The notes beneath the pieces are model-generated. The model worked only from the letters and a program-made list of their open reading frames with translations, was not told the DNA's origin and did no database searches. DNA of 64,000 nucleotides, taken from NCBI RefSeq assembly GCF_004519295.1, contig NZ_SOZH01000011.1, positions 1-64,000 of the forward strand, written 5' to 3'. This document shows positions 1 through 64,000 of the stretch, in pieces. The first letter of the stretch is position 1. The number at the start of each line of letters is the position of its first letter. The position numbers and the translations under genes were made by a program. The DNA is from Cellulosimicrobium funkei (GTDB lineage Bacteria > Actinomycetota > Actinomycetes > Actinomycetales > Cellulomonadaceae).

Positions 1-341
1 AGCCATGCCACAGGGACAAAAAATTTGGCATTGACTAACAAGCACACTGTTGAGTTCTCAAACAACCGACACACACCGCCTCCGACCTCGTTCCCGAGGC
101 CCTTGCGCGGGGCGCTTCCTTCGTTCTGAATCCTACCAGACCCGGCCGTTCGTCCCGGACCGGTGAAAACCGGATTTCCGTTCAGAAATGTACCTGATCC
201 AGACACCCTCACCGTACTCACGGCGCAGCACTGTGCTCCGAGAGATCTGGTGGGAGTTTCGCCCGGGGGACCAGCCACTTCGCATCTGCTCCGAAGAGCT
301 GTGCCGTGGTGTCTGTTCCTCCCTGCCGGGCGACCTCGAGA
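1..341 (-). other. rRNA operon leader; 16S gene expected off the left edge
   Basis: Read on the minus strand, the last 65 bases before the window edge contain TTTGAGAACTCAACAGTGTG followed by a TTGTTAGTCAATGCC segment. This block is the conserved antitermination and processing leader found directly before 16S rRNA in actinobacteria; the version before 23S reads differently (GAACTGCACAGTGG). The 16S gene itself is not in the window. A second possible promoter element, TAGGAT preceded by TGG, lies at 130-135 on the minus strand but lacks a clear -35. No protein-coding gene is credible here; the short open frames lack start context and family resemblance. Confidence 0.75.
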
Positions 342-371
342 ACATTACGGGGTCGCGGGCCAGGAGGTCAA
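342..371 (-). promoter_or_regulatory. rRNA operon promoter
   Basis: On the minus strand TTGACC (366-371) and TAATGT (342-347) are separated by 18 bases, the best sigma-70-like promoter in the region, and it points into the 16S leader. The -35 hexamer contains the TGA stop of the WYL regulator gene, so the rRNA promoter abuts that coding sequence with no spacer. Confidence 0.7.
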
Positions 372-1390
372 CTCGCTCCCTCGTGACCCGGCTCACCCGG
401 CTCACCCGTCGCCGCCGCTCGCGCGCGCTCCCCCAGGACGCGCACGGCGTCGCGCAGCTCGGGCGGCCCGACGACGTCGAACGGCACGTCGAACATCGCG
501 CACCGGGCCGCGAGCCCGCCCCAGGACCAGGAACCGGTCGTCAGGCGGCACCGCCCCTCCCCCGCCGGCTCGACGACCGCGTCCGCGCCCGCCCACCGCG
601 CCACCGACGCGGCGTCCGCGTCGAGCTCGACGGTCCCGCGCACCGGGTAGCTGGTCGTGGCGAACCGCTCCACGACGAACGCCGCGACGTCGGGCGCCGG
701 CAGCGCGCGCGGCGCGAACCGTGCCCCCGTGCCCTCGCGCGGGACCATCCGGTCGACGCGGAACGTGCGCCAGTCCTCCCGGTCGAGGTCCCACGCGACG
801 AGGTACCACCGCCCGCCCCACGTCGCGAGGTGGTGCGGCTCCGCGCGCCGCGGGGCGCGGAACCCGGCGCCCTCCGGAGCACCCGGCGCGTGGAGCACCT
901 CACCGGTGCCGCCGTCGTAGTCGAACCGGAGCACGCGTCGTTCGCTCGCCGCCGTCCCGACGGCGACGAGCACGTCGGGACGCACGGTGGGGAGCTTCTG
1001 CTCCCGGCGCCCCGGCACGGCGGTCACCTCCAGAGCGTCGATGCGCGTCCGCAGCCGCGCGGGCATCACCTGCCGGATGGTCGCGAGCGCCCGGGCCGCG
1101 GCGTCCTCGACCCCGGGCAGCGCGCCCGTGCGGAGGGCGACCGCGACGGCGACGGCCTGCTCGTCGTCGAACAGGAGCGGCGGCACGTCCGCCCCGGCGT
1201 CGAGCCGGTACCCGCCGTCGGGGCCCTTGGTCGCGCGCACCGGGTAGCCCAGCGTGCGCAGCCGGTCGACGTCGCGCCGCACGGTGCGCGGGCTGACCTC
1301 CAGGCGCTCCGCGAGCGTGGCCCCCGGCCAGTCGCGGCGCGCCTGGAGCAGCGAGAGCAGCCGCAGCAGTCGTCCTGAGGTCTCGAGCAT
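368..1390 (-). CDS. WYL-domain transcriptional regulator
   Basis: A 340-residue regulator of the DeoR-like HTH plus WYL class. Residues 5-60 form an HTH_11-type winged helix (ERLEVSPRTVRRDVDRL). The WYL core is at about 185-215, with the name-giving W-Y-L at residues 205-207, followed by the usual C-terminal extension. WYL domains sense small ligands or nucleic acid. I start at ATG 1390, where the HTH begins; a longer reading is possible but would run through the divergent ABC gene. It is divergent from the exporter genes at 1484-3429 with a 93-bp gap, so it is the probable regulator of that operon. No operator is obvious. Confidence 0.88.
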   Translation of the reverse strand: MLETSGRLLRLLSLLQARRDWPGATLAERLEVSPRTVRRDVDRLRTLGYPVRATKGPDGGYRLDAGADVPPLLFDDEQAVAVAVALRTGALPGVEDAAARALATIRQVMPARLRTRIDALEVTAVPGRREQKLPTVRPDVLVAVGTAASERRVLRFDYDGGTGEVLHAPGAPEGAGFRAPRRAEPHHLATWGGRWYLVAWDLDREDWRTFRVDRMVPREGTGARFAPRALPAPDVAAFVVERFATTSYPVRGTVELDADAASVARWAGADAVVEPAGEGRCRLTTGSWSWGGLAARCAMFDVPFDVVGPPELRDAVRVLGERARAAATGEPGEPGHEGAS

Positions 1391-1483
1391 GGCTCCAGCG
1401 TCGCACGAGGTAGAGGACCGGACCTGTCCGCTACCCGGAGCAGAGTCGTCCCCGACGCACGCACCGCACCCAGGAGGAGCACC

Positions 1484-2581
1484 GTGATCCGGACCAGAGC
1501 ACTGACCAAGGACTTCGCCGTCGGGCGGGACGAGAGCCGCACCGTGCACGCCGTGCGGGGCATCGACCTCGACGTCGCGCCGGGCGAGCTCGTCGCCGTC
1601 CTCGGCCCCAACGGGGCCGGCAAGACGACCACCCTGCGCATGCTCACCACGCTGACCCGGCCGACGTCGGGCACCGCCACCGTCGCGGGCCACGACGTCG
1701 TCGCCGAGCCCGACGCCGTCCGCCACCGCATCGGGTACGTCGGGCAGGGCAACGGGGCCGGGCACGCGCAGCGGGCCGTCGACGAGCTCGCGAGCCAGGG
1801 CCGCATCCACGGCCTGGACCGCCGGACCGCCCGGCGACGCGCCGACGAGCTGCTCGACTCCCTCGAGCTCACGGCGCACGGCACCCGCAAGGTGTCCGAC
1901 CTCTCCGGCGGGCAGCGCCGCCGGCTCGACGTCGCCATGGGCCTCGTGCACGCGCCGTCGCTCCTCTTCCTCGACGAGCCGTCCACGGGTCTCGACCCGC
2001 ACAACCGCGCGAACCTGTGGGAGCACGTCCTGCGCATGCGCGACGGCGCCCGCGCGACGACGGGCGAGCCCATGACGATCGTCCTCACGACGCACTACCT
2101 CGACGAGGCCGACACCATGGCCGAGCGGGTCGTCGTCGTCGACCACGGGCGCGTCATCGCCGACGACACGGCCGCGAACCTCAAGGCCGAGCTCGCCGGG
2201 GACCGCGTCCTGGTGACGCTCGCGCCGTCGGGCGGTCGCGCGCACGACGACGCCGCCCACCTCACCGCGCTGGCCCGCCGCGTCGAGGGCTTCCGCGAGG
2301 TGGCCCGCGCGCCCGAGGACGCGGGCGCCGCCGGGCCCGACACCGGACCGGACGCCGGTCCCGGCAGCGCACCCGCGCTCGAGGTGCGCACCGAGCGGGG
2401 GGACGCGTACCTGCCCCGGCTTCTGCGCGCCGCGGACGCCGCCGGGATCGCCGTCGACACCGCCCAGGTGCGCCGGCCCACGCTCGACGACGTCTTCCTC
2501 GCCCTCACCGGGCGCAGCCTGCGCGAGGCGGGCGCCTCCACGAGCGCCGACGCCCACCCCACCGAGAGGACCGCAGCATGA
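1484..2581 (+). CDS. ABC exporter ATP-binding protein, DrrA type
   Basis: A 365-residue ATPase of the daunorubicin-resistance (DrrA) family that would power an exporter with the permease encoded next. Walker A GPNGAGKTT is at 41-49, the Q-loop glutamine at 88, signature LSGGQ at 140-144, Walker B LLFLDEP at 160-166, and the switch histidine at 204. The C-terminal DUF4162-like region ends in LDDVFLALTG, typical of the family. Start GTG 1484 has a strong AGGAGGAG ribosome site 4-5 bases upstream. The stop overlaps the permease start (ATGA). The substrate is unknown; lipid, drug or antibiotic export is usual for the family. Confidence 0.93.
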   Translation: MIRTRALTKDFAVGRDESRTVHAVRGIDLDVAPGELVAVLGPNGAGKTTTLRMLTTLTRPTSGTATVAGHDVVAEPDAVRHRIGYVGQGNGAGHAQRAVDELASQGRIHGLDRRTARRRADELLDSLELTAHGTRKVSDLSGGQRRRLDVAMGLVHAPSLLFLDEPSTGLDPHNRANLWEHVLRMRDGARATTGEPMTIVLTTHYLDEADTMAERVVVVDHGRVIADDTAANLKAELAGDRVLVTLAPSGGRAHDDAAHLTALARRVEGFREVARAPEDAGAAGPDTGPDAGPGSAPALEVRTERGDAYLPRLLRAADAAGIAVDTAQVRRPTLDDVFLALTGRSLREAGASTSADAHPTERTAA

Positions 2582-3429
2582 GCACCGTCACCACGACCCC
2601 GACCACCCCGCGCACGGCACCGAGCCACGCGTACGCCCCGCGCCGCGGCCTCGCCGCCTTCGCGCGCGACACCGGCATCGTGCTCGTGCGCGAGCTGCGG
2701 CCCGTGCTGCACGACCCGTTCTCCGTGCTCTTCGGGCTCGTCCAGCCGATCGTCTTCCTCGCGCTGTTCGGACCGCTCCTCGTCGGGTCGCTCGGCGGCA
2801 CGACGACCGGCCAGGAGGTCCTGGGCGGCAACGTCTGGCAGTGGTTCGTGCCGTCGATCCTCGTCATGACGACGCTGTTCGGGACGTCCACGACGGGCGC
2901 GAACCTCCTCGTCGAGCTGCAGACGGGGGCGCACGAGCGGATGCTCGTCGCGCCGCTGTCGCGCGCGTCGCTCCTCGTCGGGCGCGCGCTCAAGGAGATG
3001 GTCCCGATCGTCGCGCAGTCCGTCGTCGTGGTGCTCGTCATGCTGCCGTTCGGCTTCGAGCTGCACCCCGCCGGCGCCGTCGTGGGGCTGGTGCTGCTCG
3101 CCGTCTTCGGCGTGGGGATCGGCTCCCTCAGCTACGCGCTCGCGCTCGCCGTCCGCAAGCAGGACTGGATGTTCTGGGTCGTGCAGCAGACGCTCGTCTT
3201 CCCGCTCATGATCCTGTCCGGCATGCTCCTGCCGCTCGAGACCGGACCCCGCTGGATGCAGGTCGCGTCCGACGTCAACCCGCTGCGCTACGTGGTCGAC
3301 GCCGAGCGGGCGCTCTTCGCGGGCGACCTCACGGCGTCCGCCGTCGCGTGGGGGTGGGTCGCCGCCGTCGTGACGGCCGCCGTCGGGCTCGCCGTCGGGA
3401 TCCGGACCATGGTGCGGACGACCGACTGA
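2578..3429 (+). CDS. ABC-2 exporter permease, DrrB type
   Basis: A 283-residue ABC-2 type integral membrane protein. It has a cytoplasmic N-terminal helix containing LVRELRPVLHDPFSVLFG, then about six hydrophobic segments, and the ABC-2 signature region near PLMILSGMLLPLE before NPLRYVVDAERALF. The start ATG overlaps the ATPase stop by four bases, so the two are translationally coupled and should form one exporter. It converges on the racemase-family gene with a 12-bp gap. Confidence 0.9.
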   Translation: MSTVTTTPTTPRTAPSHAYAPRRGLAAFARDTGIVLVRELRPVLHDPFSVLFGLVQPIVFLALFGPLLVGSLGGTTTGQEVLGGNVWQWFVPSILVMTTLFGTSTTGANLLVELQTGAHERMLVAPLSRASLLVGRALKEMVPIVAQSVVVVLVMLPFGFELHPAGAVVGLVLLAVFGVGIGSLSYALALAVRKQDWMFWVVQQTLVFPLMILSGMLLPLETGPRWMQVASDVNPLRYVVDAERALFAGDLTASAVAWGWVAAVVTAAVGLAVGIRTMVRTTD

Positions 3430-3441
3430 GCGGGGCGCGCG

Positions 3442-4086
3442 TCAGGCCCGGGCCAGCTCCACGGCCCGGGCCACCGCGCTGCCCGGGCTCGTCAGCACCC
3501 GGACGGGCACGTCGGCGAGCAGCGGGGCGGCGGGCGCCATGCTCGCCTGCGCGAGCACGACCACGTCGGGCCTGCGGCGCGCGACGGCGTCCCGCACCGC
3601 GTCGGCGACGGCCCGGTGGTAGGCCGTGAGGTCGCCGGCCTCGAACGCCGCCCAGGCGTCGCCGCAGACGACCGGCTCCAGCTCGACCTGCGTCCCCGCG
3701 CGGCGAGCCGCGTCGGCGAGGAGCTCCGTCGTCGGGGCCAGCGTCGAGGCGAGCGCGACGACCACGGCGACCCGGCCGCCGTCGCGCACCGCCTCCGCCG
3801 CGAGCGGCGCGTCCACCCGCACCACGGGGACCACGGACGACCCCCGACCGGCGCTCTCCGCGACCGGCCCCAGCGTCGAGCACGTGCACACGACCGCCGA
3901 CGCGCCCGCCGCGGCGAGCGCCTCGACGTGGGCTCGCACCCGCGCGGCGACGGGCACGCCCCCGCGCGCGGCGTCGAGCAGGGGAACGTCCACGCGATGC
4001 GTGTGGCCCTCCCCCGGCGCGACCTCGTCGACGAGCGCACCGAACGTCGCGACGTGGACCTCCGCCGTGTGCAGGAACCCGATCAC
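3442..4086 (-). CDS. Aspartate/glutamate racemase family protein
   Basis: A 214-residue protein of the Asp/Glu/hydantoin racemase fold. The first active-site region is VVCTCSTLGP, with cysteines at 67 and 69. The second active-site region reads LAQASMAPAAP and has no cysteine; as far as I can recall this LAQASM motif is typical of a subfamily rather than damage, so a one-cysteine lyase or isomerase chemistry is as likely as racemisation. I start at GTG 4086, which has GGAGG at an ideal distance, not at the far-upstream ATG. It stands alone; the hairpin upstream at 4137-4178 ends the preceding gene. Confidence 0.75.
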   Translation of the reverse strand: MIGFLHTAEVHVATFGALVDEVAPGEGHTHRVDVPLLDAARGGVPVAARVRAHVEALAAAGASAVVCTCSTLGPVAESAGRGSSVVPVVRVDAPLAAEAVRDGGRVAVVVALASTLAPTTELLADAARRAGTQVELEPVVCGDAWAAFEAGDLTAYHRAVADAVRDAVARRRPDVVVLAQASMAPAAPLLADVPVRVLTSPGSAVARAVELARA

Positions 4087-4136
4087 GCGTGCCTCCGGTC
4101 GTCGTGGTGCGGTCCCGGGGCGCCGGGGCGAGATGC

Positions 4137-4178
4137 GAGAAGTGGCCCCTGCGGCGAGTCCGCCAGGGGCCACTTCTC
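4137..4178 (-). terminator. Hairpin after the RAMA-domain gene
   Basis: Perfect 15-bp arms at 4137-4151 and 4164-4178 with a short inner stem; outside them the complementarity continues imperfectly for about ten more bases on each side. It lies between the stop at 4214 and the next start at 4086. No U-tract follows. Confidence 0.65.
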
Positions 4179-4213
4179 CCGTCTCACGCCAGGAGCGGTC
4201 CCGGCCCGCGGGC

Positions 4214-5668
4214 TCAGGCGGTGTGCTCGCGGAAGGCGTCGGTGAGGGTGGGGCCGTCGTCGGTGCCCAGGCGCCAGACGCTCCAGCCGTCGGCGGTGTG
4301 GGTGCCGGAGACCGCGACCGCGGCGAGGTCCGGGTGGCGGAACCGGGCGCCGTCGGACAGCTCGATGAAGCCGTCGGGCTGGAGCACCGCCTCGAAGCGC
4401 TGCCCGCGCCGGGGCCGCGACCAGACGAGCTGGCGCGGGGCGCCGAACGCGCGGGCGAGCGCGACGAGGTCCGGGTCGTCCTCGGGGCCGAGCGGCAGGT
4501 CGGCCGCGGGCGGGGACGGCACCGGCGCGACGTCGCGGCTCCTCGACGGAAGGTCCGGCCCCGTGCCGAGGTCGACGGGCGGGTGGTACGACAGCGGGTC
4601 GTACGGGCGCTCCTGCGCCGGGCTGCGCTGGTCGCCGTACTCGTGCGTGAGGTACGACTCGCGCGTCCGGATCGACTCCCGGGTACGGATCGACTCGCGC
4701 GTGAGGATCGAGGTGCGCGAGGCCGGCGCCTCGTCGGCGCCCTCGACCGGGCGGCGGTCGGCCCAGGCCGTCGGCGCGGGCTCGGGCGCCGTGCGCGCGG
4801 TGAGCGGGTCGTCCAGGGGCACGAAGTCGAGCACGGGCGGCTCGGCGCGGCGCGGCTCGTCCGTCGCGGCGAGGGGCGCGAGCTGGCCCGTCTCGTCGGC
4901 CGACGTCGGCGCGACGCCGTAGGTGGTGCGGGGCTCGAGCTCGGCGGCCCGGCGGCGCTCCGCCCGGGACCTCGCGGCCTGACGCGTCACCACGGGAAAC
5001 TTGCCGGTCAGGGCTCGGCCCACGGCGACGCCGTCCGCGAAGTCGGAACCGGGGGCGACGGCACGGCCCCGCGGGGGCTCGGGTGCCGCGGGTGGCGCGG
5101 GGTTGTCGCGCGTCATCGCGAGCGGGGACACGTCGACGAAGCGGCGGCCGTCGGCCCCGTGGACCACGCCGAGGCGCAGCACCGCGACCGGCGAGCCGGG
5201 CTGGCGCAGGAAGTCGAGCGCGTCCTGGATGCCGGGCGCGGCGCTCGAGCAGATGACGATGAGGCGCGCGCCCGTGGCGCGCGCGGTCGCCTGCGAGCGC
5301 GTGAGGGGCACGTTGTCGTAGAACGCGGCGACGTCCTGCTGGAAGCGCGACGCGCCGCCCGTGTAGCGCGCGGCGAGCTCGGCGCGCGTGAGGCGACCGG
5401 CGCGGCCCGCGTGGTTGAGCGCCGCGGTCAGGGCCTCCTCGGTGAGCTCGGCCGTGACCTCGATGACGACCGGGAGCCCCGCCGCGTCGAGCGCGAGGAG
5501 GTGCGGCTCGTCGTCGGACGTGCCCTGCGCGACCGGGAAGATCTGCTCGCCCAGCAGTCCCTCGAGGTTGCCGTCCACCACCCGCTGCGCGTCCGTCCCG
5601 AATGCTCCTGCCTGCTGGGGCGGCTGGACCAGTACGGGACGCTCGGCGTCCACCTCGAAGAGGGGCAT
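4214..5668 (-). CDS. RAMA-domain (modified-DNA reader) protein with nuclease-like N-terminus
   Basis: A 484-residue protein of unknown function. The C-terminal ~70 residues (GQRFEAVLQPDGFIEL, then DGARFRHPDLAAVAVSG and DGWSVWRL) match the RAMA domain, seen in restriction and methylase-associated proteins and thought to read modified DNA. Residues ~20-130 (VVDGNLEGLLGEQ, then LLALDAAGLPVVIEV) look like a restriction-endonuclease-like fold found at the start of DUF5655-type proteins, but the expected E-x-K is E-V-T, so catalysis is doubtful. The middle is low-complexity and holds the tandem repeat at 4645-4716. Start ATG 5668 has GGAGAA upstream. No methylase lies nearby. Confidence 0.7.
   Translation of the reverse strand: MPLFEVDAERPVLVQPPQQAGAFGTDAQRVVDGNLEGLLGEQIFPVAQGTSDDEPHLLALDAAGLPVVIEVTAELTEEALTAALNHAGRAGRLTRAELAARYTGGASRFQQDVAAFYDNVPLTRSQATARATGARLIVICSSAAPGIQDALDFLRQPGSPVAVLRLGVVHGADGRRFVDVSPLAMTRDNPAPPAAPEPPRGRAVAPGSDFADGVAVGRALTGKFPVVTRQAARSRAERRRAAELEPRTTYGVAPTSADETGQLAPLAATDEPRRAEPPVLDFVPLDDPLTARTAPEPAPTAWADRRPVEGADEAPASRTSILTRESIRTRESIRTRESYLTHEYGDQRSPAQERPYDPLSYHPPVDLGTGPDLPSRSRDVAPVPSPPAADLPLGPEDDPDLVALARAFGAPRQLVWSRPRRGQRFEAVLQPDGFIELSDGARFRHPDLAAVAVSGTHTADGWSVWRLGTDDGPTLTDAFREHTA
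4645..4716. repeat. 18-bp tandem repeat, four copies, in frame
   Basis: Four 18-bp units (4645-4662, 4663-4680, 4681-4698, 4699-4716) with a few differences. On the minus strand they encode repeats of T-R-E-S-I/Y in the linker of the RAMA-domain protein. Being a multiple of three, copy number could change without a frameshift. Confidence 0.85.
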
Positions 5669-5723
5669 CGGGGGTTCTCCTGCAGCAGCGGAAACGCGAC
5701 CTGGGCGGGGGCGTATGCGCCAT

Positions 5724-5729
5724 AGCCTA
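5724..5729 (-). promoter_or_regulatory. Probable -10 of the RAMA-domain gene
   Basis: TAGGCT on the minus strand, about 55 bases before the ATG at 5668, giving a leader long enough to hold the GGAGAA ribosome site. No good -35 is seen. Confidence 0.4.
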
Positions 5730-5817
5730 CGGGGGCGGGTCAAGTCCCTCGAAGCGGGCGAACCGGTGCGCAAGGGCCGTCCGGCCCCGCCCTCCGGCCC
5801 GGGCGTCACCCGCCCGG

Positions 5818-6138
5818 TCAGGCGTGCCCGGTGTCCTCCGACTCGGCCGCGAGCCGCTCCTCGACGCGCTCGACCTTGCCCGTGAGCTCGCCCGTGCGAC
5901 CCGGGCGGATGTCGGCCTTGAGGACCAGCGACACGCGGTGACCGCCCGCGCCGACGGCCTCGGTCGCACGCTGGATCACGGGCATGACGACGTCCCAGTC
6001 ACCCTCGATCTCGGTGAACATCGACGTGGTGCGGTTCGGCAGGCCCGACTCGCGGACGATGCGGACGGCCTCGGCGACGGAGTCCGCGACGGACTCGCCG
6101 GCACCGAGCGGGGCGACGGAGAAGGCGAAGACGGCCAT
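5818..6138 (-). CDS. Thiamine-binding protein, MTH1187/YqgV family
   Basis: A 106-residue single-domain protein of the MTH1187/YqgV (formerly DUF77) family, whose members bind thiamine or related pyrimidines as homotetramers. The family pattern is clear: FSVAPLGAGESVADSVAEAV at the start, then GLPNRTTSMFTEIEGDWD and the closing VERVEERL helix. The start is the ATG at 6138. It is divergent from cofD with about 80 bp between them. No thiamine biosynthesis gene is adjacent, so its partner is unclear. Confidence 0.85.
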   Translation of the reverse strand: MAVFAFSVAPLGAGESVADSVAEAVRIVRESGLPNRTTSMFTEIEGDWDVVMPVIQRATEAVGAGGHRVSLVLKADIRPGRTGELTGKVERVEERLAAESEDTGHA

Positions 6139-6208
6139 GGGTCCATCGTGGCACGGTGCGCCACGGGCCGGGGCACCGGGCGCTCTCCGAGGGGACCGTG
6201 CTCCGACG

Positions 6209-6214
6209 TAGGCT
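6209..6214 (+). promoter_or_regulatory. -10 element of a leaderless cofD transcript
   Basis: TAGGCT ends seven bases before GTG 6222. No ribosome-binding site precedes that GTG. The spacing is that of leaderless actinobacterial genes, where transcription begins at the start codon. Confidence 0.55.
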
Positions 6215-6221
6215 CGTCGTC

Positions 6222-7169
6222 GTGACAGCAGAACACCGCACCGACCGCGTCACCGTGCTCGCGGGCGGGGTCGGCGGGGCCCGCCTCGCGCACGGTCTGG
6301 ACCTCGCGGGGACGGACCTCACGGTCGTCGTCAACGTGGCGGACGACGTCGAGCTGCACGGGCTGTGGATCTCGCCCGACCTCGACACCGTGACGTACAC
6401 GCTCGCCGATCTCGCGGACGAGGAGCGCGGCTGGGGCGTCGTCGGGGAGACGTACGCGGCCCTGGAGGCGATGGGCCGGCTCGGCGAGGACACGTGGTTC
6501 ACGCTCGGCGACCGCGACCTCGCGACGCACGTCGTGCGGACGGCCCGGCTGCGCGCGGGCGCGCCGCTGTCCGACGTCACCGCGCAGCTCACGTCCGCGC
6601 TCGGCGTCCGGGCGCGCGTGCTGCCCGTGACCGACGACCGCGTCGCGACGCTCGTCGACACGCCCGCCGGGCGCCTCGGGTTCCAGGAGTACTTCGTGGG
6701 CCGCCGGCACGCGGACGACGTGCTCGGTCTCGTCTACGACGGCATCGACGCCGCGCGCCCGGCGCCCGGCGTGCTCGACGCGGTGACCGGCGCCGACGTC
6801 GTCGTGGTCGCGCCGTCGAACCCGTTCCTGTCGGTGGAGCCGGTGCTGGGCGTCGCGGGCGTGCGGGAGGCGCTCGCCGTGACGTCGGCGCGACGCGTCG
6901 CGGTGAGCCCGATCGTGGGCGGTCGCGCGCTCAAGGGCCCGGCGGCGCAGATCCTCACGACGCTCGGGCACGAGGTCTCCGCGCTCGGCGTCGCGCGCCT
7001 CTACGTGGGCCTGGTCGACGTCATGGTCATCGACGACCACGACGCGCACCTCGCGGACGCCGTCCGCGCGCTCGGGATGGACGTCGTCGTGACGGACACG
7101 GTCATGGGCGGCGCCGAGGGCCGCGAGCGCCTGGCGCGCACGCTCCTGTCGGGTCCCGCACGTGGCTGA
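6222..7169 (+). CDS. cofD: 2-phospho-L-lactate transferase family enzyme CofD/FbiA
   Basis: A 315-residue enzyme that transfers the phospholactyl (in actinobacteria phosphoenolpyruvyl) group from its GDP-activated form to Fo, giving (dehydro-)F420-0. The N-terminal GGVGGARL (15-22) and DVELHGLWISPDLDTVTYTL are diagnostic, as are PSNPFLSVEPVL and the SPIVGGRALKGPA segment near residue 230. I choose GTG 6222 because TAGGCT sits seven bases upstream; an in-frame GTG at 6198 is the alternative. It overlaps cofC by eight bases, so the two F420 genes are co-transcribed. cofE/fbiB and fbiC are not in the window. Confidence 0.93.
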   Translation: MTAEHRTDRVTVLAGGVGGARLAHGLDLAGTDLTVVVNVADDVELHGLWISPDLDTVTYTLADLADEERGWGVVGETYAALEAMGRLGEDTWFTLGDRDLATHVVRTARLRAGAPLSDVTAQLTSALGVRARVLPVTDDRVATLVDTPAGRLGFQEYFVGRRHADDVLGLVYDGIDAARPAPGVLDAVTGADVVVVAPSNPFLSVEPVLGVAGVREALAVTSARRVAVSPIVGGRALKGPAAQILTTLGHEVSALGVARLYVGLVDVMVIDDHDAHLADAVRALGMDVVVTDTVMGGAEGRERLARTLLSGPARG

Positions 7170-8049
7170 GCCGCCCGACGCCGGCGCCCGCCCGGGTGCG
7201 GATGCCCGCCCGGGGCGCGTGGTCGCCGTCGTGCCGCTGCGCGACGGCTCGTCGGGGAAGTCGCGCCTCGCGCACGTGCTCGACCCCGCGTCGCGCAGCA
7301 GGCTGATCGGCGTGCTCGCGCGGCACGTCGTGGGCACGCTGCTCGCGAGCGAGGACGTGGAGCGCGTGGTCGTCGTGACGTCGGACCCGCGGTTCACGTG
7401 GCGGGCGCTGCGGGACGTCGTGGTGGACGGCGCCGCCGCGGCGACGGACGACGGCGAGGGTCTGCCCCTCCTCACCGCCGACGCGGACCGCCTGCGCATC
7501 GTGCTCCAGCCCGCGGACCGGCCGGGCCTGGACGCCGCGGTGGACGTCGGGCGCGAGATCGCGGCGTCGGAGCCGGAGGAGGGCACGACGTCGGGCACGG
7601 CGGAGCACCGCCCGGTGCGGCTCCTCGTGGCGCACGCCGACCTCCCCGCGCTCACGACCGCGGACGTCGCGGCGCTCCTCGCCGAGGACGCCCCCGTCGT
7701 CGTCGCGACGGACCGGCTCGGAGCCGGCACGAACCTGCTCGTCCTCGACCCCCCGGCCTCCGCGCCGTCGAGCACGACCTTGCTGTCGGGAACCGGCACA
7801 GAACGCCAGGAACCTCGTGCTCGGCCCGGCGGCGGTCCTCACGGTGCGGGGTTCCGGTTCCGGTTCGGGCCGGACAGTCGCGCGGCGCACGTCGCGGAGG
7901 CCGAGCGGCTCGGGCTGCGGGCCGTCGTCGTGCAGCGGCCTGGGACCGCCGTCGACCTGGACACCGTGGACGACTGGGGCGAGCTGCCCCCGCACGTGCG
8001 GGCCGCCGTGGGGCTGCACGTCCCGGCGCTGCGCGACCACGACGCCTGA
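7162..8049 (+). CDS. cofC: Phospholactate/PEP guanylyltransferase CofC/FbiD
   Basis: A 295-residue nucleotidyltransferase that makes the GDP-activated three-carbon donor used by CofD. VVAVVPLRDGSSGKSRLAHV is the N-terminal nucleotide-binding signature, followed by VLARHVVGTLL and the HADLPAL metal-binding region. GTG 7162 overlaps the cofD stop. The stretch at residues about 200-235 (7760-7870) is an insertion relative to my picture of the family: it is proline- and glycine-rich, separates GTNLLVL from the conserved FRFGPDSRAAH, and contains inverted repeats, suggesting an in-frame insertion. The family call is firm; the consequence of the insertion is unknown. Confidence 0.9.
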   Translation: MAEPPDAGARPGADARPGRVVAVVPLRDGSSGKSRLAHVLDPASRSRLIGVLARHVVGTLLASEDVERVVVVTSDPRFTWRALRDVVVDGAAAATDDGEGLPLLTADADRLRIVLQPADRPGLDAAVDVGREIAASEPEEGTTSGTAEHRPVRLLVAHADLPALTTADVAALLAEDAPVVVATDRLGAGTNLLVLDPPASAPSSTTLLSGTGTERQEPRARPGGGPHGAGFRFRFGPDSRAAHVAEAERLGLRAVVVQRPGTAVDLDTVDDWGELPPHVRAAVGLHVPALRDHDA

Positions 8050-8069
8050 CCCGACACCCGCCCGCGCCG

Positions 8070-8816
8070 CTACGACGGCCAGGTACCGAGCTCCTCGGCG
8101 GGCGCGAGGAGGCCGACACGTACCTCGGCGAGGAGGCGCTGCCACGCGCCCTCGTCGAGCGGCCCGGCGCAGTCCAGCGCGAGCACCACGGACTGCGTCG
8201 ACGCGTCGCCCTCGAACGTCGGCACGCTCACGACGCGGGCCGCCCCGCGCACCCGCACCTCGCCGCGCGGGGTCGTCACCGTCCAGTCCTGGGCCGCGGC
8301 GTTCACCCCCTGGAGGGTCACGCCGTCGGCGAGGAGGGGCAGCAGGACGTCGCGGGGAGCCGTGAGGTCGCCGCCGTCCGCGGCGACCGTCTCTGCGAGG
8401 AGGGCGGCGGACGCGTCGCGCGGGCTCGCCGTCGGTGCTGCCGGGTCGGCCGCGGCACGCGACGACAGCACGCACGCGCCGCTCGCGCCGACGACCTGCC
8501 ACCCGGCCCGCACGACGAGCGGTGTCGCGCCGGTCGCGCCACCGAGGCCCGTGACCTCGGGCGGTACGGCCTCGGGCTCCTCCCCCGGCCCGGCGGAGGC
8601 GGCCGCCGTCGGATCGTCGGAGCCACCCGGGGTCCGCTCCGGGTCGGCCGAGGCGGTCGGGTCGTCGGCCGGGACCTCGGCGGGCGGCCGGTCCGTCCGC
8701 GTCGCGGACGCCGCGCCCGTCGGGTCCTCGGGCGTCGCGCTCGCCGTGCACGCTCCCGCGCCGAGGACGGCGAGCGCGAGCCCGACGGCGAGCGCCCCCG
8801 CACGCGAGCGCGTCAC
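8070..8816 (-). CDS. Hypothetical secreted lipoprotein
   Basis: A 248-residue protein I cannot assign to a family. It begins VTRSRAGALAVGLALAVLGA and has a lipobox LGAGAC, so it should be lipid-anchored outside the cell. A Pro/Asp/Thr-rich linker of about 60 residues follows, then a globular region with two cysteines (GACVLSSRA and LDCAGPLDEG) that could form a disulfide. GTG 8816 overlaps the nitroreductase stop (GTGA), so it is co-translated with that gene. The association suggests shared expression only. Confidence 0.75.
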   Translation of the reverse strand: MTRSRAGALAVGLALAVLGAGACTASATPEDPTGAASATRTDRPPAEVPADDPTASADPERTPGGSDDPTAAASAGPGEEPEAVPPEVTGLGGATGATPLVVRAGWQVVGASGACVLSSRAAADPAAPTASPRDASAALLAETVAADGGDLTAPRDVLLPLLADGVTLQGVNAAAQDWTVTTPRGEVRVRGAARVVSVPTFEGDASTQSVVLALDCAGPLDEGAWQRLLAEVRVGLLAPAEELGTWPS

Positions 8817-9430
8817 GACCGGCCTCCCCAGCGGCCGCGGTGCACGACGTCGTCGAGCGGCTTGCGCGCGCGACGGCGCGGCGAGCCCGTGGCCGCCCGG
8901 TCGGCGGGGTGCCCGACGGCGACCACCCCGGTCGGTGCGTACGCGTCGGGGATGCCGAACGCCGCGCGCAGCCGCCCGACCTCGCCCGGCGCGACGCCGA
9001 AGAAGCACGCGCCGAGCCCGTCGTCGACGGCGGTCTGGAGCATGAGCAGCGCCGCCATCCCGGCGTCGACGTGCCAGTACGGCACCGCCCAGCGGTTCTC
9101 GTCGCGGTCCGCCCAGCCCTTGTCGTCCTCGGCGTACCGGTCGAGGTAGACGTCCTTCGACGTGAGGACCACGACGAGCACGGGCGCCGTGCGCATCCCG
9201 GCGAGCCACGTGCTCATGCTCCGCTCGGGCTGCTCGGGCGAGGTCGCGGCCCAGAAGCGCGCGACGTCGTCGGGCTCCGTGAGCACGAGGAACGACCACC
9301 CCTGCGCGAACCCCGCGCTCGGTGCGCGGACGGCGTTGCGCACGAGGCGGTCGACGGCGTCCGGGTCGACCGCCTCGTCGGTGAACCGGCGCACCATGCG
9401 CCGGCGTCGGACGACGTCCTGGAACTCCAC
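8813..9430 (-). CDS. Nitroreductase family protein
   Basis: A 205-residue FMN-dependent nitroreductase-fold enzyme. RRRRMVRRFTDEAVDP and RAPSAGFAQGW are the FMN-binding N-terminal motifs; VDAGMAALLMLQTAVDDGLGACFFG is the central helix and strand, and VVAVGHPADR the C-terminal flavin contact. The substrate is not predictable. It lies close to cofC, and F420 enzymes include a nitroreductase-like domain (FbiB C-terminus), but this gene is on the other strand and the link is weak. Start GTG 9430 is chosen for its GAGGGGG site. A TAGGGT at 9468-9473 (minus) could be its -10 and includes the stop of the acetyltransferase gene. Confidence 0.83.
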   Translation of the reverse strand: MEFQDVVRRRRMVRRFTDEAVDPDAVDRLVRNAVRAPSAGFAQGWSFLVLTEPDDVARFWAATSPEQPERSMSTWLAGMRTAPVLVVVLTSKDVYLDRYAEDDKGWADRDENRWAVPYWHVDAGMAALLMLQTAVDDGLGACFFGVAPGEVGRLRAAFGIPDAYAPTGVVAVGHPADRAATGSPRRRARKPLDDVVHRGRWGGRS

Positions 9431-9470
9431 GCGGCCCCCTCGGCACGGTCCGGGATCAGGTCCCCGCACC

Positions 9471-10034
9471 CTATCCGGCGACGCGCCGCGTCATCCGCAG
9501 CTCGACGAGGCGGGGGTCGCTCGGGAGGGGCTGGGTGTCGCCGGTCGGCGCGAAGCCCGCGCGCTCGTAGAGCCGGAGCGCGGGGGCGTTGGTCGCGGTG
9601 ACCCAGAGCGCGAGCGTGCGCGCGCCGAGCCCGGCCGCGAGGTCGTCGGCGCGCGCCACGAGCGACGCCGCCACGCCGCTCCCCCGCGCGCCGGGCTCGA
9701 CCCACACGGACACGAGCTCGGCCACGGTCGGGTCGTCGGGCGAGGGAACGACGGCCGCGACCCCGACCACGGGACCGGGCGACCGGCCGCTCCCGGGCGG
9801 GGCGCCGTCCTCGGACTTGCTGCGGTCGCCAGGCGGGCCGCCGTCGAACGTCGTCCGCGCCAGGAGCGTGCGTCCCTGCGCCGCGCGCTCTCGCCACACG
9901 TCGTCGGGGAAGGCGACCTCGCGCGCGAGGGTCGAGCCGAACGCGGACGGCGCGTCCGCGAGCGCCCGCAGGCGGACGTCCCGCAGGTCGCGCCAGTCGT
10001 CCGGCCGGGTGCGCTCGACGAGCGTGGTGGGCAT
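9471..10034 (-). CDS. GNAT family N-acetyltransferase
   Basis: A 187-residue acetyl-CoA-dependent acyltransferase. The acetyl-CoA-binding motif is GARGSGVAASLVARADDLAAGLGARTLALWV, and the C-terminal NAPALRLYERAGFAPTG is typical of GNAT enzymes. A glycine/proline-rich segment of about 20 residues (GGPPGDRSKSEDGAPPGSGR) separates strands 3 and 4 and looks inserted. The substrate is not predictable. Start ATG 10034; no strong ribosome site. Confidence 0.85.
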   Translation of the reverse strand: MPTTLVERTRPDDWRDLRDVRLRALADAPSAFGSTLAREVAFPDDVWRERAAQGRTLLARTTFDGGPPGDRSKSEDGAPPGSGRSPGPVVGVAAVVPSPDDPTVAELVSVWVEPGARGSGVAASLVARADDLAAGLGARTLALWVTATNAPALRLYERAGFAPTGDTQPLPSDPRLVELRMTRRVAG

Positions 10035-10050
10035 CGGCCCATCGTGGCAG

Positions 10051-10080
10051 CCCGGCCCGGCGTGCGTGCGCCGGGCCGGG
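10051..10080 (-). terminator. Hairpin after the aldo/keto reductase gene
   Basis: Perfect 12-bp arms at 10051-10062 and 10069-10080 with a six-base loop, directly downstream of the stop at 10094 and before the acetyltransferase start. No U-tract. Confidence 0.6.
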
Positions 10081-10093
10081 CCGCTCGGCCGGC

Positions 10094-11077
10094 TCAGGCC
10101 GCGTCGAGGCGCGCGCGCAGCTCGGGGTCGAGCTCCAGGTCGGCCGCGCCGAGGAGGTCGTCGAGCTGCTCGACCGTGCTGGGCCCGACGACCGGGACCA
10201 CCGGGTGCTCGCCGCCGAGGAGCCACGCGAGCGCGACCTGGTTCGGCGTCGCGCCGAGCTCGCCCGCGACCTCGTGCAGGAGGCGGATGCGCTCGCGCGT
10301 GGTCGGGTGGTCGAACCCGTCCCAGAGCGGCTTGTCCCGGCGCACGTACGCGCCCTGGAGGATCGGCGAGTAGGCGGTGACGGCGAGCGGCGGGCGGCCC
10401 TCGACGCCTGTGGACGCCGCGTAGTCGAGCAGCTCGTACGACGCCCAGTTGTGCCGCCCGGGCTTGGGCGTCGGGTAGGCGTAGGTGTAGTTCTGCTGGA
10501 CGAGCCCGTAGGGCGCGACGCCCTGGCGCAGCGCCTCCTCGCGCGCCTCGACGACGCGCCACAGCGCGACGTTCGAGATGCCCGTGATGCCGACGACGCC
10601 CTCCGCCTGGAGCTTGCCGAACGCGCCGACGGTCTCGGCGAGCGGCGTCCCGTGGTCGTCGACGTGCCCGTACAGCACGTCCAGGTGGTCGACGCCGAGG
10701 TGGCGCAGGCTCTCGTGCGCCTCGTCCGCGACGACGTCGGCGCCGAGCCCCTGGAAGTTCGTCGGCTCGACGTTCCGCAGCGGCAGGGCCGGGTCCTTCT
10801 TGGCCGCGCCGAGCTTCGTCGCGATCCGGACCTCGTCGCGCGCGCCGCGGCTCGCGAGCCAGCGGCCGAGCAGGTCCTCGCTGTCGCGGCCGTGGCCGTC
10901 GGCCCAGAAGCTGTAGTTGTTCGCGGTGTCGAGGAACGTGCCGCCCGCCTCGCGGTAGCGGTCGAGGATCGCGAACGAGGTGTCCTCGTCGACGAGCGTG
11001 CCCATGTTCATCGTGCCGAGGCACAGGGTCGACACCTCGAAGGAGGTGCGTCCGTCGCCGATGGTGCGGTACCGCAT
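10094..11077 (-). CDS. Aldo/keto reductase
   Basis: A 327-residue NADPH-dependent oxidoreductase of the AKR (beta/alpha)8 fold. The tetrad is visible: D-T-A-N-N-Y at about 50-55, lysine in IATKLG, and histidine in VLYGHVDDH. The NADP site SSTVEQL-like segment appears as GPSTVEQLDDL near the end. Carbonyl, sugar or pyridoxal reductases belong to this family. It is divergent from a MocR/PdxR-type regulator with repeated GGTCCG boxes between them. As MocR proteins often control vitamin B6 genes and pyridoxal reductase is an AKR, a B6 role is possible but unproven. Confidence 0.88.
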   Translation of the reverse strand: MRYRTIGDGRTSFEVSTLCLGTMNMGTLVDEDTSFAILDRYREAGGTFLDTANNYSFWADGHGRDSEDLLGRWLASRGARDEVRIATKLGAAKKDPALPLRNVEPTNFQGLGADVVADEAHESLRHLGVDHLDVLYGHVDDHGTPLAETVGAFGKLQAEGVVGITGISNVALWRVVEAREEALRQGVAPYGLVQQNYTYAYPTPKPGRHNWASYELLDYAASTGVEGRPPLAVTAYSPILQGAYVRRDKPLWDGFDHPTTRERIRLLHEVAGELGATPNQVALAWLLGGEHPVVPVVGPSTVEQLDDLLGAADLELDPELRARLDAA

Positions 11078-11101
11078 GGTGGTCTCCCTGGATCTGCCGG
11101 T

Positions 11102-11125
11102 GGTCCGAGCGGTCCGTGGCGGACC
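11102..11125. promoter_or_regulatory. Candidate MocR operator
   Basis: GGTCCG at 11102-11107 and again at 11111-11116, followed by its inverted copy CGGACC at 11120-11125, so 11111-11125 is a perfect 6-3-6 palindrome. A further GGTCCG at 11176-11181 overlaps the mocR -10. Direct repeats with an inverted copy between a MocR gene and its divergent partner are the usual arrangement of MocR sites. Confidence 0.45.
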
Positions 11126-11172
11126 GTGGTCTCGGTGACGTGCTCCACGCTAGGGAGGCATCGGCACGGGTG

Positions 11173-11178
11173 TACGGT
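11173..11178 (+). promoter_or_regulatory. -10 element of the MocR gene
   Basis: TACGGT ends eight bases before ATG 11187, so the transcript is probably leaderless. Its last bases are part of a GGTCCG box, which would allow autoregulation. Confidence 0.45.
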
Positions 11179-11186
11179 CCGATGCC

Positions 11187-12833
11187 ATGGCCGTCGACCA
11201 GACCAATCTGCCGTCCGACCGCCCCGGGCCGACGGCGGCGCTCGCCTGGGAGGCCCTGCTCGACCTGGGCGCGGGGCCGGGGTCGCGCGTCGAGCGGCTC
11301 GAGCGCGCGGTCCGCGACGCCGTGCACGCCGGCCGCGTCCCCGTCGGCGCGGCGCTGCCGCCGAGCCGACAGCTCGCCGAGTCGCTCGGGGTGTCGCGGT
11401 GGGTCGTCACGGAGGCGTACGGCCAGCTCGTCGCCGAGGGCTTCCTCGAGGCGCGCACCGGCTCCGCGACCCGCGTCTCCGCCGCAGCCGGCGCCCGCTC
11501 GACGAGCCCGAGGGGAACGAGCGCGCTGGGCGAGCGGCCCACGAGCCCGGCAGGAACGACGGTGCGCGCGGGTCGTGGCGGGCCTGGCGGGAGCCGCGAG
11601 GAACGAGCGGCGGACGGTAGACCCGCGCGCGCCGTCGTGGACGCCGGGCGGACCGACACCGGCAGGACCCACGCCGCGCGCGCCCGGTTCGACCTCGCGC
11701 CGGGCGTCCCCGATCTCCGGCACGTCCCGCGCGACGCGTGGCTCCGCGCGGCACGCGAGGCGCTCGGCACGTCCGGCGGGACGGCGTCGAACGACGACCT
11801 CGGGCAGCCCGCCCCCGCCGGGCACCCGCACGCGCGCGCCGTCGTCGCCGGCCACCTGCGCCGGGCGCGCGTCGTCACCGGGCCGGACGACGCCGTCGTG
11901 ATGACGCGCGGCGCGACGGACGGCATGACGCGCGTCGCCGCAGCGCTCGTCGAGGCGGGCCACACGCACCTGCTCGTCGAGGACCCGAGCTGGTCGGTGC
12001 TGCGCGACGTCGCGGCGCGCGCCGGTCTCACCCCCGTCCCGGTCCCCGTGGACGCCGGGGGCGCGGACGTCGAGGCGCTCGTCGACGCGTCCCGGCGGAC
12101 GGGCGCGCGGGCCGCGCTCCTCACGCCCGCGCACCAGTTCCCCACCGGCTCCGCGCTCGCGCCCGAGCGGCGCGAGGCCGTCCTCACCTGGGCGCGGGAC
12201 GTCGACGGCGTCGTCGTCGAGGACGACTACGACGCCGAGTTCCGCTACGACCGCCGGCCCGTCGCCGCGCTCCAGCAGCTCGACCCCGACCGGGTCGTGC
12301 TGCTCGGCTCGGTGAGCAAGACGATGAGCCCCGCGTTCGGCGTCGGGTGGATGGTCGTGCCCGCCCGCTGGCGCGAGTCCGTCGCGCGCGCGGCCGCCCC
12401 GCACGGCCCGACGGCGGCCCCGTCCACCGTCGACCAGCTCACGTTCGCGCGGCTCGTCGCGTCCGGGGGCTACGACCGGCACCTGCGCGCCGCGCGCGGG
12501 CGCTACCGCCGCCGTCGCGACGCCGTGCTCGACGCCCTCGCCCGCGTGCTGCCCGGCGCCGCGGTGCGCGGCATCGCGGCGGGGATGCACGCGCTGCTGT
12601 CCCTGCCGGGCTCGCCCGACGACCCCGCGCCCGACGCCGCGCACGTCGTGCGCGAGGCCGCGCGGCGCGAGGTGACCGTCGTCGACCTGCGCCGCTACCA
12701 GGTGCGCCCCGCCGAGCGGTCGACGACCCTCGTGCTCGGGTACGGCAACCTCGCCGACGCCCGCGTCGACGAGGCGGTCGCCCGGCTCACCGACGCGGTG
12801 CGTGCCGCTACTCGTCGTGGGACAGGAGGCTGA
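11187..12833 (+). CDS. MocR/PdxR-type regulator (GntR HTH fused to aminotransferase domain)
   Basis: A 548-residue regulator. Residues ~35-100 are a GntR winged helix (LPPSRQLAESLGVSRWVVTEAYGQL). Residues ~165-545 are a class I aminotransferase-like effector domain that binds PLP; the Schiff-base lysine is in LLGSVSKTMSPAFGVGW. The HTH-to-effector linker (residues about 110-160) is unusually Arg/Gly/Ser-rich and is encoded by an inverted-repeat element (11559-11635) related to the palindromic block at 18229-18379. The last 26 bases overlap the 3' end of the convergent oleate hydratase gene. Target genes are unknown; the divergent aldo/keto reductase is the obvious candidate. Confidence 0.9.
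   Translation: MAVDQTNLPSDRPGPTAALAWEALLDLGAGPGSRVERLERAVRDAVHAGRVPVGAALPPSRQLAESLGVSRWVVTEAYGQLVAEGFLEARTGSATRVSAAAGARSTSPRGTSALGERPTSPAGTTVRAGRGGPGGSREERAADGRPARAVVDAGRTDTGRTHAARARFDLAPGVPDLRHVPRDAWLRAAREALGTSGGTASNDDLGQPAPAGHPHARAVVAGHLRRARVVTGPDDAVVMTRGATDGMTRVAAALVEAGHTHLLVEDPSWSVLRDVAARAGLTPVPVPVDAGGADVEALVDASRRTGARAALLTPAHQFPTGSALAPERREAVLTWARDVDGVVVEDDYDAEFRYDRRPVAALQQLDPDRVVLLGSVSKTMSPAFGVGWMVVPARWRESVARAAAPHGPTAAPSTVDQLTFARLVASGGYDRHLRAARGRYRRRRDAVLDALARVLPGAAVRGIAAGMHALLSLPGSPDDPAPDAAHVVREAARREVTVVDLRRYQVRPAERSTTLVLGYGNLADARVDEAVARLTDAVRAATRRGTGG
11559..11635. repeat. In-frame palindromic element inside the MocR gene
   Basis: Arms 11559-11574 and 11620-11635 match as an inverted repeat at 15 of 16 positions. 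The interior begins GTCGTGGCGG and ends CGAGGAACGAGCGGCG, then GGTAGAC. The same interior ends, in the same order, occur in the intergenic palindrome at 18249-18359, where a further central hairpin is present. I read the two as members of one repeat family, this one inserted in frame in a linker. Confidence 0.65.
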
Positions 12834-14607
12834 ACTCGGCGAGCAGCTCGCCGATCTCGGTGGCGTCCACCTTCTTCTGGAGCCGGTCGCGCAGGATCCG
12901 CGGCCCGGGGATGTCGAGCTCCTCGCCGTCGCGCAGGGCGCTCACCGCGGCGAGCAGCTTGCGGACGTCGTACGTGCTGTTGAAGACCTCGGGCACGCCG
13001 CGCTCCAGGTCGAGCAGCTGGTAGGCCGCCTCCATGCCGGTGCGCACGGAGTACTCGGTGGTGAAGATCGTGTCCCGGGTGGTCTCGGCGAACTGGCCGA
13101 TGAACGCGAAGTTGCGGGCGCCGTCGGGCACGACCTGGGGCCGGTCGCCCGCGTGCCGGGGCATGAAGAACGCCGTGACGTACGGCATCATCACGGGCAC
13201 GCAGCTCGCGGCCTCGGCGGCGAGGGTCGGGATGTCGGCCTCCGGCACGCCGAGGTGGTAGAGCCACTCCTGCGTGATCTCCTCGCCCGTGCACTCCTGG
13301 AGCGACTTCTTCACGTAGTCGCCGGGGGTGTCCACGAACAGGCCGTAGACCCACACGACGATCTCGTCGGGCGACTGCGCCTTGAAGTGCGGCTGCCGGT
13401 TGACGGTCCAGCTCATCAGCCACGCCGAGTCGCGCGCGGTGACGATGCCGCCCGTGACGACCTTCCCGCTGAACGGGTCCCGCCGGCAGATGCGCTCGAT
13501 GTGCTCGGGGATGCGCCGGTCGAGCGTCGTGACGGTGGCGGACTGCCACTTGGTGAGCGGGATGTCGGTGCTGAAGACGTCGGGCCGGCCGAACGACGGG
13601 TCCTTGGCCGCGACGCGCCGCCACAGGTCCCACGCGGGCGCGGGCCCCGTGTCGAGGCGCGCAGGCGTGTGCTGGTCGCCGTTGTCGGAGTTCTCGGTGA
13701 GCGAGCCGATGGTCGCGATGACGAGGTCGTCCTCGCCGAGGTCGATCGTCCGCTCGACGGCGGCCCCGCCGGACTCGTGGGCCGCCGCGTGGTCCAGCAG
13801 GTGCAGCCGCGTGGCGACCTTGCGGTCCGGGGCGAGGTCGAAGTCGATGTCGGTGACCTCGACGTGGAACCGGAACGTCACGCCCTGGTCCATGAGCCAG
13901 CGCGTGAGCGGCAGCACCATCGACTCGTACTGGTTGTACTTGGTGAACTTGAGCGCCGAGAGGTCGGGCAGGCCGCCGACGTGGTGGATGAACCGGTGCA
14001 GGTAGAGCTTGAACTCGAGCGCGCTGTGCCATTCCTGGAACGCGAACATCGTACGCCAGTAGAGCCAGAACTGGCTGTCGAGGAAGTGCCGCGACATGAC
14101 GTCCTCGATCGACTTGCCCTCCATGTCCTCGCGGCGCGCGAGGAAGATCTTCGTGATCTCCTTCTGCGCCTTCTCGTCGAGGCGGAACAGGTTGTCGAAG
14201 TGCGCGTCCTTCCCGCGGTCCTCGGTGACGCGCTGGAGCGAGAAGTTCGGGTCGTCCTTGTTGAGCCAGTAGAACTCGTCGAGGACCGAGACGCCCTCGG
14301 TCTCGATCGACGGGACGGAGCGGAACAGGTCCCACAGGCACTCCATGTGGTCCTCGAGCTCGCGCCCGCCACGGATCACGAACCCGCGCCGCGGCTCCTT
14401 GATGCCGTCGAGCGCGCCGCCGGGGAGCCGGAGCCGCTCGTAGACGGTGATCTTCTCCCCCGGCACCTGGCCGTCGCGGACGAGAAAGCCCGCCGCGGAC
14501 AGCGACGCGAGGCCCGCTCCCACCAGGTGCACGGACCCGAGCCGGTCCGTCCGCTCCGGCCTGCGCGGCCGCGCGAACGCCTCGTAGTTGCCGCTGGAGT
14601 AGTACAT
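12808..14607 (-). CDS. ohyA: Oleate hydratase (FAD-dependent, MCRA family)
   Basis: A 599-residue flavoprotein that adds water to the cis-9 double bond of oleic and related acids giving 10-hydroxy fatty acids, a detoxification step at the membrane. The FAD-binding GAGLASLSAAG is at 30-40. Family landmarks follow: YERLRLPGGALDG, RGGRELEDHMECLWDLFRSVPS, WLYWRTMFAFQEWHSALEFKLYLHRF, and LTKWQSATVT. The length equals the family norm and the gene looks intact. ATG 14607 has GAGGGG about seven bases upstream. The C-terminal codons overlap the convergent MocR gene by 26 bases. The leader contains an inverted repeat at 14638-14662. Confidence 0.95.
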   Translation of the reverse strand: MYYSSGNYEAFARPRRPERTDRLGSVHLVGAGLASLSAAGFLVRDGQVPGEKITVYERLRLPGGALDGIKEPRRGFVIRGGRELEDHMECLWDLFRSVPSIETEGVSVLDEFYWLNKDDPNFSLQRVTEDRGKDAHFDNLFRLDEKAQKEITKIFLARREDMEGKSIEDVMSRHFLDSQFWLYWRTMFAFQEWHSALEFKLYLHRFIHHVGGLPDLSALKFTKYNQYESMVLPLTRWLMDQGVTFRFHVEVTDIDFDLAPDRKVATRLHLLDHAAAHESGGAAVERTIDLGEDDLVIATIGSLTENSDNGDQHTPARLDTGPAPAWDLWRRVAAKDPSFGRPDVFSTDIPLTKWQSATVTTLDRRIPEHIERICRRDPFSGKVVTGGIVTARDSAWLMSWTVNRQPHFKAQSPDEIVVWVYGLFVDTPGDYVKKSLQECTGEEITQEWLYHLGVPEADIPTLAAEAASCVPVMMPYVTAFFMPRHAGDRPQVVPDGARNFAFIGQFAETTRDTIFTTEYSVRTGMEAAYQLLDLERGVPEVFNSTYDVRKLLAAVSALRDGEELDIPGPRILRDRLQKKVDATEIGELLAEFSLLSHDE

Positions 14608-14637
14608 GGCCTGCCCCTCACCGCCGACGACGTGGAC

Positions 14638-14662
14638 GGAGCACCGCCCGCGGTGGTGCTCC
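14638..14662. promoter_or_regulatory. Inverted repeat upstream of ohyA
   Basis: GGAGCACC at 14638-14645 and GGTGCTCC at 14655-14662 are perfect arms 31 bases before the ohyA start. It could be an operator or a leader hairpin. Farther upstream, 14761-14794 holds two exact copies of a 17-bp unit. Confidence 0.35.
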
Positions 14663-14791
14663 CCTGCCATGCTCGCGCCGGGGTCGACGGACCGCACCTC
14701 GGTGCGCGGACGCACCCCAGGGGACGCGCGCCCGTGCGGGGCCGGGGCGGCCGTGCGCAATCGGGCGGCGTGCGCCGTCGGGCGGCGTGCG

Positions 14792-14817
14792 CCGTCGGGC
14801 GGTCGGCCGCCCGACGG
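14792..14817 (-). terminator. Hairpin directly after the FAD/Fe-S oxidoreductase gene
   Basis: Perfect 11-bp arms at 14792-14802 and 14807-14817 with a TCGG loop, three bases past the stop codon at 14820 in the minus direction. Confidence 0.6.
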
Positions 14818-14819
14818 GC

Positions 14820-17800
14820 TCAGAGCCGCTCGGCGAGCAGCTCGACGAGGGCCTTGCCCTGCACGCCGGCGAGGTCGTCGGCCTGCGTGCGGCACGAGAA
14901 GCCGTCCGCGAGGTACACGTCGCCGGGGGCGGCGTCGCGCAGCGCGGGCAGCAGCGCGTTCTCCGCGACGGCGACCGACGTCTCGTAGTGGCCCTTCTGC
15001 ATGCCGAAGTTGCCCGCGAGGCCGCAGCAGCCGGCGAGGACCTTGATGGTCGCGCCCGCGTCGCGCAGGAGCCGCTCGTCCGCGGCGAAGCCCATCACCG
15101 AGTGCTGGTGGCAGTGCGGCTGCACGACGGCGGTCACGTCCGAGAGGTCGGGCACGCGCCACCCGGACTCGCGCCCGGGCGCGGTGTCGACCGAGGTGAG
15201 GAGCTCGGCGAGCGTGCGCGTCGCGGCGGAGACCGCCTGGGCGCGGGGGTCGTCGGGGAACAGGTCCACGAGGTCGGAGCGCAGCACGGCCGTGCACGAC
15301 GGCTCGAGCCCCATGATCGGGATGCCGTTCACGGCGTACGGGCCGAGCACGGACAGCAGGTTCTCCAGGCGCTTGCGCGCGCCGTCGAGCTGGCCCGTGC
15401 TGATCCACGTGAGGCCGCAGCACGCCTGCTCGTCGGGCACGACGACGTCGTACCCCGCCGCGGTGAGCACCTTGACGGCGGCCTGCGGCACGCCCGGCGA
15501 CATGTTGTCGCTGAACGAGTCGGTCCACAGGACGACCTTCGGGCGCTCGTCGCGCACGGGGCGGCCTGGCTGCTGCCCGATGCGCAGGCCGGGCACGCCC
15601 TGGGTCGCGCCGCCGCGCCTCCACCACGTGCGGAACGGCACCTCGGCGAACTCCGTCATGGAGCGGCGCGTGTCCATCCCGCCCGCCCACAGGACCGCCT
15701 TCGCGAGCGGCCGGAACCCCAGCAGCTTGTTGGCCAGGCGCGGCATCCCGGTCGCGAGGCGCGCCCAGACCGGGAGCCAGCCGAGCGAGTAGTGGTCGAC
15801 GGGGCGCAGCCTGCCGCGGTACGTCCGGTACAGGACCTCGGACTTGTACTGCGCCATGTCGACGCCCGCGGGGCAGTCGCTCGAGCACGCCTTGCAGGAC
15901 AGGCACAAGTCGAGCGACTCGCGCACCTCGGGCGCCGCGAGACCGCCGACGAGCGTGCCGTTCACCGCCTCCTGGAGCACGCGGGCGCGGGCGCGCGTGA
16001 CGTCCTTCTCGTCCTTCGTCGCCTGGTACGACGGGCACATGAAGCCGCCTGCGGCGCTGGTGTCGGCGCGGCACTTGCCGACGCCGACGCACCGGTGCAC
16101 GGCCTGGGTCATGTCGCCGTGGTCGTGCGCGAACGAGAAGCCCTGGTAGCCGGCGCGACGCGAGATCTTCGTGACCTTCGCGGGCGCGGCCGTGCTCGTC
16201 CCGGGCGTCCCCGGCGCACCGACCTTCGACAGCAGCGGGTGCGCGTGCGGGCGGCGCAGGTCGTCGTCGACGGCGCTCGGGCGCACCACGACGCCCGGGT
16301 TCATGACGTCCTGCGGGTCGAACAGCGCCTTGAACCGCTCCATGAGCGCGATCGCCTCGGGGCTGTACATGACCGGGAGCAGCTCCGAGCGCGCGCGGCC
16401 GTCGCCGTGCTCGCCCGAGAGCGAGCCGCCGTACTTCGCGACGAGCTCGGCCGCCTCCAGCATGAACGTGCGCAGCACCGACCCCGACGCCTCGAGCGGG
16501 ATGTCGATGCGCAGGTGCACGCACCCGTCGCCGAAGTGCCCGTACGGCAGGCCGTCGACGCCGTAGCGCGCCATGAGCGCGTCGAGGTCGCGCAGGTAGT
16601 CGCCCAGCTTCTCCGGCGGGACGGCGGAGTCCTCCCAGCCCGGCCACGCCTGCTCGCCCGCGGGCGTGCGCCCGGCGAGCCCTGCGCCGTCGGCCCGGAT
16701 CTGCCACATCTTGGTCGCCTCGGGGCCCGCGGGCAGGATCATCGTGGCCTCGCTGCCCGACGCCGCGACGATCGCCTCGGCGTTCGCCATCGCCTCCTCG
16801 GGGGTCGCGCCGCCGACCTCGACCATGAGCCAGCCGGCGCCCGGGGGCAGCGGCGGCACGGACGCGTCGCCCTTGGCGCGGCGCACGACGTCGACGAGCC
16901 GCGCGTCGAGGCCCTCGACCGCGAGGGGGCTGAGGCCGAGGAAGGTCGGGACGTCGTCGGCCGCGGACGGCATGTCCGGGTAGCCCAGCACGACGAGCGT
17001 CGGCTTGGACGGCACCGGCACCAGGCGCACCGTGGCCTCGAGGATCGTCACGAGCGTGCCCTCGGTGCCGACGAGCGCCTTGGCGAGGTCCGAGCCGTTC
17101 TCCGGCAGCAGGTGCTCCAGCGAGTAGCCCGACACCTGGCGCCCGAACCGCCCGAACTCCGTGCGGATCAGCGCGAGGTTCTCGCGGACGAGCTCCGCCA
17201 GACCGGGGACCGCCGCGAACGTCGGGTCGCCCGTGCCGGCCGTGAAGCGGCGCCCGCGGCCGTCGACGACGTCGAGCGCGAGCACGTTGTCGACCGTGCG
17301 CCCGTACGCGACGGCGTGCGGCCCGCACGCGTTGTTGCCGATCATGCCGCCGAGCGTCGCGCGGTTCTGCGTCGAGGGGTCCGGGCCGAACCGCAGCCCG
17401 TGCGGGGCCGCCTCCTGCTGGAGCGTCGACATGACGACGCCCGGCTCGATGCGCGCCGTGCGCGCCTCCGGGTCGACGTCGAGCACGCGGTTCACGTGCC
17501 GCGTGAAGTCCAGCACCACGCCCGGGCCGATCGAGTTCCCCGCGACCGACGTCCCCGCCCCGCGCGCCGTGACCGGCACCTCGAGCTCGCGCAGCACGTC
17601 CAGCGCGGCGACGACGTCGTCCGCGTCCTGCGGGTAGACCACGGCCTCGGGCACGACGCGGTAGTTCGACGCGTCGGTCGAGTACTCCGCGCGGCGTCGC
17701 GTCGCGGTGTCGACCGTGCCGCGCACGACCGTCCGCAGCGCGTCCGCGAGCGCCGTGCGCGCGGCGTCGGCCGCCCGTTCCGCCTCGCGGACGGCAGCGG

Positions 17801-17906
17801 CGCGCTCCGCCTCCGGCGACGTCGTCGCGCGGGAGCCGGACCGCCGCGAGCCGTTCCCGTAGTGCTGCGGGGCGGGGGTCGGGGTGGCGTCGATCTCAGC
17901 GGACAC
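14820..17906 (-). CDS. FAD-binding and (Fe-S)-binding oxidoreductase, Dld/GlcD-GlcF fusion type
   Basis: A 1028-residue fusion resembling respiratory D-lactate (or 2-hydroxyacid) dehydrogenases. It begins with an FAD_binding_4 domain (residues ~90-300; VPVTARGAGTSVAGNSIGPGVVLDF and IGNNACGPHAVAYGRT), then the FAD-oxidase C-terminal domain (GHFGDGCVHLRIDIPL, GSLSGEHGDGRARS). A ferredoxin-like dicluster domain (CVGVGKCR, then CLSCKACSSDCPAGVD, about 600-690) and two CCG-type motifs (QACCGLTWIS, AGCCGLAGNFG) close the chain. Electrons probably pass to the quinone pool. I start at GTG 17906; GACAAT six bases upstream suggests a leaderless transcript. A longer reading would translate the 21-bp repeats upstream and is rejected. 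Confidence 0.9.
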   Translation of the reverse strand: MSAEIDATPTPAPQHYGNGSRRSGSRATTSPEAERAAAVREAERAADAARTALADALRTVVRGTVDTATRRRAEYSTDASNYRVVPEAVVYPQDADDVVAALDVLRELEVPVTARGAGTSVAGNSIGPGVVLDFTRHVNRVLDVDPEARTARIEPGVVMSTLQQEAAPHGLRFGPDPSTQNRATLGGMIGNNACGPHAVAYGRTVDNVLALDVVDGRGRRFTAGTGDPTFAAVPGLAELVRENLALIRTEFGRFGRQVSGYSLEHLLPENGSDLAKALVGTEGTLVTILEATVRLVPVPSKPTLVVLGYPDMPSAADDVPTFLGLSPLAVEGLDARLVDVVRRAKGDASVPPLPPGAGWLMVEVGGATPEEAMANAEAIVAASGSEATMILPAGPEATKMWQIRADGAGLAGRTPAGEQAWPGWEDSAVPPEKLGDYLRDLDALMARYGVDGLPYGHFGDGCVHLRIDIPLEASGSVLRTFMLEAAELVAKYGGSLSGEHGDGRARSELLPVMYSPEAIALMERFKALFDPQDVMNPGVVVRPSAVDDDLRRPHAHPLLSKVGAPGTPGTSTAAPAKVTKISRRAGYQGFSFAHDHGDMTQAVHRCVGVGKCRADTSAAGGFMCPSYQATKDEKDVTRARARVLQEAVNGTLVGGLAAPEVRESLDLCLSCKACSSDCPAGVDMAQYKSEVLYRTYRGRLRPVDHYSLGWLPVWARLATGMPRLANKLLGFRPLAKAVLWAGGMDTRRSMTEFAEVPFRTWWRRGGATQGVPGLRIGQQPGRPVRDERPKVVLWTDSFSDNMSPGVPQAAVKVLTAAGYDVVVPDEQACCGLTWISTGQLDGARKRLENLLSVLGPYAVNGIPIMGLEPSCTAVLRSDLVDLFPDDPRAQAVSAATRTLAELLTSVDTAPGRESGWRVPDLSDVTAVVQPHCHQHSVMGFAADERLLRDAGATIKVLAGCCGLAGNFGMQKGHYETSVAVAENALLPALRDAAPGDVYLADGFSCRTQADDLAGVQGKALVELLAERL

Positions 17907-17964
17907 GTCGCGATTGTCGCACCCCCTGCCCCCGACCCTCCGCCCCGTCCGCCCCCTGACCCCC

Positions 17965-18048
17965 GATCTGCCGAGGTAGAGCCCTGGTCTGCCGAGGTAG
18001 AGGCGTGGTCCGTCGAGGTAGAAGGGTGGTCCGCCGACGTAGAGGCCT
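17965..18048 (+). repeat. 21-bp tandem repeat, left cluster
   Basis: Four contiguous 21-bp units at 17965, 17986, 18007 and 18028, sharing the core CTGCCGAGGTAGAG with a few changes. The same unit occurs inverted at 18422-18517. Confidence 0.9.
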
Positions 18049-18228
18049 GGCCATGCCCGGCAGCGCGTGGTCACCGATCACGGCCGAGGTTGCGGCCGGC
18101 ATGGGCACCTGATGCCCGACGGCGGCCGGTCGCCCGCGGCGGGCGGGTCGCCGCTGCCCGACGTGAGCGAACGACGCCGCGGGTGGTTCGCCCAGGTGAG
18201 CGAAGACCACGGCGAGACGACGCCGGGC

Positions 18229-18379
18229 GGGGTGGGTGGTGGTGCCGCGTCGTGGCGGCCCTGGAACGAGGGATCGTCCGGAGTGAGCTTGCGAACGCAG
18301 GACGATCCCGACCGAGAAGGCGGGAGCGACGCGAGGAACGAGCGGCGCGGATGGTAGACGCGGCACCACCACCCACCCC
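18229..18379. repeat. Long palindrome with 23-bp perfect arms
   Basis: Arms 18229-18251 and 18357-18379 are exact inverted copies. They enclose a 10-bp perfect hairpin (18270-18279 with 18300-18309) around a GAGCTTGCGAACGC loop. The flanks of that hairpin match the element inside the MocR gene at 11559-11635. Confidence 0.85.
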
Positions 18380-18421
18380 GACCTCCCGACGCAACCACAC
18401 GCCGTCGGGCACGAGAACCAC

Positions 18422-18517
18422 GGCTCTACCTCGGCAGACCTGGGCTCTATCTCGGCAGACCAGGGCTCTATCTCGGCAGACCTGGGCTCTATCTCGGCAG
18501 ACCTGGGCTCTATCCCG
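18422..18517 (-). repeat. 21-bp tandem repeat, right cluster
   Basis: Four full units at 18422, 18443, 18464 and 18485 plus a 12-base partial unit, in the opposite orientation to the cluster at 17965-18048. The units here are nearly identical to each other, more so than in the left cluster. Confidence 0.9.
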
Positions 18518-18521
18518 TGAG

Positions 18522-20624
18522 TCAGAGGACGAGCTCCGGCTGGAGCTTCTTGATGGTCCAGACGCGCTGCTTGCGGGCGGCGAGCGTCGTCAGGGCGAGG
18601 GCCGCGACCAGCACGACGACGAGCACCGTGACGTCGCGCGTGACCGTCGCCATGTTGCCGCCGTAGAGGAGCTGGCGCAGGCCCTCGACCGCGTACGTCA
18701 TGGGCAGGAACCGGTGCATGGAGCGCAGCGGCTCGGGGATCGTCTGCCACGGGAACGTGCCGCCCGCGGTGACGAGCTGGACGAGCATGAGCACGAGCCC
18801 GAGGAACTGGCCCGCGGCGCCGAGCCAGACGTTGAGCGCCTGGAGGATCGCGACGAACGTCGCCGACACCAGCACGAGGAACAGCGCGGTCCCGACCCCG
18901 TGGACCGGGTCGATGTCGAGCGCGAACTTCGTCACCGTGAACATCGCGGCGACCTGCACGACGCCGATCGCGGCCGGGGTGAGCCACCCGCCCAGGGCGG
19001 TGGCCAGGCCCGACCTCCCGGCGGCGAGGGCCCGCGACGACAGCGGGCGCACGAGCAGGAAGAGCACGTAGGCGCCGATCCACGTCGCGAGCGACAGGAA
19101 GAACGGCGCGAGGCCGCCGCCGTACGTGCCCGCGGACGACAGCGCGTCGCTCTTCACGGACACGGGGTTGCCGATGGTCTCGGCGGTGTCCTGGCGGGTC
19201 TGCTCGTCGAGGTCCGGCACCTGCCCGAGACCCTCGGCGAGCCCGTCGCGGAGCTGCGTGACGCCGTCGACGAGCTCGCCCGAGCCGTCGCGCAGCTGCG
19301 ACGTACCGTCCGCGAGCGAGGTCGCGCCGTCGGACACCTGGCGCGTGCCGTCGGCGAGCTGCGAGACGCCGTCCACGAGCTGCGGGGTCGCGGCGGCGAG
19401 CTGTCCGGTGCCGTCGGCGAGGCGGTCCGCGCCGTCGGCGGCGCTCGCGATGCCGGAGGTCAGCTGCGGCGTCGCGCCCGCGAGCTTGGCCGCGCCGTCG
19501 GACACCTGGCGCGACCCGTCCGCGAGCTGGTCGAGCTTCCCGGACGCGGCGGTCACCTGGTCGACGGCGCCCTGCACCTGCTCGCGCTGCTGGTCGAGCA
19601 CGGGCCCGACCTGCGCCCGCACCTGGTCCGCGGTCGCCCGGTCGATGACGCCGTCGGCGACGAGCTGGTCGAGCCGCGCGTCGACGTCGCCGCGGATCGT
19701 GTCGAGCGTCGGGAGCACCTCGCCCGCGGCGGCGGCGGCCTGCTGCCCGTACTGCGCGACCTGCGCGTTCCCGTCCGCGACCTGCGCGGCGCCGTCCGCG
19801 AGCTGCTGGGTCTGGGCGGGCAGGGACGACGTCGCGCCCCGGAGCGTCCCGAGCCCGGACGCGAGCGCCTCCGCGCCGTCGTCGAGCTGCTCGACGGCGT
19901 CCACGAGCGTCCCGGTGCTCGCGTCGAGACGCTCGGCGCCGTCGGCGGCCTGGCCCGCGCCGTCGGCGAGGGTGTGCGCGCCGTCGTCCGCGGTGACGAG
20001 GCCGTCGCGGAGCTGCGTCGACCCGTCGAGGAGCTGGTCCGCGCCGTCCACGGCGTCGGCGAGGTTGGTGTGGATGGACGCGAAGCCGCGCAGGAACGTG
20101 TCGGCCGCCTCCGTGCCCACCTGCTCGGCGATCGAGTCGCGCACCTTGCCGACGATCTGGTCCGCGATCGTCCGCGCGAGGTAGTTGTTCGCGTCGTTGG
20201 TGATGAGCGTGAGGCTCGCCTGCTGCGGCTCGAACTCGCCCGCGGACGCGAGGTCCGCCGAGAAGGTCGGGCCGATGACGAGCGCGGCGTCGTACCGCCC
20301 GGACCGCACGCCGTACTCGGCGTCGACCTGGCTCGTCTCGACCCAGCCGAAGCCGCCGTCGTCGAGCAGCTGGTCGGCGACGTCGCGCCCGAAGTCGCGC
20401 CGCGTCGTCGCGCCCGTCTGGGCGTCGGTGGTCGTCGTGCCCTCGTCGAGCACGACGAGCGCGGCGGGGATCTCGTCGAGCTTGTCGTACGGGTCGTGGT
20501 TCGCGAACAGGTAGAGGCCCGCGTAGAGCGTGGGGATGAGCGCCATCGCGAGGATCGCGAGGCGGGGCAGCGTGCCCGCGGCGAGGCGGCGCAGCTCGGA
20601 CAGCCCGAGGCGGATCGCGGTCAT
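18522..20624 (-). CDS. YhgE/Pip-family membrane protein
   Basis: A 700-residue membrane protein of the YhgE/Pip (phage infection protein) family, related to the ABC-2 membrane fold. One transmembrane helix is near residues 20-40 (LAILAMALIPTLYAGLYLFA), followed by an extracytoplasmic domain. Residues ~190-480 are heptad-like repeats (xxxLxxGxxQ: LADGAAQVADG, LADGTRQVSDG) predicted to form a long stalk. About five further helices end the chain (FFLSLATWIGAYVLFLL onward). Family members serve in surface secretion or as phage receptors. It overlaps the upstream ABC-like gene by four bases and is under the divergent TetR. Confidence 0.88.
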   Translation of the reverse strand: MTAIRLGLSELRRLAAGTLPRLAILAMALIPTLYAGLYLFANHDPYDKLDEIPAALVVLDEGTTTTDAQTGATTRRDFGRDVADQLLDDGGFGWVETSQVDAEYGVRSGRYDAALVIGPTFSADLASAGEFEPQQASLTLITNDANNYLARTIADQIVGKVRDSIAEQVGTEAADTFLRGFASIHTNLADAVDGADQLLDGSTQLRDGLVTADDGAHTLADGAGQAADGAERLDASTGTLVDAVEQLDDGAEALASGLGTLRGATSSLPAQTQQLADGAAQVADGNAQVAQYGQQAAAAAGEVLPTLDTIRGDVDARLDQLVADGVIDRATADQVRAQVGPVLDQQREQVQGAVDQVTAASGKLDQLADGSRQVSDGAAKLAGATPQLTSGIASAADGADRLADGTGQLAAATPQLVDGVSQLADGTRQVSDGATSLADGTSQLRDGSGELVDGVTQLRDGLAEGLGQVPDLDEQTRQDTAETIGNPVSVKSDALSSAGTYGGGLAPFFLSLATWIGAYVLFLLVRPLSSRALAAGRSGLATALGGWLTPAAIGVVQVAAMFTVTKFALDIDPVHGVGTALFLVLVSATFVAILQALNVWLGAAGQFLGLVLMLVQLVTAGGTFPWQTIPEPLRSMHRFLPMTYAVEGLRQLLYGGNMATVTRDVTVLVVVLVAALALTTLAARKQRVWTIKKLQPELVL

Positions 20625-21508
20625 CGGTCCTCCTCGGGGTCGTGCGGGGCGGCGGGCTCGTCGATCGTGGTGGGCGCGGTCCCGGGGACGGGCTGCTCGG
20701 GAGCCGGGTCCGGCTCGGGCGCGGGGTCCGGCCCCGGCGCGGGGTCGGGGTCCGGCGCAGGGTCGGGGTCCGGCGCGAGGTCCGGGTCCGGCGCGGGGTC
20801 CGGGTCGCGCGGCGGCTCGGGGCGCGTGCGCAGCACGACGGCCGGCGGCTGGTGGATCGACGCACCGCGCGCGGGCGGGAGGTCCACGCCGAGGTCGCGG
20901 GCCGAGGCGCGCGTGCACTGCACGAGCACGCCGTACCCGGCGCCCGCGAGGCTCTGCGCGACCTCCCACCAGCCGGACGGCTCTCCCCCGTGCCGGTCGG
21001 GGAGCGTGAGCACGAGGAACCGGACGTCCGGGTCCTCGGCCGCGAGCGCCGCGAGCAGCGCGGTGCGCACGACCCCCGGCACCTGGTCGAGGCGCCGCGC
21101 ACGGTCGGTGGTGAGGGAGTGGTCCGCGAGCCAGCGGGTCACGTCGGTGGGCAGCGAGCGGCGGCCGGCGAGCGCGAGGCCCTCGGCGACGACGTCGGCC
21201 ACGGTGAGCGCGTCGTCGGGCTCGCTGATGCCGGGCACGTCGACGACGGCGGTCACGTCCCGCAGGGTCGCGGCGGCGCCGCGCGCGGGGCGGCCGGAGC
21301 GGTGCGACGGCGTGCTCGCCGGGGTGAGGCGGACCTCCCCCGCGGACGGGTCGAAGCGGCCTGTCGCGACGAGGGCGAGCGCGGTGTGCCCGTGCCCGGG
21401 CTCCCCGGCGACGAGCACGCACTCGCCCGTGGACCAGGCGAGGTCCATCGGCTCGAGCATGGGCTCGCGCCGCCCGTCGACGCGCACGTCCGTCAGCGTG
21501 ATCTGCAT
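20621..21508 (-). CDS. ABC ATPase-like protein with degenerate Walker A and Pro-Asp tail
   Basis: A 295-residue protein with the outline of an ABC transporter ATPase: a beta-strand start (MQITLTDVRVDGRREPML), then a P-loop position reading GEPGHGHT (35-42) in which the essential lysine is histidine (H41). The LSGGQ signature and Walker B glutamate are not recognisable either, so ATP hydrolysis is unlikely. The last ~75 residues are Pro/Asp repeats, encoded by an 18-bp-like tandem repeat around 20718-20810. Its stop overlaps the YhgE gene start, so it is probably a regulatory or structural partner of that membrane protein. Confidence 0.65.
   Translation of the reverse strand: MQITLTDVRVDGRREPMLEPMDLAWSTGECVLVAGEPGHGHTALALVATGRFDPSAGEVRLTPASTPSHRSGRPARGAAATLRDVTAVVDVPGISEPDDALTVADVVAEGLALAGRRSLPTDVTRWLADHSLTTDRARRLDQVPGVVRTALLAALAAEDPDVRFLVLTLPDRHGGEPSGWWEVAQSLAGAGYGVLVQCTRASARDLGVDLPPARGASIHQPPAVVLRTRPEPPRDPDPAPDPDLAPDPDPAPDPDPAPGPDPAPEPDPAPEQPVPGTAPTTIDEPAAPHDPEEDR
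20718..20810. repeat. GC-rich tandem repeat encoding the Pro-Asp tail
   Basis: Imperfect units of about 18 bp with the core GGCGCGGGGTCSGGGTCC. They encode DPAPDPDP-type repeats at the C-terminus of the ABC-like protein; the length is a multiple of three throughout. Confidence 0.75.
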
Positions 21509-21553
21509 CCGGTTCTTCCCCTCCGTGGCGTCCCGGGCCTGCCCCGGGGCGCC

Positions 21554-21570
21554 GTTGACTCACGGTCAAC
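21554..21570. promoter_or_regulatory. TetR operator 1
   Basis: Palindrome GTTGACTCACGGTCAAC: 6-bp arms GTTGAC and GTCAAC around a five-base centre. It lies 46 bases upstream of the ABC-like gene (minus strand) and 32 bases centre to centre from operator 2. Confidence 0.75.
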
Positions 21571-21571
21571 A

Positions 21572-21615
21572 ACGCTACGCCTCTTGTTGACTCGTGGTCA
21601 ACAACAGCGTAGAAC
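21572..21615. promoter_or_regulatory. Divergent promoters and TetR operator 2
   Basis: Operator 2 is GTTGACTCGTGGTCAAC at 21586-21602, the same palindrome as operator 1. It supplies the -35 of both promoters: plus strand TTGACT (21587-21592), 17 bases, TAGAAC (21610-21615), leaderless start ATG 21622; minus strand TTGACC (21596-21601), 18 bases, TAGCGT (21572-21577). A repressor bound here would block both directions. Confidence 0.75.
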
Positions 21616-21621
21616 GGTGTC

Positions 21622-22332
21622 ATGCCTCGCACGCCCACCCCCGCCGGCCCCTCCGGCGCCGACGGCTCCGTGCGCGCCCGGCCGGGCGGCGCCCGCCGAC
21701 GGCGCGAGCCCGCCGACCGACGGCGCGAGCTTCTCGACGCGGCCGCGCGCCACGCCGACGCGCACGGCCTCGACGCCCTGACCCCAGCGGCCGTCGCGGC
21801 CCGCTCGGGGGCGTCCAAGGCGCTCGTCTTCCACTACTTCGCGTCCACGGCCGGGCTGCGCCGGGCCGTCGCGCTGGAGGCCGTGGCGGAGCTCGAGGCG
21901 GCGACGGTCGCACCGGACGATCGTCCCCTCGTCGAGCGCCCGGCGCTCGCCGTCGCCTCCTACCTCGACGCCGTCGAGGCGCGCCGGCTCGTCTGGCAGG
22001 ACCTGTGGCGCGGGGTGCTCGCCGAGGACGACGCCACCCAGGAGGCGCTCGCGCGCGTCCGCGACAGCCTCGTCGCGCGCCTGACCTCGACCGTGAGCGC
22101 CACCACGACGGACGCGCTGCCCACGACGCCCCGCCTCCGGCTGCTCGCCGCGGGCTGGGTCGCGCTCGTGGAGAACGTCACGGCCGCGTGGCTCGGCGGC
22201 GGGGACCTGAGCCGCGCGGACATCGAGAGCCTCGTGCTCGCGAGCGCCGTCGTGCTCGTGCCCGAGCTCCCCGAGCCCGCGCGCGGCGCCGTCCTGGCCA
22301 TCGCCCGGGCGAACTCGCCCGCGGCGGGCTAG
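21622..22332 (+). CDS. TetR family transcriptional repressor
   Basis: A 236-residue TetR-family protein. After a Pro/Arg-rich N-terminus, residues ~30-78 form the HTH (RRELLDAAARHADAHGLDALTPAAVAARSGASKALVFHYFAST). The C-terminal ligand domain is all-helical and gives no ligand clue. ATG 21622 lies seven bases after the -10, so the message is leaderless. Two identical palindromes in the divergent promoter region make it the likely autoregulated repressor of the ABC-like/YhgE operon. Its TAG stop is also the first half of a TAGCGT -10 for the next gene. Confidence 0.9.
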   Translation: MPRTPTPAGPSGADGSVRARPGGARRRREPADRRRELLDAAARHADAHGLDALTPAAVAARSGASKALVFHYFASTAGLRRAVALEAVAELEAATVAPDDRPLVERPALAVASYLDAVEARRLVWQDLWRGVLAEDDATQEALARVRDSLVARLTSTVSATTTDALPTTPRLRLLAAGWVALVENVTAAWLGGGDLSRADIESLVLASAVVLVPELPEPARGAVLAIARANSPAAG

Positions 22333-22335
22333 CGT
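22330..22335 (+). promoter_or_regulatory. -10 of the epimerase gene, shared with the tetR stop codon
   Basis: TAGCGT begins with the TAG stop of the TetR gene and precedes a ~35-base leader with GGGAGG before ATG 22374. Confidence 0.4.
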
Positions 22336-22373
22336 CGGGGCGACGGGCAGCGGACGAGGTCGGGAGGCAACGC

Positions 22374-23417
22374 ATGCGCGTGGTGGTCGTCGGAGCGAGC
22401 GGGAACGTCGGCACGGCGGTCCTGCGCCGGCTCGCGGAGGAGCCGGTCGTGACGTCCGTCGTGGCGGTCGCTCGGCGCGTGCCGCGCGCCGACGGGTCGA
22501 GCACCGTGCGCTTCCCGCACGACGTCGCGACCTGGCGGTACGCGGACGTCGCGGCCCCCGACGCCGACCAGCGGCTCGACGCCGCGTTCGCCGGGGCGGA
22601 CGTCGTCGTGCACCTCGCGTGGGCGATCCAGCCGAGCCACGACCGCAAGCGGCTGCGGCGCGTCAACGTCGAGGGCACGCGCCGCGTCGTCGAGGCGGCG
22701 CAGCGGGCGGGCGTCGCGCACGTCGTCGTGGCGTCGTCCGTCGGCGCCTACTCCCCCGCCCCGTACGCGGGCGACGCGCGCGACACCCCGGTGAACGAGG
22801 GCTGGCCCGTCGAGGGCGTCCCGGGCTCGTCGTACTCGGAGGACAAGGCCGCCGTCGAGACGCTGCTCGACGACCTCGACCGGGAGACGGGGATCGTCGT
22901 CTCGCGCGTCCGCTCGGCGCTCGTGTTCCAGCGCGACGCGGGCTCCGAGATCGCGCGGTACTTCCTCGGCCCGCTCGGCACGCGCGTGCTGCGTCGCGAC
23001 CCGCTCCCGGCGGTCCCGCTGCCCGACGGCCTACGGCTCCAGGTCGTGCACGCCGACGACCTCGCGGACGCGTACGCGCGGATCGTCGTGGGTCGGCACC
23101 CCGGGCCGTTCAACGTCGCTCACCCCACCGTGCTCACGGCGCAGGACGTGGCCGACGTCGTCGCGGACGGCTCGCTGCGCACCGTGCCCTACGCGACCGC
23201 GCGGACCGCCGTCGCCGTCGCGTGGCGCGCGCGCCTCGCGCCCGTCGGCGAGGGCTGGCTCGACATGGCGATGCGCGTGCCCGTGCTCGACACCGAGCTC
23301 GCGACGGAGCTGCTGCGCTGGCGCCCCGTGCACGGCGCGAAGGACACGCTCGCCGAGCTCGTCGACGGCATCCGGGCGGGCGCCGGGACGTCCTCGCCCC
23401 CGCTCCTCCCCCGCTGA
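22374..23417 (+). CDS. NAD-dependent epimerase/dehydratase (extended SDR)
   Basis: A 347-residue Rossmann-fold enzyme. The cofactor site is VVVVGASGNVGTAVLRRL (residues 2-19), with VVHLAWAI and NVEGTRRVVEAA next. The active-site YxxxK is SSYSEDKAAVE, with serine in VASSVGAYSP. These mark an extended short-chain dehydrogenase/reductase acting on a sugar nucleotide or other hydroxy compound; the substrate cannot be told. ATG 22374 has GGGAGG at a good distance. It is convergent with the OsmC gene across a strong hairpin. Confidence 0.88.
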   Translation: MRVVVVGASGNVGTAVLRRLAEEPVVTSVVAVARRVPRADGSSTVRFPHDVATWRYADVAAPDADQRLDAAFAGADVVVHLAWAIQPSHDRKRLRRVNVEGTRRVVEAAQRAGVAHVVVASSVGAYSPAPYAGDARDTPVNEGWPVEGVPGSSYSEDKAAVETLLDDLDRETGIVVSRVRSALVFQRDAGSEIARYFLGPLGTRVLRRDPLPAVPLPDGLRLQVVHADDLADAYARIVVGRHPGPFNVAHPTVLTAQDVADVVADGSLRTVPYATARTAVAVAWRARLAPVGEGWLDMAMRVPVLDTELATELLRWRPVHGAKDTLAELVDGIRAGAGTSSPPLLPR

Positions 23418-23449
23418 CCGGACCCGCTCGCGGCACCACGCCCCTGACA

Positions 23450-23502
23450 CGACGGACCCCGGGTCGCGCGCCGTCCGGCGGTGCGCGGCCCGGGGTCCGT
23501 CG
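23450..23502. terminator. Bidirectional hairpin between epimerase and OsmC genes
   Basis: Perfect 14-bp arms at 23450-23463 and 23489-23502 around a GC-rich loop that can itself pair. It sits between convergent genes and can serve both. Confidence 0.7.
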
Positions 23503-23514
23503 TCGGTGCCGGGG

Positions 23515-23958
23515 TCAGCTCTCGAGCGTGGCGTCCAGCGTGATCGTCGGCACGCCCGCGAGCGCCTTCGAGACGGGGCACGTGGCCTTGGCCGCCTCCG
23601 CCGCCTGCTGGAAGCCGGCGGCGTCGATGCCCTCGACCTCGCCGCGGACGGTCAGCGCGATCTCCGGGATCTGGAAGCCGCCTGCCGGGTCCGGCGCGAG
23701 GGTGACCTCCGCCGTGACCTCGAGCGAGACGGGCGTCGCGCCGGCCTCGCCGAGCAGCGCGGAGAACTGCATCGCGTAGCAGGACGAGTGCGCGGCGGCG
23801 ATGAGCTCCTCGGGGCTCGTGACCCCGCCCGCGTCGTCGGCGGCGCGACGCGGGAAGGACACGTCGTACGTCCCGACCTTCGAGCTCGTGAGCTCGACCT
23901 GGCCCTGGCCGTCCTGGAGGCCGCCGTTCCAGGCGGTGCGTGCGATACGGGTGGGCAT
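23515..23958 (-). CDS. OsmC/Ohr family peroxiredoxin
   Basis: A 147-residue thiol peroxidase that reduces organic hydroperoxides. The two catalytic cysteines are at 60 (AAHSSCYAMQF) and 127 (AAKATCPVSKAL), and the N-terminal RIARTAWNGGLQDGQGQV is typical of the OsmC branch. ATG 23958 has AGGAGAT immediately upstream; an extended reading would add an Arg-rich stretch that is not part of the family. It is a single gene; no MarR-type OhrR regulator is adjacent. Confidence 0.92.
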   Translation of the reverse strand: MPTRIARTAWNGGLQDGQGQVELTSSKVGTYDVSFPRRAADDAGGVTSPEELIAAAHSSCYAMQFSALLGEAGATPVSLEVTAEVTLAPDPAGGFQIPEIALTVRGEVEGIDAAGFQQAAEAAKATCPVSKALAGVPTITLDATLES

Positions 23959-24072
23959 GCGAGATCTCCTTCGACGTCGTGGGTCCCGGGCAGGACCCGG
24001 TGCCCCGACCGTAACCCGCCGCGCCGCGCCCCGCCGGGACGGGGTGCGTGAGGTCTGCGTCACGCGGCGCGC

Positions 24073-24789
24073 TCAGCCGAGCGTGCCCGCCGGGCGGTAG
24101 ACGACCGACGACGCGCGGTCGTCGAACGAGCCCAGGGTCGCGCAGTGCGGCGTGCAGTTCTTCTTCGTGCCCGCGTACGAGTAGGAGTCGTAGAGCGTCA
24201 CCCAGCACCCGGCGTACGTCGACGCCGAGGAGACGACGTTGTTCATGAGAAGGTTCGCGAGGTTCGGGAACCCGTACGTCGAGCCGGTGTGGCACCCGTT
24301 CGTACCCGACCCGTAGAGCACCTTCGACGCGCCCTTGTAGCTCGGGTCCCGCCACAGGACGCCGAGCACGATCGACCCGGCCGCGGCCGTCGTCGCCCGC
24401 TCCGCCGCGACCCGCGGGCCCGCCGTCGTCGTCGCGTTGAGCTCGCCGACGAGGCCGTCGACGTCGGCCCGCGTGGCGCGACCGAGGCGCGACGGCGCGA
24501 CCTCGTCCCCCGACACGAACTCGAGCGCCTCCTCCAGCGAGCCGAAGCACACCTCGGGTGCGGCGGGCAGCGAGGCAGGGTCCTCGCCGGGGAGGAGAGG
24601 CCGGGCCTCGACGGCGCAGCTCTCGCCGGTCGCGACGGGCTGGTCGGCGAGCGGGACCGCCGCGAGATCGTCCCCCGGGGCGGCCCGGACGCCCGACGGC
24701 GAGGCGAGCGCCGGGCCGGCGACGGCGCCCACCAGCACGAGACCGGCGACGAGGCCGGCGGACAGGGCGCGGAGCGGAGTGCTGGTCAT
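24073..24789 (-). CDS. Secreted protein with crystallin/peptidase-inhibitor-I36-like C-terminus
   Basis: A 238-residue exported protein: a signal peptide (LSAGLVAGLVLVGAVAGPALA, residues ~10-30), a pro-like middle, and a C-terminal domain of about 95 residues. That domain has two half-repeats containing aromatic-glycine motifs and cysteines (GTNGCHTGSTYGFP, then YAGCWVTLYDSYSYAGTKKNC and GSFDDRASSVVY). This resembles betagamma-crystallin folds, including inhibitor family I36 of actinomycete proteases. It is divergent from a secreted subtilase gene, so an inhibitor-protease pair is plausible. ATG 24789 has GGAG upstream. The inhibitor activity is inferred. Confidence 0.7.
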   Translation of the reverse strand: MTSTPLRALSAGLVAGLVLVGAVAGPALASPSGVRAAPGDDLAAVPLADQPVATGESCAVEARPLLPGEDPASLPAAPEVCFGSLEEALEFVSGDEVAPSRLGRATRADVDGLVGELNATTTAGPRVAAERATTAAAGSIVLGVLWRDPSYKGASKVLYGSGTNGCHTGSTYGFPNLANLLMNNVVSSASTYAGCWVTLYDSYSYAGTKKNCTPHCATLGSFDDRASSVVYRPAGTLG

Positions 24790-25065
24790 GGTTCTCCTTC
24801 TGCGTGGGCCACGCCCCCGGGTTCGCACCCCGTGGACCTGACGCGGGAAGGGGACTCCCACAGGACGGCCACGTCCCGTGACCCCGCCCGCATCCTAGGG
24901 CGGACGGTCCCCCGGGGCCCGGCGGAGGTCCCCTGCCGCTGGGCAGGTCGGGCGGTCGTTGGTTACCGTGCTCGGGTGGCCTCGGTCCCACCCGGGCGAG
25001 ACCGCTGGGAAGGACCCATCCACGAACCCTTCGCCGAACCGGCACTGCCGGGGAGATGAGTGTCG

Positions 25066-28000
25066 ATGAAGCACCGTTCTCTACCCGTGTCACTGACCGC
25101 CGCCGCCGCGAGCCTCGCGGTCGTCGCGGCCGCCGCCGCGCCCGCCGCCGCGGACCCGCCGCCCGACCCCGGCAACGCCTTCGGCGTGCAGTCGGGCGCG
25201 TCCCTCGAGCCGACCGAGAAGGTCGCGCCGTCGCTCGCCAAGGCGACCGGCACGGTCACCGCGTTCGTCGAGCTCGACGCGCCGTCGGCGGTCGACCTCA
25301 CGGCGCAGGGCGCGAGCCCCGACGAGGTCGAGGCCAACGCGCAGGAGGTCGCGCAGCTCGCGGACGACGTCGTCCCGCAGCAGGCGACCGCCCGCAGCGC
25401 GGGCGCGCGGAACCCGCAGCAGGTGTCGGTCACGAGCACGCTCGTCGCGGGCGTCGTCGTCACGGGCGACGCGGCCCGCGTGCGCGACCTCGCGCGCGAC
25501 GCCTCCGTCCGCACGGTCTACCGGATCATCCCCAAGAAGCCCGCGAACAAGGGCACGGACGTGTTCACGCGCGCGCTCGAGACGTGGCAGAGCACCGGCC
25601 TCACCGGCGAGGGCGTGCGCATCGGCATCATCGACACCGGCGTCGACTACACCCACAAGGCGTTCGGCGGCCCCGGCACGCAGGAGGCGTTCGACGAGGC
25701 CTACGGCGACCGCGGCACCGGCCCGGTCCCCGAGGGCACGTACGACGAGCTGAAGTTCCTCGGCGGCCACGACTTCGCCGGGTACGACTACGACGCGAGC
25801 GGCACCGTCCCCGGCACGACGCTCGTGCCGACGCCCGACGAGAACCCCATCGACTCGCTCGACTCGGTCGGCTCGGGCCACGGCTCGCACGTGGCCGGCA
25901 CGACGGCGGCGTACGGCGTCACGGCCGACGGCGAGACGTTCGACGGCGACTACTCGACGCTCACGGACATCTCCGACTGGCAGGTCGGCCCGGGCTCCGC
26001 GCCCGAGGCGGGCATCTACGCGCTCAAGGTGTTCGGCGACCTCGGCGGCTCGACGGGCGTCGTCGTCGACGCGCTCGAGTGGGCGGCCGACCCGAACGGC
26101 GACGGCGACCTGTCCGACCGCCTCGACATCGTCAACCTCTCCCTCGGCTCCGACGGCTCGCCCGCGGACGACCCGGAGAACCTCTTCATCGACCAGCTCT
26201 CGCGCCTGGGCACGCTGTCCGTCATCGCGTCGGGCAACGCGGGCGACGTGACCGACGTCGGCGGCTCGCCCGGCAACGCGCGCACCGCGCTGACGGTCGC
26301 GAACTCGGTCGGCGACACGCAGACGTTCGACGCGGTCCGCGTCGAGGCGCCGGAGTCCCTCGCCGGCACGTACCCGGCGCAGAACTCGCAGGCGTACGCG
26401 GGCACCGCGGACGTGACCGCCCCGGTCGCGTTCGTCGCGGACGACTTCTCCGGCTGCACCGCGTTCACGCCCGAGCAGGCGGCCGCCGTCGCGGGCAAGA
26501 TCGCGTTCCTCTACTGGGACGACGACGACGCGACGCGCGCGTGCGGCAGCGCCGCGCGCTTCAACAACGCGGAGGCCGCGGGCGCCGTCGGCGTCCTGCT
26601 GTCCTCCGAGCTGTCGTCGTTCGTCGCGGGCATCGCGGGCAACCCCGGCATCCCCGGCGCGCAGCTCACGGGCCCGAGCCACGCCGCGCTGCGCCCGGCG
26701 ATCGAGGCCGGCGAGGTCACGCTGACCGTCGGCCCGTCGCTCGCGCTGTCGTCGTTCGTCTCGATCCCGGAGATCGGCGACACGCTGAACAGCGGCTCGT
26801 CGCGCGGCGTGCACGGCTCGCTCGGCGTCGCCAAGCCCGACGTCGCGGCGCCCGGCACCGGCATCGCGTCCGTCGCGTCCGGCCGCCTGGTCGGCGCGAG
26901 CATCAAGTCCGGCACCTCGATGGCCACCCCGCACGTCGCGGGCATCGCGGCCCTCGTCAAGCAGGCCCACCCGGGCTGGGCTCCGGCCGAGGTCAAGGCG
27001 TCGGTCATGAACACCGCGACGCACGACGTCTTCACCGGCCCCTCGGGCACGGGCACCGCGTACGGTCCCGAGCGCGTGGGCTCCGGCCGGGTCGACGCCG
27101 TCGACGCGGCCACGAACACGACCCTCGCCTACGCGTCGCAGGACTCCGACCAGGTCTCCGTCGCGTTCGGCGTCGTGCCCGTGGGTGCGGACCCGGTGAC
27201 GGTCCGCAAGACCGTGACGGTGCAGAACACCGGCGACACCCCGAAGACGTACTCGACCGGATTCACGCAGTCGAGCACGGCCGGCGGCGCCACCGTCTCC
27301 GTCGCGCCCGCGTCGATCACCGTCCCCGCCGGCCAGCGCACCGTCGTCACCGTGACCCTCACGGCCGACCCGGCGACGCTCGCCAAGGAGCTCGACCCGA
27401 CGTCGTCGGCCGACTCCGGCGTCGGCGTGCCGCGCGACTTCGTGTCCTCGGTGAGCGGCCGCGTGGTCCTCACCCCGACGGACGGCGGCAGCGAGCTGCG
27501 CGTCCCCGTGCAGGCGTCGCCGCGGCTCGTGAGCGACCTGTCCGGCAAGCCTGTCGCCTTCCCGGGCACCGCGACGACCGCCGAGCTCGACCTCGACGGC
27601 CGCGGCGTCGCCTCCGGCGGCTGGACGTCGATCGTCGCGCCGTTCGAGCTCAAGACGACGAGCCCCCGCCTCGAGGCGGACGCGGCGGTGGGCGCCTCGG
27701 CGTCGGCCATCGCGGCGGCCGACGTGCGCGCCGTCGGCTTCGCGTCCACGGCGCCGCAGGAGGCCGCGGCCGGGGGCGACCCCGCCGACGGCGCCATGGG
27801 CATCGGCGTCGCGATGGACGGGGAGTGGGCGAGCCTCGGCTCCGTCTCGATCCCCGCGGTCGAGATCGACGTCGACTCCGACGGCTCGGCCGACTTCGAG
27901 GTCGCGGCGGTGAAGTACAACGCCGAGACCGACCTCACGCTCGCCGCCACGTACACGCTCAAGGACTGGACGGCTCCCGACGGCACCGAGTACGAGGCGG

Positions 28001-28689
28001 GTGACAACGTCGACCTCCAGCCGGTCAACTCGGTGTGGGGCGACGTCGACACCTCGGTGTTCGACAACAACGTCGTCGTCATCCCGGTCGGCATCGGGTC
28101 GCTCGGCATCGAGGAGGGCGACGTGCCGACCTTCCAGGTCCTCACGTACTCGCCGTACTCGCAGGCCGCCGACCAGCTCGTCGACGCGAGCGAGACGTTC
28201 ACGGCCGACCCGTACGACCCGGCCTACTGGTTCGGGGGCGAGGGCGAGCTCGTCTACGTCGGGGCCGACGACGCGCCGATCACCGTGCACCGCTCGGAGT
28301 CGGCGGTCGAGGCCGGCAGCGGCAAGCTCCTGCTGCTGCACCTGCACAACGCGACCCCGACCTCGCGCTGGCAGACCGTGGACGTCACGACGTCCGCCGT
28401 CGTCGACGCGACCGTCACGGCCGAGGCCCGCTGCCTCGGCGGGAAGGCCCACGTCGCGGTGCGCGTGCTCAACGAGTCGGGCGCGACGGCCGACGTCGTC
28501 GTGACCACGCCGTACGGCGAGAAGACGTTCCCGAACGTCAAGGACGGCAAGAACGCCTACCGGTCGTTCTCGTCGCGCGCCGCGTCGTTCGACGCGGGCT
28601 CGGTGACGGCCACGCTCACCGCCGAGATCGACGGCGAGGAGGTCACCACGACCTACGACGCCGACTACGAGGCGCTGAGCTGCTCGTGA
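25066..28689 (+). CDS. Secreted S8 subtilisin-like serine protease
   Basis: A 1207-residue exported protease (ATG 25066; GTG 25060 in frame is the alternative). The signal peptide ends near PAAA (residue ~29), and an inhibitor_I9-like propeptide region follows to about 155. The catalytic triad is Asp190 (GIIDTGVDYTHKAF), His272 (GHGSHVAGTTA) and Ser618 (SGTSMATPHVAG), with a protease-associated domain inserted between His and Ser (ADDFSGCTAFTPEQAAAVAGKIAFL). The C-terminal ~550 residues are Fn3-like beta domains including VQNTGDTPKTYS. It is probably released to digest extracellular protein. No wall-anchor motif is seen. It ends at a strong hairpin. Confidence 0.93.
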   Translation: MKHRSLPVSLTAAAASLAVVAAAAAPAAADPPPDPGNAFGVQSGASLEPTEKVAPSLAKATGTVTAFVELDAPSAVDLTAQGASPDEVEANAQEVAQLADDVVPQQATARSAGARNPQQVSVTSTLVAGVVVTGDAARVRDLARDASVRTVYRIIPKKPANKGTDVFTRALETWQSTGLTGEGVRIGIIDTGVDYTHKAFGGPGTQEAFDEAYGDRGTGPVPEGTYDELKFLGGHDFAGYDYDASGTVPGTTLVPTPDENPIDSLDSVGSGHGSHVAGTTAAYGVTADGETFDGDYSTLTDISDWQVGPGSAPEAGIYALKVFGDLGGSTGVVVDALEWAADPNGDGDLSDRLDIVNLSLGSDGSPADDPENLFIDQLSRLGTLSVIASGNAGDVTDVGGSPGNARTALTVANSVGDTQTFDAVRVEAPESLAGTYPAQNSQAYAGTADVTAPVAFVADDFSGCTAFTPEQAAAVAGKIAFLYWDDDDATRACGSAARFNNAEAAGAVGVLLSSELSSFVAGIAGNPGIPGAQLTGPSHAALRPAIEAGEVTLTVGPSLALSSFVSIPEIGDTLNSGSSRGVHGSLGVAKPDVAAPGTGIASVASGRLVGASIKSGTSMATPHVAGIAALVKQAHPGWAPAEVKASVMNTATHDVFTGPSGTGTAYGPERVGSGRVDAVDAATNTTLAYASQDSDQVSVAFGVVPVGADPVTVRKTVTVQNTGDTPKTYSTGFTQSSTAGGATVSVAPASITVPAGQRTVVTVTLTADPATLAKELDPTSSADSGVGVPRDFVSSVSGRVVLTPTDGGSELRVPVQASPRLVSDLSGKPVAFPGTATTAELDLDGRGVASGGWTSIVAPFELKTTSPRLEADAAVGASASAIAAADVRAVGFASTAPQEAAAGGDPADGAMGIGVAMDGEWASLGSVSIPAVEIDVDSDGSADFEVAAVKYNAETDLTLAATYTLKDWTAPDGTEYEAGDNVDLQPVNSVWGDVDTSVFDNNVVVIPVGIGSLGIEEGDVPTFQVLTYSPYSQAADQLVDASETFTADPYDPAYWFGGEGELVYVGADDAPITVHRSESAVEAGSGKLLLLHLHNATPTSRWQTVDVTTSAVVDATVTAEARCLGGKAHVAVRVLNESGATADVVVTTPYGEKTFPNVKDGKNAYRSFSSRAASFDAGSVTATLTAEIDGEEVTTTYDADYEALSCS

Positions 28690-28734
28690 GGCCCGCCGCC
28701 TGAGCGCTCCTCGCGGACGCTCGAGCGACACCCC

Positions 28735-28772
28735 CCGACGGCGCCCGGTCCCCACGGACCGGGCGCCGTCGG
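28735..28772 (+). terminator. Hairpin after the subtilase gene
   Basis: Perfect 17-bp arms at 28735-28751 and 28756-28772 with a four-base CCAC loop, 46 bases past the stop. No U-tract follows. Confidence 0.75.
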
Positions 28773-28862
28773 CATGTCCGGGGCCGCGTCGTGGTTCCCG
28801 CCGCCGCCGGGGTATGCCGGCCGCCGCGCGGTGGCCCCGCCGTCCGCGTGGGCGCGGCCCGC

Positions 28863-28868
28863 TACGCT
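28863..28868 (+). promoter_or_regulatory. -10 element of the leaderless DUF4241 gene
   Basis: TACGCT ends seven bases before GTG 28876; no ribosome-binding site is present. Confidence 0.5.
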
Positions 28869-28875
28869 CGCGGGC

Positions 28876-29568
28876 GTGAGCGACTTCCCCTCCCCCGACA
28901 CGTTCTTCGCCCTGCGCCCCGGCCCCGCCGTCGGCACGGGCGCAGCCGACGGCCCCGACTACACCCTCACGGTCCACGACCTGGGCGAGCTCGTGCTCCC
29001 CAGCGGGCGCCTGGAGGCGTCCGACCCGTTCACGCTGCTCGGCCACGGGCTCGTCGTGCCGGTCGAGCCAGGGCGGTACCCGGTGCGCGTCACCGTCGCC
29101 GACGTCTCCGACGAGCAGGACGGCTCCCACCTGCGCGAGGCGTACCTGAGCGTCGTGCTCGCCGAGGGCGAGGTCGCCGCCGTCGAGCCCGTGGTCCCCG
29201 AGGGTGCGGACGGCCCGCCGGAGGCCGGCGCCGCCTACGGCGTGCCGGTGGACGCCGGGACGGTCGCGTTCGCCGACGCCGACGCCGTCGCCCGGCTCAT
29301 GCCGGAGGGCGACTGGTACGACGAGGTGTTCGACGACGGCACCGACACGAGCTGGTTCGCGCTCACGGACTCCCCCGACCACCTGCGCGAGGGGTCGGCG
29401 AACATCCTGCTGCCCGGCGCGCAGGACGGCGAGAACGTCGTGCTCGCACACTCCGGCTGGGGCGACGGCTTCTACCCGCTCGTGCGGACCGTCGCCGCGG
29501 ACGGCACGGTGCTCGGGCTGCACCTCGACCTGCTCGTCGCGCTGCCCGACGACGAGGACGACGACTAG
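28876..29568 (+). CDS. DUF4241 domain-containing protein
   Basis: A 230-residue cytoplasmic protein of the DUF4241 family, whose function is unknown. Typical features are DLGELVLPSGRLEASDPF, VEPGRYPVRVTVAD, and the later SGWGDGFYPLVRTVAADGTVLGLHLDLLV with its conserved glycine and aromatic residues. Start GTG 28876 follows TACGCT by seven bases, supporting a leaderless message and ruling out the longer frame that begins at 28774 inside the preceding terminator. It stands alone, followed by a small hairpin. Confidence 0.82.
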   Translation: MSDFPSPDTFFALRPGPAVGTGAADGPDYTLTVHDLGELVLPSGRLEASDPFTLLGHGLVVPVEPGRYPVRVTVADVSDEQDGSHLREAYLSVVLAEGEVAAVEPVVPEGADGPPEAGAAYGVPVDAGTVAFADADAVARLMPEGDWYDEVFDDGTDTSWFALTDSPDHLREGSANILLPGAQDGENVVLAHSGWGDGFYPLVRTVAADGTVLGLHLDLLVALPDDEDDD

Positions 29569-29573
29569 GCGGG

Positions 29574-29595
29574 CACCGCTCCCCATGGAGCGGTG
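29574..29595 (+). terminator. Short hairpin after DUF4241 gene
   Basis: Perfect 9-bp arms at 29574-29582 and 29587-29595 with a CCAT loop, five bases past the stop. Confidence 0.5.
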
Positions 29596-29653
29596 GCGCG
29601 CGGGCGGCTAGCGTTCCGGGGCAGGTGACGACCCGCGACGAAGGAGGGGCCGA

Positions 29654-30202
29654 ATGGCCTGGTGGGAAGACGAGAAGCCGTCCGCGAGCCGGCTCGCGGA
29701 CCAGCTCGCGGACTCGAGCCGTCCGGCGCAGCCCGCCTCGCCGTACGCCGACGACCGCTCGGGCTCCTGGGCCGTCCTGCCCCTGTGGCTGCTCCTCGGG
29801 GCGGCGCTCACCGCCGGCGGGGTGGCCCTGCTGGTGTCGATGCGGTCCGCGACGGGGGTCTGCCTCGGGACGACGGTGCTCGCGCTGGGCCTGTTCTACC
29901 TCAGCCAGTACGGCGTCCTCGCTGGGTACGTGCTGCAGGTCGGTCGCCTGCGCCGCCGTCGCGTCGAGGCGGCGCTCGCGCACCAGCCCCCGCCGGCCCT
30001 GACCGACCACGACGTCCGCCAGTTCCACGTGCCGATCCGGCCCGCGTACATCGGTACCGCGCGCATCGGGTTCCTCGACCCGGGCGACGCGCCGGCCCCC
30101 GCCGGGCTGCGTGCCGCGCGGGCCGTGGGCGGCGTGTGCTCCGCCGTCTTCGTGGTGGGCGTCGTCGCGACGCTCGTCGTGGGCGCCGTCACCCGAGCCT
30201 GA
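29654..30202 (+). CDS. Hypothetical membrane protein
   Basis: A 182-residue protein of no recognised family. It has three likely membrane helices: about 43-63 (VLPLWLLLGAALTAGGVALLV), 66-92 (GVCLGTTVLALGLFYLSQYGVLAG), and near the end (VGGVCSAVFVVGVVATLVVGAV). Between the second and third lies a basic, probably cytoplasmic stretch (RLRRRRVEAALAHQ). ATG 29654 has AAGGAGGGG upstream. A TAGCGT at 29610-29615 may be its -10. No functional clue from neighbours. Confidence 0.75.
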   Translation: MAWWEDEKPSASRLADQLADSSRPAQPASPYADDRSGSWAVLPLWLLLGAALTAGGVALLVSMRSATGVCLGTTVLALGLFYLSQYGVLAGYVLQVGRLRRRRVEAALAHQPPPALTDHDVRQFHVPIRPAYIGTARIGFLDPGDAPAPAGLRAARAVGGVCSAVFVVGVVATLVVGAVTRA

Positions 30203-30327
30203 CCGACCGCCCGCGCGACTCGCCGACGGCGCACGGGCGTGCGCACCCCTCGCTCGCCGCGCGCCCGTGCGCCGACGCTCCTAGCCTGGAGAGCGTTCCG
30301 TACCTCCCAGGACGGCAGGGGCACCCC

Positions 30328-31557
30328 ATGACCGGGCACGGCTCGCACCGGAGCAGCCTCTCCGGACGCTTCTCCCACGACCCCGACCTCGACTTCGAGA
30401 TCCGCACGGTCCTCGGCGGAGCGTTCAGCGGCGCCGCCGACGCCGGCGAGGTGCTCGCGGCCGTGGCCGACGTCGGCACGGACCACCGTGCGTGGTTCCG
30501 CGCCTGGGACGCGCTCGGCGACCGCCTGGCCGCGACCGGCGAGTCGTGCGCGGCGCGCGGGCACCGCGTGAGCGCCGCCTCCGCGTACCTGCGTGCGGCG
30601 ACCTACCTCGGCGTCGCGGTGAACGCGGTGTCCGGGCTCGAGGACGACGCGCCGCTGCTGCCGACGTTCCGCAAGCACCGTGCGGCGTGGGACCGCTGGG
30701 TCGACCTCGTGGACCTCGACGTCGAGCGCCTCCCGATCCCCTACGAGGGCACGACGCTCCCGGGGTACTTGTTCCGCGCCCCGGGCGTCGACCCCGGGGT
30801 GCGCGGGCCCGTCGTCGTCGCGGTGAACGGCTCGGACGGCTCGCTGCCGTCGCTGTGGTCGGCCGTCGTGTACGGGGCGGTGCGCCGCGGGTACCACGCG
30901 CTCGTGTTCGACGGCCCGGGCCAGCAGTCGGTGCTCTTCGAGCACGGGGTCCCGTTCCGTCCCGACTTCGAGGCGGTCCTCACGCCCGTGCTCGACGCGG
31001 TCGTCGCGCGGGCCGACGTCGACCCCGGCCGCGTCGCGGTCTACGGGATCAGCCAGGGCGGCTACTGGGTCACGCGCGCGCTCGCGTTCGAGCACCGCCC
31101 GGCCGCGGCCGTCGTCGACCCAGGGGTGGTCGACGTGGCCACCTCGTGGGAGCGCGAGGTGCCGAAGAGCCTCCTCAAGCTCCTGGACAAGGGCGACGAC
31201 CACGCGTTCGACCGCGACATGGCGCTCGGCCTGCGCCTGTCGAAGGGCGCCGCCCGCACGTGGCGCTTCCGCGCGCGCCCGTACGGCGAGCAGGGGTATG
31301 CCGCGACGCTGCGCGAGGTCCGCCGGTACGACGCCTCCGACGTCGCCGCTCAGGTCACGACGCCGCTGCTCGTCACGAGCCCGGAGGACGAGCAGTTCTG
31401 GCCCGGCCAGCCGGAGCGGCTGGCCGGGCTCGTCCCCGGGGCGACGCTCGTCACCTTCAGCGACGACGAGGGCGCAAGCGGGCACTGCGAGCCCCTCGGG
31501 CGGGCGCTCGTCGAGCAGCGCGTTCTCGACTGGCTCGACGAGCGCCTCGCCCGGTAG
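30328..31557 (+). CDS. Alpha/beta hydrolase (FrsA/dihydropseudooxynicotine-hydrolase-like)
   Basis: A 409-residue esterase-like hydrolase with a helical N-terminal lid (RASAYLRAATYLGVAVN-like segment, residues ~70-110) and a catalytic domain. The nucleophile is Ser242 in YGISQGGYW and the catalytic histidine His387 in GASGHCE; the acid is probably Asp in VTSPEDEQFWP. The lid-plus-core layout and length match the family of 2,6-dihydropseudooxynicotine hydrolase and fermentation-respiration switch protein FrsA. The substrate is unknown. A TAGCCT about 45 bases upstream of ATG 30328 is a likely -10. It converges on the Ebo cluster, with a 10-bp palindrome (AGCGATCGCT, 31556-31565) at the junction. 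Confidence 0.82.
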   Translation: MTGHGSHRSSLSGRFSHDPDLDFEIRTVLGGAFSGAADAGEVLAAVADVGTDHRAWFRAWDALGDRLAATGESCAARGHRVSAASAYLRAATYLGVAVNAVSGLEDDAPLLPTFRKHRAAWDRWVDLVDLDVERLPIPYEGTTLPGYLFRAPGVDPGVRGPVVVAVNGSDGSLPSLWSAVVYGAVRRGYHALVFDGPGQQSVLFEHGVPFRPDFEAVLTPVLDAVVARADVDPGRVAVYGISQGGYWVTRALAFEHRPAAAVVDPGVVDVATSWEREVPKSLLKLLDKGDDHAFDRDMALGLRLSKGAARTWRFRARPYGEQGYAATLREVRRYDASDVAAQVTTPLLVTSPEDEQFWPGQPERLAGLVPGATLVTFSDDEGASGHCEPLGRALVEQRVLDWLDERLAR

Positions 31558-31567
31558 CGATCGCTCG

Positions 31568-32986
31568 TCAGACCCGGACGCCGAGGCCCTGCAGCTCGAG
31601 CACCAGGCCCTTGATCGCGGCGGCCGGGACCTGCCCGGACCCGCTCTCCACCACACCCGCGACCGACGCCGGCACCTCCGCGTCCGAGCAGATCACGAGC
31701 GGCGTGTCGGCGGAGGAGTCGGGGAGCCGCCCGTGCGAGCCCTTGACGTACGACGCGTCGAGCGGCACGGTGCTCATCGCGTACCGCAGGCCCACCTTCT
31801 TCTTCACGAGGTTGAGGCCGGCCTTCGCCTTCGCCAGCCGGTCCGCCGGGTCGAAGAACAGCTCGGCGGGGTCGTAGCCGGGCTTGCGGTGGATGTCGAC
31901 GCCGCGCGCGTACTCGGGCGCGCGGGCGTCGTCGAGCCAGAAGTAGTACGTGAACCACGCGCCGGGCTCCGCGACGACGACGAGGTCGCCCGACCGCTCG
32001 TGGTCGAGCCCGTACCGCGCCTGCGCCTCGCGGTCGAGCACCTCGTCGACGCCGGGGACGCCGCGCAGCAGGTCCGTGACCCGCCGCCGGAGCGCCGGGT
32101 CCTGCTGGTCGCCGAGGTACACGTGCGCGACCTGGTGGTCCGCGACCGCGAACGCGCCCGACGTCCACGGGTCGAGCTGCTCCTTGCCGTCCTGCACGTA
32201 GACCTCGAGGAGGCCCTCCCGGCGCAGGATGCGGTTGAGGTGCACGGGCCGGTCGGCGTCCGCGATGCCGTACTCGGAGACGACGAGCACGGTGACGCCC
32301 TGGTTCGCGGCGTCGTCGAGCAGCGGCGCGAGCGTCGCGTCGAGCTCGGCCGCCGCGGCGTCGGCCTGCGGCGACGTGGGCCCGAACCGCTGCAGGTCGT
32401 AGTCGAGGTGCGGGACGTACGCCATCGTGAGGTCGGGCGCGTGCGTGCGCAGCACGTGCCGCGTCGCGTCGACGATCCACCGCGACGACGTGATGTCCGC
32501 CGTCGGGCCCCAGTAGGTGAACAGCGGGAACTCCCCGAACCGGCCGACGAGGTCGTCGTGGAGCGCCGCCGGGCGCACGTAGGCGTCCGGGGACTTGCGG
32601 CCGTCCGCGTGGTAGATCGGGCGCGGCGTGACGGTGACGTCCGTCGTCATGCCCATCGCGTACCACCAGCAGACGTTCGCCGACGAGTACTCGCCGTGCG
32701 CCCGGCGCGCGGCCTCCCAGAGCTTCTCCCCCTCGACGAGGCGGTTGTGCTGGCGCCACAGGTAGACGTCGCCGAGCTCGCGGAAGTACCAGCCGTTGCC
32801 CACGATCCCGTGCTCGGCAGGGCTGAGCCCCGTGAGCATCGTCGACTGGACGCTGCACGTCACGGCGGGCAGCACCGTCGCGAACTCGGACTGCCAGCCG
32901 CTCGCGGCGAGCTGGCGCAGTCGCGGCATGTGGGCGAGCGCGGTCGAGGTGAGCCCGACGACGTCGAGCAGCAGCACGGGCTTCAT
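31568..32986 (-). CDS. eboF: EboF-like type I phosphodiesterase/nucleotide pyrophosphatase
   Basis: A 472-residue member of the alkaline-phosphatase superfamily. The N-terminal LLLDVVGLTSTAL supplies the first metal aspartate and VTCSVQSTMLTGLSPAEHGIVGNGWY the nucleophile region; VPHLDYDLQRFGP and VVSEYGIADADRPVHLNR hold further metal ligands, and SHGRLPDS closes the site. No signal peptide is seen. Last gene of the seven-gene Ebo-type operon; ATG 32986 overlaps the EboE stop by four bases. It would hydrolyse a phosphodiester or phosphate monoester on the pathway intermediate. Confidence 0.85.
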   Translation of the reverse strand: MKPVLLLDVVGLTSTALAHMPRLRQLAASGWQSEFATVLPAVTCSVQSTMLTGLSPAEHGIVGNGWYFRELGDVYLWRQHNRLVEGEKLWEAARRAHGEYSSANVCWWYAMGMTTDVTVTPRPIYHADGRKSPDAYVRPAALHDDLVGRFGEFPLFTYWGPTADITSSRWIVDATRHVLRTHAPDLTMAYVPHLDYDLQRFGPTSPQADAAAAELDATLAPLLDDAANQGVTVLVVSEYGIADADRPVHLNRILRREGLLEVYVQDGKEQLDPWTSGAFAVADHQVAHVYLGDQQDPALRRRVTDLLRGVPGVDEVLDREAQARYGLDHERSGDLVVVAEPGAWFTYYFWLDDARAPEYARGVDIHRKPGYDPAELFFDPADRLAKAKAGLNLVKKKVGLRYAMSTVPLDASYVKGSHGRLPDSSADTPLVICSDAEVPASVAGVVESGSGQVPAAAIKGLVLELQGLGVRV

Positions 32987-34251
32987 GCGGTCCTCCTGGT
33001 CGTGCCCGGGTCGGCGGCGGCGTCGTCCGCGGTCGGTCCCGAGGGTGGTTCGGTGCGCGCCGTCCCGGCGGCAGCGACGTCGTGCGCCGCGACGAGGTGG
33101 GTCGCGGCGAGGTGGTTCGTCGCCCAGCGCAGCTCGGCCGCGATGCCGGCGACGAGCGAGTCGGTCGCGGCCCCCTCGGGCAGCACGGCCCACGTGTACG
33201 TCTCGACGTCGAGGTGAGCCTCGTCCCCGTGCGGCGCCGCGCGGACGGCGTCGACCGCCGCGCGCAGCACGTCCGTCGTCGCGGCGAGCGGCGCGGCGGG
33301 CTCGTGGTGCAGGGGCACGTGGAAGTGCACGCGCCACGGTCCCTCCGCGGGCAGCGCGCCGTCCAGGGCGTCGGGCAGGTCGTCGGCGGCGAGCACGTCG
33401 CCCGCCGCGGTGAGCTCGCGCACCTGGTGGATGTACCGCTGCTCGGCGAACGCGCCGACGGCGGCGCGCGCCGCGTCGTCGGCCGGGTCCGCGACGTGCA
33501 GCGCGGCCGACGCCTGCACCTTGACGACCCGCAGGCCCGCGTCGGTGATGCGGCGCACCGTCGCGGCCGTCCCCGCGCGGCGGTCCGCGAAGGACACCGC
33601 GAGGTGGCACGTGTCGAGGCACACGCCCACGTGCTCGGGGTCGATGCGCCGGTCCGCCGGCACGTCCGGCCCCGTGCGCGCCGCGAGCCAGGCCACGACG
33701 TCGTCCACCGTGTCGAGCACGCAGCCCGGCTCGGGCTCGACCGCGACGCGCACGACCTTGCCCGTGCGCTCGCGCAGGTCGCGCAGGCCCTCCCCGAGCG
33801 CGGCGAACGCGCGCGACGCGGCGTCGTCGTCGGCGTCCGTCCACGGCTCGCGCCAGGCGAGCGGGAGCGTCGAGATCGACCCGGCGACGCCGTCGGGCAG
33901 GAGCTCGGCCAGCACCTCGGCGCACTCGAGCGTGTACGCGAGCCGCTCCGGGTCGGCCCACGTGGGCGTGTAGACGTCGAGCTTGACGACGTCGGCGTGG
34001 AAGCCGCCGTACGGGAACGCGTTGAGCGTGTGGACCTGGAGGCCGTGCTCGTCGAGCACGGCGCGCAGGCGCACGCGGTCGTCGGGCGAGCCCGCGAGGC
34101 GGTGCGCGAGCACGGCCGGCATCCACAGCCCGACACCGAGCACGTCGAGCCCCGCGGCCTCGCGCACGGGCGCGGCGTAGCGCACGAGCTGGTCGAGCAC
34201 GCCGTCGAGGTGCTCGGCCGGGTGGACGTTGGTGCAGTACGACAGCAGCAT
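32983..34251 (-). CDS. eboE: Metabolite traffic protein EboE (TIM-barrel)
   Basis: A 422-residue xylose-isomerase-like TIM-barrel protein. The start LLSYCTNVHPAEHLDGVLDQL is diagnostic of EboE. Metal-site motifs of the fold follow: VAVEPEPGCVLDTVDD, VGVCLDTCHLAV, and VHFHVPLHHEPAAPL. In cyanobacteria ebo genes are needed for correct localisation of the scytonemin precursor; EboE chemistry itself is unknown. ATG 34251 is 17 bases from the TatD gene stop, the only real gap inside the operon apart from 26 bases upstream of the other TIM-barrel gene. Confidence 0.85.
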   Translation of the reverse strand: MLLSYCTNVHPAEHLDGVLDQLVRYAAPVREAAGLDVLGVGLWMPAVLAHRLAGSPDDRVRLRAVLDEHGLQVHTLNAFPYGGFHADVVKLDVYTPTWADPERLAYTLECAEVLAELLPDGVAGSISTLPLAWREPWTDADDDAASRAFAALGEGLRDLRERTGKVVRVAVEPEPGCVLDTVDDVVAWLAARTGPDVPADRRIDPEHVGVCLDTCHLAVSFADRRAGTAATVRRITDAGLRVVKVQASAALHVADPADDAARAAVGAFAEQRYIHQVRELTAAGDVLAADDLPDALDGALPAEGPWRVHFHVPLHHEPAAPLAATTDVLRAAVDAVRAAPHGDEAHLDVETYTWAVLPEGAATDSLVAGIAAELRWATNHLAATHLVAAHDVAAAGTARTEPPSGPTADDAAADPGTTRRTA

Positions 34252-34268
34252 GGTCGAGCCCTCCCGCG

Positions 34269-35147
34269 CTACGCCCGCGCGCCGCGCAGCACGGAGGAGC
34301 CCTCGAACTCCACGCCCGGGGTGGGGAGGTCGCCCTCGACGAACCCGGGGACCGGGTCCAGCACGAGGTTGCCCGACTGCCCGTAGAACTCGACCGGGTT
34401 GCGCCACAGCACCTGGTCGACGTCGTCCTCGGTGAAGCCCGCGGCGAGCATCGCCTGCCCCGTCTTGAGCGTCTTGAGCGGGTCGGAGCGGCCCCAGTCG
34501 GCGGCGGAGTTCACGATCATCCGCTCGGTGCCGTGCTCCTGGAGGATCGCGACCATGCGGTCCTCGTCCATCTTCGTGTCCGGGTAGATCGAGAACCCGG
34601 CCCACGCGCCCGCGTCGAGCACGAGCGCGACGTTGGTCTCGTTGAGGTGGTCCACGAGCACGTGCTCGGGCGCGATCCCCGACTCGCGCACGACGTCCAG
34701 CGTGCGCCGCGTCCCCGACAGCTTGTCGCGGTGCGGGGTGTGCACGAGCACGGGCAGCGCCGCGTCGCGGGCCATCTGGAGCTGGCGCGAGAAGACCTCG
34801 TCCTCCTCGGGCGTCATCGAGTCGTACCCGACCTCGCCGACGGCGACGACGCCGTCCTTGAGCAGGTAGCGCGGGATCTCGTCGAGCACCTCGCGGCACC
34901 GCGCGTCGTTCGCCTCCTTGGGGTTGAGGGCGATCGTCGCGTGGTGGCGGATGCCGAACTGCGCGGCCCGGAACCGCTCCCAGCCCAGGAGCGCGTCGAA
35001 GTAGTCGAGGAACGACCCCACGTTCGTGCGCGGCTGGCCCAGCCAGAACGCCGGCTCGACGAGCGCGCGGACGCCCGCGGCGTACAGGGCCTCGTAGTCG
35101 TCGGTCGTGCGGCTGGTCATGTGGATGTGGGGGTCGAAGATGCGCAT
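34269..35147 (-). CDS. TatD-family metal-dependent hydrolase (EboB-like)
   Basis: A 292-residue amidohydrolase-fold protein. The metal ligands are visible: IFDPHIHMTSR (H-x-H at the N-terminus), VGEVGYDSM, VLVHTPHRDK, VDHLNE, and the closing VNSAADWGRSD. TatD relatives are nucleases or small-molecule hydrolases; the Ebo versions form a separate group of unknown substrate, so DNase activity should not be assumed. Its ATG (35147) overlaps the EboA stop by one base. Confidence 0.83.
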   Translation of the reverse strand: MRIFDPHIHMTSRTTDDYEALYAAGVRALVEPAFWLGQPRTNVGSFLDYFDALLGWERFRAAQFGIRHHATIALNPKEANDARCREVLDEIPRYLLKDGVVAVGEVGYDSMTPEEDEVFSRQLQMARDAALPVLVHTPHRDKLSGTRRTLDVVRESGIAPEHVLVDHLNETNVALVLDAGAWAGFSIYPDTKMDEDRMVAILQEHGTERMIVNSAADWGRSDPLKTLKTGQAMLAAGFTEDDVDQVLWRNPVEFYGQSGNLVLDPVPGFVEGDLPTPGVEFEGSSVLRGARA

Positions 35148-35848
35148 CAGGCGGTCCTCCCGGTGGTGACGTCAGGGGCGAGGCGGGCGACGTCGTCGGG
35201 CACGACGCGGCCCGCGGCGCGGCGCTCGGCGGCGAAGTCGCGGGCCATGCGGGCGAGCTCGTCGTCCGCGCGGTCGTCGAGACCGGCGACGGCGTCGAGG
35301 CTCACGCCCATGAAGACGAGCTTGAGCACGGCGTGGCGCCACGCGTGCGGGTCGAGGTGCGCGGCCGCGAACGGCCCGACGGCCGCCGCGACGAGGCTCT
35401 GGTCGTTGGTGCGGAGCGCGTCCGCGGCGAGGTCCCGGCCCACCGCCACGACCGACGGCGCGGCGTCGTCCGCCAGCGCACCTCGCGCCGTGAGGGCGTC
35501 GAGACCGCGCAGGACGCCCCGCCGCTCGGCGGTGTCGCCGTGCTGGTAGAGGTCCGCGAGCCGCGCCGCGAGGGCGGCCTCGCCGTCGGCACCGCCGCGA
35601 CCCGCGCCCTCGCCGAGCGCGACCACGAGGTCGGCGCGGGCGGCGTCGTCGACCGTCCCGTGCACGACCCCCGCGGGGTCGGTGTCCGGGCGGACGGGCG
35701 CGCGGCCCACCTGGCGGCCCGCGAGCGCGAACGCGCGGGTCACGGCTGCGGGGTCCTGCGCGACGGCGGCGCGCGCCTCGGCGAGCCAGCGCTCGCCCGG
35801 GGCGGTCCCGTCCGCCGTGCGGGCGTCGGGGCGGGTGGTCTCGGTCAT
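35147..35848 (-). CDS. eboA: EboA-domain protein
   Basis: A 233-residue mostly helical protein. Recognisable EboA features are WLAEARAAVAQDPAAVTRAFALAGRQVGR at the N-terminus, LADLYQHGDTAERRGVLRGLD in the middle, and the closing HAVLKLVFMGVSLDAVAGLDDRADDELARMARDFAAERRAAGR. It has no catalytic motif and no membrane helix; a scaffold or carrier role is possible. It overlaps both neighbours (four bases upstream, one downstream), so it is translated as part of the operon. Confidence 0.8.
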   Translation of the reverse strand: MTETTRPDARTADGTAPGERWLAEARAAVAQDPAAVTRAFALAGRQVGRAPVRPDTDPAGVVHGTVDDAARADLVVALGEGAGRGGADGEAALAARLADLYQHGDTAERRGVLRGLDALTARGALADDAAPSVVAVGRDLAADALRTNDQSLVAAAVGPFAAAHLDPHAWRHAVLKLVFMGVSLDAVAGLDDRADDELARMARDFAAERRAAGRVVPDDVARLAPDVTTGRTA

Positions 35849-36729
35849 GGCACCTCCTGGGGGTGGTGGGGGCGGTCGTCCCACGCGCGGTGCAGCGCTG
35901 TCATGCTGCGGTGCGCGAGGCCGGGGGCGTCGTACGAGTGGCGCGGCAGCTCGACCGCCGCGACGCCCGCGTACCCGACGTCGGCGAGCGTGCCGAGCAC
36001 GAGCGGGAGGTCGATCTCGCCCTCGCCAAACGGGCGGTGCTCGTGGTGGGTGCGCGGCATGTCGTCGAGCTGCACGTTGGCGAGGTACGGCGCGGCCGCG
36101 CGCAGCGCGCCCACCACGCCGTCGGGCTCGACGACGAGGCAGTGCCCGACGTCGACCGTGACGCCGAGGTCCGCGAGGTCGCCGCCGTCGCCGCCCAGCT
36201 CGTCGCGCAGCCGCAGCGCGTCGCCCACCGTCTCCACGAGCATCCCGGGCTCGGGCTCGAGCGAGAGCCGCACGCCGCGGTCGCGCGCGTGCTCGACGAG
36301 CGCGGGCAGGCGCTCGCGCAGGAGCGTCCAGCCCTCGGCGGGGGTCACGTCGTCGGGCAGGACCCCCGAGAAGAAGGACACGCACTCCGCGTCCAGCACG
36401 GCCGCGATCTCGACCGCGCGGCGCAGGAACCGCAGCCGCGCGTCGGCCTCGACGTCCACGAGCGTGGGGCGGTGCTTGCGGAACGGGTCCAGGAGGAACC
36501 GCGTGCCCGTCTCGACGACGACGCGCATCCCCGCACCCTCGTGCGCTGCGGCGAGCCGTGCACGCAGCGCCGCGGCCTCGTCCTCCCAGCCGTCCGCGAA
36601 GGGATCGAGGTGCGGGAAGCCGAGCGTGAGCGCGACGGCGCCGTACCCCTCGTGGGCGAGCACGTCGAGCGCGACGTCGAGCGGGTGGTCGGTGAAGCCG
36701 TTGGTGCCGTACCCGAGCGTGAAGAGCAT
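35845..36729 (-). CDS. Sugar-phosphate isomerase/epimerase-like TIM-barrel protein in the Ebo operon
   Basis: A 294-residue AP-endonuclease-2/xylose-isomerase-type barrel. LFTLGYGTNGFTDHPLDVALDVLAHEGYGAVALTL begins it; probable metal ligands are in LSLEPEPGM, VTVDVGHCLVVE, and VQLDDMPRTHHEHRPFGEGEIDL. This is a second TIM barrel beside EboE and is not one of the six cyanobacterial Ebo proteins as I know them. I start at ATG 36729; GTG 36759, which overlaps the prenyltransferase stop (GTGA), adds ten residues and is equally possible on coupling grounds. Confidence 0.8.
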   Translation of the reverse strand: MLFTLGYGTNGFTDHPLDVALDVLAHEGYGAVALTLGFPHLDPFADGWEDEAAALRARLAAAHEGAGMRVVVETGTRFLLDPFRKHRPTLVDVEADARLRFLRRAVEIAAVLDAECVSFFSGVLPDDVTPAEGWTLLRERLPALVEHARDRGVRLSLEPEPGMLVETVGDALRLRDELGGDGGDLADLGVTVDVGHCLVVEPDGVVGALRAAAPYLANVQLDDMPRTHHEHRPFGEGEIDLPLVLGTLADVGYAGVAAVELPRHSYDAPGLAHRSMTALHRAWDDRPHHPQEVP

Positions 36730-36755
36730 CGCGCCCCCGGCGGTGCCGGGCGCGC

Positions 36756-37682
36756 TCACGTCTCGCTCATCTCGGCGCGGCCCGGGGCCCGCCCCGCGCG
36801 GCGCAGCAGCCGGCCCGCGACCTCGACGCCCGCGAGCACCCCCACCGACGCCAGGCTCCCCCCGCGCGCGGACCACGCCGCCTGCAGCGGCAGCATCGCG
36901 CGGATCCCGGCCTTGGTCGCGGCGAACGCGTTCTGGGCGGACGGCGTGATCGCGGCGTCGACCTGCCGGGGCAGGCACGTCGCGAGGTAGGCGCCCGCGG
37001 CCGCGACCCCGGCGACCGCCGTCGCGACGCGCGTCCGGTGGCTCGCGCCGTCGGCCGCCCGGGCGCGGCGCACCGCCCCCGCGCCGACGACCGCCCCGCC
37101 CGCCGCGGTGGCGGCGGCCACGCCCGCGGCGAGGGACGACGTCGTGCCGTGCACCTCGCCGCGCGACAGGTACGTGACGCCGGCGGTGTGCACGGCCATC
37201 CCCGCGGCGGCCGGCAGCGCGGCGCGCAGGTGCCCGACGCCGGCCCCGAGCAGCACGTCGAGCCCGCGGCACGCGGCCATGACGAGCGGACCGGCCGCGC
37301 GCTCCTTCGCGACCGTGTCGTACGTCCACACGCTCGCGGCGAGCGGGACGGCGACGGCGAGCGCGCGCGCTCCCCCGCCCGCGGCGGCGAGACCGACGCC
37401 CGCGGCCGTGAGGCCGACGGCGACCTGGAGGGCCCGGCGCTCCGTCACGCGGCCCGACGGGATCGGCCGCTCGGGCCGCTCGACCGCGTCGAGGTGCCGG
37501 TCCGCGTAGTCGTTGAGCGCCATGCCGCCCGCGTACAAGCAGGCCGAGGCGAAAGGCAGGAGGGCGCGGCGCGGCGTGAGCGCGTGCCCGGCCGCCGCCG
37601 CGCCCGCGAGCGTGTCACCGACCACCGAGAGGACCGCGGGGGCGCGGACGAGGTCCAGGTGGTCGTGGAGGGAGCCCGTCAC
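36756..37682 (-). CDS. eboC: UbiA-type prenyltransferase (EboC / SCO3242 family)
   Basis: A 308-residue membrane prenyltransferase with about eight to nine helices. The first aspartate-rich motif is NDYADRHLDAVERPERPIPSG near residue 60; the second is reduced to RGLDVLLGAG, as expected for the EboC/SCO3242 branch. It should transfer an isoprenoid from a diphosphate to a small acceptor in the membrane. GTG 37682 overlaps the cyclase-like gene stop by four bases, tying prenylation directly to the product of that enzyme. Donor and acceptor are unknown. Confidence 0.87.
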   Translation of the reverse strand: MTGSLHDHLDLVRAPAVLSVVGDTLAGAAAAGHALTPRRALLPFASACLYAGGMALNDYADRHLDAVERPERPIPSGRVTERRALQVAVGLTAAGVGLAAAGGGARALAVAVPLAASVWTYDTVAKERAAGPLVMAACRGLDVLLGAGVGHLRAALPAAAGMAVHTAGVTYLSRGEVHGTTSSLAAGVAAATAAGGAVVGAGAVRRARAADGASHRTRVATAVAGVAAAGAYLATCLPRQVDAAITPSAQNAFAATKAGIRAMLPLQAAWSARGGSLASVGVLAGVEVAGRLLRRAGRAPGRAEMSET

Positions 37683-38926
37683 GACCGGTCGGCCGCGGCG
37701 GTCGCGTCGCCGCCCACCCGGGCGGTCGCCGCGCGGACCCAGTCGGACAGCGCGACGGTCTGCGCGGCGAAGTCGTGCACGCCGCTGCCCCAGGGGTCCT
37801 TGAAGAAGAACCCGAGCTCCGGGACGGGGCCCGCGTACCCGGCCGCGTCCGCGAGCGCGAGCAGGCGCGCCAGGTCGAGCACGAGCGGCGCGGCGAGCAT
37901 CGAGTCGTACGCCGACCACGTGGTCTGCAGCGTGAGCCGCGAGCCGAGGAAGCCCTCGACGTGCACGTGGTCCCACGCGACCTTGATGTCACCGAGGTCG
38001 GGCACGTTGTCGATGTGCAGCGGCGTGACGTCGCTGCCCGTGAGGTCCTGGAGCCCGCGCGACTTGGACACGAGCTTGCTCTGCACCGCCTGCGGGTCGG
38101 CGAGCGTGGCGCCGTCCCCGCCGCCGAGCAGGTTGGCCCCCGCCCACGACAGGACGCGCAGCCCGCGGGCCCCGAACGCCGGGGCGAGGATCGTGCGCAG
38201 CCACGTCTGGCCGGTCTTCCCGTCCTGGCCCGCGACGGGCACGCCGCGCTCCTCGGCGAGCTCGAGCAGCACCGGGAGGTGCATGCTCGCCGACGGCGTG
38301 AACTCGGCGAACGGGGCGCCCGCGAGCAGCGCGGCGTACGCGGTGACCGAGCTCGGCGGCAGCACCGCGCGCTCCGGGTCCGCGAGCGCCGCGCGCAGCA
38401 GGTCGCGGTCGGAGAGCTCGGGCGCGGGCTCGGGCAGCGGCTCGGTCGACACGAGGTCGACGACGACGACGCGCGCGAGGCCGTGGCGCTCGCGGAAGTC
38501 CACGATGTCCGCGGCGAGGCGCTCCGCGGCGGCCTGCTGCGACTCGCGCGCGGTGCCCTCGGCGGGGTGGGCCGAGTAGCCGGGGCGCACCTCGGCGTCG
38601 GCCCGCTCGAGCGCGGCGTGCGCGGCGGTGAGCAGGCGCGGCGCGATCATGCCGGCCTCGACGAGCAGCTCGGCGCGCTTGACCATCGACACGTCGGAGA
38701 TGTCGTGGCCGCCCACGACGAGGTCGCCGAAGGCGGGCAGCGGGGCGGAGGCGAAGGGCTCGCCCGCGGTGACGCACCCGGTCGGCTCCGCGCGCCCGTC
38801 GGCGATCACCGCGAGGCCGAGGGCGGCGGTGGTGGCGACCGAGCCGCGGGCGCCGACGAGCCACAGCCCGGTGCGCGCGTCCGGGGCGGGGCGGTCCGAC
38901 GATCCGTCAGGGGCGAAGTGGTGCAT
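37679..38926 (-). CDS. myo-Inositol-1-phosphate-synthase-like NAD enzyme, first gene of the Ebo operon
   Basis: A 415-residue protein of the inositol-3-phosphate synthase family (glucose-6-phosphate cyclase fold). The NAD site is TGLWLVGARGSVATTAALGL (residues ~19-38). Family blocks follow: VVVVDLVSTEPLP, FTPSASMHLPVLLELAEERGVPVAGQDGKTGQTWLRT, and VAWDHVHVEGFLGS. Where canonical enzymes read GDDFKSGQT this has GQDGKTGQT, so the reaction may differ. In cyanobacterial ebo clusters the sugar-phosphate cyclase is AroB-like, so this is a substitution by an unrelated cyclase. ATG 38926; the reading from 39094 would run through the promoter and is rejected. Confidence 0.85.
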   Translation of the reverse strand: MHHFAPDGSSDRPAPDARTGLWLVGARGSVATTAALGLAVIADGRAEPTGCVTAGEPFASAPLPAFGDLVVGGHDISDVSMVKRAELLVEAGMIAPRLLTAAHAALERADAEVRPGYSAHPAEGTARESQQAAAERLAADIVDFRERHGLARVVVVDLVSTEPLPEPAPELSDRDLLRAALADPERAVLPPSSVTAYAALLAGAPFAEFTPSASMHLPVLLELAEERGVPVAGQDGKTGQTWLRTILAPAFGARGLRVLSWAGANLLGGGDGATLADPQAVQSKLVSKSRGLQDLTGSDVTPLHIDNVPDLGDIKVAWDHVHVEGFLGSRLTLQTTWSAYDSMLAAPLVLDLARLLALADAAGYAGPVPELGFFFKDPWGSGVHDFAAQTVALSDWVRAATARVGGDATAAADRS

Positions 38927-39065
38927 CGTTGCTCCCGTTCCGACGGCGGACGCCGCGGCGCCGCCGATCACGACGACGATGGCCTCCCTGCCACCGTCGG
39001 ACCGCACGCCCCGGGAGAGGGTCGCTCTGCTCGCTCTCCGACCCGGTGGCGCTCGGTCTGCTGCG

Positions 39066-39106
39066 ACCCTAACCACACTTTTGTCGGTGGTCAATCAAAA
39101 GCGTGG
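39066..39106 (-). promoter_or_regulatory. Promoter and palindromic operator of the Ebo operon
   Basis: On the minus strand TTGACC (39089-39094), 17 bases, TAGGGT (39066-39071): one of the best promoters in the window. Inverted arms 39073-39083 and 39096-39106 (10 of 11 positions paired, half-site CAAAAGYGTGG) cover the spacer and -35. A bound repressor would shut the operon. The transcript leader is about 130-140 bases. Confidence 0.7.
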
Positions 39107-39128
39107 CCACTTTCGCGACCTCGGATGC

Positions 39129-39141
39129 TTGCAACGTGCAA
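39129..39141. promoter_or_regulatory. Second small palindrome upstream of the Ebo promoter
   Basis: TTGCAACGTGCAA, perfect 5-bp arms around ACG, 35 bases upstream of the -35. It may be an activator or repressor site; it could also be chance. Confidence 0.35.
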
Positions 39142-39164
39142 AAGCGCGCAGGCGAAGCCGACCT

Positions 39165-39192
39165 GGCGGTCGGTATCACGATACCGACCGCC
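39165..39192 (-). terminator. Hairpin after the sigma-factor partner gene
   Basis: Perfect 13-bp arms at 39165-39177 and 39180-39192, 14 bases past the stop at 39206. It also separates that gene from the Ebo promoter. The GGTATC/GATACC core could instead be an operator. Confidence 0.55.
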
Positions 39193-39205
39193 GGGTCGTG
39201 CTCCG

Positions 39206-40708
39206 TCATCCGGCAGCGGGCGTGAAGTCGAGCTGGTCGTCCACCACGGCCACGACCGACCAGAGGTTCCCGTCCGCGTCGGACAGCTCGTACGCGGGCA
39301 GCAGGACGGCCGCGCCGTCCGGCTGGTGCTGCACCGCCAGGCCCAGGCGCGCGTCCGTGATCGTCACGTCCGTGACGGGCCATGCGAACCGCGCACCCTC
39401 CCCCACGGTGGGCGGGACCGTCGGGGCCTCGGGCTCGGACGCGGTCTCCGGGAGGGGCTGCACGTCCTCGCGGGCCCACGCGATCATCCCCCCGCCGCCG
39501 AACCCGAACCGTGCGTCGCCGAGCCGCTCGACCGCCTCGGCCGGGCTGACGACGTCGTACGCGCCGAGCGGGACCCGCGGCGCAAGCGGTCCGGAGAGCG
39601 ACGCGAGCCCCGCACCCGAGTACGTCGCTTCCCACGTGGTTCCCGTGCGCTGACCGTCGACGATCTCGTAGGCCGCCAGGAACGTGGCCCGGGCGCCCTG
39701 CTCCGGCGTCATCTCGCGCGCGACGACCTCGTATCCCGAGACGTCGACGTCGAGTCGCGCGAGCAGTTCGCGAAGCTGGTCCACGGCGGCGTCGGGGCTT
39801 GGCGGCGCCCCGTGCCCCTCCTCCGCGCACTCCCCTGGCTCCGCTGACGAGGTGGACGAGCCCGCCGGCCCTGAGCCGTCCGCACCGTCAGCAGGCATCG
39901 GCGTCACGGCGACGCAGCCCCACGGGTCCTTGGCCGGGTCGGTGAAGCTCACGCTCGCGAGACCGTCCGGCTGGAGCGAGACCCTGGGTCCCGTCCAGTC
40001 GGCCGAGCCGACGGCGTACGACCCGTACTCCTCGCGCACCTCGCCCGCGACCCCGAGGGTGTCGGCGACGCGGCGCACCGTCTCCTGCGAGAACACGCCC
40101 GCCGCGTCGTAGGCCCACGCCTCGGCGCTCGCGCCCTGCGTGGGCAGGCCGTCCTGGTGGAACACCGTGCGCGCTCCCCAGAACCCCCCGGCGAACCCCG
40201 GGACGACGCTCGCCGCGCGCGACGCATCGACAGCGCCCCCTTCGGTGGCGGCGCCGCCCGCGAACGCGTCCGCCCCCGCGGGTGCGTCCGCGCTGCCGAG
40301 CCGGATCGGGGCGAGCGCCGTGCTCTCCGCGGCGGAGCCGCCCGCAGTGGTCCTCCACTCGCCGGCGCCGAGCGCGTAGCCGCCCGTCCCGATGACGAGC
40401 GCGCCCACCACGGCGGCCGCCACCTGGAGCGGCGCCCGACGGCGCAGCCGGCGGGCGCGACGCTCGGCGAGCTCGTCGACGAGCGCGGCCGTCGGGCCGT
40501 CCGCCCCGGCGAGGCCGGCCGCGTCCGGGAGCTTCGCAGGAGCCGCGCCCGGGCCGCTCGTCGCGGGACGGGCGAACGCCTCGGGGACGCGGTCGCGCAC
40601 CGCGGCCTCCAGGACCGTGGCGTCCGGGGTCGCGTCCGCGGCCGGGTCGGCCGCGCGCAGGCGCTCCAGGTCCGCGTCGTCGGGCTGCTCGGGGGTTCGG
40701 GTGGTCAT
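39206..40708 (-). CDS. Membrane-anchored protein paired with an ECF sigma factor
   Basis: A 500-residue protein with a cytoplasmic N-terminus of about 90 residues, one transmembrane helix (LQVAAAVVGALVIGTGGYALGAG, about 93-115), and a large extracytoplasmic part. It lies 70 bases downstream of an ECF sigma gene, the usual place for an anti-sigma factor, but I see no zinc-binding HxxxCxxC in the N-terminus. Four cysteines in the outer part (WGCVAV, GECAEEG) are few. It could be an anti-sigma factor of unusual type or a sigma-dependent surface sensor. Confidence 0.65.
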   Translation of the reverse strand: MTTRTPEQPDDADLERLRAADPAADATPDATVLEAAVRDRVPEAFARPATSGPGAAPAKLPDAAGLAGADGPTAALVDELAERRARRLRRRAPLQVAAAVVGALVIGTGGYALGAGEWRTTAGGSAAESTALAPIRLGSADAPAGADAFAGGAATEGGAVDASRAASVVPGFAGGFWGARTVFHQDGLPTQGASAEAWAYDAAGVFSQETVRRVADTLGVAGEVREEYGSYAVGSADWTGPRVSLQPDGLASVSFTDPAKDPWGCVAVTPMPADGADGSGPAGSSTSSAEPGECAEEGHGAPPSPDAAVDQLRELLARLDVDVSGYEVVAREMTPEQGARATFLAAYEIVDGQRTGTTWEATYSGAGLASLSGPLAPRVPLGAYDVVSPAEAVERLGDARFGFGGGGMIAWAREDVQPLPETASEPEAPTVPPTVGEGARFAWPVTDVTITDARLGLAVQHQPDGAAVLLPAYELSDADGNLWSVVAVVDDQLDFTPAAG

Positions 40709-40778
40709 GTCGCCCTCCAGGTACCGCAGGGGCCGTACCGCGCAGGTGCGGCCGGTCGGGTCTACCCGTGATGTGTGC

Positions 40779-41342
40779 TCAGGCGCCGGTCTCTTGCGCG
40801 AGCGCCGACTGCTCCGCCCACGCCGTGCGCAGGCGCGCGCGGGCCCGGGACAGCGCGGCGTCCGCGCCCCCGCGCGACGTGCCGAGGACGGCGGCCAGGT
40901 CCGCCCCGCCGAGCCCCTCCCACGCGTGCAGGAGCAGGATGCGCCGGTCGCGGTCGGAGAGCGCGCCGAGCGCGCGGCGCACCTCGTCGTCCTGCACGAC
41001 GACGTGCTCGACGTCGGCGCCGTCGTCCGGGCGCTCGGGCACCTCGGCCACGGGCAGGGCCCGCGCCTTGCGGCGGTGGTTGGCGAGGAGGAACCCCGCC
41101 GTGCGGTACAGCCACGGCAGCTCGGCGCCGTCGGGCACGTCGGCGCGACGCCGCCACGCGGTCGCGAGGACCTCGGCCGTCAGGTCGTCGGCGTCGGGGG
41201 CGACGCCCCCGACGGCGCTCGGCAGGCGCCGGCGGAAGTAGCGGTACAGCGGTGTCGCGTGCGCGGCGAAGAGCGCGGCGAACCAGGCCTCGTCGTGGAC
41301 GGCGGCCTCGGTGGTCTCGTCACTGCCCTCGTCGGTCGTCAC
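40779..41342 (-). CDS. ECF-type RNA polymerase sigma factor
   Basis: A 187-residue sigma factor. Region 2 is LFAAHATPLYRYFRRRL with PDADDLTAEVLATAWRRR (core and -10 recognition) and region 4 is ALSDRDRRILLLHAWEGLGGADLAAVLGTSRGGADAALSRARARL (-35 recognition). Regions 1 and 3 are absent, as in the ECF class. I choose GTG 41342, with GAGGAG seven bases upstream, over the longer frame. It is divergent from the DUF4012 gene and upstream of its presumed membrane partner. Confidence 0.9.
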   Translation of the reverse strand: MTTDEGSDETTEAAVHDEAWFAALFAAHATPLYRYFRRRLPSAVGGVAPDADDLTAEVLATAWRRRADVPDGAELPWLYRTAGFLLANHRRKARALPVAEVPERPDDGADVEHVVVQDDEVRRALGALSDRDRRILLLHAWEGLGGADLAAVLGTSRGGADAALSRARARLRTAWAEQSALAQETGA

Positions 41343-41467
41343 GGCGGCTCCTCGTCGGCGGGGCGGGCTGTCAACCGCTCTGTGTCCCGGGGCCCGCGTT
41401 CCTTGCACGCCCCGCGGTTCACCCGAACCTCACCCGCGACGGCCCCGATCCTGCCATCTCCGGCCCC

Positions 41468-41473
41468 TACGCT
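41468..41473 (+). promoter_or_regulatory. -10 element of the leaderless DUF4012 gene
   Basis: TACGCT ends seven bases before ATG 41481. Confidence 0.5.
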
Positions 41474-41480
41474 GAGAGGC

Positions 41481-43307
41481 ATGACGACGACGGAGCGGGA
41501 CGCCCCGCCGCGCCACCCCCGCCGTCGGCGGAGCCGGGCGGCCTGGCTGGGCTGGGTTCTCATCCTGCTCGCGGTCGCGCTCGTCGTGTGCGCCGGGCTC
41601 CTCGCCCGGGACGCGCTCGCCGCGCGGGACGCCCTGACGCGCGCGCTGGACGAGGTCCCCGCCGCCGAGGAGGCGCTCCGGGACGGCGACGTCGCGGCCG
41701 CCGACGCCGCGCTCGAGCGGGTCCAGCCCCTCACCGCGTCCGCACGGGCGCACACCGACGGTCCCCTGTGGTCCCTGGCCGCGCACCTGCCGGTCTACGG
41801 GCAGGACGTGCGGGCCTTCTCCGTGGCCGCCGCGACGGCCGACGACCTCGCCGCCGTGGTGCTGCCGTCCCTCACGCAGACGCTCGGCAGCGTCGAGGGC
41901 GACGGGATCGCGCTCACGGGCGACGGCGTCGACCTCGCACCGCTCGTCGCGGCCGCGCCGACGGTCGCGCGCGCCGCCGACGCGTTCGACGCGATCGACG
42001 CGCGCCTCGCGACCGTCGACCGCGACGCGCTGCACGCGGAGGTCGCCGACCCGTACGCCGCGCTCGTCGCGCGCACCGACGACCTGCGCCCGGTGGTCCG
42101 CACCGCCGACCGGCTCACGGCGCTCGCGCCCGCGATGCTCGGCGCCGACGGCCCCCGCCGCTACCTCGTCCTCGCGCTGAACAACGCCGAGCTGCGCGCC
42201 GGCGGCGGGATCCCCGGCGCGCTCGCGGTGATCTCGGCGGACCAGGGCAGGGTGACGCTGGAGCGGCAGGCCTCGACGGTCGGCTTCCCGTCGTTCGACG
42301 AGCCGGTGCTGCCCCTCGACCCCGGGGTCGAGCAGCTCTTCACCGACCGCGTGGGCCGCTACCTCCAGGACACCCCGCTGACGCCGGACTTCCCCACGAC
42401 CGCCGCGCTCGCGTCGACGATGTGGGAGCGCGCGCAGGGCGAGCAGGTCGACGGCGTGGTCGCGACCGACCCCGTCGCCCTCTCCTACCTGCTCGAGGCC
42501 ACGGGTCCGGTGACCGTCCCGGTCGACGGCGGCGCGGTCGACCTGGACGCGGGCAACGTCGTGCAGACCCTCCTCTCCGACGCGTACGGCGAGCTCGAGC
42601 CCGGCGAGCAGACGGACACGTTCTTCGCGGCGGTCGCGGCCCAGGTCCTGGAGCAGTTCCTCGCGGGCGGGGCCGACCCGGCCGTCGCGCGGGACGCGCT
42701 CGTGCGCGGCGCGGACGAGCACCGCGTGCTGCTGTGGTCGGCGCACGAGGCGGAGCAGGAGCGCCTCGCGGGCACGGTCGTGGCGGGCGACATCGACACC
42801 GCCGACCAGGCCGCGGGCTCGGTCGGCGTGTTCCTCAACGACGGCACCGGCGGCAAGATGGGCGTCTACCTCGGCAGCGACGTGCGCCTCGCGGGCAGCA
42901 CGTGCACGGCCGCGGGCCGCGTGGACACGTTCGAGGTCGACCTCGCGTCGTCCGCCCCGGCCGACGCCGCGACGAGCCTGCCCTGGTACGTCACCGGCGG
43001 CGGGACGGCGGGCGTCGAGCCGGGCGTCACGCGCACGTTCGTCGTGCTCTACCCGCCGCGCGACGGGCAGGTCTCGGGCCTGCGCCGCGACGACGCCCCG
43101 CTCCCGGCGCAGCCCGGCGACGTCGCGGGCCGCGGCGCGCTCTCCGCGATGGTCGACCTCACGCCCGGGCAGTCCGCGACCCTGTCGTTCACGACGACGA
43201 CGCCGCGGGACGCGGGGACCGCCGCCGCGACCTCGCTCGACGTGTGGAGCACGCCCACGACCACCCAGCCGGGCCTGCGCACGGTCGACGTCGCGCCCTG
43301 CGGCTGA
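41481..43307 (+). CDS. DUF4012 domain-containing cell-surface protein
   Basis: A 608-residue membrane-anchored protein. A basic N-terminus precedes one helix (AWLGWVLILLAVALVVCAGLLA, about 22-43); the rest is extracytoplasmic. DUF4012 is recognised by ADGPRRYLVLALNNAELRAGGGIPGALAVI, then PDFPTTAALASTMWERAQGEQVDGVVATDPVALSYLLEATGPV, and GGKMGVYLGSDV. The family is often near polysaccharide or cell-wall genes, and its N-R-A-GG motif resembles LytR-CpsA-Psr neighbours, but function is unproven. Leaderless start ATG 41481. It is divergent from the ECF sigma gene, a candidate for regulating it. Confidence 0.85.
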   Translation: MTTTERDAPPRHPRRRRSRAAWLGWVLILLAVALVVCAGLLARDALAARDALTRALDEVPAAEEALRDGDVAAADAALERVQPLTASARAHTDGPLWSLAAHLPVYGQDVRAFSVAAATADDLAAVVLPSLTQTLGSVEGDGIALTGDGVDLAPLVAAAPTVARAADAFDAIDARLATVDRDALHAEVADPYAALVARTDDLRPVVRTADRLTALAPAMLGADGPRRYLVLALNNAELRAGGGIPGALAVISADQGRVTLERQASTVGFPSFDEPVLPLDPGVEQLFTDRVGRYLQDTPLTPDFPTTAALASTMWERAQGEQVDGVVATDPVALSYLLEATGPVTVPVDGGAVDLDAGNVVQTLLSDAYGELEPGEQTDTFFAAVAAQVLEQFLAGGADPAVARDALVRGADEHRVLLWSAHEAEQERLAGTVVAGDIDTADQAAGSVGVFLNDGTGGKMGVYLGSDVRLAGSTCTAAGRVDTFEVDLASSAPADAATSLPWYVTGGGTAGVEPGVTRTFVVLYPPRDGQVSGLRRDDAPLPAQPGDVAGRGALSAMVDLTPGQSATLSFTTTTPRDAGTAAATSLDVWSTPTTTQPGLRTVDVAPCG

Positions 43308-43514
43308 GCCGCGTCCGGTCGCGTCACGGCGCGGTCACGATCCCGCGCACCGACGCTTTTTCACCCTGGACAAGCGTCCAACTCGGGCGCCCGCCTCGCT
43401 AGCCTGGCAGGACGGAAACACCTCGCGCACGTGTGGCACCTGCACGTATCAGGGACCTCGGGGCACGGCTCCCTCTCCACGAACAGCCTTTCCCGCCCAC
43501 GGACAGGATTCACC

Positions 43515-44195
43515 ATGAAGACGTCGGGAGGACGCCGCGCCGGGAGCCGCGCGCTGGCCGTCACCGCTACAGCCGCGACGGTGGTGCTGCTCACCGCGCC
43601 GGTCGCGGGAGCCGCCGAGGACGACACGTACGTGCCGGAGCCGACGATCGAGCTCACCACCCTGTCCCCCGTCTGCGACGGGGACGTCCCGTACCTCGAG
43701 TACGCCATCGCCGTCACCGGCACGGACAACGACACCGCGACCATCACGTGGCTCAACCCGGGCGGCGCGGACGTCGTCCAGTCCGGCCTCCCCCTGCAGG
43801 GCCGCGTGCTGTGGCCCGGCGCCGTCGTCGGGGCGGACGGCCGCGGCGCCGACTGGCCCGGCTGGAGCCTGGTCGACGGGCAGTGGGTCGAGGGCGACGA
43901 GTTCGACTGGGTGCGCCCCAGCGTCCAGGTGCTCTTCCAGGTCAACCCCGAGACGGTCGTCAGCGTGGACTACCCGCCGTCGTCGCCGAGCTGCGCGACG
44001 AACCCGCCGGGACAGGGGAACCCCACGACGACCACGACGGCGTCCCAGGTCTCGCGCACCGTCGCGACCGGCTCGTCGTCCTCGTCGCTCGCGACGACGG
44101 GCGCGACCGTGGGCCTGTACGCCGCCGTCGCCGCGGGGCTCGCCGCCGTGGGCGCCGCGGTCGTGCTGCTGACGCGCCGCACGCGCAAGGGCTGA
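43515..44195 (+). CDS. LAxTG-anchored secreted surface protein
   Basis: A 226-residue exported protein: signal peptide to about residue 34 (ATAATVVLLTAPVAGA), a beta-rich globular domain of about 130 residues with two cysteines (SPVCDGDVPYLEYAIAV and PSCATN), a Thr/Ser-rich spacer, then LATTG followed by a hydrophobic helix and the basic tail RRTRKG. LAxTG is the motif cut by class E sortases of actinobacteria, so it should be covalently linked to peptidoglycan. The globular part matches nothing I know. A ~100-base leader follows a TAGCCT (43400-43405). Confidence 0.8.
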   Translation: MKTSGGRRAGSRALAVTATAATVVLLTAPVAGAAEDDTYVPEPTIELTTLSPVCDGDVPYLEYAIAVTGTDNDTATITWLNPGGADVVQSGLPLQGRVLWPGAVVGADGRGADWPGWSLVDGQWVEGDEFDWVRPSVQVLFQVNPETVVSVDYPPSSPSCATNPPGQGNPTTTTTASQVSRTVATGSSSSSLATTGATVGLYAAVAAGLAAVGAAVVLLTRRTRKG

Positions 44196-44221
44196 CCCGG
44201 CCGCCGGCACGGCCGGGTGCA

Positions 44222-44263
44222 CGACGACGGCCTCGCACCCTCCCGGGTGCGAGGCCGTCGTCG
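44222..44263 (+). terminator. Bidirectional hairpin after the LAxTG gene
   Basis: Perfect 19-bp arms at 44222-44240 and 44245-44263 with a TCCC loop, between convergent genes (stops at 44195 and 44281). Confidence 0.75.
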
Positions 44264-44280
44264 GTGCGGGCCGGGGTCGG

Positions 44281-44949
44281 TCAGGCGGACGCCCAGCCTC
44301 CCGCGGCGAGGCGCGACTCGAGCCCCTCGAACGCCCAGCGGTCGACGACGAGCACCGCACCGCCGGGGGCGTCAGGCACGTACCACTGGAGCTGCTCGAC
44401 GGTCCGCACCTCGGCCCCGGCGGCGTCGACGCACGAGAGCGTCCAGCGCGCGAGCGTCGCGGGCGTGCCGGCGACCTCGACGTCCGACTCCGCAGGGTCG
44501 CCGACCGCGCGGGCCGCGAGCGCGTCCGCCCCGGGGCACGTGGCGCCGTCGGGCAGGAGCGCCGTCGCGGGGTCGACGCCGTCGAGCGCCGCACCGGTCA
44601 GCACCTCGAAGCTCGGGCACGCGGCGTCCTCGGGGCACCCGCCCGCCCGGACCTGCGTGACGCCGTCGGCCGGCTGGAGCACCGACCAGTAGTCGGCGCC
44701 GGGGAGCTGGAGGGGGCCCACGGGCACCTTGCCCGCGTCGGCGTGGTCGCCGTGCGAGCCGTGGTCCTCGGCCTGGGCGGGTCCCGACCCGCCGTCGACG
44801 GCCGACCCGGCGTCGTCGGAGCCGCTCGTGCAGCCCGCGAGGAGCGCGGCGCCGAGCACGGCCGTCAGGGCCACGGGCAGGGCGGAGGCCACGGAGGGCG
44901 GGAGGGGACGGGAGGTGCGGGGTCGGGTCGTTCGGTGACGCACGGGCAC
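44281..44949 (-). CDS. Hypothetical lipoprotein
   Basis: A 222-residue protein with a signal peptide and lipobox (VALTAVLGAALLAGC; cysteine at about 40) followed by an acidic linker with histidines (AEDHGSHGDHADAG) that might bind metal. The mature part has five cysteines (GGCPEDAACPSF, GATCPGAD, LSCVDAAG), suggesting disulfides. I do not recognise the family. GTG 44949 is the annotated start; the next in-frame GTG is three codons... downstream at 44943 and fits equally well. No operon partner. Confidence 0.7.
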   Translation of the reverse strand: MPVRHRTTRPRTSRPLPPSVASALPVALTAVLGAALLAGCTSGSDDAGSAVDGGSGPAQAEDHGSHGDHADAGKVPVGPLQLPGADYWSVLQPADGVTQVRAGGCPEDAACPSFEVLTGAALDGVDPATALLPDGATCPGADALAARAVGDPAESDVEVAGTPATLARWTLSCVDAAGAEVRTVEQLQWYVPDAPGGAVLVVDRWAFEGLESRLAAGGWASA

Positions 44950-45072
44950 GCTGACCGCCTTTCACGGTCGGAGGAGCCCCGCAACCCACTGGGGAGGGCT
45001 GCGGAGGTCCTCGTCGGCCCCTTCACGCTAACGAGCGCGAGGGCTGGTCGAGATGCGGGAGAACCACACGAT

Positions 45073-45114
45073 GGCGGCCCGCGGGTACGGGATTCCCCGT
45101 ACCCGCGGGCCGCC
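45073..45114 (-). terminator. Hairpin after the first chitinase gene
   Basis: Perfect 19-bp arms at 45073-45091 and 45096-45114 with an ATTC loop, 35 bases past the stop at 45149. Confidence 0.75.
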
Positions 45115-45148
45115 CCGGTGGTCCCCCGTCAGGAGGGGCGGCCGGGCG

Positions 45149-47047
45149 TCAGCACGCGCCGAGGGCCTGCCACGGGCCGTACTGCTCCGCACCCGGGACG
45201 TTGTTCTGCGTCCACCACTTCGCGCGGTACGACTGGCCCTGGTAGGAGACCGTCGCACCCCCGGTGTAGGCCACCGTCGCGGACCAGGCCGGCGCGGTGC
45301 ACGTGCCCGGCGTGGTGGGCGGCGTGGTCGGGGGGTTCGTGGGCGGCGGGGTCGTCGGGGTGGTCCCGCCGCACGCGCCCGTCGCCTCCCAGGGGCCGCC
45401 CGCGCTCGGCCGGTCGCCCTGGGTCCACCACTTCGCGCGGTAGTTCTTGCCCTCGAACGACGCCGTCGCCCCGCCCGTGTAGACCGTCGCGGCCGACCAC
45501 GCGGCCACGCAGGCCGTCGGGTCCGTCGGCGGGGTGGTCGGGGGGTTCGTCGGCGGGTTGGTGGGCGGGTTCGTCGGCGGGTTCGTCGGGCCGCTCGTGC
45601 CGTCGACGGGACCGGCCGGGAGCGTGCGGACCTTGTCCGTGAAGCCACCGAGCAGCGTGCCGTCGTGGTTGCCGGACAGGTCCCACCACATGGCGCCTCC
45701 CAGGTTCAGCCGGTCGATGTACTCGGCCTTGGCCGCCACCGACCGGGCGTTGTCGTAGCTCCACCACTGGTCGCCGTCGTACCGCCAGGCGGAGACGGTC
45801 GTCGGGTCGTAGTAGTCCTGGCCCCGCGTGCGGAGCTTGTCGTAGTCCTCGTTGCCCGCCTCCCACGTGCCGGGGGCCGCCCCGTTCGCGGCCGACCACG
45901 GCTGCGACGACGTGACGCCCTTCCAGCCGCGGCCGTACATGGCGAGGCCGAGGCCGAGCTGGCTCGGGGCGACGCCGGCGCGGAGGTACTCCTGGACGGC
46001 CTTGTCCGCGCTGAACTGGCGGCTCGCGGCCCGCGGGTCGGCCGGGTCGTCGTAGAGGTTGCCCTGGTGGCCGGCCAGCGCCGGGTCCCAGGCGCCGTGG
46101 AGGTCGTAGCCCTGCACGTTGCCGTAGTCGAGGGACTGGAAGATGCGCGGGTCGTTCCAGCCGCCGGCCGCGATGTCGGCCGGGTTGGCGGGCAGGAACG
46201 CCGAGAGCAGGTAGTGCTTGCCGGTCTGCGCGCCGTACGCGTCGAGCTGCTTGCGGAACTCGGCGAGCAGGAGCCGGAAGTTCTCGCGGTCGTTCACGGG
46301 GTCGACGGAGTTGCCGACCTCGCCGTTGTTCGAGCCCGGCCACTCCCAGTCGATGTCGATGCCGTCGAACACGCCGGCGGCCGCACCCGGCCCGCCGCGG
46401 CCGTCGATCACGGGCAGGTTGCCCTTGATGTAGAGGTCGATGCACGACGACACGAGCTTCTCGCGGGACGCCTGCGTCGCCGCCGCGCGGGAGAAGTTCT
46501 TCGACCAGGTCCAGCCGCCGATCGAGATGAGCGCGCGCAGCTGCGGGTTCTTCGCCTTGAGCTGCTTGAGCTGGTTGAACGAGCCCGCGAGCGGCTGGTC
46601 CCACGCGTCGGCGACGCCGCCGACGGAGTTCGCGGCCGTGTAGCCCATGCCGAAGTCGGCCCACGCGTCGCCCGCGCCGTCGGAGCCGTTCGGCCCCGTG
46701 CCCTGCGCCTTGTTCGCGATGAAGCACGTGAGGTTCTGGTGGTGGATGTTGCCGAACGAGTAGTTGATGTGGGTGAGGTCCGCGGCCGCGCCGGAGTCCT
46801 GCACCTTCTTGAGCGGGAAGGCGCGGCCGTACACGCCCCACTGGGTGAAGTAGCCGACGTTGCGGTAGCCGTTGACGTCGCTGTCGCCGGGGTTGCCGAC
46901 CGCCGCCGTGGCGGTCGGCGCCGCCTGCGCCGGCGCGACGCCCGCGAGGAGGCCGCCGACGAGGGCGGCCGCCGTCGCGAGCGCCGCGAGGCGCGCGCCG
47001 CGCCGCCGGGCCGGGCGCGGTGGTCGGGTGGAGAGGGACACGTCCAT
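45149..47047 (-). CDS. Secreted GH18 chitinase with two C-terminal chitin-binding modules
   Basis: A 632-residue exported chitinase. Signal peptide to about residue 43 (ALVGGLLAGVAPAQA), GH18 catalytic domain ~58-470 with the DxxDxDxE motif FDGIDIDWEWP (catalytic Glu235), SIGGW substrate-site strand and the late WRYDGDQWWSYDN. A PTNP-repeat linker follows (repeat at 45539-45586), then two CBM5/12-type modules of about 50 residues each containing YTGGAT and YRAKWWTQ, separated by a second Pro/Thr linker. It hydrolyses chitin outside the cell with retention of configuration. The promoter region shares a spaced motif with the second chitinase. Confidence 0.95.
   Translation of the reverse strand: MDVSLSTRPPRPARRRGARLAALATAAALVGGLLAGVAPAQAAPTATAAVGNPGDSDVNGYRNVGYFTQWGVYGRAFPLKKVQDSGAAADLTHINYSFGNIHHQNLTCFIANKAQGTGPNGSDGAGDAWADFGMGYTAANSVGGVADAWDQPLAGSFNQLKQLKAKNPQLRALISIGGWTWSKNFSRAAATQASREKLVSSCIDLYIKGNLPVIDGRGGPGAAAGVFDGIDIDWEWPGSNNGEVGNSVDPVNDRENFRLLLAEFRKQLDAYGAQTGKHYLLSAFLPANPADIAAGGWNDPRIFQSLDYGNVQGYDLHGAWDPALAGHQGNLYDDPADPRAASRQFSADKAVQEYLRAGVAPSQLGLGLAMYGRGWKGVTSSQPWSAANGAAPGTWEAGNEDYDKLRTRGQDYYDPTTVSAWRYDGDQWWSYDNARSVAAKAEYIDRLNLGGAMWWDLSGNHDGTLLGGFTDKVRTLPAGPVDGTSGPTNPPTNPPTNPPTNPPTTPPTDPTACVAAWSAATVYTGGATASFEGKNYRAKWWTQGDRPSAGGPWEATGACGGTTPTTPPPTNPPTTPPTTPGTCTAPAWSATVAYTGGATVSYQGQSYRAKWWTQNNVPGAEQYGPWQALGAC
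45539..45586. repeat. 12-bp tandem repeat encoding the chitinase linker
   Basis: Four 12-bp units (starting 45539, 45551, 45563, 45575) with the core CGGCGGGTTCGT, encoding T-N-P-P repeats between the catalytic domain and the binding modules. Confidence 0.85.
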
Positions 47048-47124
47048 GGGTCCTGCCTCGTGCTCGTACGGGGAGCTGCGGCGGCTCCGTGCTCCGGACC
47101 GCCCTGCCCTCAGGTCACCCCGAA

Positions 47125-47176
47125 CGTAGCCACGAGGGGACCCGCGCGTGATCCGCGCTTCCCGCAGTGTTCGCGG
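47125..47176 (-). promoter_or_regulatory. Chitinase promoter region with shared box
   Basis: On the minus strand GCGAACACTGCGGGAAGC (47159-47176) stands 43 bases (start of box to GGCTACG) before a -10-like TACGTT (47125-47130). The second chitinase gene has a matching box at exactly the same distance. No -35 is recognisable, so the box is probably an activator or repressor site. Confidence 0.65.
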
Positions 47177-47259
47177 CTCCTCCGCGCGGTCGGCGTAGGG
47201 GAAGACCCGTAGGACAAAAGCGGACAGATGCTGACGAGAGGCCCCGAATCGACTCCGGC

Positions 47260-50200
47260 TCAGCGCCCCACGCGGTGCGCCAGGACCGTGAGCTCGACGC
47301 GCGAGCGCACCCCGAGCTTGCGGAACACGCGCCCGAGGTGGACCTCCACCGTGCGGACCGACAGGTAGAGCTGGTCCGCCGCCTCCCGGTTCGACGCGCC
47401 CTGGACGACGAGGAGCGCGACGTCGAGCTCACGCTCCGTGAGCTCGTCCGCCCACCGTCCCCGCAGCTCGGCGAGCGCCTCGTCCGTCACGTCGCTCTCG
47501 CGCACCGCGAGCCGGCACGCGTCCGGCGGGGCGGGCCGCAGCGCGGCCTGCGCCTCGACGCCGGCGCGCGCGACCCCGAGGGCGGCGTGCATGCTCCCGG
47601 CCCGCGGGGCCGCGGGCCACGTGCCGCCCGGGACGACGGCCCCGCCGCCGAGGACGCCGGGCACCCCCGGCACGGCCGCGGTCAGGTCCTCGGGCACCGG
47701 GCCCCCGAGGAGGCGGACCACCTCGGCGTGCTCGTCGAGCGCGATCGTCGTCCAGGCGTCCGCGCCCGCGTCGTCGAACAGCTCGATCGCGGACAGGAAC
47801 AGGCCGTGGGCACGCTGCAGCTCGCCCGCGCGCACGAGGGCGCGCGCGGCGCACAGGTCGGTCCGCGCGTGCTCGTAGGGCGACGCGGTCGTGCGGTTCA
47901 CGCGCGTGAACCGCTCGAGCGGCGCGGTGAGGTCCTCGGGCGCGGCGAGCGAGACGTCGGCGCGCACGAGCGTCGCCGACCGCAGCGACGGCGGGAGCTC
48001 CTTGGCGTCGACCCGGCGCCGCGCGAGCGCGCGCTGCGCCGCGTCGTGCCGCCCGGCGACGACCCAGGCCTCGACGTCGTCCAGCCCGGGCAGCGGGAGC
48101 ATGCGTGCGCTGTCGGGACGCTCGCGCTCCGCGGCGAGCTCGAGCAGCGTCGCGGCCTGGGTCACGTGGTGGGCGAACGCGGCGCCCATGGCGCGGTCCA
48201 CGAGCAGGCCGAGGCGCACGGGCCGCGACGTCGGGCTCGCGCACGTCTCCTCGAGCGCCGTCGCGACGGGCCCGACGACGCCCCGGGTCATCATGTCGAG
48301 GCGGCGCGCGGCGGCCACGCCCATCCCCGCGAACGGCAGGCCGAGCGGCAGGCGGAACGCGGCCTCCGCGAGCTCGTCCGCGGCTCGCGTGAGGGTGCCG
48401 CGCCACAGGTGCACGAGCGCCTGCGCGAGCCGGACGTGCGCCTCGGCGAGCGGCGTGAGGGCGGCGTCCGGGCCGTCGAACCACCGGCCGCCGTCGCGCA
48501 CCGGGGCCAGGGAGGCGACGACGCTCGCGAGCGTCTGCGCGGCGTCGTCCAGGCGGTCGTCGGCGGCGAGCCCGAGCGCCCGGCTCACCTGGAGCGCGGC
48601 CTCGTGGTCCGGGCCCAGGTCGACGTCGGGCACGACGCCGCGCTCCCCCACCCCGAACACCGCGGCCCAGGAGCGCGCGAGGGCGAGACGGGCCGGGGTC
48701 GCGTCGTCCTCGCACCACGACGCGAGGAACGTCGCGGTGTCGAGGAGCTGGGAGGTGCTCACGCCGTCGCCCCGCTCTGCGTGCAGCCGCGCCGCCGTGA
48801 GCACGCCCGTCACGACCCCGGCGACGGCGTCCGGCGGGAGGCCGTCCGGCCGGCCCCCGCGCAGGTAGGGCGACAGGACGTCGTCGGGCACCTGGCCCTC
48901 GGCGAGCGTGAGCGCCGCGACGAGCGGGCCGAGCGTGCACGCGCGCAGCGCGTCGTCCCCGCTCCGCGAGGCCTTGCGCAGCCAGTCGGCGGCGTCCTGC
49001 ACGTGGCCCGAGCGCAGGGCCGCGACCCCGGCGATCGCGAACGCCTCGGCGCGGTGCTCGGCGCCCGCCTGGCTCGCCGCCTCGCGCGCGACCTCGTGCG
49101 CCCACACGACGTCGCCGCGGTCGAGGTGGCGGCGCGCGATGCGCAGGAGGCCCGGGACGAGCGCCGGGTCTCCCACGAGGGTCGCGAGCGCCGAGTGCCA
49201 CACCGCGACGTCCTCCTCCCCCGCCCGCCGGTGCGCCTCGGCGAGCGCGACGTGCGCCGCCGTGCGCTCGGCCAGGCGGGCGTCGGCGTGGACGAGGGAG
49301 CGCATGCGCGGGTCGACGAACGCGAAGCGGCCGCCCGCGAGGACGAGGTGCTCCGCGAGCGGGCCGTCGAGGACCTGCTCCATCGCGAGCCCCGTCGCGG
49401 ACAGCACGAGCTCGGTGCGGTCGACGACGGCGACCGCCGCGACGAGCAGCGCCTGGCGCTCCGCCTCGCTGAGCGCGGCGAGCCGGTCGGCGAAGAGCGA
49501 CCGGACGGCGGGGACGGCGGGCAGCGGGTCGGGCAGGATCGACCCGCCCGAGAGCTGCTCGGGGGTGAGGAGCGCCGCCGTCTGCGTGATGGCCGCGGCG
49601 TTGCCGCCGAGGAGGTGCGCGAGCCGCGCCGCGACGTGCGGGGCGACGGCGAGCCGCCGCTCGACGAGCAGGAGGTGGAGCGCGTCGGCCGGCGCGAGCG
49701 GCGGGACGGCGCGCAGCTCGAACGGCCCCGCGGACGGGTCGAGCGCGCCCGCGGGCGCCGTCCCCAGCAGGACGACGGGCGCGTGCCGCTGCGCCACGAG
49801 GCTCGCGAGCACCGACCGGCTCAGCTCGTCCTGGAGGTGCAGGTCGTCGGCGACGAGGACGACGGTCGCGCCGTCGAACGTCGCGACGAGGAGCTCGGCG
49901 AGCGCGACCGCCGCCACCTCGGGGAGGTGGCCGAAGCCCGGGTCGACCGGCTCGAGGACCCGCGTGAGCCGCTCGGGGACCACGCCGCCCGCGAGCTGCG
50001 ACACCTGCGACACGACGGAGACGACGGCCGACCCGGGAGCGGGGACGCCCGCGGGCGGGCGACAGCGGAGCGTGACGGTCGGCTGCGCGAACTCGTGCGT
50101 CGCGACGGCCTCGCACACGAGCTCGAGCGTCGCGCTCGCGCCCATGCCGTGCTCGGCGGTCCACACGAGACCGCCCTTGCCCTCGCTCACGGCGGCGAGC

Positions 50201-50310
50201 GCGCGGTCGACCTCCTGCGCGCGGGACGAGAGCCGCTCGAGCCGTCGCGCGAACCGCGAGTCCGCGCGACGGACCGGCTCGGGAACCATGTAGTCCTGCT
50301 GTTCTGACAT
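47260..50310 (-). CDS. Large LuxR-family transcriptional regulator (LAL type)
   Basis: A 1016-residue regulator. The N-terminal AAA-like region starts at about residue 48, but the P-loop reads AEHGMGASAT with alanine (A58) where lysine is expected; the Walker-B-like VVLVADDLHLQDELS is present. A long helical, repeat-rich middle follows, and the last ~60 residues are a LuxR HTH (LTERELDVALLVVQGASNREAADQLYLSVRTVEVHLGRVFRKLGV). LAL/MalT-like proteins activate genes in response to sugars; its place next to one chitinase gene and near another makes chitin or chito-oligosaccharides the obvious signal, by inference. ATG 50310 has GGAGGG upstream. Confidence 0.85.
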   Translation of the reverse strand: MSEQQDYMVPEPVRRADSRFARRLERLSSRAQEVDRALAAVSEGKGGLVWTAEHGMGASATLELVCEAVATHEFAQPTVTLRCRPPAGVPAPGSAVVSVVSQVSQLAGGVVPERLTRVLEPVDPGFGHLPEVAAVALAELLVATFDGATVVLVADDLHLQDELSRSVLASLVAQRHAPVVLLGTAPAGALDPSAGPFELRAVPPLAPADALHLLLVERRLAVAPHVAARLAHLLGGNAAAITQTAALLTPEQLSGGSILPDPLPAVPAVRSLFADRLAALSEAERQALLVAAVAVVDRTELVLSATGLAMEQVLDGPLAEHLVLAGGRFAFVDPRMRSLVHADARLAERTAAHVALAEAHRRAGEEDVAVWHSALATLVGDPALVPGLLRIARRHLDRGDVVWAHEVAREAASQAGAEHRAEAFAIAGVAALRSGHVQDAADWLRKASRSGDDALRACTLGPLVAALTLAEGQVPDDVLSPYLRGGRPDGLPPDAVAGVVTGVLTAARLHAERGDGVSTSQLLDTATFLASWCEDDATPARLALARSWAAVFGVGERGVVPDVDLGPDHEAALQVSRALGLAADDRLDDAAQTLASVVASLAPVRDGGRWFDGPDAALTPLAEAHVRLAQALVHLWRGTLTRAADELAEAAFRLPLGLPFAGMGVAAARRLDMMTRGVVGPVATALEETCASPTSRPVRLGLLVDRAMGAAFAHHVTQAATLLELAAERERPDSARMLPLPGLDDVEAWVVAGRHDAAQRALARRRVDAKELPPSLRSATLVRADVSLAAPEDLTAPLERFTRVNRTTASPYEHARTDLCAARALVRAGELQRAHGLFLSAIELFDDAGADAWTTIALDEHAEVVRLLGGPVPEDLTAAVPGVPGVLGGGAVVPGGTWPAAPRAGSMHAALGVARAGVEAQAALRPAPPDACRLAVRESDVTDEALAELRGRWADELTERELDVALLVVQGASNREAADQLYLSVRTVEVHLGRVFRKLGVRSRVELTVLAHRVGR

Positions 50311-50815
50311 GTCGGGACCCTCCGTCCGGGGGCTTCGTCGCCCGTCGACCGGATGAAATGTTAACAACCCTCCGTAAACAAGGGATCACCTCATCGTTTC
50401 CCGCTCGTCACACGGTCGCCACCTGGGCCGACGCTCGCACCTCGACGGTTGCTGCCCGCTGCCCGGAGGGCTAGCCTGGCCTCGATCCCCGTCGCGGCCA
50501 CGACCCCCGTGCGCCCCGACCCGGGTGCGGCGCCCACGGCGCCGCCGCCACGAGAGCGAGGTGAGCCCCATGCCTGACGGCAGCAGTCATAGATCCGTGC
50601 ACTGCGCGCTCACCCCCCGTGGCTCGCGACCCGACGCCTGAGCCCGGCCGACGCAGGTCCCTGCGTCCCCGGCCGTCGTCCGTCCCGCGCGGGGAGGTCG
50701 CCAGTGCGCTCCGCGCGCGCCTCGCGCGCGCCGCCGGACCTCCCCCGCCGACGCACCCGCGCCGCCCACCCGTGGCCGCGCCCGTGCCGTCCGCCCGCCG
50801 GAAAGGACGACCACC
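50311..50815 (+). other. Long leader region before the small membrane gene and corA
   Basis: A 505-bp gap between the divergent LuxR-type regulator and the small membrane gene. On the plus strand a TAGCCT at about 50472-50477 is a likely -10, giving a leader of some 330 bases. It contains a 23-codon ORF (50570-50641), a hairpin across that ORF (50583-50587 with 50601-50605), and a strong hairpin at about 50644-50676 (inner arms ACGCAGG and CCTGCGT). I cannot match it to a known riboswitch by eye; Mg2+-sensing leaders are the class to test. Confidence 0.5.
50570..50641 (+). CDS. Possible 23-residue leader peptide
   Basis: ATG 50570 has AGGTGAG at a good distance and encodes 23 residues (MPDGSSHRSVHCALTPRGSR then PDA) before TGA. 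The stop is followed at once by a strong hairpin. The position, in the leader of a Mg2+ transporter operon, suggests translation-dependent control, but the reading is short and unsupported by homology. Confidence 0.35.
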   Translation: MPDGSSHRSVHCALTPRGSRPDA

Positions 50816-51031
50816 ATGACCCAGCGTTCCCCTGCGACCGCGCCGACCACCACCCCTGCCACCCCGGTGCGGGCCCGCCCCGCCCGGACGCCCCTGCGCG
50901 CCCCGCGCGAGGCGCGGCGCCGCGCGCGCCAGCCGAACCTCGAACGGCAGTCGATCTCCTTCACCGTGGGGCTCTACCTGTTCATCTGCGCCGCGCTCCT
51001 CACCGCGCACTTCACGGCCGGCGGTGCGTGA
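50816..51031 (+). CDS. Small single-helix membrane protein upstream of corA
   Basis: A 71-residue protein: a Pro/Thr/Arg-rich cytoplasmic half and one membrane helix near the C-terminus (SISFTVGLYLFICAALLTAHFTAG). ATG 50816 has AAAGGA upstream. Its TGA overlaps the corA ATG by one base (TGATG), so the two are translationally coupled. It may be a small accessory subunit of the transporter; I know of no family. Confidence 0.65.
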   Translation: MTQRSPATAPTTTPATPVRARPARTPLRAPREARRRARQPNLERQSISFTVGLYLFICAALLTAHFTAGGA

Positions 51032-52056
51032 TGACGACGATGCTGCCCGAGACCCCGGGCCTCGCCCCCGGCACGGAGACCCGCCTGCCCGCCCCGGCGC
51101 GCGGCGGGCTCGACCTGCACGCCCGCGCGCACGGCGACGGCTCGCCCCGGTTCGACCCGCGCGTCCTGCGCTCGCGCTGGGTGCAGGTCGCGGTCGGGGA
51201 CCCGGACTCCGCGGCCCGCGCAGCCGAGCACGGCGTCGACTTCGCGGCTGCCGGAGGACGTGTCTGGGAGACGGACGCGCACGTCTACCTGCCGGTGACG
51301 GCGACCCGGCGCGACGGCGACCGGGTGGTGGACGAGCGCATCGTGCTCGCCCTGTCCGCCGACGTCGTCGTGACCGCCCAGCCGCAGCGGCACTACGCCG
51401 TCTTCGACAAGGCGATCGCCCGCATGCGCCGCACGCCGTGGCTCATCGGCTCGTCGTACGGCGTCGCGTACGCGCTGCTCTACGCGCTCAACGAGGCGGC
51501 CGACCGCGTCGTGTCCTACGCGAGCGACCTGCTCGAGGACATGTCCGACGAGATCGACGAGGCCACGCGGGGCGTCGACTCCCGCGGCCGGGAGATCGGG
51601 GTGAGCGACATGCAGGACACGATCACGCGCATGAACCGCGCCGAGGAGATCGTGTCGCGCGCCCAGGAGTCCCAGCTCTCGCTCGCCCGCGCCGCGCGGC
51701 ACCTGCGCAGCGAGATCGCGGACTCGGACCCCGTGCTCGCGGGGCTCGTCGAGACGCTCGTCGCGGACGTCGACGGCGTGAAGCAGCACGCCGGGTTCGA
51801 GCACGACAAGGTGCGCTACCTGCAGCAGGCGATCATGACGTCGCTCGACGTCAAGCAGGCGCAGATCGTCAAGGTCTTCACCATCATCACGGCGGTGTTC
51901 CTGCCCCCGACGCTCATCGCGTCGTTCTACGGCATGAACTTCACGCACATGCCCGAGCTCGACCGGCCGTACGGGTTCACGCTCACGGTCCTCGTGACGC
52001 TCGTCGCCGCCGTCATCCCGCTCGCGTACATCAAGCGCCGCGGCTGGCTGCGCTGA
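51031..52056 (+). CDS. corA: CorA-family divalent cation (Mg2+) transporter
   Basis: A 341-residue pentameric channel-type transporter. The N-terminal ~270 residues are the cytoplasmic funnel ending in the long helix; the two C-terminal helices carry the signature Y-GMN-F with Gly301-Met302-Asn303 between them, and the tail is IKRRGWLR. The family imports Mg2+ and also Co2+ or Ni2+. ATG 51031 overlaps the small membrane gene. Regulation is suggested by the long structured leader. Confidence 0.93.
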   Translation: MTTMLPETPGLAPGTETRLPAPARGGLDLHARAHGDGSPRFDPRVLRSRWVQVAVGDPDSAARAAEHGVDFAAAGGRVWETDAHVYLPVTATRRDGDRVVDERIVLALSADVVVTAQPQRHYAVFDKAIARMRRTPWLIGSSYGVAYALLYALNEAADRVVSYASDLLEDMSDEIDEATRGVDSRGREIGVSDMQDTITRMNRAEEIVSRAQESQLSLARAARHLRSEIADSDPVLAGLVETLVADVDGVKQHAGFEHDKVRYLQQAIMTSLDVKQAQIVKVFTIITAVFLPPTLIASFYGMNFTHMPELDRPYGFTLTVLVTLVAAVIPLAYIKRRGWLR

Positions 52057-52065
52057 GCGACGGAC

Positions 52066-52099
52066 GGTGCGGTGCGCGGCCGAGGCCGCGCACCGCACC
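52066..52099. terminator. Bidirectional hairpin between corA and the second chitinase gene
   Basis: Perfect 16-bp arms at 52066-52081 and 52084-52099, between the corA stop (52056) and the chitinase stop (52106), serving both. Confidence 0.7.
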
Positions 52100-52105
52100 C
52101 TCAGG

Positions 52106-53746
52106 TCAGGCGCAGGTGCCGACGACGCGCCAGGCCGGGTACCACTTCTCCGTGCCCGGGACGTTCGTGCGGACCCACCACGCGGCGCGGTAGTTCACGC
52201 CCTCGTGCGAGACGACGCGGCCCCCGACGTACGAGGTGCTGCGGTCCCAGCCCGGGAAGCACGAGCCGGGCGCGGTCGGGTCGACCGGACCGGCCGGGGC
52301 CGCGCGGTAGACGTCGGCCGCCGTGCCGACGAGCTCGTCCTCGTCGTCGCCCGCGAGGTCCCAGAACATCGAGCCGCCGAGGCCCTTCTCCGTGATCCAC
52401 GACGCCTTGAACTCGACGGCGCGCGGCGTGTCGACGCTCCACCACTGGTCGCCGTCGTAGCGCCACGAGGCTCCGCTGACCTCGTCGAAGTACTCGGTCC
52501 CGTGGTCGCGCAGCTCGAAGTACTGCTTGTTCCCGGCCTCGTAGGTGCCGGGGGCGACGCCCGCGGCGGGCTGCCAGGCGCCGTTCGAGTCGCCGGCCTC
52601 GACGCCGGACCAGCCGCGGCCGAACGCCGGGATGCCGAGCGTGAGCTGGGCGGGGTCGACGCCGCGCGACAGGTAGAGGTCGATGCCGTCCTCGAGCGAG
52701 ATCGTGCCGGGCTGCGAGGTGTCGTGCAGGTTCGCCTGGTGCCCGGCGAGGTTCGGCGACCAGCCACCGTGCAGGTCGTAGCCCTGCATGTTGCCGTAGT
52801 CGAGGTAGTCGAAGATCGTCGGGGCGTCCCAGCCGGCGTTCACCACGGTGGGGCTCACCGGGATGTAGGCGGAGAGCAGGTAGTCCTTGCCCTGCGCGGC
52901 ACCGCGCTCGTCGAGCTGCTTGCGGAACTCGGCGAGGAGGGCGGTGAAGTTCGCCTTGTCGTTGACCGGGTCGACGTGGTTCTCGGGGTGCTGCGACCAG
53001 TCGGGAGCCCCGGGCCACTCCCAGTCGACGTCGATGCCGTCGAACAGGCCCGCGGCCGCGCCGGGGCCGCCGCGGCCGTCGATCACGGGCAGGTTGCCGT
53101 CGATGTAGAGGTCGATGCACGACGCGACGAACTTCGCGCGGCTCTCGGGCGTCGCCGCGGCCTTCGAGAAGAACTTGGACCAGGTCCAGCCGCCGAGCGA
53201 CATGAGGACCTTGGTGTCGGGGTGCTCCTCCTTGAGCTTGCGGAGCTGGTTGAAGTTCCCCGCGAGCGCCTGGCCCGGCTCGTCCGCGACGCCGTCCACC
53301 GAGTCCTCGGCGGAGACGGCTCGCACGAAGTCGGCCTGCGCGTCGCCGGCGCCGTCGTTGCCGCCCGGCTCGGGCGTGCCCGGGGCGTCCGCGAGGAAGC
53401 ACGTGAGGTCGGTCGGGTGGATGTTGCCGAACGCGTAGTTCACGTGGGTGATCTGCTCGGCCTGGCCCGACTCGACGAAGTCGCGCACGGTGTAGCCGTA
53501 GTTCTCCGGGGCCCAGGACATGAAGTAGCCGACGTTGCGGTACCCGTTGAGGGCGGCGTCGCCGTTCGGCGAGTCGGGCGTCGGGGTGGTGGCCGCCGTC
53601 GTGGCGGTCAGGTGGGCGGTCGGCGCGGCGGCGGCGGTCGTCGCGGCGGCGACGGCCCCGCTCGCGGCGAGCGCGAGGGCGGTGAGGCCGGCGGCCGCGC
53701 GCGTGGCGCGGGCGCGGCACGGGGCGGACGGGCGAGGACGGTGCAT
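52106..53746 (-). CDS. Secreted GH18 chitinase with one chitin-binding module
   Basis: A 546-residue exported chitinase, paralogous to the one at 45149-47047. Signal peptide to about residue 40, GH18 domain ~65-480 with FDGIDVDWEWP (catalytic Glu243), MSLGGW, and WRYDGDQWWSVDT. Only one CBM5/12-like module ends the chain (YVGGRVVSHEGVNYRAAWWV) with a short linker and no PT repeats. The two enzymes share domain order and many identical blocks (IDLYI, then GNLPVIDGRGGPGAAAG), so they arose by duplication. The promoter region shares a spaced motif. Confidence 0.95.
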   Translation of the reverse strand: MHRPRPSAPCRARATRAAAGLTALALAASGAVAAATTAAAAPTAHLTATTAATTPTPDSPNGDAALNGYRNVGYFMSWAPENYGYTVRDFVESGQAEQITHVNYAFGNIHPTDLTCFLADAPGTPEPGGNDGAGDAQADFVRAVSAEDSVDGVADEPGQALAGNFNQLRKLKEEHPDTKVLMSLGGWTWSKFFSKAAATPESRAKFVASCIDLYIDGNLPVIDGRGGPGAAAGLFDGIDVDWEWPGAPDWSQHPENHVDPVNDKANFTALLAEFRKQLDERGAAQGKDYLLSAYIPVSPTVVNAGWDAPTIFDYLDYGNMQGYDLHGGWSPNLAGHQANLHDTSQPGTISLEDGIDLYLSRGVDPAQLTLGIPAFGRGWSGVEAGDSNGAWQPAAGVAPGTYEAGNKQYFELRDHGTEYFDEVSGASWRYDGDQWWSVDTPRAVEFKASWITEKGLGGSMFWDLAGDDEDELVGTAADVYRAAPAGPVDPTAPGSCFPGWDRSTSYVGGRVVSHEGVNYRAAWWVRTNVPGTEKWYPAWRVVGTCA

Positions 53747-53843
53747 CGAGAGGACCTCTCGTCGACGAGGTCGGTCGCCGACCCGCGCGGACGCGCGGCG
53801 GTGCGGCCTCCTGCGGGGCCTGAGCGACCGGCTGACGTGAGCG

Positions 53844-53895
53844 ACCGTAGCCGTGGGCGGGGCCCGCGGGACTACGTGCTTCCCACACTCTTCGC
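53844..53895 (-). promoter_or_regulatory. Second chitinase promoter region with shared box
   Basis: On the minus strand GCGAAGAGTGTGGGAAGC (53878-53895) lies 43 bases (start of box to GGCTACG) before TACGGT (53844-53849), the same layout as at 47125-47176. Thirteen or more of 18 box positions agree. Confidence 0.65.
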
Positions 53896-53968
53896 GTCAC
53901 GCGCGACGCGCGGGGTACGCGGTCCTCCGTACGCAGGCCCCGTACGGGACAGCCCGTACGACGCCGCG

Positions 53969-54409
53969 TCAGGCCTCGAGGATCAGCGTGACCGGGCCGT
54001 CGTTGACGAGGTCGACCGCCATGTGCGCGCCGAACCGCCCGGTCGCCACCTCGACCCCGCGGGCGCGCAGCGCCTCGACGACCGCGTCGACGAGCGGCTC
54101 CGCGACAGGACCGGGCGCCGCGCCGTTCCACGACGGCCGACGGCCCTTGCGCGTGTCCGCGTAGAGCGTGAACTGGCTGACGACGAGCACGGGCGCGCCG
54201 TCGTCGAGCACGGACCGCTCCCCCGCGAGGATCCGCAGCTCGGCGATCTTGCGCGCGATCGTCTCCACCTGCGCGTCGCCGTCGTCGTGCGTGACGCCGA
54301 CGAGCGCGAGGAGGCCCGGCCGGTCGATCGCGCCGACGACCTCCGCCGTCCCGTCGTCGGCCACGACGCGCACGCTCGCGCGCGTCACGCGCTGGACGAC
54401 GGCCCTCAC
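53969..54409 (-). CDS. dtd: D-aminoacyl-tRNA deacylase
   Basis: A 146-residue enzyme that hydrolyses D-amino acids (and glycine) wrongly attached to tRNA. The start [15 protein letters not shown], the active-site [17 protein letters not shown] and the cross-subunit Gly-cisPro motif [11 protein letters not shown] are all diagnostic. Length is normal. GTG 54409 overlaps the asparaginase stop (GTGA). Third gene of the DUF2516-asparaginase-dtd operon. Confidence 0.95.
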
Positions 54410-55500
54410 GGCCGACCCCCGTCGGCGTGCCGCGCGGTGTCGGCCGAGGGGCCGTGCGGCCGGTCCTGCAGGGCGTCCGCCGCGGCCTCGTCGAGCACCG
54501 CGCGGACCGTGCCCACCGGCTGCCCCGCACCGAGGACCGGCACGTCGCCGAGCGCGTCGAGCGCCGGCCCGTCCGCCCCCGCGACGTCGAGCGCGCCGAG
54601 ACGACGCAGCGCGGCGGCGAGCACCGCCGGCCGGGGTCGGGACGCGCCGTCGAGCACCTTGAGGGCGAGCGCACGGCCGTCGGGCAGCGCGGCCCCGTAC
54701 ACCCCGTCGGCCCCGTCCTTGGCGACCAGGCCGGGCACGGCGCGCATCGCGACCGTCGCGTCGCGGCCCGTGCCACCCACCATCTCGGGGAACGCCGCCA
54801 TGGCGTGCGCGACCTCGGCCTCGGGGGAACCCGGGTCGTGCTGCGGGGCCGCGGCGAGCCGCCCGAAGGCGCGCGCGAGCCCGCGCACGGTCGTCGAGAA
54901 GAGCGGCGCCCCGCAGCCGTCGACCGTGACGTGCTCGACCGCGACGCCCGTCGCCTCCGCGACGGCCTCCCGGACCGCGACCTGCAGCGGGTGGTCGTGC
55001 TCCAGGTACGTGCGCGGGTCCCAGCCCGCCACGACGCACGTCGCGAGCATCGCCGCGTGCTTGCCGGAGCAGTTCTGGGTGATCGACGCCGGGCCGTTCC
55101 CCGCCTCCTGCCACGCGAGCGCGGCGGGCGGGTGCAGCGGGAGGTCGGGGGTGTTGCGCAGCGCGGACTCGTCGAGCCCGGCGCCCGCGAGGATCTCGCG
55201 CACCCCGGCGAGGTGCTCGGGCTCGCCGTCGTGGCTCGCGGCGGCGAGGGCCAGGAGGCGCGGCGGAAGGCGCAGCCCGTGCCGCAGCATCGCGACGGCC
55301 TGGAACGGCTTGACGCTCGAGCGCGGCCAGATCACCGTGCCGGCGTCGCCGCGCTCGAGGAGCGTGCCGCCGTCGGCGTCCAGCAGCACGAGGTGGCCCG
55401 TGTGGACGGACTCGACGAGGTCACCACGCACGACCTCGGCCAGCGGGACGGCGGCGCGCGCGACCCCGGTGCGGACGCCGTCGGTCACCGCGGCGCTCAC
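54406..55500 (-). CDS. Asparaginase (thermolabile L-asparaginase II family)
   Basis: A 364-residue enzyme of the asparaginase II family PF06089, distinct from the classical type I/II enzymes. Key blocks are [86 protein letters not shown] and GRDATVAM. It converts asparagine to aspartate and ammonia. GTG 55500 overlaps the DUF2516 stop. Confidence 0.9.
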
Positions 55501-55835
55501 CAGCCGCCCGGCCGGCCGGACGACCCGTTGCCGCGCCCGTTCCCGTACGGCTGGAGGCGCGGGCGCACGTCGACGAGGTACACGATCGCCGCGACGACCG
55601 CGATGATCCCGATGAAGCCGAGGTTGATCCCGCCGCCGAGGGGGATCGAGAGGAATCCGAGCGCCGCGGCGACGCCGAGGATCGCGAGCCAGATCGGCTT
55701 GCTCAGCTTGCCCTCCGCCGTGAACGCGCTCGCAGGCCGCCGGAGGGCGTCCACGAGCGCGAAGAGCTGCGTCCCGAACACGACCAGCGACAGGAGGAGG
55801 TAGACGATCCACTGCAGCGACCCGAAGATTCCCAC
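55497..55835 (-). CDS. DUF2516 family membrane protein
   Basis: A 112-residue protein with two or three membrane helices (LQWIVYLLLSLVVFGTQLFALVDAL, then PIWLAILGVAAALGFLSI and FIGIIAVVAAIVYLVDV) and a Gly-rich tail. This is the actinobacterial DUF2516 family, of unknown role. I choose GTG 55835 because TAGGCT lies seven bases upstream, marking a leaderless operon start; a GTG six bases earlier lacks this. First gene of the operon with asparaginase and dtd. Confidence 0.85.
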   Translation of the reverse strand: MGIFGSLQWIVYLLLSLVVFGTQLFALVDALRRPASAFTAEGKLSKPIWLAILGVAAALGFLSIPLGGGINLGFIGIIAVVAAIVYLVDVRPRLQPYGNGRGNGSSGRPGGW

Positions 55836-55842
55836 GGGCACG

Positions 55843-55848
55843 AGCCTA
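55843..55848 (-). promoter_or_regulatory. -10 of the DUF2516-asparaginase-dtd operon, shared with the vapC stop codon
   Basis: TAGGCT on the minus strand; its TAG is the stop codon of the PIN-domain toxin gene, and seven bases follow before GTG 55835. Confidence 0.5.
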
Positions 55849-56283
55849 CGGTCTGACGAGCGGCCACGGCACCACGCGCAGCCCGGCGGCACGCGCCGCC
55901 GTGACGACGTGGGGGTCCCAGGCGGCCACGACCGTGTCGTCGTGCGCGACGGCGAGCGCGCTCGCCACGTGCACCGCGTCGTTGCTGCGCATCGACCCCG
56001 CGGAGACGAGGCGCGACGCGCGGTCGGCGACCGCGCCGGACACCTCGACCACGTGCAGCGCGGGCCGGAGGGTGTCCCAGGTGCCGAGCGCGCGGGCGTG
56101 CGCCGAGCCGTCGATCACCCCGCCGCGGGCCCCCGCGGCGAGCGCGGCGCGGACCTCGACGTCGGCGAGGCGGCTCGTGACGACGACGTCGGCACGGTTC
56201 CACAGGCGGCTCGCCAGCGCGGAGCCGGCCTCCGGGACGCACAGCTTCACGAGCGCGCTCGCGTCGAAGTAGACGAGGGCCAC
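55846..56283 (-). CDS. vapC: PIN-domain toxin (VapC-like)
   Basis: A 145-residue predicted ribonuclease. PIN acidic residues are visible: YFDASALVKL (Asp7), VEVRAAL (Glu ~43), MRSNDAVHVASALA (Asp ~101) and a final acid in AAWDPHVV. Start GTG 56283 is 10 bases downstream of the antitoxin stop. In such pairs the toxin cuts RNA when the antitoxin is degraded. The target RNA cannot be predicted. Confidence 0.88.
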   Translation of the reverse strand: MALVYFDASALVKLCVPEAGSALASRLWNRADVVVTSRLADVEVRAALAAGARGGVIDGSAHARALGTWDTLRPALHVVEVSGAVADRASRLVSAGSMRSNDAVHVASALAVAHDDTVVAAWDPHVVTAARAAGLRVVPWPLVRP

Positions 56284-56293
56284 CGCGGGACCC

Positions 56294-56626
56294 TCAGCGC
56301 CGGATCCGGCGCACGAGCGCCGCGACCCCGCCGCCGCGGGCGGCCCGGGCGCCGTCGGACGGGCGCGGGCCGTCGGGACCCGCCGGACGTGCCCCGTCCG
56401 TCGCCGCGACGAGCGCCGGCGCGGGCACCGCGTGCACGGGGCGCTCCCCCGCCGGGGGCACCAGGACGCCGTCGCGCACGAGCTCGGTGACGAGGTCCGC
56501 CGTCGCGACGCCGGTCAGCCGGGCGACGGGGACGCCGCGCTCGGTGATGACGACCTCCTCACCGTCCCTGGCCCGCTCGATCCACGACTTGAGCTCGGCA
56601 CGCAGCGCGCTGACAGGGACCTCCAT
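56294..56626 (-). CDS. Phd/YefM-type antitoxin
   Basis: A 110-residue antitoxin. The N-terminal half is the Phd/YefM DNA-binding fold (VPVSALRAELKSWIERARDGEEVVITERGVPVARL); the disordered, Pro/Ala-rich C-terminal half would wrap the toxin. It precedes the toxin gene as usual. TACGGT (56633-56638) six bases before ATG 56626 indicates a leaderless, probably autorepressed transcript. Confidence 0.88.
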   Translation of the reverse strand: MEVPVSALRAELKSWIERARDGEEVVITERGVPVARLTGVATADLVTELVRDGVLVPPAGERPVHAVPAPALVAATDGARPAGPDGPRPSDGARAARGGGVAALVRRIRR

Positions 56627-56690
56627 GCCCCGACCGTACCGGCCCGCGGTACCGCTGTGCAGGGGTCGGTCGTCCCGGGTGCGAACGCTC

Positions 56691-57833
56691 TCAGAGCTCG
56701 GGGAGCGCGTCGCGCGCCTGCTCGGGCGTCGCGCCCGCCGCCTCCAGGGCGTCGACGATCGGCGACCGCACGAGCATCACGAGCGACTGCACCTGCCAGT
56801 CGCCGTCGCCGAGCGCGTGGGGGTCGGCGCTGCGGGCCACCTCGAGGAGGACCTCGCGCGCGACCGCCGGGTCGCGCCCCGCGCCGACGGCCTCGGCGAG
56901 CACGTGCACCCCGGCGCCGAACCGGGCGACGAGGTCCGCCACGGCGTCGAGATCGTGGTGGTCCGGGCCGCTCGCCACCGGCCGCGCGCGCCGCGCCAGG
57001 ACGCGCACGCTGCGCATCGCGCGGTCGACGAGCACCGCCTGCCGCTCGAGCCCGCCCAGCTCGTCCCGGTGCCGCAGCCCGGCGGCGCTCACGCGCGCGA
57101 GCTCGCGCGCGGACGTCGCGGACGACTGCCACTCCTCGAGCGCGCCCTCGGACGCCCGGCCCTTGACCAGCGCCGCGTCGAGGTCCCCCGGGTCGCGCCC
57201 GCGCAGACCGCGCGCGAGCACGTCGAGCACGCCCGCGAGCTCCGACGTCGCCTCCGCGCCGAGGAGACGGGGGCGTCGCCGCGGGTCGCCCGGGGTGAGC
57301 GCCGCGACGGCGAGCGCGACGGCGCCGCCCACGAGCGCGTCCGTCCACCGCCCGAGCGGGCCGCCCGCCTGCGCGGCCGGGAGCCCGACGATGACGATGG
57401 CCTGCACGCCCGCCTGCGTCGTGAGCATCGCGCCCCGGTCGATGAAGCGTGCGGCGAGGGCCGAGACCGCGAGGACGACGGCGACCTGCCACCAGCCCGA
57501 CCCGATCGCGTGGACCACGAGGTCCCCGAGGCCGACGCCGATCGCGACGCCCACCGCGAGCTCGAGCACGCGGCGGAGCTGACGGTCCTGGCTGAAGCCG
57601 AGGCAGATCCACGCGGAGACCGGCGCGAAGAAGGGGGCCGTGTGCCCGAGCCCGTACCGGGCGATGCCGAACGCGAGGCCGGCAGCCGCCGACGCCTGGA
57701 GGACGGGCCACAGCGCCACGCGCACGCGCGACGCGCCCTGCCGGACCCGGGCCCGCAGGAGGAGTCGGCGCCACGCCGTCCGGGCGACGTCGACCGCCCC
57801 CGGGGACTGCCCGCGCGCCGGCCCCGACGTCAC
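56691..57833 (-). CDS. FUSC-family membrane protein
   Basis: A 380-residue membrane protein. About six helices lie in residues 40-190 (LWPVLQASAAAGLAFGIARYGLGHTAPFFAPVSAWICLG, VLELAVGVAIGVGLGDLVVHAIG, WWQVAVVLAVSALAARFI, TTQAGVQAIVIVGLPA), followed by a helical cytoplasmic domain. The PFFAPVSAWICLG block is the aromatic-acid-exporter/FUSC signature. Substrate unknown. GTG 57833 overlaps the ygfZ stop by four bases, an association I cannot explain functionally. Confidence 0.82.
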   Translation of the reverse strand: MTSGPARGQSPGAVDVARTAWRRLLLRARVRQGASRVRVALWPVLQASAAAGLAFGIARYGLGHTAPFFAPVSAWICLGFSQDRQLRRVLELAVGVAIGVGLGDLVVHAIGSGWWQVAVVLAVSALAARFIDRGAMLTTQAGVQAIVIVGLPAAQAGGPLGRWTDALVGGAVALAVAALTPGDPRRRPRLLGAEATSELAGVLDVLARGLRGRDPGDLDAALVKGRASEGALEEWQSSATSARELARVSAAGLRHRDELGGLERQAVLVDRAMRSVRVLARRARPVASGPDHHDLDAVADLVARFGAGVHVLAEAVGAGRDPAVAREVLLEVARSADPHALGDGDWQVQSLVMLVRSPIVDALEAAGATPEQARDALPEL

Positions 57834-58972
57834 AGCATGCTCGTGGGTGCGCCCTCGCCGCGCGGCGTGACGCCGCGCCCGACCGGGCCGCGCGCGGCCG
57901 GACGGTCGACGGAGACGCCCTCGCCGGGCACCACGACCTCCTGCGCCGCGGCGATCGCGCCCCCGTCGCAGTCGACGAGGAGCTCGGCGTCGACCGGCGC
58001 GCTCCGCTTGAGGACCGCGAGCGCGATCGGCCCGAGCTCGTGGTGGCGCGCGACCGACGTGACCGCCCCGACGGCGCGACCGTCGAGCGTGACCTCGGCC
58101 CCCGGCGCGGGCAGCAGATGGCCCGACCCGTCGAGGTGCAGCATGACCACGCGCCGCGGCGGACGCCCGAGGTTGTGCACGCGCGCGATGGTCTCCTGCC
58201 CCCGGTAGCAGCCCTTGTGCAGGTGGACGGCGGTGCGCAGCCAGTCGGTCTCGTGCGGGATCGACCGGTGGTCGACCTCCGTCGCGAGGCGCGGGCGCCA
58301 GGCCTCGACGCGCGCGGCCTCGCTCGCCCACGTGCCCACGAGGCGCCACCCGGCGGCCTCGCGCGCCGCGACGGCGTCGGCCAGCTCCGCGCGCGGGACG
58401 AGCACGAGCCGCCACGGGCGCTCGCGTCCCGGGTGCTCGTCCTCGGGCGGGCCGTACCGCGTGCCACCCGCGAGGACGCGCGGCCACGGGTCGCGCCACG
58501 TCACGGGCTCGTCCTCGGCGCCCTCGGCGTCGACCGGCTCGCCGAGCGCGGCCCACTCGTCCGTGGCGTCGGCGATCTCGACGCGGAGCATGAACTTCAT
58601 GCGGTCCAGCCACGCGGCGAGGTCGGCCGCGTGCGAGCGCTCGGTGACGAGCCAGGTCGTGGTGCCGTCGTCGACGACCGACGCGGCGTGCTCGACGTGG
58701 CCCTGCGGCGAGAGCACGAGCAGCTCCGTCGAGGTGCGCGGCGCGAGGTCCGTGAGGTCCTGGGACGTGATGGAGTGCAGCCAGCTCAGCCGGTCCGGGC
58801 CCGTGACCGTGACGACGCCCAGGTGCGACTGGTCGACGACGGCGCCGCCCGTGCGCAGCGCGCGCTGCTCCCCGGTCGGGTCGCCGTAGTGCCAGGCGAC
58901 GCCCTCGTCGGGGCCCGTCGCGGGCACGGCGCCGTGGCGGGACAGGAGCGGGCTGGTGTAACCGGTGGTCAC
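57830..58972 (-). CDS. ygfZ: Folate-binding protein YgfZ
   Basis: A 380-residue protein of the aminomethyltransferase fold that uses tetrahydrofolate in maintenance of Fe-S enzymes. The signature KGCYRGQET is present near residue 255, and the N-terminal DQSHLGVVTVTGPDRLSWLHSITSQDL and GHVEHAASVVDDG are typical. GTG 58972 has GGAGGA upstream. It follows the nitrobindin-like gene and overlaps the FUSC gene. Confidence 0.93.
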   Translation of the reverse strand: MTTGYTSPLLSRHGAVPATGPDEGVAWHYGDPTGEQRALRTGGAVVDQSHLGVVTVTGPDRLSWLHSITSQDLTDLAPRTSTELLVLSPQGHVEHAASVVDDGTTTWLVTERSHAADLAAWLDRMKFMLRVEIADATDEWAALGEPVDAEGAEDEPVTWRDPWPRVLAGGTRYGPPEDEHPGRERPWRLVLVPRAELADAVAAREAAGWRLVGTWASEAARVEAWRPRLATEVDHRSIPHETDWLRTAVHLHKGCYRGQETIARVHNLGRPPRRVVMLHLDGSGHLLPAPGAEVTLDGRAVGAVTSVARHHELGPIALAVLKRSAPVDAELLVDCDGGAIAAAQEVVVPGEGVSVDRPAARGPVGRGVTPRGEGAPTSML

Positions 58973-59001
58973 GGGTGGTCCTCCTTCGTCGACGCGTCCG
59001 G

Positions 59002-59028
59002 ACCGGGCGGGCCCTCGGGCCGCCCGGT
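59002..59028 (-). terminator. Hairpin after the nitrobindin-like gene
   Basis: Arms 59002-59010 and 59020-59028 pair over 9 bp, with some inner pairing; it lies between the stop at 59037 and the ygfZ start at 58972. Confidence 0.45.
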
Positions 59029-59036
59029 GGCCTGCG

Positions 59037-59633
59037 TCAGGCCGACGGGCGCCGGGTCAGCTTCGCGGACGCGTACGACTGCAACGGCTGACCGAAGGCC
59101 GCCAATTCCCACACCCACAGGAGCTGGCCCTCGACGAACCCGTAGAGCCGCTTCGAGGCCGTGACCTCGGACGCCGTGGACGTGCGCGCGATGAGGTCGC
59201 TCGCCAGGTCCACGCGGCCGTTGCCGACGGCGCCGAGGTACACCGACACGCGACCCGCCGGGTCGGCGACGAGGACCTCGAGGGGGTGGCGGTCGTCCTC
59301 CAGGCCCTCGGGCCGGTCGGTCGACACGCGCCAGTAGCCGGTCTCCGTGGACCAGACGGGCGACGCGGCGGCCGCGGCGTCGAGGGTGGCCTCGTCACGC
59401 TCCGGCCACTCGCCCTCCGCGGGCACCGTCTCGGGGACCGCGGCGTCGAGGACGCGCAGCGTCGACTCGTAGCGCAGGTAGGGGCCGCCGTCGTGGTCGA
59501 ACACGACGTCGTGGACGAACGGCGTCTCCTCGATGCCCGGGTACTTGACGACGCCCTCGCCGCGCCAGCTCCCGACGAGCCAGGCGAGCGGGTACACCTC
59601 GGGAGCGAGGCCTTCGGGGAACTCGAACGGCAT
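59037..59633 (-). CDS. Nitrobindin-like FABP family protein
   Basis: A 198-residue beta-barrel protein of the DUF1794/THAP4-like (nitrobindin) family, which binds ferric heme and reacts with peroxynitrite or NO. LAWLVGSWRGEGVVKYPGIE contains the GxWxGxG motif; WVWELAAFGQPLQSYASAKLTRR is the closing strand pair, where the histidine heme ligand of canonical members is not obvious. No secretion signal. Start ATG 59633. Confidence 0.88.
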   Translation of the reverse strand: MPFEFPEGLAPEVYPLAWLVGSWRGEGVVKYPGIEETPFVHDVVFDHDGGPYLRYESTLRVLDAAVPETVPAEGEWPERDEATLDAAAAASPVWSTETGYWRVSTDRPEGLEDDRHPLEVLVADPAGRVSVYLGAVGNGRVDLASDLIARTSTASEVTASKRLYGFVEGQLLWVWELAAFGQPLQSYASAKLTRRPSA

Positions 59634-59671
59634 CAGCGACCACCTCTCGGAGTCGGGCGGCGCGCGGCGCC

Positions 59672-59694
59672 CGCGCGGGGACGGGCCCCGCGCG
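59672..59694 (-). terminator. Hairpin after the small membrane gene
   Basis: Perfect 9-bp arms at 59672-59680 and 59686-59694 with a five-base loop, just past the stop at 59701. Confidence 0.5.
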
Positions 59695-59700
59695 GCGACG

Positions 59701-59814
59701 TCAGCGCTGGCCCTTGAAGAGCTTGTAGACGACGTACCCGGCGAACCACGTGATGGTCACCGTCGCCGCGAGGAGCAGGCCGAGGAAGATCAGCTCGAGA
59801 GTGTGCGGGCTCAT
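59701..59814 (-). CDS. 37-residue single-helix membrane protein
   Basis: A very small protein: a short start (MSPHTLELI), one membrane helix (FLGLLLAATVTITWFAGYVVY) and a basic tail KLFKGQR. I accept it because TAGGAT (59822-59827) lies exactly seven bases before ATG 59814, its composition and helix are clean, and a hairpin follows the stop. I recall similar short proteins in related actinobacteria but cannot verify. Function unknown. Confidence 0.7.
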   Translation of the reverse strand: MSPHTLELIFLGLLLAATVTITWFAGYVVYKLFKGQR

Positions 59815-59874
59815 GCGGGCGATCCTACCGGCCGGACGGCGCCCGCACGCCGTGGCCGTGGTCACCCGCGGGGC

Positions 59875-59880
59875 TACGCT
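59875..59880 (+). promoter_or_regulatory. -10 element of the leaderless DsrE gene
   Basis: TACGCT ends seven bases before GTG 59888. It is about 50 bases from the oppositely directed -10 at 59822-59827. Confidence 0.5.
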
Positions 59881-59887
59881 CGGCCGC

Positions 59888-60283
59888 GTGACCGACTCCA
59901 CGTTCCCCGCCGCCGCCCCCCGCTCCCGCTCGCTCGTCGTCAAGACGACCTCCGGGCTCGACCGGCCCGAGGCCGCGAACCAGGCCTTCACCGTCGCCGC
60001 CGCCGCGGTCGCGGCGGGCGTCGAGGTGAGCGTGTGGCTCACGGGCGAGGCGGCGTGGTTCGGTGTGCCGGGCCGCGCGGCGGAGCTCGAGCTCGAGCAC
60101 GCGGCGCCGCTGCCCGACCTGCTCGACGCGGTCCTCGCCGCGGGCACGCTGACCGTCTGCACGCAGTGCGCGGCGCGCCGCGGGATCACGGCCGACGACG
60201 TCCTGCCCGGCGTCCGCATCGCGGGCGCGGCGGTGTTCGTCGAGGAGGCGCTGCGCGAGGGCGCCCAGGCGCTCGTCTACTGA
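59888..60283 (+). CDS. DsrE-family protein
   Basis: A 131-residue protein of the DsrE/F/H-like fold, seen in sulfur relay and persulfide handling. SLVVKTTSGLDRPEAANQAFTVAAAAVAAGVEVSVWLTGEAAW is the family start; a CxxC (Cys91, Cys94 in TVCTQCAARRGI) and the closing IAGAAVFVEEALREGAQALVY follow. Leaderless GTG 59888. Nearby thioredoxin and DUF4395 genes (opposite strand) suggest a shared thiol theme. Confidence 0.87.
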   Translation: MTDSTFPAAAPRSRSLVVKTTSGLDRPEAANQAFTVAAAAVAAGVEVSVWLTGEAAWFGVPGRAAELELEHAAPLPDLLDAVLAAGTLTVCTQCAARRGITADDVLPGVRIAGAAVFVEEALREGAQALVY

Positions 60284-60293
60284 GCGAGCCGCG

Positions 60294-60315
60294 CCCGCAG
60301 GCGCTCGCCTGCGGG
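60294..60315. terminator. Bidirectional hairpin between DsrE and DUF4395 genes
   Basis: Perfect 10-bp arms at 60294-60303 and 60306-60315 (the inner two pairs open as a loop), between convergent genes. Confidence 0.6.
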
Positions 60316-60334
60316 GCGGGCGCGCGCCGGGCCG

Positions 60335-60814
60335 TCAGCGGGCCGGCGCGACCCGGCGCAGCAGCAGGTACAGCTCGCACCCGAGGCACAGGCCGAACGC
60401 GGCGTTGAGGACGGCGGCCACGAGCGCGAGCGCCGCCGCGGCCGGCACGGCGCCCGCGACGCCGAGCAGCCCGAGCACGACCCCGGCGCCGGTGATCACC
60501 AGGCCCACCGCCTGCGCGAACCGCGGCGGCCTCGGGTCCTCGCGCTCCGTCGTCGGGCCGATGCGCGGGAGCAGGACCAGCCGGTAGACGGCCGCCTGCC
60601 ACGTGCCCTGCGCGCCGCGGACGGTGCCGAGCAGGAAGCCCGCCGCGACGACGGCGAGCAGCACGAGCGCCGCGGGCGACGTCCAGAGCAGGATCACCAC
60701 GGCGAGCAGGACGGCCGTCATGCCCGCCCCCGCGCGCGGCCCGCGCGGGTCGATGCCGGCGGGCGCGCCGCCCGGCTCGGTGACGGTGGCCTCCGGGCCT
60801 GCCTGGTCGCTCAC
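60335..60814 (-). CDS. DUF4395 membrane protein
   Basis: A 159-residue protein with about four membrane helices (TAVLLAVVILLWTSPAALVLLAVVAAGFLLG, then VGLVITGAGVVLGLLGVAG and ALVAAVLNAAFGLCLGCELYLLL). The GLCLGCELY motif with two cysteines is diagnostic of DUF4395, usually encoded beside a thioredoxin-like protein, as here. It may exchange electrons with that partner. GTG 60814. Confidence 0.88.
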   Translation of the reverse strand: MSDQAGPEATVTEPGGAPAGIDPRGPRAGAGMTAVLLAVVILLWTSPAALVLLAVVAAGFLLGTVRGAQGTWQAAVYRLVLLPRIGPTTEREDPRPPRFAQAVGLVITGAGVVLGLLGVAGAVPAAAALALVAAVLNAAFGLCLGCELYLLLRRVAPAR

Positions 60815-60850
60815 TCGGGTCTCCTCCGGTCGGGCCGTCGGAGACGGCGG

Positions 60851-61339
60851 TCAGCTGCCTGGCACGCTCGCGGGCCGCGCGCCCGGGTCCGCGACGGCGA
60901 GCGCCGCGAGCGCCTGGGCGCGGTTCATGCCCCCGCTCGCGCGGGCGACCTCGCGGCCCTCCGCGTCGAGCACGAGGGCGGTCGGCGTGCGCAGTATGCC
61001 GAATGCTCGCACCAGGTCGAGGTGGTCGTCGACGTCCATCTCACGATGCGTCACGTCCGGGTGCGCGGCGCTCACGTCGCGCAGGACCCGGGCGGTGGCG
61101 CGGCACGGCGCGCAGAGCTCGGCGGAGAACTGGACGAACGTGCGGCGCTCCGCGAGCGCGACGCCGTGCGCCGCCCAGTCCACGGGCGCGGGCCCGGCGA
61201 CGGCGGCCGCGGGCGACGCGGGCCCTCTCTCCCGCGCGGCCCGCACGACGCCCTGGCGGCGCTGCCACCACACGCCGAGCGCGGCCGTCGCGACGAGGGT
61301 CACGACGAGCAGCACGACGGCGAGCGGCGAGGGGGTCAC
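60851..61339 (-). CDS. Membrane-anchored thioredoxin-like protein
   Basis: A 162-residue protein: an N-terminal signal anchor (PLAVVLLVVTLVATAALGVWW, about 5-25) then a thioredoxin fold with Cys76-Ala-Pro-Cys79 in FVQFSAELCAPCRAT and the cis-proline region ILRTPTALVLD. It should act outside the membrane in thiol-disulfide exchange. GTG 61339 overlaps the upstream membrane gene stop; DUF4395 follows 36 bases downstream. Confidence 0.9.
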   Translation of the reverse strand: MTPSPLAVVLLVVTLVATAALGVWWQRRQGVVRAARERGPASPAAAVAGPAPVDWAAHGVALAERRTFVQFSAELCAPCRATARVLRDVSAAHPDVTHREMDVDDHLDLVRAFGILRTPTALVLDAEGREVARASGGMNRAQALAALAVADPGARPASVPGS

Positions 61340-62070
61340 CCGACGATCACCCGGCCGACGACGAAGATCAGGGTCCCGCCGACGGCGACGGGCAGCGCCG
61401 TCGCGGAGAACGCGCCCAGCCGGCCGCGCAGCTCGGGGAGCTGGTCGAAGAGCGCGTGCAGGGACGCGACGAGCAGGCCCGCGACGACCCCCGCCCAGAC
61501 GCCGCCCAGCAGCTCGAGATCGGGCATGACGTAGCCGACGGCGCCGCCCGCGAGCACCGCGAGGCCGAGCGTCAGCGCGGCGTTGAGCCAGCCGCCGAGC
61601 GGCAGCGCGGACACCGCGGACGCCACGGCGAGCGCGACCGCCGTCGTGACGACGAGGGACTCGCCCGCGTCGGTGCGGCCCGCGGCGATCCAGCCCGCGC
61701 TCGACGTCGCCACGACGATCCCGCTCACCGTGCCGATGAGCGACTCGACGAGACGCGGGCGGCCGTCGCGCCGCAGGAGCTCGGCGACGAACGCGAGGAC
61801 GACGGAGAGCGCGAGCACGACGGGCAGGTGGCGCAGCGCGGGCTCCCCGCGCGTCGCGGCGGTCGCGGCCACGGCGCCGAGCCCGGCGATCGCGATGACG
61901 ACCCGGGTCCCGCCGTGGACGGGGATGTCGAGCAGCCGCGGCCAGCCGATCGCGACGCTCAGCGCCAGCACGCCCGACGCGATCGTGAGCGGCAGCGGGC
62001 CGAAGAACGCGGCGACGGCCACGACCGCCGCCAGGCATGCCGTCACGACGGCACGGGTCGAGAGGTCCAC
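61336..62070 (-). CDS. Hypothetical polytopic membrane protein
   Basis: A 244-residue protein with about seven hydrophobic helices and short loops, no recognised motif. First gene of the operon with the thioredoxin-like and DUF4395 genes (4-bp overlap with the former). GTG 62070 is the start. Its co-expression with redox genes hints at a transport or scaffold role in the same process, by inference only. Confidence 0.72.
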   Translation of the reverse strand: MDLSTRAVVTACLAAVVAVAAFFGPLPLTIASGVLALSVAIGWPRLLDIPVHGGTRVVIAIAGLGAVAATAATRGEPALRHLPVVLALSVVLAFVAELLRRDGRPRLVESLIGTVSGIVVATSSAGWIAAGRTDAGESLVVTTAVALAVASAVSALPLGGWLNAALTLGLAVLAGGAVGYVMPDLELLGGVWAGVVAGLLVASLHALFDQLPELRGRLGAFSATALPVAVGGTLIFVVGRVIVG

Positions 62071-62428
62071 GCGGTCAGCGCCCCGTTCGGGGGTCGCGGG
62101 AGGGCGTCGGGTCGTGCAGCACGCCTCAGAGTGTCGCAGAGACTCGCCGCGGGCCGCTCACCGGCTGCCCGTCGGCGGCCGGGCGGCGGTCTCGCGAGCG
62201 AGCCGCGGCGTCGCTGCCGGGCAGCGCTGTCACCGGCCGGGGAGTGCGGACGCGCGCGATGTGAGACACGCACCGTGCGCGCGGCCGGCACGCGATACGG
62301 TAACCGTCCACGGACCGCGGACGTGGCCGACGACGTGGCGTGCCCCGTAGAGGTCCGTCCCGCCCGGTCGCCACGCGTCGACGCCCGGGGGCGCCGCCCG
62401 CGCCCCGCGACCCGGAAGGAGGTGCCGG
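62071..62428. other. Intergenic region between divergent membrane and glnR genes
   Basis: A 358-bp gap. On the plus strand TACGGT near 62296-62301 is a possible glnR -10, leaving a leader of about 125 bases ending in AAGGAGG. I see no GlnR box and no RNA gene. The rest is GC-rich without clear repeats. Confidence 0.4.
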
Positions 62429-63211
62429 ATGGCCGACCTGCTCATCCTCACCCCCGCCACTGGCGGTTCCGTCGAGGTGCTGCCCGCGCTCGGCCTGCTC
62501 TCGCACCGTATCCGGGTCCTGCCCATGGAGCCGTCGGCGCTCGTCGACGCACCGGACTCCGACGTCGTGCTGCTGGACGCGCGCCGCGACCTCGTCGCGG
62601 CCCGCACCACGTGCCGGCTCCTGCACGCCACGGGCCTGACGGTCCCGCTCGTGCTCGTGCTCACCGAGGGCGGGCTCACCGTGGTGACCGCCGAGTGGGG
62701 TGCCGACGACCTCCTGCTGGAGGGTGCCGGACCGGCCGAGGTCGAGGCTCGCCTCCGCCTCGTCATCGAGCGCTCCGCGCGGGGTCCGGCCGAGGACGGC
62801 CCGCAGGAGATCGCGGCGGGCGAGCTCGCGATCGACGCGAGCGGCTACACCGCCCGGCTGCGCGGCCGCCCGATCGACCTCACGTACAAGGAGTTCGAGC
62901 TCCTCAAGTACCTCGTCCAGCACCCGGGCCGCGTGTTCACGCGCGCGCAGCTCCTCCAGGAGGTCTGGGGCTACGACTACTACGGGGGCACGCGCACCGT
63001 CGACGTCCACGTGCGCCGTCTGCGCGCCAAGCTCGGGCCGGAGCACGAGCAGCTCATCGGCACGGTGCGCAACGTCGGCTACCGGTTCGACCCGCCGAAG
63101 GACCGCCGGCCCGCGGCGGCCGCGGAGACGTCCGGAGCGGACGCCGCCGGCGCCGGCTCCGGGTCGTCGGCCGACAGCGGGTCCGGGACGCCGGTAGGTT
63201 CGTCCGGGTGA
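62429..63211 (+). CDS. glnR: GlnR-type OmpR-family response regulator
   Basis: A 260-residue regulator of nitrogen metabolism genes in actinobacteria. The receiver-like N-terminus ([53 protein letters not shown]) lacks the usual acidic pocket, as in GlnR, an orphan regulator controlled without a kinase. The winged helix is at ~130-225 ([55 protein letters not shown]). A low-complexity Ala/Gly/Ser tail follows. ATG 62429 has AAGGAGG. It overlaps the hydrolase gene by four bases. MtrA-like regulators are the alternative, less likely. Confidence 0.87.
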
Positions 63212-64000
63212 CGCCCGACCCCTCCGACTTCACGTCCGCCCTCCTCGACGGCCCCTGGCGACACGAGTTCGTGCCGGCCAACGGGGCCCGCTTCCACGTG
63301 GCGCTCGCCGGTCCCGAGGACCGCGGCGTGCGGGACCCCGGCCCGCCGCTCGTCGTGCTGCTCCACTCGTTCCCCCAGTTCTGGTGGGCGTGGCGGCACC
63401 AGCTCGAGCCGCTGGCCGCCGCGGGCTACCGCGTCGCCGCGATGGACGTGCGGGGCGTCGGGGCGTCCGACAAGCCGCCGATCGGCTACGACGCCCCGAC
63501 GCGCACGCGTGACATCGCCGGCGTGATCCGCTCGCTCGGGTCGGGGCGCGCGGTCGTCGTGGGCCACGGCACCGGCGGCAGCCTCGCCTGGGCGATGGCG
63601 GCGCTCCAGCCCGCCGTGACGGCCGGGGTCGCCGCGTTCTCCGCGCCGCACCCCGCACGCCTGCACACGTCGGCCCGACGGCTCCTCACGCCCGCCGCGC
63701 AGCGCCAGCTCGCGTTCTACCAGGTGCCGACGCTACCCGAGCGCGCACTCGTCCGCGGCGACCTCGTGGCCGACGTGCTCGCGACGGGCGCCGCGCAGCC
63801 CTTCGCGCCCGACGTCGTCGACACGTACCGCACCGTCATGCGCATCCCGTTCGCGGCGCACACCGCGATGGAGTCGCTGCGCTGGGCCGTGCGCTCCACC
63901 CCCCGTCCCGAAGGGCGCCGCTTCCTCGCCGCGCTCCGCCGCCCCGTCGAGGTCCCCGCCCTCCAGGTGCACGCGGCGCGCGACGGGTTGCTGCGGCGCG
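63208..64000 (+). CDS. Alpha/beta hydrolase, partial (runs off the right edge)
   Basis: At least 264 residues of an alpha/beta-hydrolase-fold protein. GTG 63208 overlaps the glnR stop (GTGA). The core is recognisable: [43 protein letters not shown] (oxyanion region), then [16 protein letters not shown], where the nucleophile elbow has glycine at the position normally held by serine or aspartate. It resembles epoxide hydrolases and haloalkane dehalogenases. Either the enzyme uses unusual chemistry or it is non-catalytic. The C-terminus is outside the window. Confidence 0.8.

Follow-up and report, generated by a model that had tools for sequence, protein, structure and literature searches.

What does an Ebo-type operon make when a cyclase of the inositol-3-phosphate synthase (MIPS) type stands at its head? 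The operon that raises this question lies in the window, the stretch of 64,000 nucleotides of Cellulosimicrobium funkei DNA that was analyzed, and occupies the minus strand from position 38926 down to 31568. It is composed of seven genes, coding MIPS, a UbiA prenyltransferase, a TIM barrel protein, EboA, EboB, EboE and EboF. The gene calls agree with the organization proposed in a sequence-only reading, in which seven minus-strand genes mostly overlap by 1–4 bases: there are five overlaps (4 bases at MIPS/UbiA, UbiA/TIM, TIM/EboA and EboE/EboF; 1 base at EboA/EboB) and one gap of 17 bases (EboB/EboE). The ends used in the family scans differ slightly from these calls (MIPS from 38995, UbiA from 37685, TIM from 36750, and EboF, in the Pfam and NCBIfam scans, from 32950, 12 residues short). 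The Ebo identity given to the operon by the same reading is supported by profile models. EboE (32983–34251), a TIM barrel protein, scores 433.2 bits against NF035939 (cut-off 250) and matches PF01261 at 2.9e-9, while the product of 35147–35848 exceeds the EboA domain model NF035938 (147.5 bits, cut-off 50), remains below the narrower family NF035937 (59.5 bits, cut-off 320) and has no Pfam match. The prenyltransferase exceeds the SCO3242-family model (see below).

The first gene (37679–38926) codes a protein with both MIPS domains above cut-off (PF07994, 6e-50, 170.9 bits; PF01658, 1.5e-28, 99.5 bits), whose closest solved relative is the Archaeoglobus fulgidus MIPS (1u1i, 5.6e-57). The view that this enzyme, and not the AroB-like EboD, fills the cyclase slot was correct: EboD is absent from the operon and the only PF01761 protein of the genome, presumably the ordinary AroB, is encoded on another contig (C13). 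We know of no enzyme activity for a MIPS-type Ebo member. Residues D225 (which we take to be an active-site residue), N255, D261, K274, K278, K306, D332 and K367, in A. fulgidus numbering, are present in 64 of 64 operon MIPS rows, including one (L054) that represents a single fragment of a gene broken up in the assembly. The active-site roles of K274, K278, K306, K367, N255 and D332 and the conservation of D261 are described in PMC5614600 and PMC11348189. These eight residues argue for catalytic competence and not for a given product, because they are identical in every other aligned MIPS row; the product could differ, since a synthase of a five-membered-ring cyclitol phosphate (6k96) is a distant relative (2.7e-10).

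The seven genes are complete, in one order and on one strand (positions taken from HSPs), in 64 of 73 actinobacterial loci, a number beyond chance; L043, the copy in the window itself, and L044, a near-copy, are among the 73. The genes are therefore kept together in relatives, and survey of the cyclase slot established MIPS as its usual occupant among the Actinomycetota loci examined. The idea of an arrangement confined to the C. funkei genome was rejected. The remaining loci are six cut by contig ends, one with EboD and two without MIPS (L025 and L042); no contig end accounts for the absence in these two, which count against a MIPS-type reading. So do the three actinobacterial plasmid records, of 31 with EboE, that gave no MIPS match. 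The plasmid records with EboE number 47, and the 12 examined cover eight of the 15 belonging to neither Actinomycetota nor Gemmatimonadota. MIPS-type clusters were also found in Gemmatirosa and in three haloarchaeal plasmids. Among 396 Actinomycetota genomes, SCO3242-type UbiA exceeds its cut-off in 17, all of them within the 18 that have EboE above cut-off; the eighteenth (G381) carries EboD. The Fisher p of 6e-29 for this co-occurrence overstates it because the genomes are related.

MIPS is accompanied by a xylose-isomerase-like TIM barrel protein (35845–36759; PF01261, 4.7e-35, 121.9 bits), found in 64 of 64 MIPS loci, in Gemmatirosa and in three haloarchaea, whereas the nine EboD-type loci are all without it. 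Two non-Ebo loci with MIPS and no TIM barrel (Halomarina L151 and Runella L158) count against this association. The TIM barrel residues E165, E167, D200, H236, H238 and E267 are kept in 40 of 40 rows (residue counts for UbiA, TIM and EboB come from 32 of the 73 loci, L142 and other records). The only PDB sequence relative at E 1e-6 is an uncharacterized protein. In 23 other loci TIM and EboA share one open frame. Gemmatirosa has MIPS and TIM and no EboD match, and its EboB, EboE and EboF fall among EboD-type rows in trees built, like the UbiA tree, from 16 of the 73 loci and L142. This pattern would fit one exchange within a shared core, and is counted in favor of the reading set out below. 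Counted against it are the restriction to one genome and the UbiA of Gemmatirosa, placed with the MIPS-type enzymes at a support of only 87/86, with an EboD-type grouping not rejected (p 0.215; L148 omitted for its long branch).

The prenyltransferase gene (36756–37682; PF01040, 1e-17) scores 319.6 bits against NF045897 (cut-off 260), a model named after SCO3242, and 144.9 bits against EboC's own model NF035940, below the cut-off of 250. It belongs to the SCO3242 family, sister model to EboC. The motif NDxxDxxxD is found in 46 of 46 UbiA rows, and a single acidic residue is kept where UbiA enzymes usually have a second acidic motif, which counts against the reading set out below. EboB (34269–35147), a TatD-like metallohydrolase (PF01026, 3.3e-13, 50 bits, cut-off 27), keeps H7, H9, E105, H136, H139, H167 and D217 in 45–46 of 46 rows and shares one tree with the EboB of EboD-type loci. 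EboA is predicted to be entirely helical (pLDDT 92.7). Its model has no Foldseek match at E 0.001 or better, and a scaffold role is weakly indicated because the Z of up to 11.6 against HEAT-repeat structures is within the background for helical folds.

EboF (31568–32986; PF01663, 7.6e-60, 203.7 bits, cut-off 23) had been proposed to dephosphorylate or release the product. Its model (pLDDT 81.7) has the fold of NPP/ENPP phosphodiesterases and phosphonoacetate hydrolase (Z about 30–31; 31.4 with ENPP5 and 31.3 with Xac NPP, rmsd 3.0 over 336–341 residues). However, the two-zinc NPP phosphodiesterases have seven zinc-ligand positions (roles from PMC9173814), and at three of these EboF has Q199 (85 of 87 rows), E238 (87) and Y239 (87) where NPPs have H, D and H. 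The others are kept: D8 in 67 rows, T43, at the nucleophile position, in 86, and D195 and H366 in all 87, with D8 and H366 assigned by eye. The 87 rows count L028 twice and include open frames truncated where a contig ends; the in-genome control gave no phmmer match and its motifs were read by eye. EboF is present in nine of nine EboD-type loci, where it carries the same unusual residues and where the cyclase is expected to shed phosphate itself (PMC5133447). Both points weaken the proposed dephosphorylation, the first in spite of the NPP fold, and EboF is unlikely to be an ordinary two-zinc phosphatase.

Taken together, we favor, with a probability of about 0.6, the reading of the operon as a MIPS-type Ebo variant that makes a prenylated cyclitol, and infer all its reactions, product and roles as follows. 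MIPS would convert glucose-6-phosphate (or a close hexose phosphate), with NAD, to an inositol-type cyclitol phosphate, which the TIM barrel protein may isomerize, epimerize or dehydrate. The EboC/SCO3242-type UbiA would attach a prenyl chain to the cyclitol in the membrane; a polyprenyl synthetase family found in six of the 73 loci, codirectional in three, is counted in favor of this reading. EboB and EboE, both common to the EboD version, would complete the head group, with EboA as a possible helical scaffold and EboF, with its rewired metal site, perhaps handling a phosphate-bearing partner. The product would be a prenylated cyclitol lipid and, by analogy with Nostoc, might serve metabolite movement across the membrane.

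The genes around the operon bear on other readings. In the window, the scanned neighbors are a Peptidase_S9-type hydrolase and an upstream, codirectional sigma-70-family factor (40779–41342, minus strand; Sigma70_r2, r4_2), which lies outside the conserved seven and is a possible regulator of the operon; its family is found in 12 loci, of Cellulosimicrobium (the window's own included) and Oerskovia. Codirectional neighbors in the 73 loci are a TIM barrel (28), ThuA/glucose-sorbosone dehydrogenase (28), MocA (20), SBP (16), permease (14) and ROK (14) families, linked by BLAST with one member per family scanned against Pfam; flank genes were called with a simple codon-usage method, by which some core genes are missed. 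In Pseudonocardiales and in the f6 genomes (Streptomyces-like, to judge from the pairing of an f6 row with a Streptomyces plasmid in the MIPS tree) the seven genes are often codirectional with ROK, a sugar ABC importer, Gfo/Idh/MocA, ThuA/GSDH/3-keto-disaccharide hydrolase and a secreted-looking TIM barrel. The Natronococcus cluster adjoins an annotated TIM barrel protein and a PQQ-dependent sugar dehydrogenase. Both situations would suit an operon for sugar or inositol catabolism, in which MIPS belongs to a salvage route and prenylation is incidental or the role of UbiA different. Yet the core stands alone, without sugar genes, in Cellulosimicrobium, Promicromonospora and Oerskovia, UbiA is part of 64 of 64 complete loci and the known MIPS reaction is biosynthetic; we regard catabolism as unlikely. 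A somewhat better, though still doubtful, case can be made for a helper of metabolite traffic that travels with nearby biosynthetic clusters. According to PMC6282210, Nostoc ebo mutants hold the scytonemin monomer in the cytoplasm; the operon adjoins NRPS-cluster genes in Streptomyces NBC_01768, and SCO3242 and SCO3243 are assigned to the CDA cluster in PMC3610822. The two scanned neighbors in the window speak against it.

The prenyl acceptor could also be aromatic: MIPS and TIM would yield an aromatic or quinone-like ring by dehydration, and UbiA would prenylate it to a hydroquinone or redox lipid with no intact cyclitol. UbiA enzymes mostly prenylate aromatics. An enzyme from an ebo cluster, Ubi-297, farnesylates quinoline-like aromatic acids, with preference for 8-HQA, and not a cyclitol (PMC9235831). 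Haloarchaeal TIM barrels (the scan took in Halobaculum and Natronococcus, not Halocatena) weakly match the inosose dehydratase IolE (33–55 bits, cut-off 290), a match not listed for the window's TIM barrel in the NCBIfam scan, and the ThuA/glucose-sorbosone-dehydrogenase protein codirectional in 28 loci is a possible electron donor. However, Cellulosimicrobium loci are without sugar-dehydrogenase neighbors, and among the next best UbiA matches, once the two Ebo-type models are set aside, are geranylgeranylglycerol-phosphate transferases, enzymes that use a phosphorylated polyol as acceptor; an aromatic product seems rather improbable to us. Least credible of all is a chance presence of MIPS in the operon, with no task other than to provide the inositol phosphate from which mycothiol or phosphatidylinositol is made. 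The operon MIPS shares protein family and active-site residues with the mycothiol INO1 and the A. fulgidus enzyme, but it reaches 27.1 bits against the INO1 model TIGR03450 (cut-off 638), forms a separate clade (support 94/64; 31 of the 73 loci and L142 sampled) and keeps its position in 64 loci. Whole-genome searches covered 40 selected genomes for MIPS and 42 for INO1. INO1 exceeds its cut-off in 33 of the 42, C. funkei included, and three more score 537–606 bits, so that the operon MIPS is not needed there as mycothiol supplier. The six genomes with no full-length INO1 match (G268, G407, G409, G097, G051 and G075) favor a supply role, with the qualification that a different MIPS, at 313–317 bits, is encoded in the last three. 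That the operon MIPS is the only one of the C. funkei genome was considered and rejected: PF07994 gave one protein, but this model barely detects INO1 (20.6–20.8 bits), and TIGR03450 revealed a full, separate INO1 on contig C1.

The prenylated-cyclitol reading builds on systems that were already known in part, namely Ebo itself, TIM-EboA fusions and the gene names. The ebo operon of cyanobacteria, Bacteroidetes and eustigmatophyte plastids (Yurchenko 2016, PMC5133447) has relatives of EboA, EboB, EboE and EboF and a UbiA-superfamily enzyme in common with the one studied here, in which EboD is replaced by MIPS plus an extra TIM barrel and the prenyltransferase is of the SCO3242 family. That article mentions TIM-EboA fusions in actinobacteria (data not shown), and the words inositol and MIPS are absent from its main text. 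The eboG variant, which the same article names for Deinococcales, shares EboB, EboC, EboE and EboF with the window operon but has (Deinococcus L144 and L145; G381/L028) an EboD-type cyclase and a short protein, putatively EboG, where the window has MIPS, TIM and EboA. In Streptomyces coelicolor, SCO3242 and SCO3243 are adjoining locus tags for a transferase and a "myo-inositol phosphate synthase", filed in PMC3610822 under the CDA cluster and not as Ebo. No description of the cyclase exchange or of a MIPS-type Ebo operon was recognized among the papers listed by searches of open-licence literature.

A wider proposal, which we put forward tentatively, is that Ebo may be a cross-domain pathway to prenylated cyclitol lipids, which would form a new class. 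A swappable first step (EboD, or MIPS with its dedicated TIM barrel) would feed a shared finishing core, the MIPS form occurring in Actinomycetota, Gemmatimonadota and haloarchaea; EboF would be a family-wide rewired NPP with non-phosphatase chemistry, and numerous actinobacteria, as well as one haloarchaeon or more, might use the lipid together with secreted sugar-oxidizing enzymes. The question of the Ebo product dates from 2016, and the presence of either of two unrelated cyclases in operons of one kind narrows the answer. A cyclitol-type unit is the expected contribution of either enzyme, removal of the cyclitol's phosphate need not fall to EboF, and the MIPS product is the expected substrate of the additional TIM barrel. 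Because assays of MIPS chemistry are well established, the nature of the product can be tested directly with the MIPS-type operon of a Streptomyces or Cellulosimicrobium that is easy to grow.

The operon occupies positions 38926 to 31568 of the minus strand and is formed by seven genes whose successive junctions are overlaps of 4, 4, 4 and 1 bases, a gap of 17 bases and a final 4-base overlap. Pfam and NCBIfam models assign its products, in order of transcription, to an inositol-phosphate-synthase-like cyclase (MIPS), a UbiA prenyltransferase of the SCO3242 family, a xylose-isomerase-like TIM barrel (the TIM), an EboA-domain protein, the TatD-like EboB, EboE and EboF. The Ebo identity proposed by the sequence-only reading is upheld by the NCBIfam scores of EboE (433 bits for a cut-off of 250) and EboA (147.5 bits for a domain-model cut-off of 50). 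The prenyltransferase lies under the cut-off of the EboC model (144.9 versus 250 bits) and passes its sister model SCO3242 (319.6 versus 260 bits).

EboE was matched in 19 of 396 Actinomycetota genomes, in 18 of them above the cut-off. The SCO3242-type prenyltransferase exceeds its cut-off in 17 of the 396, all of them among these 18; the eighteenth genome (G381) carries the AroB-like cyclase EboD. Because the genomes are related, the p-value of this co-occurrence (6e-29) overstates its significance. A second collection provided 53 named loci with EboE, including Cellulosimicrobium, Promicromonospora, Oerskovia, Amycolatopsis, Arthrobacter and Rhodococcus. The window's genome itself lies close to Cellulosimicrobium. 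The locus set has 73 members, none longer than 21 kb, counting the window's own copy and a near-copy. All seven genes are found in the same order on a single strand in 64 loci, and six are truncated by a contig end ahead of the MIPS gene. Locus L028 is of the EboD type. Genome G128 has, besides a complete copy (L027), an additional one without MIPS (L025), which has genes for a cytochrome P450 and for a Gfo/Idh/MocA protein nearby. Locus L042 of genome G279 appears decayed, with UbiA and EboE as short frames and neither TIM nor MIPS found within the locus; the MIPS of G279 is located elsewhere and clusters with YcaO-type MIPS. In Oerskovia merdavium the assembly shows a MIPS gene broken in two pieces with in-frame stops. 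The near-copy record is titled Sphaerisporangium cinnabarinum, a label that looks doubtful; its EboE is 97% identical to that of the window and the two have Cellulosimicrobium neighbours in common. TIM and EboA lie within a single open frame in 23 loci, a fusion mentioned for actinobacteria by Yurchenko et al. (PMC5133447).

Among actinobacterial plasmids, 28 of 31 records with EboE also have MIPS about 4–5 kb away (paired by eye; many are near-copies). No MIPS match was found in NBC_01244, NBC_01562 and NBC_01340, the latter coding EboB, EboE and EboF. The eboE gene of the Streptomyces NBC_01244 plasmid (L140:9965-11143) stands amid type II polyketide genes, and the annotation shows no further ebo gene inside 10 kb. 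On the Streptomyces NBC_01768 plasmid an NRPS gene is found upstream of the seven genes, and the opposite flank codes for phosphopantetheinyl transferases and for a SARP regulator.

Eight active-site residues of the Archaeoglobus fulgidus MIPS, D225 among them, are aligned with identical residues in all 64 operon MIPS rows; the assignment of those other than D225 follows PMC5614600 and PMC11348189. The eight are equally intact in every further MIPS aligned, including the mycothiol-type INO1, and thus argue for a functional MIPS chemistry rather than for a particular product. The operon MIPS form a separate clade (support 94/64). The window's genome has a separate INO1 elsewhere; among 42 genomes searched INO1 is above the cut-off in 33, scores 537–606 bits in three more and was not found in six. 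The operon MIPS is therefore a paralog in most of these genomes.

The TIM is present in all 64 complete MIPS loci. It is absent from the nine EboD-type loci inspected (L028, L143–L150), where the sole match is EboE itself; a “sugar phosphate isomerase” encoded next to the Ketogulonicigenium operon is similar to the TIM that flanks other loci and not to the MIPS-linked one. Plasmids of Halobaculum, Natronococcus and Halocatena combine MIPS with two TIM copies each, UbiA, TatD and an EboF-like gene; neither EboA nor EboE is annotated in these clusters, and four haloarchaeal TIMs score 20–28 bits with the EboE model. A different gene set pairs MIPS with a close TIM relative (40–44% identity), Gfo/Idh/MocA and YcaO being annotated in two of its three records. 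In Hymenobacter and Roseomonas the annotated set is MIPS, an HD-domain/hypothetical protein, Gfo/Idh/MocA, a metallo-beta-lactamase-like/hypothetical protein, YcaO and a TIM 42–44% identical to the Ebo TIM; the unannotated Methylobacterium record has MIPS and a TIM of 40% identity. There are, however, two non-Ebo records, Halomarina and Runella, that have MIPS without this TIM (in Halomarina BND7 it adjoins glycosyltransferases instead). Their co-occurrence suggests that the TIM acts on the MIPS product.

The metal-binding His/Glu/Asp set of EboB is retained in 45–46 of 46 rows, and TIM residues E165, E167, D200, H236, H238 and E267 in 40 of 40. The UbiA NDxxDxxxD motif is found in 46 of 46 rows, but at the place of the customary second motif there is just one acidic residue. 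EboA is predicted with high confidence to be all-helical (pLDDT 92.7), with a likeness to HEAT repeats within background; TPR-like helices were predicted for it in PMC6282210.

In Pseudonocardiales, genomes of family f6 and some others, the operon is co-directional with genes for a ROK protein, a sugar ABC transporter, Gfo/Idh/MocA, a ThuA/3-keto-disaccharide hydrolase/glucose-sorbosone dehydrogenase protein (ThuA/GSDH) and a second, secreted-looking TIM barrel. Neighbour families were defined by BLAST linkage, one actinobacterial member of each being scanned with Pfam; co-directional members occur in 14 (ROK), 16 (binding protein), 20 (MocA), 28 (ThuA/GSDH) and 28 (TIM) of the 73 loci. The Natronococcus cluster is adjoined by an annotated TIM barrel protein (PF01261) and a PQQ-dependent sugar dehydrogenase (PF07995). 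None of these five neighbours was found at Cellulosimicrobium loci. Upstream of the window's operon and in its direction, positions 39206-41342 code a factor of the sigma-70 family and a protein of 500 residues that no Pfam model matches. Their families occur in 12 and 13 loci, respectively, which belong to Cellulosimicrobium and Oerskovia or are near-copies of the window. A polyprenyl synthetase family is found in 6 of 73 loci, co-directional in three.

The structure predicted for EboF (pLDDT 81.7) resembles NPP enzymes, with Z scores of 31.4 to ENPP5 and 31.3 to Xac NPP. In mouse ENPP1, zinc is bound by D200, T238, D358, H362, D405, H406 and H517 (PMC9173814). An alignment with phosphonoacetate hydrolase places T238, D358, H362, D405 and H406 at EboF T43, D195, Q199, E238 and Y239; D8 and H366 were paired with D200 and H517 by eye. 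The alignment of 87 EboF rows covers Actinomycetota, Gemmatirosa, haloarchaea and bacteria of the EboD type; every row has E238 and Y239, 85 have Q199 and 67 have D8. Both remaining PF01663 proteins of the window's genome show the usual D...H and DH motifs. ENPP1 loses its activity when D405 or H406 is changed to alanine, whereas the H362A form can still cleave ATP (PMC9173814), and the E238/Y239 replacement makes ordinary two-zinc hydrolysis doubtful in the EboF family. These altered ligands weaken the proposal of EboF as the enzyme that removes phosphate from a prenylated cyclitol phosphate, and so does its occurrence next to EboD, since the EboD reaction should itself shed the phosphate (PMC5133447).

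Ebo, actinobacterial TIM–EboA fusions and the gene names are already known. The literature searched, mostly without subscription journals, yielded no description of MIPS as an Ebo cyclase, of the MIPS–TIM link, of the haloarchaeal form or of the altered EboF ligands; the main text of PMC5133447 uses none of the terms zinc, metal-binding or inositol.

Beyond Actinomycetota and Gemmatimonadota, a 3-dehydroquinate synthase is annotated in the cluster of all eight EboE-bearing plasmid records examined. Gemmatirosa has MIPS, a TIM 42% identical to the operon TIM, UbiA, EboF, EboB and EboE inside 19 kb, with no match to EboD or EboA. Tree tests reject the grouping of its EboB with actinobacterial EboB (p 1.8e-50) and leave that of EboF hardly possible (p 0.031). 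Its EboE is placed among EboD-type rows (100/100), and its UbiA tends to group with the MIPS type (87/86); in neither case is the alternative rejected (p 0.143 for EboE, p 0.215 for UbiA). In this one genome MIPS thus seems to have replaced EboD within an operon of the EboD lineage, which argues for an equivalent function of the two cyclases.
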